From positions 1 to 40,607 of the forward strand of contig JAUWLW010000027.1 of assembly GCA_030613505.1 (NCBI GenBank): DNA of 40,607 nucleotides, given 5' to 3'. The position numbers were made by a program, and so were the translations under genes. Below are positions 1 to 40,607 of this stretch, piece after piece. Origin of the DNA: Candidatus Zixiibacteriota bacterium. Its GTDB lineage: Bacteria > RBG-13-66-14 > B26-G2 > WVWN01. The notes beneath the pieces were generated by a model that saw only the letters and a list, made by a program, of their open reading frames with translations, had not been told where the DNA came from and did no database searches. Positions within the stretch are counted from its first letter, which is position 1. Every line of letters begins with the position of its first letter.

Positions 1-1
1 C

Positions 2-190
2 GAGGCGGACGGCGACGTCTACGTGAACGGCTCGTACGCCGGCCGCGTCGAGAGCGACGGCGACATATATCGCGACGGCTCGTACTACGGCCGCGTCGAG
101 GACGACGGCGACATCTACGTCGACGGTTCCTACAAAGGGCGGGTGGAGGAAGACGGCGACATCTACCTGGACGGCTCCTACTTCGGCCGG
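2..190 (+). repeat. 48-bp in-frame tandem repeat
   Basis: Three full 48-bp units (47-94, 95-142, 143-190) and one truncated unit (2-46) encode the 16-residue repeats of the edge gene. Protein conservation is stronger than DNA conservation: codons differ between units, so this is an old repeat under protein-level selection rather than a recent duplication. Confidence 0.8.
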
Positions 191-262
191 GCGAGCGGGA
201 TGTTCTTCCGCCGCTCGTCCCTCGTCGCGGCGTACCTGATATTCTTCGGCGGGTATCTGTGA
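2..262 (+). CDS. C-terminal part of a 16-residue tandem-repeat protein (truncated at left edge)
   Basis: The open frame enters from the left edge, so the GTG at 23 is probably internal and the real start lies outside. The visible part is almost only tandem repeats of 16 residues (48 bp): units at 47-94, 95-142 and 143-190, with a partial one before them. Each reads like V-E-x-D-G-D-I-Y-x-D-G-S-Y-x-G-R. After the last unit comes a short hydrophobic tail (ASGMFF, then LVAAYLIFFGGYL). Regular DGDIY/GSY repeats of this type suggest a small beta-flower or beta-roll fold, as in other short beta-strand repeat families. I do not recognise a specific family and assign no function. An intrinsic terminator follows 38 nt downstream. 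Confidence 0.7.
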   Translation, partial: EADGDVYVNGSYAGRVESDGDIYRDGSYYGRVEDDGDIYVDGSYKGRVEEDGDIYLDGSYFGRASGMFFRRSSLVAAYLIFFGGYL

Positions 263-299
263 CGGCGGGACGCCGTGGCGTTGCCTCGAAAATAATTAA

Positions 300-323
300 C
301 CTCCCCCGCCGGGGGAGGTTTTT
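300..323. terminator. Rho-independent terminator between convergent genes
   Basis: An 8-bp GC-rich stem (CCTCCCCC at 300-307, GGGGGAGG at 311-318, loop GCC) is followed by TTTTT at 319-323 on the plus strand. The minus-strand exit side is also T-rich, so it may serve both the repeat protein (+) and the lipoprotein at 366-995 (-). Confidence 0.85.
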
Positions 324-365
324 AGTCGCTGTTTCGTACCTCGGCTAACGACCCTTTTAAATTTT

Positions 366-995
366 TTAAGGCGAGAAAGGCTTCGGTGGGTGAACGGCGA
401 ACTCCAGGCCGTGTTCTTCGCTCAACAAAGTCGTGCCGGCCGGGTTCAATTTGATTTTGCCGGTGCTCCACGTCTGCGACGGCTCGAGCCACCCGTCCAC
501 GAACTCGACCGTAACGTCCCGCACGCCGCGCCGCATCTTGACCGGCAGCGCGGCGCCGTAACGCACCTTGCGGTCGCCGAACGGCGGGTCGTTGCGCAGA
601 CACTTCATTACCCATACGAAATCGTCCCGGCCGAATTCGTTTTCGTACCGCGCGTCGGTGACGTTGTTCGACGCTTCGTCCAGGACGCCCGCGAGCACGG
701 CGCCGTCGCGGCTGAGCGCGGCGAAGTAGTTCGTGTGGTCGGGTTGCCCCGTCGGGCCGTAATGGGCGACGCGGACGTCGTCGGACCGGGCGCCCATGGT
801 ACGCGCTATCGCGACGAGCCCTTCGCTGGGGCAGTCCACGCCGACGAAGGCGTCGAAGTTCTTCTGCGCTTCGCGGTAACCCTCCGGCGCCCGCTCGCAG
901 CTCGCGGCCGCGAAAACGGCGACGAGCATGAGGAACTGAACGAGAACTCGGCGCGTCGCGCCCTCCAACGGCTCCCGGGCGAACGTGGTTTTCAT
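366..995 (-). CDS. hypothetical lipoprotein
   Basis: This is a 209-residue protein with a lipoprotein signal: a basic N-terminus, a hydrophobic stretch (about residues 17-32) and a lipobox ending AASC with Cys33 as the expected lipidation site. The start is the ATG at 995 with a GAGG ribosome site in the leader (GTGAGGGCTTATTA). The mature part has no domain I recognise. It follows the tRNA-Gly and tRNA-Cys genes on the same strand, with only a weak hairpin between, and no promoter is evident. A nearly coextensive frame lies on the plus strand, but the lipobox and ribosome site favour this strand. Function unknown; probably exported and membrane-anchored. Confidence 0.65.
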   Translation of the reverse strand: MKTTFAREPLEGATRRVLVQFLMLVAVFAAASCERAPEGYREAQKNFDAFVGVDCPSEGLVAIARTMGARSDDVRVAHYGPTGQPDHTNYFAALSRDGAVLAGVLDEASNNVTDARYENEFGRDDFVWVMKCLRNDPPFGDRKVRYGAALPVKMRRGVRDVTVEFVDGWLEPSQTWSTGKIKLNPAGTTLLSEEHGLEFAVHPPKPFSP

Positions 996-1031
996 TAATA
1001 AGCCCTCACGGATTCCGTTTAAATTTACGAA

Positions 1032-1051
1032 GGCCCGGCAAGGACCGGGCC
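1032..1051 (-). terminator. weak hairpin downstream of tRNA-Cys
   Basis: A 7-bp stem GGCCCGG/CCGGGCC with a 6-nt loop lies just 3' of tRNA-Cys on the minus strand. It is followed by a moderately T-rich stretch (TTCGTAAATTT) rather than a clean U-run, so it may be a leaky terminator or a processing hairpin. Confidence 0.4.
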
Positions 1052-1054
1052 GTT

Positions 1055-1127
1055 AGGCGGCACCGGGAGTCGAACCCGGGAATAAGGGTTTTGCAGACCC
1101 TCGCCTTAGCCACTTGGCTATGCCGCC
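1055..1127 (-). tRNA. tRNA-Cys (GCA)
   Basis: A complete 73-nt cloverleaf on the minus strand. The acceptor is GGCGGCA/TGCCGCC with discriminator U, the usual base for tRNA-Cys. The anticodon stem AGGGT/ACCCT closes loop CTGCAAA (anticodon GCA), and the T arm is CCGGGTTCGACTCCCGG-like. The 3' CCA is not encoded (the next bases are AAC), so a CCA-adding enzyme is needed. Confidence 0.95.
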
Positions 1128-1178
1128 GGAAAAGCCGCCGGCGGGCGAGCCGAGCCCGGTTCCGGCGGCGATTCGATG

Positions 1179-1250
1179 AGCGGGAAACGGGATTTGAACC
1201 CGCGACATCCACCTTGGCAAGGTGGCGCTCTACCACTGAGCTATTCCCGC
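1179..1250 (-). tRNA. tRNA-Gly (GCC)
   Basis: A 72-nt cloverleaf on the minus strand. The acceptor is GCGGGAA/TTCCCGC with discriminator U, the D arm contains AGCTCAGTGGTAGAGC, and the anticodon stem CCACC/GGTGG closes loop TTGCCAA (anticodon GCC). CCA is not encoded. It lies 51 nt before tRNA-Cys and is probably cotranscribed with it from the promoter at 1266-1294. Confidence 0.95.
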
Positions 1251-1265
1251 CTGGACGTTGTATAT

Positions 1266-1294
1266 TTACTATCATACGGGCCGGATTTTGTCAA
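1266..1294 (-). promoter_or_regulatory. sigma70-type promoter of the tRNA pair
   Basis: On the minus strand a consensus -35 TTGACA (1289-1294) is followed after 17 nt by TAGTAA (1266-1271). Transcription would begin near 1259, only about 9 nt before tRNA-Gly. It overlaps the 3' border of the TPR gene that ends at 1301. Confidence 0.65.
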
Positions 1295-1300
1295 GGCCTT

Positions 1301-2674
1301 CTAGCCGCCGTCGCGCGCGCGGAGGCGGCGGATCTTCTCTCGCACGTCGAGGTAGTCGATGTCGATGGCGTACACCTTGCGGTACTCGTCCAGAGCGCGG
1401 CGGTAATCGCCGAACCGTTCGCAGGCGACGCCGAGGTTGTAATACAGGCCTACGGTCTCGTCCTCCGTGACGTCCGGCGTGAGGAGGCCCCTTTCGAATT
1501 CCTTGACCGCCATGTCCGGCATTTCTTTCTCCAGGAAGCAAAGGCCCAACATGTTGCAGGCGCGGATGCGCAGGCCGGCCTCGTGGGAGGCGAGCTGGAG
1601 GTAGTGGATGGCCTCTTCGGTTATACCCATCTCGAGATACGCCAGGCCGAGGTCGTAGCACACCTGCGGGCTTTCGACGACTTCGCCTTCGCCGGCGTCG
1701 GGCCGGAAGCCCAGCAGGTCGTCGACCGTTTTGATGGCGCGTTCCGGCGGGAAAGCGGTCTCGCCCGGCGCGGGTTCCGCCTCAGGCGGGGCTTCGTCGG
1801 GCGCGGGTATCTCGTCTTTCGTCAGGCTGTTGCCGGTGGGCAGAACCGAAATTACTTGGATGGCCTTGCCGAGGCGGCTCTGCGCCTCTTCGTTTCCGGG
1901 GTCGATTTCAATTATTTTGGAATAGATCGAGAGGGCCCGTTCTTTTTCGCCGCGCTCTTCCGACAGTCGGGCGAGGTCGACCATCCGCGCTACCATCTCG
2001 TTTTTGAATCCCAATCGGCCGTAAATTTCTATAAGTTTCTTCAAGGCCGCGGCGTTGTCTCCCTTGAGGGTTGCTACGGCCTCGTAATCCTTGGCCGCGG
2101 CGATGAGGTTCCCGGTTTCCTCGTTGAAGCGGCAAGCGCGCAGGTAGGCGTCCACCGCTTCCGCCAGGGAATTGCGTTTGGCGTAAAGCCGCCCCAGCGC
2201 CTCCCACGCGCCCACTTCGTCCGGATGATCCTCCAATACCTGAAGGTATATGTTGACGGCCTTCTGCGATTGTCCCCCCTGCTCGTAGAGGTCCGCGAGG
2301 CGGTAACGCAGCGTAAGGCGGTCCGGCACCTGCGCCATCGCGTTCCGTAGAACGTCGACCGCGTCTTCGGCCAGGCCCTGGGTCAGGAATTCATCGACGA
2401 CCTCGAGATATGTCGATACCGCCCGCGATTTGTTGCCCACCCGCGCCAGGAGTTCGGCGAGTTTCTTGCGGGATTTGATGTCGAGGAGCTGGTACTCGTC
2501 GACTTTGTAGTAATACTTGATCGCCGTCATCAGGTCGCCGCCCGCCTCGCACTTGTCGGCGTACCGGAGGTATTCGGCGCACGCGGCCGATATGCGACCG
2601 TCTCGCACGTACTCTTGGGCCCGCGCGAGGTAGGGGTCCTCGACCGCTTTCCTTTCGTTGTTTTCCGGTGCCAT
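1301..2674 (-). CDS. TPR-repeat protein
   Basis: This is a 457-residue soluble protein built of tetratricopeptide repeats. One array covers about residues 10-270 (for example EAVDAYLRACRFNEETG, ALSIYSKIIEIDPGNEEA). An acidic Pro/Ala linker follows at about 280-320, then a second array at about 335-450 (YDLGLAYLEMGITEEAIHY, YYNLGVACERFGDYRRALD). TPRs form helical scaffolds for protein-protein contacts; no catalytic domain is visible and there is no signal peptide. I chose the ATG at 2674 because it follows a GAGGGGG ribosome site and lies 13 nt after the comB stop; a longer frame to 2725 would overlap comB. It is the last protein gene of the efp-accB-accC-comB run. Its partner is unknown. Confidence 0.85.
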   Translation of the reverse strand: MAPENNERKAVEDPYLARAQEYVRDGRISAACAEYLRYADKCEAGGDLMTAIKYYYKVDEYQLLDIKSRKKLAELLARVGNKSRAVSTYLEVVDEFLTQGLAEDAVDVLRNAMAQVPDRLTLRYRLADLYEQGGQSQKAVNIYLQVLEDHPDEVGAWEALGRLYAKRNSLAEAVDAYLRACRFNEETGNLIAAAKDYEAVATLKGDNAAALKKLIEIYGRLGFKNEMVARMVDLARLSEERGEKERALSIYSKIIEIDPGNEEAQSRLGKAIQVISVLPTGNSLTKDEIPAPDEAPPEAEPAPGETAFPPERAIKTVDDLLGFRPDAGEGEVVESPQVCYDLGLAYLEMGITEEAIHYLQLASHEAGLRIRACNMLGLCFLEKEMPDMAVKEFERGLLTPDVTEDETVGLYYNLGVACERFGDYRRALDEYRKVYAIDIDYLDVREKIRRLRARDGG

Positions 2675-2687
2675 CGCGCCCCCTCGG

Positions 2688-3431
2688 TTAGTCTTGCGCA
2701 ACGACGACGAGCTTTTCGCCGTCACGTTGCGTCGCGGCGACGGGAAGTGCGTCGACTTGGCTGCAAAACGCCAGATCCTCTTCGAAGCCCAGGCCGGCGA
2801 GGTGCCGCCCGTGGTTGCAGGTCTTCAGGAGCCGGCGGACGTCGGCGGCGTAATATTTCCAACAGAGGTAGGCCATCGTCGTCGCATCGTCGGCCTCGTA
2901 CCGGTAGACTTTTAACAGCGACGCCGCTATCAGGCCCGCGCAGCAGACGTCCTCCAGCGACGGCGCGCCCTCCTTGCCGGCGCAACACAGGATGACGGGT
3001 TCCGCGCCCTTCGCGACGGCCGCGGCCGTGGCGCCGGCGTTGACGAACGACGCCGCGTACAGGCGCGACGCACCGTGACATAGCTCCAGCGCCGCGGTGC
3101 CGTTGGAGGTACAGAGTATTAAGGACTTACCGGCCACCCGTTCCGCGCCGTACTCGAGCGGCGAGTTGCCCAGGTCGAACCCCGGGACCTTGAAGCCGCC
3201 GCGCTCGCCGCCCAGCAGCGGCTCTTCGCCTCGGCGCTCGAGCTCGGCCCGCGCCTCGAACGCCTCGTCGACGTCCGTTCGGGGGATGACGCAGGCGGCG
3301 CCGTGGCCGAGCGCGGCCGCGACGGTGGAGGTGGCGCGCAGGACGTCGACGACGACGGCGCACGCGCCGGCGACGTCCTGGCCGCGCGGCGGCGCGCCCG
3401 TGAGCCAAGTGCGTAGCGGCAGCGGCGCCAT
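2688..3431 (-). CDS. comB: 2-phosphosulfolactate phosphatase family protein (ComB)
   Basis: This 247-residue protein matches the ComB family: VVVDVLRATST near residues 27-36 with the metal-site Asp29, GGERGG and GFDLGNSPLEY in the middle, and TSNGTAAL. In methanogens ComB removes phosphate from 2-phosphosulfolactate in coenzyme M synthesis and is Mg2+-dependent. Many bacteria carry ComB homologues without the rest of that pathway, and their substrate is unsettled. No comA, comC or sulfolactate gene is visible here. The gene lies 16 nt after accC and 13 nt before the TPR gene, so it is probably cotranscribed with efp-accBC. The family call is firm; the biochemical role in this organism is not. 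Confidence 0.88.
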   Translation of the reverse strand: MAPLPLRTWLTGAPPRGQDVAGACAVVVDVLRATSTVAAALGHGAACVIPRTDVDEAFEARAELERRGEEPLLGGERGGFKVPGFDLGNSPLEYGAERVAGKSLILCTSNGTAALELCHGASRLYAASFVNAGATAAAVAKGAEPVILCCAGKEGAPSLEDVCCAGLIAASLLKVYRYEADDATTMAYLCWKYYAADVRRLLKTCNHGRHLAGLGFEEDLAFCSQVDALPVAATQRDGEKLVVVAQD

Positions 3432-3447
3432 AGCGTTCGGTTATCCC

Positions 3448-4806
<1,359 letters not shown>

Positions 4807-4828
4807 TTCGAAGTCGCCTTTGACTGGC

Positions 4829-5314
4829 CTACGCGGGCTTAAGGCTGAATATCGGTTGGCCGTACTCCACCGGGGCGGCATTTTCGACGTGTATTTGGGC
4901 CACCGTCCCGGCGTGTTCGCTCTCGATTTCGTTCATAATTTTCATGGCTTCTATGATGCACAGGACCTGGCCGCGCGATACTTTGTCGCCCTCCTCGACG
5001 AAGGAGTCGACGTCGGGTGCCGGCGCGCGGTAGAAGGTCCCCACCATGGGCGACTTGATTACGATCAAGTCTTCCTCGGCGGCCTCGGCCTCGGCGGCGG
5101 CGGCCGCCGCGGCTTCGCCCGCGGGCAGCGGCGCCGCGGCCTTTCCGGCCGGCGCCAGCGCCGGGTCGACCGGGCCGGCGCTGATGAAAGAGACGTTGGC
5201 GCCGGCGGCGGCGCGGCTTATGCGGACCGTCCTGAACACCGAGCGCACTTCTATTTCGGCTATGCCGCGCTCGTCCATGAGGTCGAGGATCTTTTTAAGC
5301 TTTCCGATATTCAA
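4829..5314 (-). CDS. accB: acetyl-CoA carboxylase, biotin carboxyl carrier protein
   Basis: AccB (161 residues) carries biotin between AccC and the carboxyltransferase. The N-terminal helix-rich part ([19 protein letters not shown]) is followed by an Ala/Pro/Glu-rich flexible linker at about residues 50-82. The biotinyl domain starts at [15 protein letters not shown] and contains EAMKIMNEI, with the biotin-accepting Lys at about residue 125. Length and layout are typical. It lies 40 nt after efp and 22 nt before accC, the common bacterial order efp-accB-accC. Confidence 0.96.
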
Positions 5315-5354
5315 GGCGGCTACCCCTCGCAGGTTTTAGGAACGGGCGGCGAGT

Positions 5355-5915
5355 TTATTTCGCGCGGTCCACGTACTCGCCCGTTCGCGTGTCGACGCGT
5401 ACGACGTCCCCTTCGTTTATGAAAAGCGGAACGCTGACGACGGCGCCCGTTTCCAGCGTCGCCGGCTTCGAGCCGCCGGTGGCGGTGTCGCCGCGGACGC
5501 CGGGTTCGGTATCGGCCACGGCGAGCTTGACGAAGGTGGGCACCTCCACCGCCACGGCCCTTCCCTGGTAGAAGACGAGCTGCAGCGACGTCCCGTCCTT
5601 GAGCCACCGCGCGGCGTCGCCCAGCTCGTCGGCCTTCAGCGCGAGCTCCTCGTAGTTGGCCTCGTCCATGAAGTGGTATTCGTCGCCGGCGGCGTACATA
5701 AACGTCGCGTTGCGCTCGTCGAGGCGAGCGCGCTTCACCTTGTCGCCGGCGCGCAGCGTCCGTTCGTGGCTCGCCCGCGTGATGAGGTTCTTCAACCCCA
5801 CGCGGACGAAGGCCGGCCCTTTGCCCGGCTTGACGTGGGCGAATTTCGTTACGACGTACGGCGTGCCGTCGAGTTCGATGGTTTTGCCGACTCGGAGCTC
5901 GTTGGTGTTTATCAT
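5355..5915 (-). CDS. efp: translation elongation factor P
   Basis: EF-P binds the ribosome between the P and E sites and relieves stalling at polyproline. The sequence has the KOW-like N-terminal domain (NELRVGKTIELDGTPYVV), the modification loop HVKPGKGPAFVR with the conserved Lys at residue 32, and two OB domains ending GEYVDRAK. I start it at ATG 5915 (186 residues, the usual length); a TTG at 5957 would add 14 non-conserved residues. No clear Shine-Dalgarno precedes the ATG. The Lys-modifying enzymes are not in the window. It is first in the efp-accB-accC-comB-TPR run. Confidence 0.96.
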   Translation of the reverse strand: MINTNELRVGKTIELDGTPYVVTKFAHVKPGKGPAFVRVGLKNLITRASHERTLRAGDKVKRARLDERNATFMYAAGDEYHFMDEANYEELALKADELGDAARWLKDGTSLQLVFYQGRAVAVEVPTFVKLAVADTEPGVRGDTATGGSKPATLETGAVVSVPLFINEGDVVRVDTRTGEYVDRAK

Positions 5916-6028
5916 AACGTTTGCGTTAATAGCCGAAAGGCCGAGGGCGAAGGGCAAGGCGCCCGTCGGCTCGAGCTGGATAAAAAGTTACTAGGTTAAC
6001 TCGCTCAGGTCCGCGGCGCCGTTAATTT

Positions 6029-6092
6029 AGGCCAGCGTCTCCGCGCCGCCTACGTCGGGCTCGCGCTGGCCTCGTGCTCCGTACGGAGCACG
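6029..6092. repeat. nested inverted repeats between efp and the Roadblock operon
   Basis: AGGCCAGCG (6029-6037) is the perfect complement of CGCTGGCCT (6064-6072). Directly abutting it is a perfect 20-bp palindrome at 6073-6092 (CGTGCTCCGT and its complement). On the minus strand these lie downstream of the second Roadblock gene (stop at 6134) and upstream of efp. No U-run follows, so they are not standard terminators. They could be a structured 3' end or a protein-binding site. Confidence 0.5.
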
Positions 6093-6133
6093 TCCGTTGT
6101 CGACGTCCGCGCCGTCGCGCGGCCGGTGCTGCG

Positions 6134-6490
6134 TTAAAGCGCCCTGATGACTTCGGGGAAGGCCGTCGCGGCGGCGTTCCACAGCGCCGCTTTGTTGCCC
6201 CCCCGCGACATTACCACCGCCAGCGTCATCCGGAGCGGGAGGTTTGTCAGAAGTATCGCGCCCTTGGAGTACTCGAAAACCCCTTGGACGAATTGGCCTT
6301 GTCCTATGTTCTCGGCCATATCGCGCGCCGCGGCGGCGCCGTCGCGCGCCAGCGCCGCGACCTCTTCTACGTTCAGGGCCTCGTCCTTGATCACCGATTC
6401 CAAGGGAAAGCCGTCGCCCGAGACGAGGACCGCGGCCCGCACGCCGTCGAGGGCGGCGATTTTATTCAGCACTTCCATGGCTTTCTTCAC
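6134..6490 (-). CDS. Roadblock/LC7 domain protein 2
   Basis: This 118-residue single-domain protein has the Roadblock/LC7 pattern: an N-terminal helix (MEVLNKIAALDGVRAAVLVSG), the strand-turn GDGFPLES, a long helix rich in Ala (VAALARDGAAAARDMAENIG) and the later strands GAILLTNLPLRMTLAVVMS. Members such as MglB dimerise and act with small Ras-like GTPases or as regulatory scaffolds. The GTG start at 6490 follows a GGGGGCGAG site 15 nt after the preceding Roadblock gene. No GTPase gene is present in the window, so the partner is unknown. Confidence 0.85.
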   Translation of the reverse strand: MKKAMEVLNKIAALDGVRAAVLVSGDGFPLESVIKDEALNVEEVAALARDGAAAARDMAENIGQGQFVQGVFEYSKGAILLTNLPLRMTLAVVMSRGGNKAALWNAAATAFPEVIRAL

Positions 6491-6505
6491 GTCGCTCGCC
6501 CCCGG

Positions 6506-6862
6506 TTAGATCTCTTTGGCCAGTTTCGCGGTGAGCTTTTTCAGCTCGATGCGGCCGCGCCCCACGTTCCCGCCGGGCTTTAAGAGAAGACACAGGAAGT
6601 AATCTTCCTGCGCTTTTTCTATTAAGATGGTTAACTTCTCGGTCTCGAACAAGAGCTCGGCTACGCGCCCCAACGCCAGATTTTGCGAGACATCCGTTAT
6701 CACCTTGAGCGCGGTCGCGAGCTCGACTTCCGTCACCGCCGTCTCGAGGTCCGGATGGATGGTTATGTTTTCGACGCCGATGCCGTCGGTGCCGCAGAAG
6801 AACGCGGCCACCGTACCCTCGACCCGCTCGAGTAATCCGGTCAACATCTGTTTGAAGTCCAC
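6506..6862 (-). CDS. Roadblock/LC7-like domain protein 1
   Basis: A second 118-residue Roadblock-type protein. It begins MDFKQMLTGLLERVEG, continues with a VAAFFCGTDGIGVE strand pair, a central helix, and strands KLTILIEKAQEDYFLCLLLKP, ending in a Lys-rich helix. The sequence is only distantly similar to its neighbour, so the pair may form a heterodimer rather than being a recent duplication. Start is GTG 6862 with a GGAGG site about 5 nt upstream, 39 nt after the TPR scaffold gene. Probable role: dimeric regulatory platform, by family analogy. Confidence 0.78.
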   Translation of the reverse strand: MDFKQMLTGLLERVEGTVAAFFCGTDGIGVENITIHPDLETAVTEVELATALKVITDVSQNLALGRVAELLFETEKLTILIEKAQEDYFLCLLLKPGGNVGRGRIELKKLTAKLAKEI

Positions 6863-6901
6863 TCCGACCTCCGGCGCGCGTGCCGGCCTTCCTCTTGCCG
6901 G

Positions 6902-8404
6902 CTACAGTTCTTTAAGCCTGATGGAGTCAAGCCAACTTAGGAAATCCTCGTCTTTTTCGAAAGGTTCGCGTTCGAGCTCGAGCGGCTTGCGCGGTTGGTA
7001 CCGCTCCGGCTTTACCGCCAGCTCGTCCCGGGCGGCGGGCTTGTCGGGTTCAACGCCGGCTGTGGCCCCCGTCGCTTCGGCGGGTGCTTCTTCCGCCGGG
7101 GCGGCTGCTTTCGGTACGGCGTCGAGGGCGAAGTTCTCGGCCCCCGTCTCGCCCTCGCGTGCGGGAACGACGCCGGCGAGCTCGACGCTGTCGACGCCCT
7201 CGGCCCGGGTCTTCCCCAGGCCCATACTAAACAAGTCCTCGCCGCCTATCCCGGGCGCGGCTCGCGCCGCCAGCTCGGCGACGTTGACGCCGGCCGGCGC
7301 GTCGAACACCGGCGACAGCGGCAGCTCGACGTCCATCTCTTCGGCGCCGGCTTCCCCCGCCGTCGCCGCGACGCCGGGGAGGTCCAGCTCCCAGGCGGCG
7401 CGGTTGTCGCGGCCGAGCGTGAAGTCGTCGAACGACGTCAAACCCGCGGCGGCCGCCACCGCTTGCGTCACCGTGATCTCTTCGAAGCCGCTCAGCGCGT
7501 CCTCCACGCCGGCCGAGACCTCTTCCCACAGCTCGAGCTCGTCGTGCTCCAACAGGCCGGAGACCGCCTCCACCTTCTGGATTAGCTGGATGACGGAAGC
7601 CCCCGTCGGCGATTCTTCGCCCGCGACGAGCGTTTCTATGTGGTCGCGGGCCTCACGGGCGGCGGCGTTGTCCGGCTCCCGCGCCAGGACTTTGTCTATT
7701 ATCTCCCGGGCGCGCACGAAGAGACCCTGGTCCTCGTATATCTTGGCCAGCGTGAGGGTCGCGATTTCCTCCGGCGCGGCCTCCTCTTCCTCGAGCTCGG
7801 CCGCCGCCAACTCGGCCTCCTCCGGAACGGGAGCGGCCTCCAAGGGTTCGGCTTCGGGGGGCGCCGGCGCGACCTCAGTTATCTCGGCCGTCGGTGGGAC
7901 CTCTATTACCTCCGGCGCCGGCGGCGTTATCTCTTCGGCCTCCTTCTCCGCGACCTCCGCCTCCGGGGCGAAGGGGCTCCCCTCGATAAGCGTATTCAAT
8001 AGCTCTAACTTGTACGCGTACTCCTCGTTGTCGGGGTCGATCTCGAGTATTTTCAGATAGTGGTCGCGGGCCTCGGCCAGCCGGCCGCGGTTGCGCATCT
8101 CGTCGCCCAACAGGCCCAGCGCGGAGACGTTGTACGGGTCCGCGCCGAGCACGGTCTCGAGCTCCCCGGCCGCGGCGCCGAAATTATCCAAAGCGACATG
8201 ACACCGCGCCAGGAGGACGCGCGCGCTGAAGTAGTTGGGGTAAATCCCCAGGCCCCGCCGGAGGACGTCGACCGCTTTTTGGAAGTCGAATTGCCGCGCG
8301 TAGAAGCTGGCGAGCGGCGCGAATATCAGCGTGTGCGACTCCTGCCTAAGCAGGTCCTCGTACTGGCGGAGCTTAGCTTCTTCTCTGGACGTTAAACGTG
8401 CCAT
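6902..8404 (-). CDS. TPR scaffold protein of the Roadblock operon
   Basis: This 500-residue protein has an N-terminal TPR array (about residues 20-155; for example KAVDVLRRGLGIYPNYFSARV, EARDHYLKILEIDPDNEEYA) and a Pro/Glu/Ala-rich acidic linker (about 160-225). One more TPR pair follows at about 228-268, then a long low-complexity Ala/Glu/Asp region. The last 20 residues are distinctive and amphipathic (EKDEDFLSWLDSIRLKEL) and look like a short docking motif. No enzyme domain or signal peptide is seen, so it is likely a cytoplasmic adaptor. It is first in a three-gene run with two Roadblock proteins and has its own promoter at 8458-8487. Docking of the tail to Roadblock is my inference. Confidence 0.85.
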   Translation of the reverse strand: MARLTSREEAKLRQYEDLLRQESHTLIFAPLASFYARQFDFQKAVDVLRRGLGIYPNYFSARVLLARCHVALDNFGAAAGELETVLGADPYNVSALGLLGDEMRNRGRLAEARDHYLKILEIDPDNEEYAYKLELLNTLIEGSPFAPEAEVAEKEAEEITPPAPEVIEVPPTAEITEVAPAPPEAEPLEAAPVPEEAELAAAELEEEEAAPEEIATLTLAKIYEDQGLFVRAREIIDKVLAREPDNAAAREARDHIETLVAGEESPTGASVIQLIQKVEAVSGLLEHDELELWEEVSAGVEDALSGFEEITVTQAVAAAAGLTSFDDFTLGRDNRAAWELDLPGVAATAGEAGAEEMDVELPLSPVFDAPAGVNVAELAARAAPGIGGEDLFSMGLGKTRAEGVDSVELAGVVPAREGETGAENFALDAVPKAAAPAEEAPAEATGATAGVEPDKPAARDELAVKPERYQPRKPLELEREPFEKDEDFLSWLDSIRLKEL

Positions 8405-8457
8405 ACCGTTTTACGCGCGAAGGGTGGACCTTTCGTCAGTATATTCCAACTTGCGAT

Positions 8458-8487
8458 ATTATAAACCATTGTTCCGAAGGCCGTCAA
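8458..8487 (-). promoter_or_regulatory. sigma70-type promoter of the TPR-Roadblock operon
   Basis: TTGACG (8482-8487) and a perfect TATAAT (8458-8463) are separated by 18 nt on the minus strand. The predicted start is near 8451, leaving a leader of about 45 nt to the ATG at 8404. It separates this operon from the phosphodiesterase gene upstream. Confidence 0.75.
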
Positions 8488-8515
8488 GGTAAAAACACGC
8501 CGATTGCTTTCGTAC

Positions 8516-9931
8516 TTAACGCCGGCGGCCCTTGCCCCAAGGTTCGCCGTCCATCGAACGCCAATCCAGTCCTAAATATTCGGCCGCGGTCGCGGCGACG
8601 TCCTCGAGCCTCACCTCGAGGCTCTCGCCGGCAGGTATGCCGGGGCCGACGACGAGCGCGGTCGCGTCGACCGCGTGGTCGCCTTTTTTGGCGGCGTTTC
8701 GGTAGGGGGCGACCAGCGGCCCGGGCCCCTTTCCCTCCGTCACGACTACGTCTTGGCGGGCTTGGAATATCAGGTGCGGCAGGTCGGCCGCCGCCGGCCC
8801 GGCGTACAATTCGTCGCGCGTTTTTACCCATTCCACGAGGCCTCCGCGCCCCGCCGCGTCGCCCAGCAGCAATTGTTTGACGTCTTCCGCCGCGGTGCCC
8901 TGTTCCGCCGGCTTGATTGTACCCTCCCGTTGTTCGCCGGCGACGTTCAGCGCTACGCCCCCCCAGCGCATGTACGACGGGAAGCCGTACGCCGCGGTAC
9001 GGCCCCAATCCACCGGCAGCGGCTTCCCGCCGCCGAACATCTTCTTTATTCCGCCCAAGACGACGTTTACGGCGAACGAGGCGACGTCCGTACGTACGGA
9101 CAATAAGCCCTCTTTTTTCAGGAGGCGGTTGACGAAAAACGCCTTGTCCGGGCCCGGGCCGAAGCCGTGGTCCGAACAGACGACGAGCGCCGCGTCGGCG
9201 CCGAAGGCCTCGTACACCTTTTCGCACGCCGCGTCCAACGCCCGGAAGTAGGATACCGCGGCCGGCGGGACGTCGTCCGCGCCGTCCCACGCGTAGGTGT
9301 CATCGTAGAATCGGTGGAAGAGGCGGTCCGGGCCGGTGAAGATGACGACAGCCAGGTCGAAGCGCTCCCGGGCGAACGCCGCCGCGGCGACCCGCGCGCG
9401 GGAGGCCGCCAACTCCTCGAGGCGCCGGCACAGCGTGGCCAAGTCGGCCGGCACCGGCTCGTCGAGGTCGTAGGCGTATCCGGCGAGGTATTTCCGGAAG
9501 CCGGGCGGCCAATAGCCGCGGTCGCTCCCCGGCGGCGTGAGGACGCCCGTCACCAGGACGCCGTTGACGGGCGCGGCCGGAAAAGTTACCGGGAGGTTGA
9601 GGATGAACGACCTCAGGCCGGCCTGGCTCGCGAGGTCGTAGACGCGCGGCACCAGTACGTCGGCGCCGTTTATCAACCGGCCCGGTTTGGCGAAGCCGTA
9701 ATTCGCCATCTCGCGGCGGCGGAAGTCCACGACGCCGTGTTTGCCGATGCCGACGCCGGTGGTAATCGTCGTCCAGGCCGCGGTGGAGACGGGAGGGATA
9801 GTCGAGGTCGCGGCGCCGAAGGCGCCGGCCGCGGCGCGGTCGGCCAAGAACGGCATAAACCCCGCGGCGAAGCTCCGCGTGGCGAAGTCGTAGCCGAAGC
9901 CGTCCAACCCTATGAGAACGACGCGCGACAA
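8516..9931 (-). CDS. type I phosphodiesterase / nucleotide pyrophosphatase family (alkaline phosphatase superfamily)
   Basis: This 471-residue enzyme has the metal-binding pattern of the family. VLIGLDGFG carries Asp10; a nucleophile region PPVSTAAWTTITTG (residues 46-59) has Ser49/Thr50 as candidates. The chain continues with VVIFTGPDRLFHRF, VVCSDHGFG and a late GDHAVDA. The family hydrolyses phosphodiesters or transfers phospho-groups with two metal ions. There is no signal peptide, so it is probably cytoplasmic. The start is TTG 9931, 3 nt after the stop of the O-antigen-ligase-like gene, so translation is probably coupled. The neighbours suggest a role in envelope glycan or lipid metabolism; the substrate is unknown. 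Confidence 0.88.
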   Translation of the reverse strand: MSRVVLIGLDGFGYDFATRSFAAGFMPFLADRAAAGAFGAATSTIPPVSTAAWTTITTGVGIGKHGVVDFRRREMANYGFAKPGRLINGADVLVPRVYDLASQAGLRSFILNLPVTFPAAPVNGVLVTGVLTPPGSDRGYWPPGFRKYLAGYAYDLDEPVPADLATLCRRLEELAASRARVAAAAFARERFDLAVVIFTGPDRLFHRFYDDTYAWDGADDVPPAAVSYFRALDAACEKVYEAFGADAALVVCSDHGFGPGPDKAFFVNRLLKKEGLLSVRTDVASFAVNVVLGGIKKMFGGGKPLPVDWGRTAAYGFPSYMRWGGVALNVAGEQREGTIKPAEQGTAAEDVKQLLLGDAAGRGGLVEWVKTRDELYAGPAAADLPHLIFQARQDVVVTEGKGPGPLVAPYRNAAKKGDHAVDATALVVGPGIPAGESLEVRLEDVAATAAEYLGLDWRSMDGEPWGKGRRR

Positions 9932-9934
9932 GGT

Positions 9935-11407
9935 TTAGCGGGCCGAGGGGGGTCGGCCCCACGCCGCCGCCGCGGCGGCCGCGAGTGCTATGAAGGAGAG
10001 GTTTACGAACGGGTGAACGAAAGACATCGAGACGAACATCCGCAGGACGACGCCGGCGAAGGCCGCGAACGCGGCCAGGCCGAAAGCGGCGCCGACGCCG
10101 GAACTCCCGCGGATGGCGCGCCCCGCGGCCCGGAAGGCGCCCGCCAGCAGCGCTACGAACGCGCCCAGCCCCAATATGCCGGTCTCGGCCCACGACAGCA
10201 GGAAGACGTTGTGGACCGGGTACTCGAGCGTCCACGGGTTGTAGAGGCGCGCCAGCTCGAGGTAGTTGCCTTTGCCCGCCCCCAGCAGCGGGTGGTCCCG
10301 AATCATCGCGAAGGCGGCGCGCCAATCGGCGAGGCGGTAGGACGCGGACAGCTGGTCGCCCTGGGCGCCGCGGGCCAGGACAACCGCCGCCGCCGGTATT
10401 AACAATATAACGCCCGCTGCGGTCATGGCCGCGAGCGCCCACGTCGGCGCGCCTACGGCCCGCTTCTTCAACCAGGTAGCGGCTATGACGACGGCCAGCG
10501 CCGCCGCGGCGCCGAGCCAGCCGCCGCGGGAAAAGGTGACGAACGTCGCCGCCGCGGCCAAAAAGAAGATCGCCAGGTACAAAAAGCGCCGCCGCCCGGC
10601 CGCAGCCAGAAAGTAAATCGCCGCGAACGGCAGCGCCATCTGGAGGAATTGCGACGTCACGTTGGGCTCGAAGGTCCCGCCGCCTCGCGCTATCAGCAGC
10701 CGCGCCGCCTCCGGGCTCGCGCCGGTGAAGATGAAGGCGCCCCAGCCGGGTTTTTCCCACAGGCCGAAGTTGTTCTGCGCGAAGAACTCGATTAAGCAGA
10801 GCGTGCTGTGGGCCACGGCGGCGACGAGAAGGCCGACCAAGACCGGTCGCGGCCCGGCCGCGGCCAGCTGCCGGAAGAGCACGTATACGGCGTAAAGGCG
10901 CGCCACGTCGACCAGCGCGGCCAAAGTCGGTTCCGGCCTCGGCGCGTGGTAGAGCGAAAGCGCAACGGCTACTGCGGACGCGGCTATCGCCCAAGAGATG
11001 AGGTCCGGTTTGAATAGGTCCGCCAGCGCGCGGCCTAACGCCGCCGGCCCCTTGCGCGTACGCCGCGTCTCCTTAAATCCAGATAGGAATACCCAGGCCA
11101 GCGCTAGAATTATAATAAAGTCGACCGGGTAGGCGACGACGTGGTCGGCGTTGACGGCGGGCAAGCCGCCGCCGGGGCCGAGGTGTTTGACGAGCGGGAC
11201 CGAGAGCGCGGCCCAGAAGAACGTCGGCAGGAGCCAGGGCCGGCGGGAGGGCCAACCGGCCGCGACGGCGATAAAAGCCAGGCCGGCGACTAGGGCGAAG
11301 ACGGCGGCGAGCGCCGCGCCGCGGCCGACGGCCAGGTAAAGCGCCGCCGCGCCGACGGCCGCTACGGCGCCGACTTCGGCGACGGTTTTAAGGTTGGCGT
11401 TCTTAAT
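9935..11407 (-). CDS. O-antigen ligase-like membrane protein (Wzy_C family), probable ATT start
   Basis: This polytopic membrane protein carries the Wzy_C signature in its second half (YRLADWRAAFAMIRDHPLLG, GKGNYLELARL, EYPVHNVFLLSWAETGILG). Family members join or polymerise lipid-linked glycans at the outer face of the inner membrane. The first NTG start other than CTG is TTG 11164 (409 residues). However, the frame is open upstream for 81 more codons that encode two further hydrophobic segments (VFALVAGLAFIAVAA, LLPTFFWAALSVPLV). An in-frame stop lies at 11417-11419, and the only start-like codon near the upstream gene is ATT 11407. It overlaps that gene's TAA as ATTAA and has AGGCGG 5 nt before it. 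I therefore propose a 490-residue protein. The family call is firm; the start is inferred. Confidence 0.8.
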   Translation of the reverse strand: MKNANLKTVAEVGAVAAVGAAALYLAVGRGAALAAVFALVAGLAFIAVAAGWPSRRPWLLPTFFWAALSVPLVKHLGPGGGLPAVNADHVVAYPVDFIIILALAWVFLSGFKETRRTRKGPAALGRALADLFKPDLISWAIAASAVAVALSLYHAPRPEPTLAALVDVARLYAVYVLFRQLAAAGPRPVLVGLLVAAVAHSTLCLIEFFAQNNFGLWEKPGWGAFIFTGASPEAARLLIARGGGTFEPNVTSQFLQMALPFAAIYFLAAAGRRRFLYLAIFFLAAAATFVTFSRGGWLGAAAALAVVIAATWLKKRAVGAPTWALAAMTAAGVILLIPAAAVVLARGAQGDQLSASYRLADWRAAFAMIRDHPLLGAGKGNYLELARLYNPWTLEYPVHNVFLLSWAETGILGLGAFVALLAGAFRAAGRAIRGSSGVGAAFGLAAFAAFAGVVLRMFVSMSFVHPFVNLSFIALAAAAAAAWGRPPSAR

Positions 11408-12935
11408 GTTTTCCGCCTATACGCACCTCGCGGACGAAGACGTTGCGGTCGAGGCCGCGGCCCGGGTCGGCGTAGTCATTTTCGAAGACCAGGCCGACGC
11501 GTTTTCCGCCCGGGCCGAGGTCGACTTCGGTTCGGTATATATCCTCGCCCGGTACGTTCATGTAGAACGTGCGGACCGGATTCCCGCCGACCGTGAGCGT
11601 AACGATGGGGTACAGCCCCAACGCGCTGTAGCTTTCCGCTATTACGGCTATCGTTCTCCGCCCGCCGCCGTAGAAGGTCAACGCGGCGGCCTTTCGGCCC
11701 AGACTGAGTCGGCCCTCGGAGAGCCGAAAGCCGTCCGTCGCTTCGAGCTCCGTCCCGACGCAGAAGTCCGGGTAACGCTTTCCGAGGTCGCGCCAGATTT
11801 CGCCCCGCAGGCCCAGGTACTCGCGCGTCCGCAGGAGGCCGAACGCGGCGCGTAGTCGGCGGCGGTCGCTTTGCCAAATGTTCTCGTAGATGTCCGCGGC
11901 GGCCTCCCGGTCGCCGCCCCGCTCGAGCGCGAACGCCTCGTACCACCGCGCGTCCGGGTTGGAGGGGGCCAACGCCGAGAACGCCGCCGCGGCCTTAGCG
12001 TGGTTGCCGAACCACAGCTCGGCCCACGCCCGGGCGAAGGGGCTCTCGGCACGGGCGGCAAAGGCGTCGTATACGTCGTAGCGGCGCAGGGGTTTGTCGC
12101 GGAGCGGCGACGTCGGCAACGGCGTCGCCGCGAGGTCGCCGTACATCGCGGCCTTCTCGTAGTCGCCCCGCACGAAGGCCGCCGTCGCCAGCGCGGCGTC
12201 GAAAGGCCGGGGCGACGAGAGGCGGTCGCACTCGCGGTAGATGGTTTCGAGCTCGGCCCGCGCCGCACCGCCTGCCGCGGCGGCCTTGAGGCGTAGGAGT
12301 CGCGCGCGGTCGCCGCCGCCGGCAAACGCGGCGCAGCGGGCGTACGTTCCGGCGGCCGCATAGTCGCCGCGGGTGAGCGCTTCATCCGCGGCGTGGGCCA
12401 AGCCGAAGCCCACCCCTCCCTTTATGGAGCCGAGGGCGAGGCCGATGACGAGTGCAATAAAGGCGGCGCGGGAAAGCTTTTGGGCCACCGGGATCGCTCC
12501 TATTGCCGCCAACGCGGCCAGGGGAACGAGTACCAAGTTGAGCGTAGCCGGCCCGGCGAGGAGTGCCGCCGCGCCGGCGGCGGCGACGGCGCATACCGCG
12601 GTGAAGGCGGCGACCCATTGCGCCGCGGCGGGCGTGGCACCGCCCTTCCGGCGCCATAACGAAAGGACGTACGCCACAGAGACGAGGGCGGCAAATCCCA
12701 GGAAGACGCCTACCGCGCCCGGGGCCGTTATGGCGGCCGCGGCGCGGGCGAGCACGAACAGGCCGAAAGCGACGCCCGCCGTCGCGGCGTAGCTTCTCAG
12801 CCCCGGCGCCGCTACCAGCGCCGCGACCGCGGCCGCGCCCCATACCAACTCGCCGTACGTGGCAAGCGCGCCCCCGACGACCGGCACTACCAGCGCCACG
12901 GCCCAGCGCGCGACGTTACCGGGGCGGTAGCCCAT
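11403..12935 (-). CDS. membrane protein with TPR-like region and C-terminal carbohydrate-binding-like domain
   Basis: This 510-residue protein has about six to eight hydrophobic segments in its N-terminal 190 residues, then a helical TPR-like region (about 195-390; RGDYAAAGTYARCAAF, GGDREAAADIYENIWQ). It ends in a beta-rich domain (about 405-510; LTFYGGGRRTIAVIAES, YPIVTLTVGG, NVFVREVRIG) that resembles a small carbohydrate-binding module. The start at ATG 12935 is preferred over TTG 12974. It is first in a run with an O-antigen-ligase-like and a phosphodiesterase gene, which suggests a glycan assembly or export factor. I recognise the architecture but no named family. Confidence 0.75.
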   Translation of the reverse strand: MGYRPGNVARWAVALVVPVVGGALATYGELVWGAAAVAALVAAPGLRSYAATAGVAFGLFVLARAAAAITAPGAVGVFLGFAALVSVAYVLSLWRRKGGATPAAAQWVAAFTAVCAVAAAGAAALLAGPATLNLVLVPLAALAAIGAIPVAQKLSRAAFIALVIGLALGSIKGGVGFGLAHAADEALTRGDYAAAGTYARCAAFAGGGDRARLLRLKAAAAGGAARAELETIYRECDRLSSPRPFDAALATAAFVRGDYEKAAMYGDLAATPLPTSPLRDKPLRRYDVYDAFAARAESPFARAWAELWFGNHAKAAAAFSALAPSNPDARWYEAFALERGGDREAAADIYENIWQSDRRRLRAAFGLLRTREYLGLRGEIWRDLGKRYPDFCVGTELEATDGFRLSEGRLSLGRKAAALTFYGGGRRTIAVIAESYSALGLYPIVTLTVGGNPVRTFYMNVPGEDIYRTEVDLGPGGKRVGLVFENDYADPGRGLDRNVFVREVRIGGKH

Positions 12936-12945
12936 AATTACCCAG

Positions 12946-12974
12946 AAAGTAGCATACCCCCGTCCGCGTGTCAA
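12946..12974 (-). promoter_or_regulatory. sigma70-type promoter of the glycan module
   Basis: TTGACA (12969-12974), a 17-nt spacer and TACTTT (12946-12951) on the minus strand. The expected start (about 12939) is only a few nt before ATG 12935, so the mRNA could be leaderless or translation could start further in. It is back to back with the promoter at 13003-13031. Confidence 0.6.
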
Positions 12975-13002
12975 TCGAGGCCCCCGAAGGCGCCGAGATA
13001 AA

Positions 13003-13031
13003 TTGACATCGCCCCTTATATGTGATATTTT
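13003..13031 (+). promoter_or_regulatory. sigma70-type promoter of the secreted-protein gene
   Basis: TTGACA (13003-13008), 17 nt, then TATTTT (13026-13031). The predicted start is near 13038. The leader contains an AAAGAAA/TTTCTTT hairpin (13033-13039 with 13050-13056) ahead of a GAGGAG ribosome site. Confidence 0.7.
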
Positions 13032-13078
13032 TAAAGAAAGTCGCTGAGATTTCTTTCGACTATTTAGAGGAGTTCGTT

Positions 13079-13813
13079 ATGACGCAAAGGCTTTATGGTC
13101 TGGTTTTGATAGCCGTCGTAGCGCTCGCGCCCGCGACCGCGTCGGCCCAACCGATGACCGTCGACGAGGTCGTCAAGCTCTTGAACAATGACATCAGCGA
13201 CAGCATCATAGTCGCCCGCATCGAGGAAACGAATTCCTACTTCAGCCTCTCGATCGACGACCTCATAGATTTGAGGGGGGCCGACGCCTCCGACGGCCTG
13301 GTCCGATATATGATAATGCGGAAGCCGGGGGGGCCGCCCCCCTCGACGGCCGGGACCCCCGGCGAAGTCGAAGTCAACGTCATGGGGCGCGTCTCAGGCG
13401 AGAAACCGGCGACTGCGCCCGATAAGCTGGCGGAGCTGACGGTCAAAGTCGAGGGGAAGTACGTCGTTACGTCGCAGGCGGACCTCAACGTGTGGTACGC
13501 CGCTTACCTCGATGGGAAGAGGATATACTATAAAGACCAGTGGCAGTCAATATATTCCATCACGACGGCCGAGACCGGCGTCGGCACAACGAAGCGGATC
13601 CTCGAGCCGGGATCGTTCACCGTCAAAGTGCCCGCCGGGACCCATACCCTCGCGCTGGCGTGTTGGTCGGGACGTCAGGTTCCCACCGACGACGTCGGCA
13701 AGGCGAATATCATCTATTCCAAACAGATAACGGCCGTAGAGGGGCAGTCCCTCACCGTCAACCTCGTCGGCGAAACGGACACGACCTCCGACACTTTCGT
13801 CATCGTTCGTTAG
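13079..13813 (+). CDS. secreted hypothetical protein
   Basis: This 244-residue exported protein has a classical signal peptide (MTQRLYGLVLIAVVALAP, cleavage near ASAQ). The ATG at 13079 follows TTTAGAGGAGTTCGTT and is preferred over an earlier GTG-type frame start at 13022. After the signal comes a compact helical segment (MTVDEVVKLLNNDISDSIIVARI, then LSIDDLIDLRGADASDGLV). That pattern, found in many exported bacterial proteins, describes non-responsive repeats of two helices. A Pro/Gly linker (about 85-105) leads to a beta-rich C-terminal half (WYAAYLDGKRIYY, SFTVKVPAGTHTLALACW). The latter resembles domains that format ligand-binding or PEGA-like surfaces. I assign no function. A receiver-GGDEF gene follows 67 nt downstream. 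Confidence 0.8.
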   Translation: MTQRLYGLVLIAVVALAPATASAQPMTVDEVVKLLNNDISDSIIVARIEETNSYFSLSIDDLIDLRGADASDGLVRYMIMRKPGGPPPSTAGTPGEVEVNVMGRVSGEKPATAPDKLAELTVKVEGKYVVTSQADLNVWYAAYLDGKRIYYKDQWQSIYSITTAETGVGTTKRILEPGSFTVKVPAGTHTLALACWSGRQVPTDDVGKANIIYSKQITAVEGQSLTVNLVGETDTTSDTFVIVR

Positions 13814-13880
13814 GCCGGCGGCCGGCTTACGGCGGCGTCGCGGCCCCCGGCGTACGGGCCGGCATTTCAAGCTGTTAATC

Positions 13881-14831
13881 ATGGCTGAGCGAAACGCGCT
13901 TCAAGAGCGCGTCCTCGTCGTAGAGGACGAGCCGAACATACGCGAGATAATCAACTTCAACCTCGAGAACTGGGGTTTCGAGGTCATACAGGCCACCGAC
14001 GGCGAGACGGCGCTGGCGATGGCCGAAGAGTATTCGCCGGACCTGATACTACTCGACTTGATGTTGCCCAAGATGGACGGCATCGAGGTCTGCCGTCGCT
14101 TAAAGAGCGGCTTTTGGACCAGCAGAATACCGGTCATCATGTTGACCGCGAAGAAGGAGATCAAGGATAAGGTCCGCGGGATGGAAGTAGGCGCGGACGA
14201 CTACATTACCAAACCCTTCAGCCGCGAGGAGCTGGAGGCCCGCGTGAAGATGGTCCTCTCGCGGACGCGGTCGCAGCGCGAGCGAAACCCTTTGACCAGC
14301 CTGCCGGGGCAGATAGCGGTCCAGGGGTACGTCGAGAAACTCCTCGCCGAGAGCGAGCCCTTTGCGTTGCTATATCTAGACCTGGACAACTTCAAAGGTT
14401 TCAACGATTACTACGGCCACGCCCGCGGCGACGAGGTAATAAAGTTATTGGCGGACGTCGTCGTAAACGTCGTGACTCACGAGGGCTCGCGCGGCGACTA
14501 CGTGAGTCACATCGGCGGCGACGATTTTACGGTCGTGTGCGCGCCGGGCCCGGCCAAGGCGATCTCGGACAGCATCATCGCTGACTTCGAGGGCCGCGTG
14601 ACGTCGCTGTTCGCCCCCGAGGACCTGGCGCGCGGGTACTTCGTTACCGTCGACCGTCAGGGCCGGACCAGTAAGCAGCCGTGTAAGATACACGTGACCA
14701 TCGCGGCGGTACCGAACGACAAAAAGCAGTACTCGTCGTACGTCGCGATGGTGGATGTGGCGACGGAATTGAAGAAGTACGGCAAGACGAAAGAGGGCTC
14801 CGTCGTCGTCTTCGACCGACGGCGGACCTAG
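13881..14831 (+). CDS. response regulator with receiver and GGDEF-like output (GGDDF)
   Basis: Residues 10-127 form a CheY-type receiver with the acidic pocket Glu15/Asp16, phospho-acceptor Asp59 (LILLDLMLPK), switch Thr89 and Lys111 (TKPF). Residues 136-312 form a GGDEF-like domain: NPLTSLPG, LLYLDLDNFKGFNDYYGHARGDEVI, then HIGGDDFTVV at 210-219. The signature loop is GGDDF rather than GG(D/E)EF, so diguanylate cyclase activity is doubtful. It may bind rather than make c-di-GMP, or be a regulatory relic. No kinase gene is adjacent. The ATG at 13881 lacks a strong ribosome site. gyrA starts 79 nt downstream on the same strand. Confidence 0.9.
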   Translation: MAERNALQERVLVVEDEPNIREIINFNLENWGFEVIQATDGETALAMAEEYSPDLILLDLMLPKMDGIEVCRRLKSGFWTSRIPVIMLTAKKEIKDKVRGMEVGADDYITKPFSREELEARVKMVLSRTRSQRERNPLTSLPGQIAVQGYVEKLLAESEPFALLYLDLDNFKGFNDYYGHARGDEVIKLLADVVVNVVTHEGSRGDYVSHIGGDDFTVVCAPGPAKAISDSIIADFEGRVTSLFAPEDLARGYFVTVDRQGRTSKQPCKIHVTIAAVPNDKKQYSSYVAMVDVATELKKYGKTKEGSVVVFDRRRT

Positions 14832-14910
14832 TGGCGGCGACCGCGCGGAGAAATTACCGAACGCCTGACAGCGCATCCCCCTTACCAAAACGGAAGGTAT
14901 CGGCTCAGGT

Positions 14911-17358
14911 ATGAGCGCGCCGTTGTTATTCGAAGACGCCAAGACCAAGAAGGTCGCGATCGCCGACGAGATGCGGTCGTCGTACCTCGACTATTCGATG
15001 TCGGTGATCGTGGGCCGGGCGCTGCCCGACGTCCGCGACGGCCTCAAGCCCGTCCATCGCCGCCTGATCTACGGCATGCGCGAGCTGGGCGCGGGCGCGG
15101 GCAAAACGTTCCGCAAATCGGCGCGCATCGTCGGCGACGTGCTCGGCAAATACCACCCCCACGGCGATACGGCGGTCTACGACACGTTGGTCCGGCTGGC
15201 GCAGGACTTCGCGATGCGGTACCCGTTGGTGGACGGCCAGGGGAACTACGGCTCGGTGGACGGCGACGCCGCCGCGGCCATGCGTTATACCGAAGCGCGA
15301 CTCGCGCCCTTGGCCGAGGCCGCGCTGGCCGACTTAGACAAGGGTACCGTCGACTTCGTCCCCAACTTCGACGGGCCGCTGCAGGAGCCGTTGGTCCTGC
15401 CCGCCCTTATGCCCAACCTCGTCGTCAACGGCGCCGACGGTATCGCCGTCGGTATGGCCACGAAGATGCCCCCCCACAACCTGGCCGAGGTCGCCCGCGT
15501 AATAGCGGCTCTTATAGATAAACCCAACATGACGCTGGCCAAGGTGGCCGCGATGTTGCCCGGGCCCGACTTCCCCACCGGCGGCGTGATAGTGGGGCGC
15601 GCCGGCATAGAGGACGCGTACCTCACCGGTCGCGGCCGCATCGTCGTCCGCGCGCGCGCCGCGGTGGAGGAGGCGCGCGCCGACCGCGAGCGCATCGTCC
15701 TGAACGAGATCCCCTACCAGGTCAACAAGACGCGCCTGCTGGAGCAGATCGCGAGGCTCGTCAAGGAGAAGAAGATCGACGGCATAAGCGACCTCCGCGA
15801 CGAGTCCGACCGCGAGGGGATGCGCGTCGTCCTCGAGCTCAGGCGCGGCGCCAACGCGCAGATCATACTCAACCAACTCTACAAGCATACCCAGTGCCAG
15901 ATAACGTACGGCGTCATCGCCATCGCGCTCGTCGACGGCCAACCGCGCACGTTGAACCTGAAGGAGCTGCTGACCTGCTACATCGAGCACCGGCGCGAAG
16001 TCGTTATGCGGCGCACGGAGTTCGACCTCGAGGCGGCGCGGAAACGCGCCCACATCCTCGCCGGCTTCAAAAAGGCGCTCGACCACCTCGACGAGGTCAT
16101 CGCCCTCATCCGCAAGTCCAAAGACGTGGACAAGGCCCGCGCCGGCCTGATGGCCAAGTTCAAGTTTTCGGAGGTCCAGGCGCAGGCCATTCTGGACATG
16201 CGCCTCGCGCGCCTGACGGCGTTGGAGCGCCGGAAGGTCCTGGACGAGCTGGCCGCGATCAAGAAGCTCATCGGCGAGCTGAAGGCCATATTGGCGGACG
16301 AGAAAAAAGTCTACGCCGTCGTCAAGGACGAGATCACTGAACTGGCCGAGAAGTACGGCGACCCGCGGCGCACCGAGATCGTCCCCGCGGAGGGAGAGGA
16401 CTTCTCGCTCGAGGACCTAATTGCTACGGAGGACATGGCGGTGACGCTGACGCACGAGGGGTACATCAAGAGGACGCCGCTCGCGGTCTATAAACGCCAG
16501 CACCGCGGGACGCGCGGCGTTTTGGGCCACGCCGCAGGTAAGGGCGAGGATTTCGTCGAGCACATCTTCGTAGCGTCCACCCACGCCTATCTATTATTCT
16601 TTACCAATCGCGGCAAGTGCTACTGGCTCAAGGTTTACAACGTACCGGAGATAGGGCGTTCGGGCCGGGGGCGGGGGGTGCGCAACCTGTTGGAGCTCGC
16701 GGCCAAGGAACAGATTAGCGCCGTCGTGGCGGTGAAGGACCTCGACGCCGGCGGCAACTTATTGTTCGCGACCAGCGGCGGCCAGGTCAAGAAGACGCCC
16801 CTCGAAGCCTACTCCCGGCCCAAGCGCGGCGGCATCATCGCGCTGAAGTTGGCGGAGGGCGACGACCTCGTCGGCGCCCGACTCGAGCGGCTGCGGGGCG
16901 ACGTCGTGCTGGCCTCGGCCAAGGGCAAGGCGGTGCGCTTCCCGTCGAAGGAGGTGCGGGCGCAAGGCCGCGCCGCGGCCGGCGTTCGCGGCATGAGGCT
17001 GCGCCGGGGCGACGCCGTCGTCGCCATGCTCGTGCCGGCGGCCGGCGAGGACGTGCTGGTGGTGAGCGAGAAGGGCCTCGGTAAGCGTACGCCGCTCAGG
17101 CAATACCGCAAGATGCACCGCGGCGGCTCGGGCGTAATAACGCTCAAAACCGGCGCCAAGACCGGGGTCGTCGTGGGCGCGAAGGCCGTTGCCGGCGACG
17201 AGGACCTCGTCCTCATAACGGAGAAGGGCGTCGTCAACCGCGTCGCGGTGGGCGATATCTCGAAGCAGGGCCGCTCGACGCAGGGCGTGCGGGTAATGAA
17301 GGTCGGGAAGGGCGACCGCGTCGCCGCCGCCGCGGTGGTGAGGGAAGAGAGCGAGTAG
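14911..17358 (+). CDS. gyrA: DNA gyrase subunit A
   Basis: GyrA (815 residues) cuts and rejoins DNA for ATP-driven negative supercoiling together with GyrB, which is not in this window. The N-terminal breakage-reunion domain is complete: [21 protein letters not shown], the quinolone region [20 protein letters not shown], and [10 protein letters not shown] with catalytic Tyr126. Thr87 and Asp91 occupy the places of E. coli Ser83 and Asp87; Thr is a natural variant there. A coiled coil and the C-terminal pinwheel of six repeats follow, with a GyrA-box-like QHRGTRG near residue 530. That box supports gyrase rather than topoisomerase IV. A strong terminator follows at 17387. Confidence 0.96.
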
Positions 17359-17386
17359 GCGCGGATGCCGGTAGACATAAAATTTA

Positions 17387-17410
17387 AGCGGCCCCGCGGG
17401 GCCGCTTTTT
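17387..17410. terminator. Rho-independent terminator after gyrA
   Basis: An 8-bp stem AGCGGCCC/GGGCCGCT (17387-17394 with 17399-17406) is followed by a T-run through 17410. The minus-strand side reads TTAAATTT, so it may also end the convergent lipoprotein gene (stop at 17432). Confidence 0.9.
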
Positions 17411-17431
17411 CGCGCTGGTTATAGGGCCGCC

Positions 17432-18091
17432 CTACGGAGGGGGCGGAACCTTGTAGCTCTTCAATTTATATTCGTGCATGTACCAACGAGAGTCGAATTC
17501 CCTACGATATCGGTAGTATACGAGTCCTACGTCCTTGGCGTAACATTCTTCGTACCTGTAAATGTCCGTGCCCTCCCGGTAGACGAGCGCGAGCTGCTTG
17601 CAGTCTTTGAAGTACCCTGCCGGCACCGTAATGTCCCTGACGTCGTTGAACTGGAGCATACAGGACGTTATTAGGCCAGTCTGCGACCAGGCCGTCCATT
17701 CCATGTCGTCCTCGATGAGGTACTCCCACCACGGGCACCTTAAGAGGTAGCATTTGTCGCCGTCATAGCCTAAAGTTATGTGCGTAACGGTGGGTATCTC
17801 GTGTAACCATTTACATTTGACTACGTACGACTCGAGGCCGTGGTAGTTATCGACTTTTTCCACGACCAGTAGTTCGTATTCGTTTTTCTCGGAACCGCTT
17901 CCGCTTGAACTATAGGAGTATTCATATACCCACGCGTTTCCGACGTTGAGCGGCATGAAGTGGGCGTAGCCGGTCTTCGGTTCTCCGCCCGGGGTAGGCC
18001 CAACACCCCCGTCGTCGTCCCCGCAATTCATGAAGGCTATAGATATAAAGGCGACAATGATGGGGGCAATTGCAACGGTCCTCTTTTTCAT
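17432..18091 (-). CDS. hypothetical lipoprotein
   Basis: This 219-residue lipoprotein has a hydrophobic signal and lipobox AFMNC with Cys23, followed by a Gly/Asp-rich spacer. The mature part begins FMPLNVGNAWVYEYSYSSSG, a pattern common in exported lipoproteins of FCB-type and delta-type bacteria. It carries several aromatic beta-strands and five Cys, but no recognised catalytic domain. I chose ATG 18091 over 18106 because GGAGG lies directly upstream (AAGGAGGATA). Its codons are more AT-rich than those of neighbouring genes, hinting at a different history or weak constraint. It has its own promoter and a shared terminator. Confidence 0.75.
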   Translation of the reverse strand: MKKRTVAIAPIIVAFISIAFMNCGDDDGGVGPTPGGEPKTGYAHFMPLNVGNAWVYEYSYSSSGSGSEKNEYELLVVEKVDNYHGLESYVVKCKWLHEIPTVTHITLGYDGDKCYLLRCPWWEYLIEDDMEWTAWSQTGLITSCMLQFNDVRDITVPAGYFKDCKQLALVYREGTDIYRYEECYAKDVGLVYYRYRREFDSRWYMHEYKLKSYKVPPPP

Positions 18092-18130
18092 ATTATCCTC
18101 CTTCATGTTTTAATTCTTTAATCCGTTAAA

Positions 18131-18159
18131 TACTTAACACGACTTTATCGCGTTGTCAA
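18131..18159 (-). promoter_or_regulatory. probable promoter of the lipoprotein gene
   Basis: Consensus TTGACA (18154-18159), 17 nt, then TAAGTA (18131-18136) preceded by TGT (extended -10 form) on the minus strand. The -35 box overlaps the TGA stop of the upstream glycosyltransferase gene. Confidence 0.5.
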
Positions 18160-19268
18160 CTATTTTTTATTATCCCCCGGTACCACGCCTCGGTTTCCTC
18201 GACCATCCGCGCCAGGCCGAACTTCTCGAGCGCGCGCCGCCTGGCCGCCTCGCCCAGGTCGCGGCGGCGCCGCTCGTTGCCGAGTATTTCCGTTAGAGCC
18301 GTGGCGAGCGCGTCCGCTTCGCCCGGGGGCGTGACGACGCCGGCGCCGTCGGCCAGCGCCTCGGCGTTCCCCCCCACGTCCGTCGCGACGCACGCCAGCG
18401 ACGACGACATCGCCTCCAACAGCGCGTTCGAAAAACCCTCGGCGTCGGAGGAGAGGGCGAAGACGTCCGCCGCGGCGAGGTCCTTCTCGACGTCGCGCGT
18501 GGGCCCCAGCAACCGGAGGAACGGCAAAAGGCCCAGCCGGCCGGCCTCGCCTACTATGCGGTCTTGCTCCGGGCCGTCGCCTACGAGGACCAGGTACGGC
18601 CTCGCGGCGGCGTCGAGGGCCGCGTGGACCTTCGCCAGCGCCCGCAGCAGAAGGGCGTGGTTTTTGACCGGATGCAGGTTGCCGACGTTGATTATGACCG
18701 CGGCGTCCGCCGGCAGGCGCAGCTCGTCGGCCCGTATAGCGTCGCGAGCTGAAGCGTACCGCGCGCGGTCGAAGCGGGTCGTGTCGACGCCGTTGTAAAT
18801 AACGCGAATTTTGGAGGCGTGCCGTTTGAGTACGGGCCGGTAGCGGTCGGCCACGCCGCGCGAGTTGCACCATATGCCGTCCGCCCGGGAAGCGACGTAG
18901 CGGTCCGCGAGAAAGTGGTACCGTCTCTTCCACGGGTCCGTCGAGAGGAACGACGTTATTATCGCCGGGACGCCGGCGCGCCGGCCGGCGACGACCCCCC
19001 ACAGGTTGGCGGCGGTGAGCTGGCAATGAAGCACGTCGGGGCGGGCGGCGGCCAGTATCTCTTTGAGCGCCCGGAGCCGCGCCCGCCGGGGCCGGTGGGG
19101 CACCGTTACCAGGCTCCCCGGCAGGTCGGCCGTCACGGCCGCGGTCCGCCCCTCCTCCGTTATCAGCATAACGTCGTGGCCGCGGTCCCGCAGGCCGCGC
19201 GCCAGGAGGAGGACTTGCCCTTCGGCGCCGCCGACGTCGAGCTGGCCTATGTAGATCGCTATCTTCAA
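18156..19268 (-). CDS. glycosyltransferase family 4 (GT-B fold)
   Basis: This 370-residue enzyme has the N-terminal Rossmann start with LDVGGAEGQVLLLARGL (residues 10-26), the linker region VIYNGVDTTRFDRARY, and the C-terminal nucleotide-sugar-binding half. That half carries INVGNLHPVKNHALLLRAL, LVLVGDGPEQ and the EX7E motif EGFSNALLE, followed by TDVGGNAEAL. It transfers a sugar from an activated donor, presumably onto an envelope glycan; donor and acceptor are unknown. Start is TTG 19268, 18 nt after the lipoprotein gene, as the last member of the glyQ-glyS run. No membrane segment, so a cytoplasmic or peripheral enzyme. Confidence 0.9.
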   Translation of the reverse strand: MKIAIYIGQLDVGGAEGQVLLLARGLRDRGHDVMLITEEGRTAAVTADLPGSLVTVPHRPRRARLRALKEILAAARPDVLHCQLTAANLWGVVAGRRAGVPAIITSFLSTDPWKRRYHFLADRYVASRADGIWCNSRGVADRYRPVLKRHASKIRVIYNGVDTTRFDRARYASARDAIRADELRLPADAAVIINVGNLHPVKNHALLLRALAKVHAALDAAARPYLVLVGDGPEQDRIVGEAGRLGLLPFLRLLGPTRDVEKDLAAADVFALSSDAEGFSNALLEAMSSSLACVATDVGGNAEALADGAGVVTPPGEADALATALTEILGNERRRRDLGEAARRRALEKFGLARMVEETEAWYRGIIKNS

Positions 19269-19286
19269 ATGGTCGGTTTTACTTCC

Positions 19287-21311
19287 CTAGCCGGGGAAGG
19301 GTGGCCGCTCCTTCGGCTTCGGCGCTTCCGGGGGCGCCGTCGGCTCGGCCGGGGCTCCTTCCGCGGTCGCGGGTTCCTCTTCGGCTTCCGGTTTCTTCTT
19401 CGGCAAACGGTAGAGGGTAGCGACGGCGACGTCGAATGCGCGCTCGTCGGGCTGCTCGCCCCATATCGCGAAGGCGGCTATTATGTGGCGCCGCTCGACG
19501 TCCCAGCTTCCGGCGACGAGGGTGAGCTTTTTCTTTTCGCCCGGCGCCAGCGACGCTACGGTCGTGCGGCTCGCGCGGCCGGTTTTTATCCCGCCCGTCG
19601 CCGCCAGCGAGACGTCGACGTCGCGAAGCGGTTCATCGCCGACGTTCTGGAGCGAGACGTTAACGCGCGGGCCGCCGAAGACGCGGTCGATGCGGACCTT
19701 GAGCGGCATCGTGCCGTGCCGCTCGCGGAGGCGGGTGAAGGCCGCGGCGCCGGCGACGGCGTAATCCATGCAGGTGAACTCCTCGCCGCGCCGGGAGTAC
19801 AGGGCCCGCTCGAAGTCGTGCCAAAATAACCCCTCCAGGTTGCCGCGGCCGTAAAAGCCGTTGACCGCCGCCACGTACCGGTCGTACATCTCGTACGGCT
19901 GGTTCACGCCGGGGTTCCATTTGTTCTGCAAGAGGTAGCGGTCGACGCTTACGCCGGGGACGGCGTTCACCTGCCCCTGGTTCAAGTATTCGGGCCAACG
20001 CTTTATAAGGTAATCGAACTCGTCCTTCGTCGCGTCGTACAGCATCACCATACAGTAGTCCACGCCGGCGTCGTTCAACATCAATATATCCTGGCCGTGC
20101 TGGTGGCCCATCTCCCAGCCGAGCGTGAAGGTGAACAACGGCTTCGTAATGCCGGCCTCCTCTTTTATCCGCTTCACGGTCAGGGCCACTTTGCGGGCGC
20201 GCCACCACTGCCACAGCTCGATGGTACGCTCGTCGCGGCTGCGCAGCTTCGTCACCAGCCACCACATCTTGCCCTCGAGCGAGCGCGCGTCCCAGTCCGC
20301 CGGGACGTCGAGGGCGAGGTCTTCCACGAACTCGTCCGCCAGCTCGTAGCCGCCGAAGCCGGTTCGGATGTAGTCGATGCCGACGTAGTCGTAGCGGGGG
20401 TCGTTCTGGAGTTTGCGCGCTAGCTCGACCACCTGTTGAAAGCGTCGCTCGTCGTTCAACGATATATGCAGCGTATAGAAGAATTGCCCCTCGACGAGGT
20501 TGCGCGAGAACTTGTAGGGGAGCGGGACCTGGGTCTTGCCGTAGGGCAGGAACGCGCCGAGCCAGGCGCCGAACTTCAGGCCCCGGCTGCGACACTCGTC
20601 GGCCAACTTGGGCCCGAAGTCGAGGTTGTACCGGTACCACGGCTCCTCCATCGTCGGCGCGTACATCGCCTTCGTGATGCCCACCAGCGAGAAGAACGCG
20701 TCGGCGCCCATGAACTCCGCCCAGTCGGCCAGCGCTTTCCAGTCGCGATGTTCGCCGGGCGACGCCACGGCCAGCCGCTCCCACTTACCGTCGGACTCGA
20801 GCGTGACCACGCACAGCGGCTTGGCCGGCCTCTTGGGCTTGCGGCCGGCGATGACGAAATCCGCGGCCGCCTCTATGGAGCCCGCGGCCGTCTCGGCGAC
20901 CACCTCGGCGCGGTATGTACCGAGCGGCGGGTTCCACGGGACGGGCCAACGCGCGACGAAAGCGCCGTCCTCCCGCTCGCGCCACTTGAGCTCTTTTATT
21001 TTGCCCACCGTCGTCACGGCGTCGCCGCCGCGGGTTATAACGCCCCGCAAGTTCTCCGCGGCGACGTCGCCCAGGGCGTCGCGGTCCACGGCGACGCGAA
21101 CTTCGACGACGCCGTAGCGCGGGTACGCCGGCTTCGACGTCGTTACGACGAGCGGGCCGCTTGGCACTTCAGCGGTGGTTGGAGGCGGGCCGGCGTCGGA
21201 GGGTTGTTTACCGCACGGCCCGCACGAGAGGAGAAGCAGCGCCGCGAGTACGGCCGAGGCGGCGGCGGTCGCCAAACAACGGTGCGTCGATTCCCGTCGC
21301 CACTTGGCCAT
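19287..21311 (-). CDS. lipoprotein with glycosidase-like (GHL10-type) TIM barrel
   Basis: This 674-residue exported lipoprotein has lipobox LLLLSC (Cys30). An Ig-like N-terminal domain (about 50-165; VTTSKPAYPRYGVVEVRV) precedes a long central domain resembling the GHL10/DUF4015-type glycoside-hydrolase-like barrels. Evidence is FGPKLADECRSRGLKFGAWLG, a BDY-type acid motif in RYDYVGIDYIRTGFGG, and later strands LFTFTLGWEM and DYCMVMLYDATKDEFDY. A second beta-sandwich (about 560-640) and a Pro/Glu-rich tail follow. It probably acts on a polysaccharide at the cell surface or periplasm. It is 5 nt after the preceding gene and 18 nt before the glycosyltransferase. Substrate unknown; the fold call is moderate. 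Confidence 0.75.
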   Translation of the reverse strand: MAKWRRESTHRCLATAAASAVLAALLLLSCGPCGKQPSDAGPPPTTAEVPSGPLVVTTSKPAYPRYGVVEVRVAVDRDALGDVAAENLRGVITRGGDAVTTVGKIKELKWREREDGAFVARWPVPWNPPLGTYRAEVVAETAAGSIEAAADFVIAGRKPKRPAKPLCVVTLESDGKWERLAVASPGEHRDWKALADWAEFMGADAFFSLVGITKAMYAPTMEEPWYRYNLDFGPKLADECRSRGLKFGAWLGAFLPYGKTQVPLPYKFSRNLVEGQFFYTLHISLNDERRFQQVVELARKLQNDPRYDYVGIDYIRTGFGGYELADEFVEDLALDVPADWDARSLEGKMWWLVTKLRSRDERTIELWQWWRARKVALTVKRIKEEAGITKPLFTFTLGWEMGHQHGQDILMLNDAGVDYCMVMLYDATKDEFDYLIKRWPEYLNQGQVNAVPGVSVDRYLLQNKWNPGVNQPYEMYDRYVAAVNGFYGRGNLEGLFWHDFERALYSRRGEEFTCMDYAVAGAAAFTRLRERHGTMPLKVRIDRVFGGPRVNVSLQNVGDEPLRDVDVSLAATGGIKTGRASRTTVASLAPGEKKKLTLVAGSWDVERRHIIAAFAIWGEQPDERAFDVAVATLYRLPKKKPEAEEEPATAEGAPAEPTAPPEAPKPKERPPFPG

Positions 21312-21316
21312 TTCGT

Positions 21317-22243
21317 TTACCCGGAACTTATTATGAAATTTACCGCGACGCCGGCGAGCGTCTTCGGGAGGTGTATTTCGGCGAGCGTCGCGGCCAGCGC
21401 GGCGGCGTCGTCTTCGGCCGGGGACGGTTCGAACGCGATAGCGCTCGGCCGGCCCGAGCCGTCGACGACGAAGGAGACTTTGGTTTCCTCTTGGGCCGTA
21501 ATGAGCTCGGGAGATACGGCCAGGAGGGTGTCGTAAAGGGGGAAAGAGTTGTATTGCAGCGCGCGGAAGAGGGCGCGGTACTCGTCCGCGGCTACCGGTT
21601 TGCCGCCGCGCGTCGCCGAGAGCCGCTCGTACGGATAGGGTATCAGCGTGACGGTCGCGGCAAAGTTTACGTCGGCCGCCGTGGGCGAAAAGACGAGGTG
21701 GGCCGCCCGTTCGGCGAAGGGGGCGTTCAACTCGCCCGGCGCGCCGGCCACCGCGGCCGCGGCCGTGGCGCCGTTCTCGTCCAATTTAAACTCGAGCTGC
21801 AACGTGAGCGGCGTCACTAAATACGGCGGCGACGTCTCGAGCGTAAAGGGCCGGGCGATGGTTGGGACCCGCTCCGCCAGCTCCCCGGCCAGGGTGTCGC
21901 GAAGCCCGCGAAGCCCTTCCGGAAGCTCCGAACCCTCGGGCGTTCGAAGTACGGCAACGCCGCTCACCTCGGCGCGCGGCAGGCGGGAGACGGCGGCGAG
22001 GCTCCAGGGGAAGGCGGCCGGCGCGAGCAATTCCTGTTCGGCGGCGAAGACGAGCCGCCGCTCGAGGCCCGCGACGTCGGGCGCTTCTACCCCCTCGGGG
22101 CGAGGGACGTAAACCGGGGCGCGCGTCACGTGATGTTTGTAAAATCCCCACAGCGCCAGCCCCAAAAGGGTGGCGATGACCAGGCCGTAGCTTACGGTTC
22201 GGACGACACGCGTGGGGATGGGTTTTCGCCGGATTATTACCAC
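21317..22243 (-). CDS. membrane-anchored protein with TonB-like C-terminus
   Basis: This 308-residue protein has a basic N-terminus and one transmembrane segment (about residues 18-34; YGLVIATLLGLALWGFY), so most of it should be periplasmic. A Pro/Glu-rich stretch leads to a beta-rich body. The last 90 residues (VSFVVDGSGRPSAIAFEPSP, then HLPKTLAGVAVNFIISSG) resemble the strand-helix-strand TonB C-terminal fold. No ExbB or ExbD gene is near. Start is GTG 22243; no clear ribosome site. It sits between glyS and the glycosidase-like gene. The TonB likeness is from pattern only. Confidence 0.65.
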   Translation of the reverse strand: MVIIRRKPIPTRVVRTVSYGLVIATLLGLALWGFYKHHVTRAPVYVPRPEGVEAPDVAGLERRLVFAAEQELLAPAAFPWSLAAVSRLPRAEVSGVAVLRTPEGSELPEGLRGLRDTLAGELAERVPTIARPFTLETSPPYLVTPLTLQLEFKLDENGATAAAAVAGAPGELNAPFAERAAHLVFSPTAADVNFAATVTLIPYPYERLSATRGGKPVAADEYRALFRALQYNSFPLYDTLLAVSPELITAQEETKVSFVVDGSGRPSAIAFEPSPAEDDAAALAATLAEIHLPKTLAGVAVNFIISSG

Positions 22244-22291
22244 GGCTCGGAAAGGGAATGCGCCCCGGCGGCAACGCCGGCGAGCGCGGGT

Positions 22292-24448
22292 TTACTCATA
22301 TTCCTCTTCGCCGCGCAGGCGGGTGAAGTCGGCGAACGTGAGAAATAAGTCCGCGAGCAGTTGCATGAGCGCCAACCGGTTGGAACGCAGTCGCTCGTCG
22401 TCGCACATCACCATGACCTCGTCGAAGAATTTATCCACCGTGGGCCGCATCGTCGCCAGGAGCTTCAACGCTTCGTCGTGGTCGCCGGCCGCGACGGCGG
22501 CCCGCACCGCCGACTCGGCCTCGTGGTATTCCTCGAGCAGCTGCCTTTCCTCGTCCTCGACCAGCAACCCTTCGTCCAGTTCGCCCCAGGCCAGGTTCCT
22601 CTCTCGCCCTTGGCGCAGGATGTTTATAGGCCGCTTGAAAGCGATGGCGAGGGGGATGTATTCCTCCCGGTCTTCGTAGAGGGCCGCCAGCGCCGACAGG
22701 CGTTTGAGCAGGTCCGCCGGCCGGCGCGCCGGCAGCGCTAGGACAGCGTCCGCCATGTCGTCGCGGAAGCCGCGCTCCAGGAAATTTTGGCGGAGACGGC
22801 TTAGTACGAAGTCCAGGACGTCGTTTGCGACCTCTTTGCCGTCCGCGAATTCCGCAGCTTGCGCCACGGCGTCCTCGAGCGTCACCGCGGCGACGTCCCC
22901 CTCTTCATCTTCGAGTAGCAACCGGTACAGGCCGATGGCCGCGCGCCGCAGGCCGAAGGGGTCTTTAGCGCCGGTGGGGCGGTGGCCGGCGGCGAAAAGG
23001 CTCGCCAGCGTGTCGAGCCGGTCGGCGAGCGACAGCACCCGGCCGAGCTTCGTCGCCGGGAGCGGGTCGTCCGCGGCGACGGGGCGGTAGTGCTCGCCAA
23101 TAGCTTTCGCGACGGCGCCCGGCTCGCCCGCCGCTTCGGCGTAGAGTTTGCCCATCGTGCCCTGGAGGTGGGCGAACTCCTTCTCGCGGACCATTTGCGA
23201 CGTGAGGTCCGCTTTGCAGAGGGCCGCGGCCCGGGCGAGGTCGGCTCGCTCCTCGGCCGCCAGGTCCAGGCGTTCGGCCAACGTCGCGGTCAACTTCGCG
23301 AGGCGAGCCGCCTTGTCGGCCAGCGTGCCCGCCCCCTCGGCGAAGACGACGCCGTCGAGCGCCGCGGCCATGTCGGCCAGCGGCGTCTGCTTGTCGACTT
23401 CCCAGAAGTACGCGGCGTCGGCCAGGCGCGCCGCCAGCACGCGCTCCAGGCCGGCGCGGACGTTGTCCTCGGCCTCCGGCCGCGCGTTGTGAACCGCGAA
23501 GAACCGGGGCTCGAGCTCGCCCTTTTTATTCCGTACCGGGAACAGGTGGAGGTAACCCAACAGCGCGGCCTCCACCACCTCCGCCGGCAGGGACGAATAC
23601 TTTTCGTCGAAGTCGCCGGCGACGAGCGACGGCGCCTCGACTTCGTCCAGCACGCGCGCGAAAGTCCACTTCACGTGATAGTCGGCTTTCTCGAAGTAAT
23701 CCGACGCTACGCCTATCTTCTTTAGTTGAGTCGTGACCCTCCGCCGCCGGCTTTCAACGTCGACGACGACGCCGAGCTCTTTTTCGTAAAAACGCTGCAA
23801 AGCCTTTTCGTTAACTATAATGCCTTCTTCGTCGAATACTGCTCTAAGGTCTTTCGGCCCGGGCGCTATCGTCCGGTGGCCGTACGATTGGCTGCCGGCT
23901 TTGAGTCCCGCATATTCGGCGGGCACGACCGCGCCGCCGTACAGGCATACTAGCCATCTTACGGGTCGCGGGAACGGCACGCCGGCCTGAGGCCAGCGCA
24001 TCGTCTTGGGGAAGGGCAACGCCGATATTAGTTCGGGGATCAGCTCGGCCAGGACTTCCGGCGCGGCTCGAGCCGGCGACGCCACGTCCGCGGCGAGGTA
24101 CTCGCCCTTGGCCGTCTCTTCGAAGAGGAGGTCTTCTTCGGCTACGGCCCACTTTTTGAGGAAGCCCCGGCCGGCGGCGGTGAGCTCCCCGTCGTCGTAG
24201 GCGACGCTCTTCGGTGGCCCGACGACGCGCTTGACCTCGGGCTGCTGGCTTCCCGGTACGCCCTTGGCGACGACGAGCAGGCGCCGGGGCGTCGCAAACG
24301 TCGATACCGAAGCCGCCGGCAGTCGAGCCTCGGCCAGAAGTTGCGTCGTTAGCGTAGCCAGCTGACGTCGCCCGTCCGCTACGGCCGCGGGCGGCAGCTC
24401 CTCGCAGCCTATCTCCAGCAACAAGTCTTTGCGTTTATCCGTCGTCAT
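22292..24448 (-). CDS. glyS: glycyl-tRNA synthetase, beta subunit
   Basis: GlyS (718 residues) is the beta chain of the bacterial alpha2beta2 glycyl-tRNA synthetase and holds the tRNA-binding parts. The start [20 protein letters not shown] is typical, followed by RVVGPPKS and the HD-like core ([29 protein letters not shown]). The end is a DALR-type anticodon-binding domain ([20 protein letters not shown]). The ATG at 24448 overlaps the glyQ stop by 14 nt, so translation is coupled. Length is near the family norm of about 690. Confidence 0.96.
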
Positions 24449-25319
24449 TTCCGGCGAGACGCTCTTTCTCTTTTTCCAGCCGGGCGCGCGCGACGGCCCG
24501 GGCGAGGTTGCGGACGCGGGCGATGTAGTTGGCGCGCTCGGTAACGCCGACGGCGCCGCGCGCGTCCAGCAGGTTGAACGTGTGGGAGCATTTCAGGAGG
24601 TAATCGTGCGCCGGGTAAACCAGGCCGGCCTCGGCCAGCCGCCGACACTCCGCCTCGTACATATCGTACAGGCGGAAGAGCATGGCCACGTCGGCCTCGT
24701 CCAGGGCGTAGATGGATTGTTCTCGTTCCTCCTCGTGACGCATCTCGGCGTACGACATACCGGCGCCCCACGTAATATCATATAGGCTGTCGACGCCCGC
24801 CAGGAAAGCGGCGATGCGCTCCAGGCCGTAGGTCAGCTCTACCGTGACGGGGTCGCAGTCGTACCCGCCCATCTGTTGGAAATATGTGAACTGCGTAATC
24901 TCCACGCCGTCGAGCAGGACCTGCCAGCCCAGGCCCCAGGCGCCGAGGGTGGGCGATTCCCAGTCGTCCTCGTCGAAGCGAAGGTCGTGCAGCTCGGGCT
25001 CGACGCCTATGGCGCGGAGGCTGCCGACGTATTGGTCCATAATGTCTTCGGGGGCCGGCTTCAATACGACCTGGTACTGATAGTGGAGGTAGAGGCGGTG
25101 GGGGTTTTCGCCGTAGCGGCCGTCGCGGGGGCGGCGCGCCGGCGACACGAACGCGGCCCGCCACGGCGCCGGGCCCAGCGCGCGCAGGAACGTCGCGGTG
25201 TGGAAGGTCCCCGCGCCCGACTCCACGTCGCCGGGTTGGACGATGACGCAGCCGCGCTCGGCCCAATAAGCCGCCAGGGCGGCGGCCAGGTCCTGCAAGG
25301 ATTGGGGATTTTTATTCAC
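24435..25319 (-). CDS. glyQ: glycyl-tRNA synthetase, alpha subunit
   Basis: GlyQ (294 residues) is the class II catalytic alpha chain. Visible motifs are [43 protein letters not shown], and [21 protein letters not shown], followed by [11 protein letters not shown]. The usual HPATF is HTATF here. Start is GTG 25319 with AAGGG about 8 nt upstream. It is first in the glyQ-glyS-TonB-like-lipoprotein-glycosyltransferase run and has its own promoter at 25359-25388. The substrate tRNA-Gly is encoded at 1179-1250. Confidence 0.96.
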
Positions 25320-25358
25320 GGCTCGGCCCTTTTCGTTAAACCTGCGTCTTGTGGCCTT

Positions 25359-25388
25359 AATATAATATGTTTATTGGGCCGATATCAA
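25359..25388 (-). promoter_or_regulatory. sigma70-type promoter of glyQS
   Basis: TTGATA (25383-25388), an 18-nt spacer and TATATT (25359-25364) on the minus strand, between the thiE terminator and glyQ. The leader (about 35 nt) is too short for a leader peptide. Confidence 0.6.
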
Positions 25389-25390
25389 AT

Positions 25391-25411
25391 AAAAAGGCCG
25401 CCGCCGCGGCC
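25391..25411 (-). terminator. Rho-independent terminator after thiE
   Basis: A 6-bp stem GGCCGC/GCGGCC with a 4-nt loop (25396-25411) is followed by TTTTT (25391-25395) on the minus strand, 28 nt after the thiE stop. Confidence 0.75.
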
Positions 25412-25438
25412 GGAAGGTGGTACGCGTCTGGGCCGTTT

Positions 25439-26083
25439 TTATTCCGCGACGTCGACGTCGGGCCGCTTCTCGCCCTTCCAGGATTTGAACGCGTTCACCA
25501 GCCCCGCCGCGGCCTCGCGGGGCGAGCGGTGGCTCGCGACGGCCGAGATGACGGCGACGCCGTCCGCGCCCGCGGAGAGTACCGCGCCCACGTTCTCGGC
25601 GGTTATCCCGCCGATGGCGATTATGGGTATCTCTATTTCACGCCGGGCCCGATTCAATTCCTCCAGGCCCACGGGCGAGGCGTCCGGCTTGGAGGGCGAC
25701 CGGAAGACGGCGCCGAGGTATACGTAATCGGCTCCCTCCGTTTCGGCCTGGATCGCCTCGGCGACGCTGTGGCACGAGACGCCTATTTTGAAGGGCGAGC
25801 GGAGGACGGCGCGCGCGGCCGCCACCGGCAGCGAGTGGCCGGCGAGGTGCACGCCGGCGGCGCCGGCCGCCAGCGCCACGTCGGCGCGGTCGTTGACGTA
25901 GAGCGAGGCGCCGACGCGGTCGGCGATCTCGCGTATTATTTTGGCTAAAGGGAAGAGCTCGCGGGCGGTGGCGCCCTTAAGGCGCAGCTGGACCGCGTCC
26001 ACGCCTCCCTCCAGCGCTTCTTCGGCGAGCGCCAGCAGCCGCTTCTCGTCGCGTTCGTCGGGGGTAACGAGGACGACGTTCAA
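25439..26083 (-). CDS. thiE: thiamine-phosphate synthase
   Basis: ThiE (214 residues) couples the pyrimidine HMP-PP with thiazole phosphate to make thiamine phosphate. The family pattern is present: [10 protein letters not shown] (usually QLREK), [57 protein letters not shown] and [11 protein letters not shown] start it at TTG 26083, whose bases overlap the thiG stop as TTGA. The long upstream extension in the same frame is Arg-rich and is the antisense-like shadow of thiG. A terminator follows 28 nt after the stop. No other thi genes except thiG are in the window. Confidence 0.93.
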
Positions 26084-26856
26084 CGGACCACGCCCTCGGT
26101 CGGGCTGGAGGCGGAGGCGTACGGCTTCTTGGGAATGCGGCCGGCCTCGTACGCCAGGCGGCCCGCGACGACGGCGTCGCGCATGGCCTTGGCCATCTTG
26201 ACCGGGTCCCGGGCCTGGGCGACGGCGGTGTTTATGAGGATGCCGTCGATGCCGAGTTCCATCGCGCGGCAAGCGTCGGAAGCGGTGCCCACGCCGGCGT
26301 CCACGATGACCGGGACCGAGACCGCCTCCATGATGAGTTGGATGTTGAGTTCGCTTTGGATGCCCATCCCCGAGCCGATGGGCGCGGCGAGGGGCATCAC
26401 CGTCGCGGCGCCCGCGTCCTCCAGTTTTTTCGCCATTATGGGGTCGTCGTTGGTGTAGGGCAGGACCGTAAAGCCTTCTTTTACCAGCGTTTCGGTCGCC
26501 CGCAGCAGCTGTTCGGTGTCGGGCAAGAGCGTCTTTTCGTCGCCGATTACCTCCAACTTGACCATGTCGGAGAATCCCGCGGCCCGTCCCAGCCGCGCCG
26601 TGCGCACGGCTTCGTCGGCGTTATAGCACGCCGCGGTATTGGGCAAAATTGTTATTTTTTCCGTGTCGATGTAGTCCAATAACGACGGCTTACCGGCCTT
26701 GACGGCGTCGAGGTCGATGCGCCGCACGGCGACGGTTACGATCTGCGTGCCGCCGGCCTCGAACGCTTTCCTCATCACGTCGAGGTCGTCGTATTTGCCG
26801 GTCCCGAGTATAAGCCGCGACGCGTATTCTTTGCCTTCGATCTTAAGGGAATTCAT
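26080..26856 (-). CDS. thiG: thiazole synthase
   Basis: ThiG (258 residues) builds the thiazole phosphate of thiamine from deoxyxylulose phosphate, ThiS thiocarboxylate and dehydroglycine. It has the TIM-barrel pattern: [35 protein letters not shown], the Schiff-base Lys100 in [10 protein letters not shown], and [10 protein letters not shown] and [10 protein letters not shown]. Family fit is strong. Start is ATG 26856 with a GAGGT site (CTCGAGGTGCGGCACT). thiS, thiF and thiH are not nearby, so the sulfur-carrier supply must be encoded elsewhere. No TPP riboswitch is recognisable in the 5' region. Confidence 0.95.
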
Positions 26857-26908
26857 AGTGCCGCACCTCGAGGTTTATCTTCGTACGTAGATTCGTTCGT
26901 TTCGGAGG

Positions 26909-26937
26909 ATAGTATCACATCTGCGCCGCCGCAACAA
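26909..26937 (-). promoter_or_regulatory. promoter of thiG-thiE
   Basis: TTGTTG (26932-26937), 17 nt, then TACTAT (26909-26914) on the minus strand, with a TGTGA context just before the -10 box. The predicted 5' leader is about 45 nt and shows no TPP-aptamer motif. Confidence 0.5.
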
Positions 26938-26944
26938 GGGGAAC

Positions 26945-26974
26945 AAAAAAACGGGGCCGCTGTGGCAGCCCCGT
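26945..26974 (-). terminator. Rho-independent terminator of the small lipoprotein gene
   Basis: On the minus strand a 7-bp stem (ACGGGGC/GCCCCGT, with a mismatch and extra pairs inward) spans 26951-26974 and is followed by a run of seven T (26945-26951). It lies 32 nt after the stop at 27006. Confidence 0.88.
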
Positions 26975-27005
26975 CAAATTGCCTTGGTTAACGAACCTTA
27001 GGCTA

Positions 27006-27230
27006 CTACTCGCCACCTTCGCCCGGTTCGCCCTCCTCGGCCGGTGCTTCTTCTTCCTCGGCGGGAGTTTCAGGAGCTGGCGTTTCGGGAACCGGCTCCT
27101 CGACCGTTTCAGGCATTACTTCGCCTGTCTCGACCGTTTCGGCAGGCGCTTCCTTCTTCTTGCAACCTACGAGCATCAGGCCGCCGCAGGCAAATAAAGC
27201 GACTAGGATAAAGACTAAAAGGTTCCGCAT
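27006..27230 (-). CDS. small acidic lipoprotein
   Basis: This 74-residue protein has a signal peptide with lipobox LVGC (Cys23). The mature chain starts KKKEAPAET and then is almost only Glu, Pro, Ala, Thr and Gly (for example EEEEAPAEEGEPGEGGE). It is thus a lipid-anchored, disordered acidic tail. Start is ATG 27230, 12 nt after AGGAGG. It is a stand-alone transcript with a near-consensus promoter and a strong terminator, suggesting high expression, perhaps like an Lpp-type envelope spacer. That role is inference. Confidence 0.8.
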   Translation of the reverse strand: MRNLLVFILVALFACGGLMLVGCKKKEAPAETVETGEVMPETVEEPVPETPAPETPAEEEEAPAEEGEPGEGGE

Positions 27231-27279
27231 TAGCGCGTAACACCTCCTTTTTATAAAAATTACCGCTTGTTTATATATC

Positions 27280-27308
27280 AGTATACCAGCAACCCGGTGG
27301 GGTGTCAA
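27280..27308 (-). promoter_or_regulatory. strong sigma70-type promoter of the small lipoprotein gene
   Basis: TTGACA (27303-27308), exactly 17 nt, and TATACT (27280-27285) on the minus strand: one of the best consensus matches in the window. The start would be near 27273. Confidence 0.85.
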
Positions 27309-27433
27309 TATTTATTTTGGGCGGGATTTGTGCTAAAAATCGCCAACCGCGGCGCCCACCGGGAATTGTTTTTACCGCGCCGTCACTAATAAAATTCGAC
27401 GCTTCTCGGTTTTACGTTCGCTATCCGTGGAAA

Positions 27434-27979
27434 CTACCCGTTTTGGGGGCCTTCGGTCGGCGGCTTTTCCTCCCGGGCTTTACTCTTTCTGCGGCGTTCG
27501 TCCAAGAAAGTGAGAACGAAGAGCGATATCGCTCCTACCGTTATGGCCGCGTCCGCGACGTTGAAGACGTACCAGTGCCAGGGGCCGACGTGGAGGTCGA
27601 TGAAGTCGACGACGTACCCGAGGCGGAAGCGGTCGGCCAGGTTGCCGACGGCGCCGGCGAATATCGCCGCCGCGGCGAAGGACGCGGCCGGCTTGCCCGG
27701 GAGCCGCGTGAACAGGTAGCACAGCAGCGCCGCCGCTACAATGGAGAGGATGGTGAAGACCAGCGGTTTATCGGGCAAGAGGCTGAAGGCGCCGCCGGTG
27801 TTGTGGGATAGCGCGAGGTTGAAAAAATGGGGGATGACTTCGACGATTCGGCCGGGCCAAAGGTGTTTGGCGACGAAGTACTTCGTTACTTGGTCGGCGG
27901 CGATCAAGGCCGCCGCGAACGCTCCCCCCGCCGCGTAGCGGCGAAGGCCGCTTAGCCTTCTTCGGCTTCGGTTTGACAT
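27434..27979 (-). CDS. lspA: lipoprotein signal peptidase (signal peptidase II)
   Basis: LspA cuts the signal peptide of diacylated prolipoproteins in the inner membrane. It has four hydrophobic segments, the motif DQVTKYF near residues 29-35, NLALSHNTGGAFSLL, GNLADRFRLGYVVDFID with catalytic Asp125, and FNVADAAITVG with the second Asp143. I start it at ATG 27979 (181 residues), which overlaps the end of the DksA-like gene by 28 nt; ATG 27988 is possible. The C-terminal tail is Lys/Glu-rich. It is the third gene after ileS, the order known from Bacillus (ileS-ylyA-lspA). At least six lipoproteins in this window need it. Confidence 0.94.
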   Translation of the reverse strand: MSNRSRRRLSGLRRYAAGGAFAAALIAADQVTKYFVAKHLWPGRIVEVIPHFFNLALSHNTGGAFSLLPDKPLVFTILSIVAAALLCYLFTRLPGKPAASFAAAAIFAGAVGNLADRFRLGYVVDFIDLHVGPWHWYVFNVADAAITVGAISLFVLTFLDERRRKSKAREEKPPTEGPQNG

Positions 27980-28323
27980 TTCACGCATAGCGTGGCGAAG
28001 GGCCGCGCCTGCAGTCGGGCGGGGGGAATGTCGCCGCCGCACGTGTCGCATTCGCCGTAGGTAGCGTCGCGGATGCGCTCCAGCGCCGCGTCCAGCTCCT
28101 TCAATATCTGGGTCTCCCGCGTTATCAGCGAGGCGACTTTTTCGCGTTCGTAGGATTCGGTGGAGATGTCGGCGGGGTGTGACGTGAAGGCGGAGATGTC
28201 GCCGCTCGCTTCCCGCTGCGTCCGGGATATCGCGAGCTCGCGCAGCACGTTGATGTACTCGAGCTTTTTCTCCCGCATCTCGAGGAGTAGTTTTTCGAAT
28301 TTCTTCCGTTCGCGCTTGTTCAT
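27952..28323 (-). CDS. DksA/TraR-type zinc-finger protein
   Basis: This 123-residue protein has an N-terminal coiled coil (about 1-85, Lys/Glu-rich; KKFEKLLLEMREKKLEYINV). A C4 zinc finger follows, made of Cys92, Cys95, Cys113 and Cys116 (ECDTCGGDIPPARLQARP, then LCVKCQ). DksA-type proteins bind the RNA polymerase secondary channel and alter promoter response. The coiled-coil tip lacks an obvious DxxDxA motif, so it may be a YlyA-like relative. It lies 37 nt after ileS and overlaps lspA. ATG 28323 is the natural start. Confidence 0.88.
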   Translation of the reverse strand: MNKRERKKFEKLLLEMREKKLEYINVLRELAISRTQREASGDISAFTSHPADISTESYEREKVASLITRETQILKELDAALERIRDATYGECDTCGGDIPPARLQARPFATLCVKCQTEAEEG

Positions 28324-28360
28324 AGTCGACCTCGAGTTAAGAGCGGACGGCGCCCCGTTA

Positions 28361-31114
28361 TCATTTTCCTATACGGCGCATTACGCGCCGGCATCGTTCG
28401 CAAAGGTCCGGCCTGTCCGGGTCCTCGCCTACGGACGGCAGCCGCTGCCAACACCGTTGGCACTTTTCGTCGGACGCCGCCTCGACGGCCACGGCGGCCG
28501 CGCCGCCCCGTTCCAGCTCGACCTGCGACGTGATGAAGTAGGCCGGCAGGTTTTCGGCCTCGGCGGCCAGCAGCTCGTACGCGTCGCCGTCCGCGGCCAG
28601 CGCAACTACCGCCTCCAGCGGGTGGCCTATCGACCCCGCCGCCCGGGCCTCCTCCAACGCCTTGAGGACCGCCCCGCGCGTTTCCAGCAAGCGCGAAAAT
28701 TTCTCATCCAGGGCGTCGTCCTCGGCGGTTATGTCTACTTCGTCCCACTCGGCGAGGTGGACGCTCTCTGGCTCGCGCTCGTCCGCGGGGAGGTGCCGCC
28801 AGACGTCTTCGGCCGTCAGCGGTATCACCGGCGCGACGAGTTTGGCCAGCCCTCGGGCCATCAAGTACAGGCAGCTCTGGGCGGCGCGCCGCGCCGGCCC
28901 GTCGGGGGCCTCGCAGTACAGACGGTCCTTGATGACGTCTAAGTAGAACGCCGAAAGGTCGACGGCGCAGAAGTTGTGGACGGCGTGATAGACGACGTGG
29001 AACTCGAAGCGCTCGTACGCGCGGTATACCCTACGCGCGAGCCGCTTGAAGCGCTGCCGGGCGAAGCGGTCGAGCTCGGGCCACTGCTCGGGCGGGAGCG
29101 CGTCGCGGCCCGGGTCGAAGTCGCCCAGGTTGCCCAGGAGGAAGCGGGCCGTATTGCGGACGCGGCGGTACGTCTCCACGACCTGGTCCAGCAGCCGGTA
29201 CGAAAGGCCGATGTCGGTGCGGTAGTCCTCCGACGCCACCCACAGCCGCAGCACGTCGGCGCCGTACTTCTCCACCACCTCTTGTGGCGGGATGACGTTG
29301 CCGGCGGACTTGTGCATGGCCTTGCCGTCGACGTCCAGCATGAAGCCGTGCGTGATGACGGTCCGGTACGGCGACGAGCCCTTGGTGCACAGCGCGACCA
29401 ACAGCGAGAGCTGGAACCAGCCGCGGTGCTGGTCCGAGCCCTCGAGGTAGAGGTCCGCGGGCCACGGAAGGCCGTAGCACTCGTTGAGGACGGCGAGGTG
29501 GCTCGTGCCGCTCTCGAACCACACGTCGAGGATGTCTTCCGATTTGCGCCAGCTCGAGCCCCCGCACTTCTCGCACGTCGCGCCGGCGGCCAGCTCCTCG
29601 GCCGGGGCGCGCCAGTAGCCCTCGATGCCTTCCTTCGCTACGAGCTCCTCCACCCGCGCCAGGAACTCGTCGCCGAGATGGAGCTCGTCGCACGAGGCGC
29701 AGTAGAGCGCCGGGATGGGGACGCCCCAGCTCCGCTGGCGGCTGATGCACCAGTCGGGCCGGCTCTCGACCATGCCGACGATGCGCTGCTCGCCCCACCG
29801 CGGTACCCACTCGGCTTTCGCGATCTCTTTCAGCGCCGCGCCGCGGAGGTCGCCCGCCTCCATCGCCAGGAACCACTGCTTCGTCGCGCGGAAGAGGAGC
29901 GGGTTCTTGCAGCGCCAGCAGTGCGGGTACGAGTGCTCGGGCTCCTCGTAGTTGAGGAGCGCGCCCAATTCGCGCAGCCGCTCGACGATGCGCGCGTCGG
30001 CGTCGAAGACCAGCGTCCCCTCGTAATCCGGGACCTCGTCGGTGAAGAGGCCGCGGTCGTCGACGGGGGAGAGTATCGGCAGGCCGTACTGTTGGCCCGC
30101 GTAAAAGTCATCGGCGCCGTGGCCGGGCGCGACGTGCACGACCCCCGTGCCCTGCTCCAGCGTCACGAAGTCCGTCGTTATGACCGGCGAGACGCGCTCG
30201 ATGAAGGGGTGTCTGTATTTGACGTCCGTTAGCTCGGCGCCCTTGAAGGTTTTGACTATTTCGTAATCCGGGAGGCCGGCCGCGGCCATCGTCCCCGCCA
30301 GAAGATCTTCCGCGACGATATATATGGCGTCGCCCGCCCGAGCGGCGGCGTAGTCGTAGCCGGCGTCCACCGCCGCGGCCAGGTTCGACGGCAGCGTCCA
30401 GGGCGTCGTCGTCCACACGACGAGGTACGTCGGCCCCTGCGCGCGCAGCTCGCCCAGGCCCTCGACGACCTCGAGGCGGACCGTCACCGCCGGCGACTTC
30501 ACGTCCTTGTATTCCAGCTCGGCCTCGGCCAGCGCCGTCTCGCACGAATAACACCAGTGCACCGGTTTAAGCGCGCGGTATACGCGGCCGTCGCGCGCCA
30601 TGGCCCGGAACGCGCCCAGCACCGTCGCCTCGTAGTGGGGGTGCATCGTGAGGTACGGCGTATCCCAGGTGCCGAAGACGGCGAGCCGCTTGAAGTCCTC
30701 GCGCTGCAGCGCGACGAACTTCTCGGCGTAGGCGCGACAGCGCGCGCGGACCTCCGCGGCCTCGAGCTCCTCGCCCTTGGCGCGGAGCTCCTTCATCACC
30801 TCGTGCTCGATGGGTTGGCCGTGGCAGTCCCAGCCGGGGACGTACGGCGCGTCGAAGCCGGCCATGGTCTTCGACTTCACGACGATATCCTTGAGGACCT
30901 TGTTGAGCGCCGTCCCCATATGGATGAGGCCGTTGGCGTAGGGCGGGCCGTCGTGGAGGAGGTAGACGTCGCGGCCCCGGCGGGCTTCGCGGATCTTGCC
31001 GTAGATGTCGACCTTCTCCCAGTACGCGAGGAACTCGGGCTCGCGTTTGGCGAGGTCGGCCTTCATCGGGAAGGCGGTCTTGGGCAAGTTGAGGGTGTCT
31101 TTGTAGTCCGTCAT
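28361..31114 (-). CDS. ileS: isoleucyl-tRNA synthetase
   Basis: IleS (917 residues) charges tRNA-Ile. All parts of the bacterial enzyme are seen: [20 protein letters not shown] (residues 54-73), [15 protein letters not shown], the editing domain with [15 protein letters not shown] and [23 protein letters not shown], and [14 protein letters not shown]. The signature loop is [10 protein letters not shown] near 598, and the C-terminal zinc motif is CQRCW...LCERC. Two signatures deviate: the HxGH box is HMGT and the KMSKS loop is AMHKS; both look like tolerated class-I variants. ATG 31114 follows GGAGG (AACGGAGGCGCAGCC). The operon is ileS, DksA-like, lspA. It is preceded by an isoleucine leader and terminator (31216-31396). 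Confidence 0.97.
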
Positions 31115-31215
31115 GGCTGCGCCTCCGTTGGGCGCGGCGTTAAGCCGCGTATTTTACACGAGAGCCTTTACGGTGTCAAGTTAAAATTCCTCGGCCTACG
31201 GTTTGAGAACTAACG

Positions 31216-31240
31216 AAAAAGCCGGCCTTGGGGCCGGCTT
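31216..31240 (-). terminator. attenuator terminator upstream of ileS
   Basis: On the minus strand AAGCCGGCC (31232-31240) pairs over 9 bp with GGCCGGCTT (31219-31227) across a CCAA loop, followed by a run of five T (31216-31220). It sits 25 nt after the leader-peptide stop and 101 nt before the ileS ATG, so it would stop transcription before ileS unless the alternative hairpin forms. The two arms are called segments 3 and 4. Confidence 0.85.
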
Positions 31241-31264
31241 GGGTTTTACTTATTGTGTTTCTTC

Positions 31265-31342
31265 TTAGGGCATACGCAGCCGGCCCGACCGGGGTAGGTC
31301 GATAATTATGATTATGGCGCTGGCCAGCTTGGGGTACGTCAT
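31265..31342 (-). CDS. ileS leader peptide with five consecutive isoleucine codons
   Basis: This is a 25-codon open frame on the minus strand starting ATG 31342. The leader AAGGATTGACC gives a ribosome site at the right distance, and the stop is TAA at 31265-31267. The peptide is MTYPKLASA, then five Ile (codons ATA ATC ATA ATT ATC at 31301-31315), then DLPRSGRLRMP. It lies between a TTGACG/TATATA promoter and the terminator before ileS. Its control codons match the enzyme encoded downstream, as in trp, his, leu or ilv leader peptides. It is probably made only to sense charged tRNA-Ile, not to act as a protein. Confidence 0.85.
   Translation of the reverse strand: MTYPKLASAIIIIIDLPRSGRLRMP
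31278..31329 (-). promoter_or_regulatory. pairing segments 1 and 2 of the ileS attenuator
   Basis: Segment 1, AGCTGGCC (31322-31329), lies just before the Ile codons. Segment 2, GGCCGGCT (31278-31285), lies just after them. They can pair over 8 bp with one G-U, putting the Ile codons in the loop. Segment 2 can instead pair perfectly with AGCCGGCC of segment 3 (31232-31239), forming an antiterminator. Because GCCGGC is self-complementary, several pairings are possible; only the linear order and spacing favour the attenuator reading. Confidence 0.75.
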
Positions 31343-31367
31343 GGTCAATCCTTACTTCTTACGTGAA

Positions 31368-31396
31368 TATATAACACAAAGGCGCCGCGGCGTCAA
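31368..31396 (-). promoter_or_regulatory. sigma70-type promoter of the ileS operon
   Basis: TTGACG (31391-31396), 17 nt and TATATA (31368-31373) on the minus strand. The start would be near 31361, about 19 nt before the leader-peptide ATG. Between 31115 and 31522 the only other features I see are the leader, the attenuator, and the divergent promoter at 31460-31488. Confidence 0.75.
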
Positions 31397-31459
31397 GGAG
31401 TAACAAGTTTAATATTTATAAGCGGCGTTTTCAGTACGTACACGCCACGGCGAATTATT

Positions 31460-31488
31460 TTGCACCCGGCCTTGAGTCGCGTTATAAT
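31460..31488 (+). promoter_or_regulatory. sigma70-type promoter of the propeller-protein gene
   Basis: TTGCAC (31460-31465), exactly 17 nt, and a perfect TATAAT (31483-31488) on the plus strand. The start would be near 31495, followed by GGGAGG before ATG 31523. Confidence 0.8.
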
Positions 31489-31522
31489 ATAAATTGTTAA
31501 CAACAGACGGGAGGTATCAACG

Positions 31523-33184
31523 ATGAAGGGCTTAGGGTTTTACATCTGCTTAGCGGTTATCGTCGCCGTGACGGCGGCCGCGGCCGTCGAGCAGGGGTGG
31601 TACATCACCACCGTTGACGAAGGGACGGGCGTCGGTATGATGTGTTCGCTCGCGTTGGATGCGGCGGGTAATCCCCATATATCTTATTGTGACATATCCG
31701 GACAGTATCTGAAATACGCTTATTTCGACGGTACCTCGTGGCACGTCGACGTCGTAGATAACGAATCGGCAACGGGGCAGTACAGCGACCTCGCCCTCGA
31801 CTCCGCGGGCCATCCCCATATTTCATATTCATATTACCAGACCTTTCCGTACCCCCAACTCCGGTACGCTCATTTCGACGGGACCGCTTGGCGTATATGC
31901 ACCGTGGATCGCGAGGGCGGCATGCATACCTCAATCGCCCTTGACGCGCAAGGCCGGCCCCATATAGCTTACGGCGAGTTTATTAGCCCCAAGTTTTCCA
32001 ACTTGCGGTATGCGTATTACGACGGCACGCAGTGGCACCGCGAGGTATTAGATACCGGTGCGTGCGCGGGGTACTGCACGTCAATCGCTTTGGACTCCCG
32101 GAACCGGCCCCATATCTCATACCAGGACGATTACCTACACTGCTGGTTAAAATACGCGTACTATGACGGCGCGCGGTGGCAAATCACGACGATCGATAAA
32201 TCGTTGAACGCTACAGGGATGGAGAGTTCGATCGCCGTAGATGCCGCCGGACGGCCACACATCTCTTATCAAGAGGATATATCGGAGGCCTTGAAGTACG
32301 CTAATTTCGACGGTACGCATTGGCACGTTACGACCGTCGACGAAGGCGACGTTCAACTAGATACGTGTATCGCGTTGGACGAAAGCGGCCGCCCTCGCAT
32401 AACGTATTACGCGGACCGGGATACCGGCGGCCAGTTGTTGGCGGGCGAGTTAAGATACGCGTATTTCGACGGGGCCGCGTGGCACAGAGAAGTTATCGAG
32501 GCGGGCGGCGAGGGCGAAAGGCCGGGGGTTTGGAATTCCCTCGCCCTCGACGCGGCCGGGGTACCCCACGTAGCTTACTGCCGGAGCGTCGGTTATTTTG
32601 ATTTCAGTTCGCTCAAATATGCGTGCCGAGTCGGGAACTATCTCAACTACTTCACGGCGGCGCCCAGGGGCTACGACGGCCTGGCGCTTACGTGGTCGGT
32701 TAAATCTCCTCTGGGTGAACAAATAGAGGGTTTTAACCTCTACCGCGGCGAGGAGGGCGAGAAGGAATGGCTGAAGATAACCGAGACTCCCTTGCCAGGC
32801 GGCGGCTCGGGCTCGTACGGTGACCGGGGCCTGGCTTGCCTTCGGTGTTACGAGTACTTGTTGGAGGGTATCGTCGAGGGGAGGCCGCGGCAACTCGGCA
32901 TCACGGAGGGTACGACCGGCGTGCCGCAAGCCTTCGTCCTCCACAACGCTCGCCCGAACCCGTGGTCGAGTAAGGCCGTGATCGCGTTCGAGCTTACGGA
33001 CCGGGCTGACGTGGAGCTAACGGTGTTCGATATAGCGGGCCGCAAGGTCGCAACGCTGGCGCAGGGATGGCTGCCGCCCGGCGCGCACGAACGCGAGGTC
33101 TCGGCCCTCGCGCCCGGCGTCTACGTCTACCGCTTGCAGGCGGGCGATTGGGCCGGCGCGAAGAAGATGGTGGTGGTGAGGTGA
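31523..33184 (+). CDS. secreted seven-repeat beta-propeller protein with T9SS-type C-terminal domain
   Basis: This 553-residue exported protein has a signal peptide (cleavage near AAAAVEQ). Seven repeats of about 50 residues then follow, each with a core like SIALD(A/S)xGxPHISYxD and LKYAYFDGTxWH; seven copies fit a seven-bladed propeller. A fibronectin-III-like module comes next (about 370-450; FTAAPRGYDGLALTWSV, EGFNLYRGEEG). The last 80 residues are a T9SS type A-like sorting domain (ARPNPWSSKAVIAFELTD, FDIAGRKVATLAQG, GVYVYRLQAGD, ending KKMVVVR). It is probably surface-exposed or released; T9SS machinery is not in the window. ATG 31523 follows GGGAGG. Its repeats use more AT-rich codons than neighbours. 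Ligand unknown. Confidence 0.88.
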   Translation: MKGLGFYICLAVIVAVTAAAAVEQGWYITTVDEGTGVGMMCSLALDAAGNPHISYCDISGQYLKYAYFDGTSWHVDVVDNESATGQYSDLALDSAGHPHISYSYYQTFPYPQLRYAHFDGTAWRICTVDREGGMHTSIALDAQGRPHIAYGEFISPKFSNLRYAYYDGTQWHREVLDTGACAGYCTSIALDSRNRPHISYQDDYLHCWLKYAYYDGARWQITTIDKSLNATGMESSIAVDAAGRPHISYQEDISEALKYANFDGTHWHVTTVDEGDVQLDTCIALDESGRPRITYYADRDTGGQLLAGELRYAYFDGAAWHREVIEAGGEGERPGVWNSLALDAAGVPHVAYCRSVGYFDFSSLKYACRVGNYLNYFTAAPRGYDGLALTWSVKSPLGEQIEGFNLYRGEEGEKEWLKITETPLPGGGSGSYGDRGLACLRCYEYLLEGIVEGRPRQLGITEGTTGVPQAFVLHNARPNPWSSKAVIAFELTDRADVELTVFDIAGRKVATLAQGWLPPGAHEREVSALAPGVYVYRLQAGDWAGAKKMVVVR

Positions 33185-33197
33185 GCCGCCGTCCGAA

Positions 33198-33219
33198 ACC
33201 GGCCCTTTTAAGGGCCGGT
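33198..33219. repeat. palindrome after the propeller gene (possible terminator or REP-like hairpin)
   Basis: A 10-bp perfect stem ACCGGCCCTT/AAGGGCCGGT with a TT loop lies 14 nt after the stop. No T-run follows, so it is either a weak terminator or the first of the REP-like hairpins near the transposase. Confidence 0.6.
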
Positions 33220-33221
33220 AA

Positions 33222-33248
33222 TTCACTCGCGCGGCGTAGGCCGTCGGC
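33222..33248 (+). repeat. 27-bp direct repeat, copy 1
   Basis: The sequence beginning TTCACTCGCGCGGCGTAGG is present identically over 27 bp at 33222-33248 and 33309-33335. Its end overlaps the first arm of a hairpin. Direct repeats with hairpins mark this as a mobile-element-associated block. Confidence 0.85.
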
Positions 33249-33359
33249 TTTAGCCGGCGGTATGGGAGACACGATACCCCGGCCCGCTAAAGCGGACGGT
33301 GTCGGGCCTTCACTCGCGCGGCGTAGGCCGTCGGCGGGCCCGCCGGTTAAAACCGGCGG
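33241..33359. repeat. left cluster of REP-like hairpins
   Basis: Three 2-nt-loop hairpins. The first, at 33241-33260, has stem CCGTCGGCT/AGCCGGCGG, loop TT and one G-T pair. The second, a shorter one at about 33282-33297, has core CCGCT/AGCGG and loop AA. The third, at 33340-33359, has perfect 9-bp stem CCGCCGGTT/AACCGGCGG and loop AA. The last ends directly at the transposase stop. A matching cluster lies on the other side at 33866-33935. Arms share a CCGxCxG(C/G)CT-like pattern. Confidence 0.75.
33309..33335 (+). repeat. 27-bp direct repeat, copy 2
   Basis: Identical to 33222-33248. The two copies are 87 bp apart and each precedes a hairpin, so the unit could be a duplicated REP-plus-linker. 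Confidence 0.85.
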
Positions 33360-33833
33360 TTAACAGCCGGCGTCGCGCTCGCCGGCGTCGCGCTCGCCGC
33401 CGTGGTGCTCCTCCTGCCGCGATACGTAACTCAGGACCTGTTTTACGTTCTTCAACCCCAGGCTCTCGACGTAGTAGCCCTCGCTCCAAAGGCTCGAGTC
33501 GACGTCGCGGAGGGATTGAAATTTATCCCTTAAAAATCGCGCCGTCGTCCCCTTGAAATACCGAACCGCGTCGCTGACCCGGTCGGACGGCGTTAGCGCT
33601 ATGACGAGGTGGACGTGGTCGGGCATCAAAGCCGCCGCTAAGATTTTATAGCCACGCCGTTCGGCTACGTCGAGAATGAGCCTCAAGCCTTCCCGGCCTA
33701 CTTCGCCCTCCAGGACCGGGCGGTTGCGTTTCGTTCGGAAGACGACGTGGTAGTTTAATAAGAATGCCGCGGTGGTAGACTTCTGTTCCTGGACGAGGGC
33801 GCCGATGTCTTCGGCTACGTATACGACTGCCAT
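33360..33833 (-). CDS. tnpA: IS200/IS605-type transposase (Y1 HUH, TnpA)
   Basis: This 157-residue protein has the TnpA fold: LNYHVVFRTKRNRPVLEGEV at about 26-45, the HUH metal motif MPDHVHLVI with His73 and His75, and a late helix VLSYVSRQ with candidate catalytic Tyr136 and Gln140. Single-strand transposases of this kind cut hairpin-marked ends. No tnpB follows, as in IS200 and in domesticated RAYT proteins. Its C-terminus has a tandem GERDA duplication encoded by a 15-bp repeat (33366-33395). REP-like hairpins flank it on both sides. It could be an active IS200-like element or a REP-associated resident transposase. ATG 33833; all key residues are intact. Confidence 0.88.
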   Translation of the reverse strand: MAVVYVAEDIGALVQEQKSTTAAFLLNYHVVFRTKRNRPVLEGEVGREGLRLILDVAERRGYKILAAALMPDHVHLVIALTPSDRVSDAVRYFKGTTARFLRDKFQSLRDVDSSLWSEGYYVESLGLKNVKQVLSYVSRQEEHHGGERDAGERDAGC

Positions 33834-33865
33834 AAGGTAATATCCCCCTCGCGGCCGGCCGTTAA

Positions 33866-33935
33866 CCGCCGGCTTTAGCCGGTGGCCCCGACCGCTAACG
33901 CGCCGCGGCTTAGCACCGTCCGCTAAAGCGGGCGG
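33866..33935. repeat. right cluster of REP-like hairpins
   Basis: Two 9-bp hairpins with 2-nt loops: 33866-33885 (CCGCCGGCT/AGCCGGTGG, loop TT) and 33916-33935 (CCGTCCGCT/AGCGGGCGG, loop AA). Each stem has one G-T mismatch. Together with the left cluster they bracket the transposase. Confidence 0.75.
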
Positions 33936-33939
33936 TATA

Positions 33940-35925
33940 CTATGTTACCCCCTCGGCGATCAGCTCCGCCACGTCCTTGACGGGGACGTCGGCGTTGAGG
34001 TCCTTCAGGCCGTCGTCGAGCATGGTGAGGCAATACGCGCACGCGACGGCCACCGTCGAGGCGCCGGTCGCCCGCGCCTGCTCCGCCCGCTCGACGTTGA
34101 TGCGCTTGCCTATCGTCTCCTCCAGCCACATCCGGCCTCCCCCCGCGCCGCAGCAGAAGCCGTACGCGTGCTTTTTGTCGAACTCGAGCGGTTCGCCCGC
34201 CGCGGCCCGTACCAGCGCCCGCGGCGCGTCGTAAATATTGTTATACCGCCCCAGGTAGCACGAGTCGTGGTACGCGACGGCTCGAGCCTCGGCCTGCACC
34301 TTCAACTTCCCCGCCTCGATTAAACTCAGCAGGAACTCGGCGTGATGGTAGACGTCGAGCTGGCAGCCCAGCGCGGCGTACTCGTGCTTGAACGTGTTGT
34401 AGCAGTGCGGGCACGTCGTTATCAACTTCTTGATGCCGTACTGAGCGAAGGTCGCGGCGTTCTCCTCGAGCTTCATCTTGTATAAATACTCGTGGCCCAG
34501 CCGCCGGAACGCCTCCGCGCAGCAGCCCTCCTCCTCGCCCAGGACGGCGTACGAGACGCCGGCGGCGTCGAGCAGCTTGACCATGGCCTTCGCGACGCGT
34601 TGGCCGCGGTCGTCGTACGAGCCGAGGCACGACACCCACAAGCAGTACTCGGCCCGCGCCCCCTTGGCGAAAACCGGTACGTCCAGGCCGTTGGCCCACC
34701 TGACGCGCTCGCCGGAGGGCAGGCCGTAGGGGTTGTTGTTGCGCTCGACGCCGTTCATGGCGGCGTTGAGCTCGTGGGGGATGCGCCCCTCGTTCAGGAC
34801 CAGGTCCCGCCTGAGGTCTATTACCTTATCGACGTGCTCGACGCTGATAGGGCAATGCTCGACGCAGGCGCCGCAAGTGGTGCAGGCCCACAGCTCGTCG
34901 TCGCTCACCACCGGCCCGGCCAGGCCCACGCCCTCCTCCTTCTCGGGTCGCGTCTTGGCGAGCTTTACGATTTTCAGGCCGTAGCGCATGAAGTCGTGCT
35001 TGAGGTCGATGACGAACTTCTTGGGCGATAGCGGCTTGTCGGTGTTGAACGCCGGGCAGTTGTCCTGGCAGCGGCCGCACTCCACGCACGAGTAGAAGTC
35101 CAAAAGCTGGCGCCAGCTGAACTCGTCGGCCCGGACGACGCCGAAGTGGTCCGCCTCGTCGTCCTCCACGTCGCAGTCCTTCACTATCCCGCGGGGTTTT
35201 AAGTTCCGGAAAAATTCGTTGAACGGCCCCGCGATGAGGTGGAGATGCTTCGACGTCGGGATGTATACCAGGAAGACGAGCAGCGACAACAGGTGTACCC
35301 ACCAGCTGGCCGCGAAGAGGCCGAACCACGCGGGCCCCGCCCAACCAGCGGCGGCGAAGAGCGAGGCCGTCGCCGAGCCGGCGGGCATGTACCAGGGGCG
35401 GTGGCCGCTCGAGGCCAGCAGGTACCCCTCGTTTATGAGGTCCGTCGCCATCAGCGCGAAGATGAGGAAGAGGATGAAGTACGCGCCGAAGCCGCCCGTG
35501 GGCCCGGGCGGCCGGAAGATGACGCGGCGGAGGAACGCGGCGGCGACCCCGACTATCACCAACACGACGAAGACGTCGAAGATCAGGTGGTACCAGGCGG
35601 CGCCGGTGACGTACGGGACGTCGAAGCCCTCCCAGAAGCTCTCCACCATGAAGACCAGGTTGGCGACGACGAGGACGACGAAGCCCCAGAAGATGAAGAA
35701 GTGGGCGAGCCCTATAGTCGGCTTGCGCAGGACCAGCGTCTGGCCGAAGACCAGTTTTATTAATTCGACGAACCTCGCGCCCGGGCGGTCGAAGCGGTTC
35801 TCGGGCCTGCCGGCCGTGAGCATCAGGATGCGCTTGACGCACGCGTACGCGAATAGAATGAACGCAACGGCTACGAGCAGGCCGGCGAGGGCCTCGAGCG
35901 CGGCCGAGCCGTGGGTGGGTGCCAT
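33940..35925 (-). CDS. membrane-bound heterodisulfide reductase-like iron-sulfur protein (HdrE/HdrD fusion type)
   Basis: This 661-residue protein fuses two parts. The N-terminal 250 residues have about six hydrophobic segments with His residues (GLAHFFIFWGF, WYHLIFDVFVV, LLVFLVYIPTSKHLHLIAGP), typical of a cytochrome-b-type subunit. Two 4Fe-4S motifs follow: CVECGRCQDNCP near residue 278 and CTTCGACVEHCP near 345. Two CCG domains come last, with GCCAEAF and TCPHCYNTF in the first and HDSCYLGRYNN and GFCCGAGGG in the second. This is the HdrD/DsrK-like layout that carries a noncubane iron-sulfur centre. It should move electrons between a membrane quinone and a disulfide or ETF-type partner. 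No partner gene is adjacent; the physiological electron donor and acceptor are unknown. Confidence 0.88.
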   Translation of the reverse strand: MAPTHGSAALEALAGLLVAVAFILFAYACVKRILMLTAGRPENRFDRPGARFVELIKLVFGQTLVLRKPTIGLAHFFIFWGFVVLVVANLVFMVESFWEGFDVPYVTGAAWYHLIFDVFVVLVIVGVAAAFLRRVIFRPPGPTGGFGAYFILFLIFALMATDLINEGYLLASSGHRPWYMPAGSATASLFAAAGWAGPAWFGLFAASWWVHLLSLLVFLVYIPTSKHLHLIAGPFNEFFRNLKPRGIVKDCDVEDDEADHFGVVRADEFSWRQLLDFYSCVECGRCQDNCPAFNTDKPLSPKKFVIDLKHDFMRYGLKIVKLAKTRPEKEEGVGLAGPVVSDDELWACTTCGACVEHCPISVEHVDKVIDLRRDLVLNEGRIPHELNAAMNGVERNNNPYGLPSGERVRWANGLDVPVFAKGARAEYCLWVSCLGSYDDRGQRVAKAMVKLLDAAGVSYAVLGEEEGCCAEAFRRLGHEYLYKMKLEENAATFAQYGIKKLITTCPHCYNTFKHEYAALGCQLDVYHHAEFLLSLIEAGKLKVQAEARAVAYHDSCYLGRYNNIYDAPRALVRAAAGEPLEFDKKHAYGFCCGAGGGRMWLEETIGKRINVERAEQARATGASTVAVACAYCLTMLDDGLKDLNADVPVKDVAELIAEGVT

Positions 35926-35962
35926 AACGAGCTCCTCTCCTGGCGGCTATTATTTAATGAAT

Positions 35963-35991
35963 AAAGTAAGATAGCCGCGGCGCCGCGGCAA
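35963..35991 (-). promoter_or_regulatory. possible promoter of the heterodisulfide reductase-like gene
   Basis: TTGCCG (35986-35991), 17 nt and TACTTT (35963-35968) on the minus strand. A GGAGAGGAGC ribosome site precedes the ATG at 35925. The boxes are only fair matches. Confidence 0.4.
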
Positions 35992-35994
35992 GCG

Positions 35995-36018
35995 AAAAAG
36001 GCGGCCTGCGAGGCCGCC
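35995..36018 (-). terminator. Rho-independent terminator after the GlsB gene
   Basis: On the minus strand an 8-bp stem GGCGGCCT/AGGCCGCC with a 3-nt loop (36000-36018) is followed by TTTTT (35995-35999), 24 nt after the stop at 36043. Confidence 0.85.
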
Positions 36019-36042
36019 GTTTCCTTTTCTGCCGGCTGAGCG

Positions 36043-36306
36043 TTATCGTCTCTTAAAGATGTTGATAACCGCGAGGAACAGCACCGCGCCGACGAAGGCG
36101 GTGAAGAGGCTGCCCAGCCAGCCGCCGAACTGCCAGCCGACCAGCCGGAAGAACAGGCCGCCCACGACGGCGCCGATTACGCCGACGGCGACGTTGCCCA
36201 GGCAGCCGAAGCCGCGGCCTCGAAACGCCAGCCCCGCCAGCCAGCCGACGAAGCCGCCCAGGATGACGAACCACAGGAGATGGAGGAGGTTGAAATCGAC
36301 CCACAT
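36043..36306 (-). CDS. GlsB/YeaQ/YmgE family membrane protein
   Basis: This 87-residue protein has three hydrophobic helices rich in Gly: LLWFVILGGFVGWLAGL, NVAVGVIGAVVGGLFF and GSLFTAFVGAVLFLAVINIF. It matches the transglycosylase-associated/GlsB family. These small inner-membrane proteins often respond to envelope or general stress; their biochemical role is not settled. ATG 36306 has AGGAGG 5 nt upstream. It follows a 54-codon small gene in the same transcript. Confidence 0.9.
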   Translation of the reverse strand: MWVDFNLLHLLWFVILGGFVGWLAGLAFRGRGFGCLGNVAVGVIGAVVGGLFFRLVGWQFGGWLGSLFTAFVGAVLFLAVINIFKRR

Positions 36307-36342
36307 ATGAGCCCTCCTTATTTCAGCGCCGGTGTGCCGCGC

Positions 36343-36507
36343 TTACTCGAGCGCCGGCATAACCTCGTCCAGATGGCTCTCGGCGAACGCCAGCGAGCCC
36401 TCGTAGTCTACGCCGCTTTCGATGACCCACAGGAACTCGTCGCGCGCCGCGGCGGCGTAGAGCAGGCCGAGCAAAGCAACGGCCTTAATCCAACGAGCTC
36501 CTGACAT
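36343..36507 (-). CDS. small exported or membrane protein (54 aa)
   Basis: This open frame starts ATG 36507 after GAAGGAAGAG and ends TAA at 36343-36345. The N-terminal half is hydrophobic (WIKAVALLGLLYAAAA), like a signal peptide or membrane anchor. It is followed by an acidic stretch DEFLWVIESGVDYEGSLAFAESHLDEVMPALE. It lies 36 nt before the GlsB gene on the same strand and behind its own promoter. The ribosome site, hydrophobic start and codon use make it a credible small gene. Family unknown. Confidence 0.6.
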   Translation of the reverse strand: MSGARWIKAVALLGLLYAAAARDEFLWVIESGVDYEGSLAFAESHLDEVMPALE

Positions 36508-36567
36508 CTCTTCCTTCTTTGGTCCGGGCCCCGTTCGCTGCGCTTGCCGACGCTGAAAATTCCTGCC

Positions 36568-36595
36568 ATAATAACATAGCGTGGGTCGCTGTCAA
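36568..36595 (-). promoter_or_regulatory. sigma70-type promoter of the small-gene/GlsB transcript
   Basis: TTGACA (36590-36595), 16 nt and TATTAT (36568-36573) on the minus strand. The start would be near 36561, leaving a leader of about 54 nt. Of the 376 nt between GlsB and the next gene, the rest shows no further feature that I can name. Confidence 0.7.
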
Positions 36596-36682
36596 TTCGT
36601 TTAAAACGCGATTAAACCACTCCCCGACGAGGCGCGTCAAAAAAGCGAAACTAAGTGGAACGTCCGACCAGGAGGTTTTGGC

Positions 36683-37645
36683 GTGAAGAAGGCAATCGTA
36701 TTTTTTTCCGTTTTAGGCGTGGCGATTTTCCTGACGACGACGGCGCCGACGGGCGCGGGCGACGAGAGTTTTTACTCCCAGCTTTCCGTGGGTGAGCCGG
36801 TCGTCCACGGCAACCTGGCCGTCTATCCCGTCTATCTGCCGGGGGGCGGCGAGAAGCTGGGCGACGTCTTCACGATGGCGGAGGCCGCCGAGACCGGCCG
36901 CTTCAAGATAGCCGAGCTCGAGGAGGGCGCGTCCGTCAATTCGCTCGAGGTCCATAACGATACGGATAAGTACGTCGTCCTGCTGGCGGGCGAGATGATA
37001 CGCGGCGCCAAGCAGGACCGCATTATATCCTACGACACGGTCGTGCCGCCCGGCGGCAAGTTCGACGTCGACGCGTTCTGCGTGGAGGCAGGCCGCTGGA
37101 CCGAAGTGAGCGAGCACTTCACCGATAAGAAGGAGATGGCGCCGGCGAGCGTCCGCGCCGCGGCCCAGGGTAAACAGGACCAGGGCCAGGTGTGGGCCGA
37201 GGTGTCGAAGGTCAACGCCGAGCGCGGCGCCGTGACCGGGACCGACGCGCTGACGGCCAGCTACGACGACCCCGAATTTCAGGCCGACGTCAAGAAGTAC
37301 GAGAAGGCGCTGAAGGGCCTCGCCAAGAAAAAGGAGGTCGTGGGCGTAATCGTCGTGGCGGAGGGGAAAGTGAAGGCCGGCGACGTCTTCGCCAACCACG
37401 ACCTATTCGCCGCGGTGTGGCCTCGCCTGCTGACCAGCTACGCTATGGACGCGGCGCTGGCGGGAGAGCTGGGCGACGTCCCCGAAGTCTCGGCGATGGA
37501 GGAGTACCTCGCACAGTTGGAGGACGCCGAGCGCGAGGAGACGTACGCCGACGGCCTCCAGAACCGCTCGAGCCTGACCAAGGACGAGATGAGCGCGTAC
37601 GAGCTGGAGTACAAGGGCAGGAAGATGCACCTCAACCTGTACTAG
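36683..37645 (+). CDS. secreted DUF6569/ARPP-1-like protein
   Basis: This 320-residue protein has a signal peptide (cleavage near GAGDES). The central section has the ARPP-1/DUF6569 pattern: a conserved beta-core with VNSLEVHNDTDKYVVLLAGE, then RGAKQDRIISYDTVVPPGG and FCVEAGRWTE. The family occurs in exported proteins of uncertain function and has been associated by context with phosphatase-type genes. The C-terminal half is helical and Lys/Glu-rich. Start is GTG 36683 with AGGAGG upstream. It is transcribed away from the small gene/GlsB unit, so the two promoter regions share about 170 nt. Confidence 0.8.
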   Translation: MKKAIVFFSVLGVAIFLTTTAPTGAGDESFYSQLSVGEPVVHGNLAVYPVYLPGGGEKLGDVFTMAEAAETGRFKIAELEEGASVNSLEVHNDTDKYVVLLAGEMIRGAKQDRIISYDTVVPPGGKFDVDAFCVEAGRWTEVSEHFTDKKEMAPASVRAAAQGKQDQGQVWAEVSKVNAERGAVTGTDALTASYDDPEFQADVKKYEKALKGLAKKKEVVGVIVVAEGKVKAGDVFANHDLFAAVWPRLLTSYAMDAALAGELGDVPEVSAMEEYLAQLEDAEREETYADGLQNRSSLTKDEMSAYELEYKGRKMHLNLY

Positions 37646-37679
37646 CGCGCAACAGCGCCGTTGCCTCAAGAAGGGAAAG

Positions 37680-37704
37680 CCGGCCCGGAAGGGCCGGTTT
37701 TTTT
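37680..37704 (+). terminator. Rho-independent terminator after the DUF6569-like gene
   Basis: A 7-bp stem CCGGCCC/GGGCCGG with a GGAA loop (37680-37697) is followed by seven T (37698-37704), 35 nt after the stop. Confidence 0.9.
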
Positions 37705-37787
37705 ACACCCGTTTCGCGGGCGATATTTTAGTTGCAATCGAAAGATAATTATTTAAGAATCAGGGTCGAAGGGAAGGGGTTTTGCCG

Positions 37788-38924
37788 ATGGGAAGGAATC
37801 TAAGTTTTCGTAGGGTAGCGCCGCGGGCCGCTCTGACGGCCGCCGCGGCGGTTTTCGTTTTCGTCGGAGCGGCCTGCGAGGACGAGCCCTATTACGAACG
37901 GCTCGACCGGTGGCGGTGGGTGACTTATTTCCCCGAGGAAGCGAAGAACTTTACGGCGGTGACCGAGGGCCCGGGCGGAGACGTATACGTCGCCGCCCAG
38001 GATACGACAATAACCGAATATCCCCGCGCAGTTATTTACCGGTACGACGGCTCCGCGGTACGCGACGAGTTCCGGGCGCCGTACGACAACGCGGCTTTTA
38101 GCGATTTGAATTCCGCCGGCGGCGTCTTGTGGGCTGTGGGGAAGAAGTTCGAAAACTACGAATACACGCCTTGCTTCTTTAAGTGCGAAGGCGGGAATTG
38201 GGCCGAGGTACCGGTCCCGGAGTCGGTGGACGCGAGCGAATTCGTCGCGATATACCCGCTTTCGGCCGAGTTCTGTTGGCTCGAAACCGAGCGCGGGGTT
38301 TACGCTTACGACGCCGGCAGGTGGACCAAGGTATTCGCGCGCGACCGTCGGGTCGCGGCCTTCGAGTTCGCGGTAACCGATGCCGGTAGGGCTTTCGCGT
38401 GCGTGGCAGGGTTAAAGGCGACCGACCGGACGATATACGTAAGCGACGACGGAGGCGCGACGTGGGCCGCCGAGCCGTTGGATTTAGGCACGAAGATGTA
38501 CGACTTCTACGGATCCGCCTGCTCTCTAGCCCCCGCCGGCGAAGGCCTTTTCCTTACCGGGCGCTTCATAAGTACGCAACTCGAGAAAAAAGAAGCTCCG
38601 GTATTCCTGGGCGTCGTCGCGCGCGACGACGCGCCGCCGGGGCGCGGTATTTACGAGATATCGTACGTCGGATCTTTGGGATTGGGGCGCGGCTACGGGG
38701 GGTGGCGCTCGGCCTTCCACAGCGCGGACGAGGGTTACGTCGTCGGTTACGAGTTGTCGCTGGCGCGCGAGGGCGCCAAGTGGCACCCGGAAGATACGTT
38801 ATGGCACACTGGGTACGTCGACTTCTTAGCAGTAACGGCGGGCCGCGATACCTATTGGGCGCTGGTTGAGGAGCGGGAGTACGGTGGATCCGTAAGGGGC
38901 GTTTATTTATACCGCATCGAGTAA
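37788..38924 (+). CDS. propeller-like exported lipoprotein
   Basis: This 378-residue lipoprotein has lipobox VGAAC (Cys30). The mature chain has repeated beta-strand motifs with Asp/Gly turns and a BNR-type box (IYVSDDGGATWAAEP), the mark of sialidase/photosystem-type propellers. The related pattern EGPGGDVYVAAQD occurs early. It may bind a surface ligand; I see no enzyme site. Start is ATG 37788 with AAGGGG 8 nt upstream; a TTG six bases earlier is less likely. A beta-barrel gene follows 13 nt downstream, so the two are likely one transcript. A possible promoter (TTGCAA/AAGAAT) lies at 37732-37760. Confidence 0.75.
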   Translation: MGRNLSFRRVAPRAALTAAAAVFVFVGAACEDEPYYERLDRWRWVTYFPEEAKNFTAVTEGPGGDVYVAAQDTTITEYPRAVIYRYDGSAVRDEFRAPYDNAAFSDLNSAGGVLWAVGKKFENYEYTPCFFKCEGGNWAEVPVPESVDASEFVAIYPLSAEFCWLETERGVYAYDAGRWTKVFARDRRVAAFEFAVTDAGRAFACVAGLKATDRTIYVSDDGGATWAAEPLDLGTKMYDFYGSACSLAPAGEGLFLTGRFISTQLEKKEAPVFLGVVARDDAPPGRGIYEISYVGSLGLGRGYGGWRSAFHSADEGYVVGYELSLAREGAKWHPEDTLWHTGYVDFLAVTAGRDTYWALVEEREYGGSVRGVYLYRIE

Positions 38925-38937
38925 TCTTTACGGTTTT

Positions 38938-39609
38938 ATGATTAGCGGCGTTACTTCAAAAGTCGTATTGGCTATTTCGTTGGCCTGGCCGGCAGCCTCG
39001 GCCGCCGCCGAACTCAGCGCGGCCGTCGGCCTTCTATCCTACGACGCGGCGTTCGATTTTTACCCCAACTTCTACCGCCAGGGCGGCTATCGCGCGCGGG
39101 TGGAAGGCCGGTTCGGCGAGCCGTGGCGCGTTACGCTGCGGCTGTCGGGGGCGGAATACCCCGCCGATAACTACATCCGCGAGGGGAATCTCGATGCCGG
39201 CGTCGGGAGACTTTTCCCGCTTGCCTTTTTCGAATGTTACGCCGGCCTGGCGGGCCGCGTGAGCTACGTCCGCTTCCACTATCCGGCGCCTTATTACCGG
39301 CCGCGGTTCGATACCTCGGAGTACGTCGGCCTTGTCGGCGCCGGTTACGACGTCGGCGCCGGCGTGCCGTTAGGCCGGTTTTACCTCGGCGCGGCGCATC
39401 GCGGGACATGGGCCAACCCCACGGTTAGCTATTTCAAGTCGCCCGTCGCGACGTTTATATTCGAGGGCGAGGCGCGGTACGCCGTGTTTTCGCGCTGGAG
39501 CCTGCTTGTGGTCGGCGGCCTGGAGCACGGCGGCTACTACCCGGAGTATTACCTCGGCTACGGCTCGAACCGCCCTTACGTCGAGGCCGGCGCCGTTTAT
39601 AGTTTTTAA
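38938..39609 (+). CDS. outer-membrane beta-barrel-like protein
   Basis: This 223-residue protein has a signal peptide (cleavage near SAAAELS). After it comes a run of amphipathic beta-strands ending with aromatic residues. Strands such as GYRARVEGRFGEPWRVTLRL, VGLVGAGYDVGAGV and FIFEGEARYAVF are visible. The C-terminus is VEAGAVYSF, with a final Phe as in outer-membrane proteins recognised by BAM. It is probably an 8- to 10-strand barrel. It starts 13 nt after the propeller lipoprotein gene, which suggests a shared surface role. No family name is offered. Confidence 0.75.
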   Translation: MISGVTSKVVLAISLAWPAASAAAELSAAVGLLSYDAAFDFYPNFYRQGGYRARVEGRFGEPWRVTLRLSGAEYPADNYIREGNLDAGVGRLFPLAFFECYAGLAGRVSYVRFHYPAPYYRPRFDTSEYVGLVGAGYDVGAGVPLGRFYLGAAHRGTWANPTVSYFKSPVATFIFEGEARYAVFSRWSLLVVGGLEHGGYYPEYYLGYGSNRPYVEAGAVYSF

Positions 39610-39629
39610 ACGCGGCTGCCCGTAAACAA

Positions 39630-39660
39630 AACGGCGGCCTTCCGGCCGCCGTTTCTTTTT
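39630..39660. terminator. bidirectional Rho-independent terminator
   Basis: A 10-bp stem AACGGCGGCC/GGCCGCCGTT with a TTCC loop (39630-39653) is followed by a T-rich tail to 39660. The minus strand also exits into TTTTG. It separates the beta-barrel gene (+) from the converging FG-GAP protein gene (-). Confidence 0.9.
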
Positions 39661-39678
39661 TATCCTGATTGAACGGTT

Positions 39679-40607
39679 TTACTTCACGACCGCCAGCCGC
39701 CTGGCCGCGGTCAGGCCGCCGGCCTCCAGCCGGTAGACGTACACCCCCGGCGAGAGCGCGAGGTCGCACGGGACAACGTGGTCCCCGGCGGCGAAGTCGC
39801 CTCGCGCCGGCGTCGCGACGCGCCGCCCCGCCAGGTCGTATACCGCCAGCTCCGCGTAACCCGGCGCCGCCAGCGAGAAGGTGAAGTTGACGGCGCCTCG
39901 AGCCGGGTTCGGGTACGCCGCGTGCAGCGCGAAGGCGCGCGCCTTCGTCCCCACGTCGCAGCGGACCGGGCCGAACTCGCGGCTCCAGCCGCTCAGCTCG
40001 TACGCGACCAGCTTGTAGCCGTATTCGCCGGCCTCGAGGTTGCCATCCTCGAAACGGTACGGCGAGCGGCCCACGATGCGCTCGTCGTTGACGCGCGTCC
40101 AGCCGCCGTCGCCGCCCCGGCGTAATATGTCGAAGCCGGCGACCCGGGCGCCTTCCGCTTGCCACGTTATAGACGCGCCGTTTTCGCGGGGCACGGCGCG
40201 GAAGGCCGTCACCTTAACGTCCACCGTATAGTCGTTGAGGAAGACGACGAGCGGCTTGCGCGAGAAGCCCGCGGCCAGGTCCAGCGCGCCGTCGCCGTTC
40301 ACGTCGCCGATGGCGATGGCGCGGACCTCCGCCGAGCCGGTGTACTGCCACGTCGGCTGCTTGTCGATGGCGCCGGCCTTATTCTCCCACACCGACACGC
40401 CCCGGTACGGGTGGTTGGCGATGACTATATCCTGGTAGCCGTCGCCGTTGAAGTCGCCGACGGCGGCCTCGTTCACGCGGACCTGGCCGGAGGACGTCCA
40501 CGCCGGCGTCGAACCCAGCTTGCCGCCGTCGTTGGCGTAGATGCGGAGGAGGTCGTTGCTGCCGGCGATGAAGAGGTCCTGGTCGCCGTCGCGGTCGTAG
40601 TCGAAGA
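39679..40607 (-). CDS. FG-GAP/VCBS-repeat protein with T9SS-type C-terminal domain (N-terminus beyond right edge)
   Basis: The open frame runs to the right edge, so GTG 40476 is unlikely to be the true start. Visible parts are FG-GAP-type calcium-binding repeats (DYDRDGDQDLFIAG, GDFNGDGYQDIVIAN, GDVNGDGALDLAAG). A fibronectin-like module comes next (VTAFRAVPRENGASITWQAEG). The chain ends in a T9SS type A-like sorting domain: YPNPARGAVNFTFSLAAPGY, VYDLAGRRVATPARG, GVYVYRLEAGGL, final RRLAVVK. It is probably a cell-surface or secreted protein. The module order matches the secreted propeller at 31523-33184. The length and any enzyme domain upstream are not visible. Confidence 0.88.
   Translation of the reverse strand, partial: FDYDRDGDQDLFIAGSNDLLRIYANDGGKLGSTPAWTSSGQVRVNEAAVGDFNGDGYQDIVIANHPYRGVSVWENKAGAIDKQPTWQYTGSAEVRAIAIGDVNGDGALDLAAGFSRKPLVVFLNDYTVDVKVTAFRAVPRENGASITWQAEGARVAGFDILRRGGDGGWTRVNDERIVGRSPYRFEDGNLEAGEYGYKLVAYELSGWSREFGPVRCDVGTKARAFALHAAYPNPARGAVNFTFSLAAPGYAELAVYDLAGRRVATPARGDFAAGDHVVPCDLALSPGVYVYRLEAGGLTAARRLAVVK

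Follow-up and report, generated by a model that had tools for sequence, protein, structure and literature searches.

A predicted leader-peptide attenuator upstream of ileS and sister leaders at valS and leuS in Candidatus Coatesbacteria

Leader-peptide attenuation is classical for amino acid biosynthesis operons. At a synthetase gene, a familiar likeness is the attenuator of Escherichia coli pheST, in which a leader with cognate Phe codons and a terminator/antiterminator precede the gene. This attenuator is mentioned in PMC1262725, where candidate attenuators with a predicted leader peptide, antiterminator, and terminator are described for leuS and trpS of Streptomyces. His leader peptides have been reported for the hisS/hisZ paralogues of Bacilli (PMC2965389).

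We analyzed a window of 40,607 nucleotides, that is, the whole stretch of DNA under study, from a genome of 2.86 Mb and 62% G+C (G000) that belongs to Candidatus Coatesbacteria, an uncultured lineage. The parts identified upstream of ileS are listed in Table 1. An earlier note on this DNA had proposed an isoleucine leader peptide and attenuator at this position. All coordinates given there (promoter, ribosome site, ATG, 25-codon frame, Ile run, segments, and terminator) turned out to be exact, base for base; this includes the run of five Ile codons within the 25-codon frame and the intrinsic terminator before ileS, which a terminator scan also found. Two elements go beyond that note, namely a promoter between the terminator and ileS (P2) and leaders at valS and leuS elsewhere in the same genome.

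Table 1 Features upstream of ileS in the window (genome G000)
Feature	Position	Strand	Description
Promoter P1	31396..31368	-	TTGACG 31396-31391, 17-nt spacer, TATATA 31373-31368
Shine-Dalgarno AAGGA	31353..31349	-	6 nt 5' of leader ATG
Leader peptide ORF MTYPKLASAIIIIIDLPRSGRLRMP, 25 codons	31342..31265	-	ATG 31342, stop TAA 31267-31265
Segment 1 (AGCTGGCC)	31329..31322	-	pairing partner of segment 2; genus-level only
Ile-codon run, predicted sensor	31315..31301	-	ATA ATC ATA ATT ATC, five consecutive
Segment 2 (GGCCGGCT 31285-31278)	31286..31278	-	antiterminator 5' strand, within leader codons 19-22
Intrinsic terminator	31240..31216	-	9-bp GC-rich hairpin and T run; also called by terminator scan
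Segment 3 (AAGCCGGCC 31240-31232)	31240..31231	-	common to antiterminator and terminator
Segment 4 (GGCCGGCTT 31227-31219) and T run 31220-31216	31227..31216	-	terminator 3' strand and tail
Promoter P2	31179..31151	-	TTGACA 31179-31174, 17 nt, TAAAAT 31156-31151; 11/12 consensus matches; 3' of terminator
ileS, isoleucine--tRNA ligase, 917 aa	31114..28361	-	TIGR00392 905.5 bits vs cut-off 621.4

The -10 box of P1 is preceded by TG (TGT) and thus represents an extended -10 element. The gene at 31523 is divergent, so that no co-directional gene immediately upstream feeds into the leader and P1 is its likely promoter; we infer that P1 drives the leader transcript. The RNA from P1 to the terminator would comprise ~145 nt, most of which are coding. 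The divergent gene (31523-33184, plus strand) encodes a BNR-repeat protein, the C-terminal sorting domain of which (Por_Secre_tail) is marginally sub-threshold. Within leader codons 15-19, immediately 5' of segment 2, a mini hairpin GACC-N6-GGUC (31300-31287, minus strand) was observed, the stem of which is kept in three genomes; it is possibly an RNA polymerase pause hairpin.

In order to follow the element in relatives, we used a sample of 14 Candidatus Coatesbacteria genomes, in which G001-G003 belong to the same genus as the window genome, G004 to the same order (another family), and G005-G006 to the same class. An Ile leader followed by a terminator precedes ileS in all four near genomes with a readable region (G000, G001, G003, and G004), which bears out the expectation that related ileS loci carry the Ile-rich leader, the terminator, and the pairing segments. 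The fifth, G002, was excluded from the leader count owing to an N run in the scaffold at the leader region; in this scaffold (CP070633.1; L033 2900-2999), the N run lies inside ileS, joins it to an unrelated gene, and is probably a scaffolding gap. The leaders of G001 (MYSRQPANAIIIIIDLPRSGRLRMP) and G003 (MNHHEPASIIIIIIDLPGSGRLSMP) both have 25 amino acids and are accompanied by P1, terminator, and P2; both P1 boxes are kept. The number of Ile codons is five in G000 and G001, six in G003, and three in G004, and within the genus the run differs by synonymous changes and by one whole codon (the sixth in G003). The genus alignment (G000, G001, and G003) displays islands of identity at P1, the ATG, the core of segment 1, the Ile run, segment 2, the terminator, and P2, while the sequence has diverged 5' of P1 and from the terminator to P2.

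G004, whose IleRS is 62% identical, has a leader of 11 amino acids (MNTFVIIIGNT) that is unrelated in sequence to the genus leaders. It is nevertheless equipped with its own P1 (TTGACC-17-TATATT), a terminator, and a 10-bp antiterminator that begins at the UAG stop codon. The architecture has thus been kept between G000 and G004 through a complete turnover of sequence, which helps to explain why such elements escape RNA searches based on families. In the more distantly related Coatesbacteria (G005-G010), ileS was not seen to have an Ile leader, nor was a convincing one found at 62 further ileS loci, other lineages included; the sole match among them (L011) was judged to be a chance hit.

Cognate leaders followed by an intrinsic terminator were also found at valS in five of five genomes (poly-Val) and at leuS in four of five (Leu-rich), the leuS gene of G004 having no leader. 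The Val leaders lie immediately 5' of valS in G000 (MPEVLKVAVVVVVSGAPARPR), G001 (VEIIKVAVVVVVRGAPARPW), and G004 (MSHDVKKVVVDVVVKGPPVATR) and are separated from it by another gene in G003 (MIETASVVVVVVDGASARPR) and G002 (MIRSQEVVVVVVVRGARARPR). The intervening gene is acetyltransferase-like in G003 (L247 1479-2643), and the same upstream gene is present in G002 (L276), so that in these two genomes the attenuator seems to govern both genes together. The leuS leaders (G000, MYLKNSRQLALLLREA; G001, MYLKSSRQLVLLLREA; G003, MRNEGCRQLALLLEEA; G002, MLKGCRQLALLLLQEA) contain only three to four adjacent Leu codons. Altogether, codon run and downstream enzyme agree in their amino acid in 13 leaders (ileS 4, valS 5, leuS 4), and a sigma-70-type promoter is located closely 5' of the leader in 13 of 13 cases. 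In all four leuS leaders (L123, L122, L121, and L177), the ATG follows the -10 box after only 6-7 nt; the mRNAs from which these peptides are translated are therefore probably leaderless, a situation described for Sinorhizobium trpL (PMC7298713). At valS and ileS of G004, the interval is 8-10 nt.

CTA accounts for 10 of the 20 Leu codons in the leuS leaders (4% of Leu codons genome-wide) and GTA for 15 of the 21 Val codons in the valS leaders (17% genome-wide); ATA, with 8 of 19 Ile codons in the ileS leaders vs 35% genome-wide, is not clearly enriched. Theory ties leader codon choice to attenuation sensitivity (PMC1183508), and the excess of CTA and GTA in the leuS and valS leaders fits a role in attenuation. 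Three parallel leaders in one genome provide a natural test set for the effects of codon choice, spacing, and stop-codon position on attenuation sensitivity.

Ten other synthetase genes (metG, hisS, thrS, proS, serS, pheS, tyrS, trpS, argS, and cysS) have no cognate leader. A three-Arg run at argS is of a sort common in a genome of this G+C content; Trp-rich frames 5' of trpS in G005 and G006 lie out of frame within a longer, apparently protein-coding open frame; and terminators 5' of tyrS and metG lack cognate codons and appear to end the upstream gene. Neither ilvC (L214), which stands after unrelated genes, nor an ilv operon was found to have a leader. Although ilvC is present, no clear acetolactate synthase (PF02776) was detected in G000 (L237), G003, G004, G005, and G009, the acetolactate-synthase-like match of G000 being, as judged from its sequence, a pyruvate-oxidase-like protein fused to rubredoxin. 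The usual route of branched-chain amino acid synthesis may be absent from these bacteria.

An Ile-rich short frame could in principle stand beside an ordinary terminator by chance, and runs of five Ile codons are indeed found elsewhere in short frames that lack a terminator. Five consecutive Ile codons are, however, present at only three places in the G000 genome, and among ~756 kb of its strand sequence, using a loose terminator definition, we found no further case in which a short ORF with at least four Ile, Val, or Leu codons in a row precedes a terminator. The fold of the leader has a z score of -2.8, with one of 200 whole-leader shuffles folding equally well, and only 0-1 of 300 shuffles of the antiterminator strand matched the original in the window. 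Together with the recurrence in four genomes with conservation at the codon level, and at three cognate genes, which refutes a coincidence, these data leave practically no probability for this explanation.

The pairing scheme was assessed by folding 12 of the 13 leaders (all those at ileS and leuS, and the valS leaders of G000, G001, G003, and G004). The ribosomal A site was set to the stop codon or to either the first or the last of the regulatory codons, the leading edge was assumed to lie 15 nt beyond the first base of the P site, and the RNA not covered by the ribosome was folded. In line with the geometry that the earlier note had described for ileS, segment 2 stays free when the ribosome stalls and is masked once it reaches the stop codon (12/12 leaders). 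With the stalled ribosome, segment 3 pairs with upstream RNA at 0.62-1.00 before segment 4 is made; with the ribosome at the stop codon, the terminator forms at 0.85-1.00 (12/12 leaders each). When the upstream strand was shuffled, the observed fold was reached by 0-3 of 300 shuffles in ten leaders and by 33 of 300 in valS of G004, the antiterminator of which is thus weak by folding and also has a duplex energy no better than that of shuffles (175/300). At equilibrium, the terminator often beats the antiterminator even when the ribosome is stalled, for example in ileS of G003 and leuS of G002, and the model hence needs co-transcriptional timing, i.e. kinetic antitermination. Antitermination is kinetic in classical attenuation systems as well. 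Of the three pairings proposed originally, 2:3 and 3:4 are retained, while 1:2 comprises 8, 8, and 6 bp in G000, G001, and G003, respectively, but is absent in G004; the 1:2 hairpin therefore appears to be accessory and not part of the core.

The Shine-Dalgarno sequence and ATG of ileS itself come after P2, which is kept in G001 and G003 with the exact 17-nt spacing and is weaker in G004. A perfect hairpin (CGCGGC-TTAAC-GCCGCG, 31149-31133, minus strand) directly 3' of the P2 -10 box is largely kept in G000, G001, and G003 and would occupy the 5' end of a P2 transcript. One could argue that P1 belongs to a separate small gene or sRNA ending at its own terminator and that ileS is transcribed from P2 only, all the more as P2 is a strong and conserved promoter in a suitable position and, in distant Coatesbacteria, ileS has no leader and is directly preceded by a TTGAC-type promoter. 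This would leave unexplained both the runs of cognate amino acids before three synthetase genes and the complementarity of segments 2 and 3 in the leaders. Moreover, the terminator at leuS lies only ~35 nt from the ATG, which provides hardly any space for a bypass promoter. We thus regard an independent P1 unit as very unlikely and favor attenuation of ileS. Since distant relatives have only the promoter directly before ileS, the attenuator module would seem to have been added to a pre-existing ileS promoter. Given the position of P2 3' of the terminator, the attenuator would gate P1 transcripts only, making the control of ileS partial instead of all-or-none, and the short distance at leuS indicates that ileS, valS, and leuS may differ in the strictness of gating.

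Taken together, the element is very probably a ribosome-mediated transcription attenuator for ileS that senses charged tRNA-Ile. The loci contain what defines a leader-peptide attenuator at the sequence level: an ORF between a promoter and a terminator, cognate codons, the terminator itself, and a mutually exclusive antiterminator, the latter as computed and weak in valS of G004. The parts, their conservation, the match between codons and gene, and the geometry come from sequence and comparison; from these we infer that both promoters are active, that transcripts terminate, and that the element responds to charging. RNA polymerase would start at P1 and a ribosome would translate the leader. 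With ample Ile-tRNA, the ribosome would reach the stop codon and cover segment 2, allowing segments 3 and 4 to form the terminator. When Ile-tRNA is scarce, it would stall on the Ile run, free segment 2 would pair with segment 3, and the polymerase would read into ileS. P2 would supply an ungated basal level of ileS, to which the attenuator would add a starvation-induced increment. The proposal that a leader sensing charged tRNA-Ile controls ileS is thus supported by the relatives and by the valS and leuS leaders, but not as the sole control, since P2 would bypass it.

The genes ileS, valS, and leuS would then form a set, each with a leader rich in its own amino acid. We consider it likely that in part of Candidatus Coatesbacteria leader-peptide attenuation, and not T-boxes, constitutes an amino-acid-specific regulon for these three genes, comprising the first known leader peptides at ileS and valS and, at ileS, a gated and an ungated promoter. 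While the mechanism is already known, the targets ileS and valS and the phylum appear to be new. In the literature searched, ileS was found only with T-boxes, and no leader peptide at ileS or valS; the survey of synthetase attenuators by Lopatovskaya et al. (2010), reportedly the most relevant one, lay outside this scope, and we claim no priority. With these findings, the known range of translation-sensing attenuation at synthetase genes would come to include an uncultured phylum and two further targets, ileS and valS.

T-boxes are a known device at ileS of Gram-positives, and the Ile T-boxes of Firmicutes and Actinobacteria share both the gene and the signal, tRNA-Ile charging, with the element described here, although their RNA binds the tRNA directly. 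As Naville and Gautheret described switches between T-boxes and leader peptides (PMC2965389), control of ileS by a T-box, or by some other leader that binds a tRNA or a metabolite, has to be weighed. The T-box model RF00230 had no match in the 14 Coatesbacteria genomes, the site included, whereas five control genomes gave matches. No Rfam family exceeded its threshold at the site, Trp_leader being nearest (19 bits vs 41), and the short, mostly coding RNA between P1 and the terminator also argues against a binding-type leader, which we hold to be extremely improbable. An attenuator at ileS and valS in this phylum would show that evolution is free to settle on either a T-box or a leader peptide.

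Among leader-peptide systems, the classical trp, his, ilv, and leu attenuators and the ilvB uORF motifs (PMC10272879) are alike in logic, but control biosynthesis operons, whereas the targets here are synthetases and ilvC is without a leader. The Bacilli hisS/hisZ genes likewise have a leader peptide in place of a T-box at a synthetase gene outside the Proteobacteria; they differ in that histidine, a single amino acid, is concerned, in Firmicutes, compared to a branched-chain set here. In Streptomyces, predicted leader attenuators precede synthetase genes including leuS, but in these Actinobacteria ileS has a translational T-box and no valS or ileS leader is reported (PMC1262725). The element described here differs from pheST of E. 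coli in amino acid, gene, and phylum, and the second promoter behind the terminator is a feature of ileS in this lineage.
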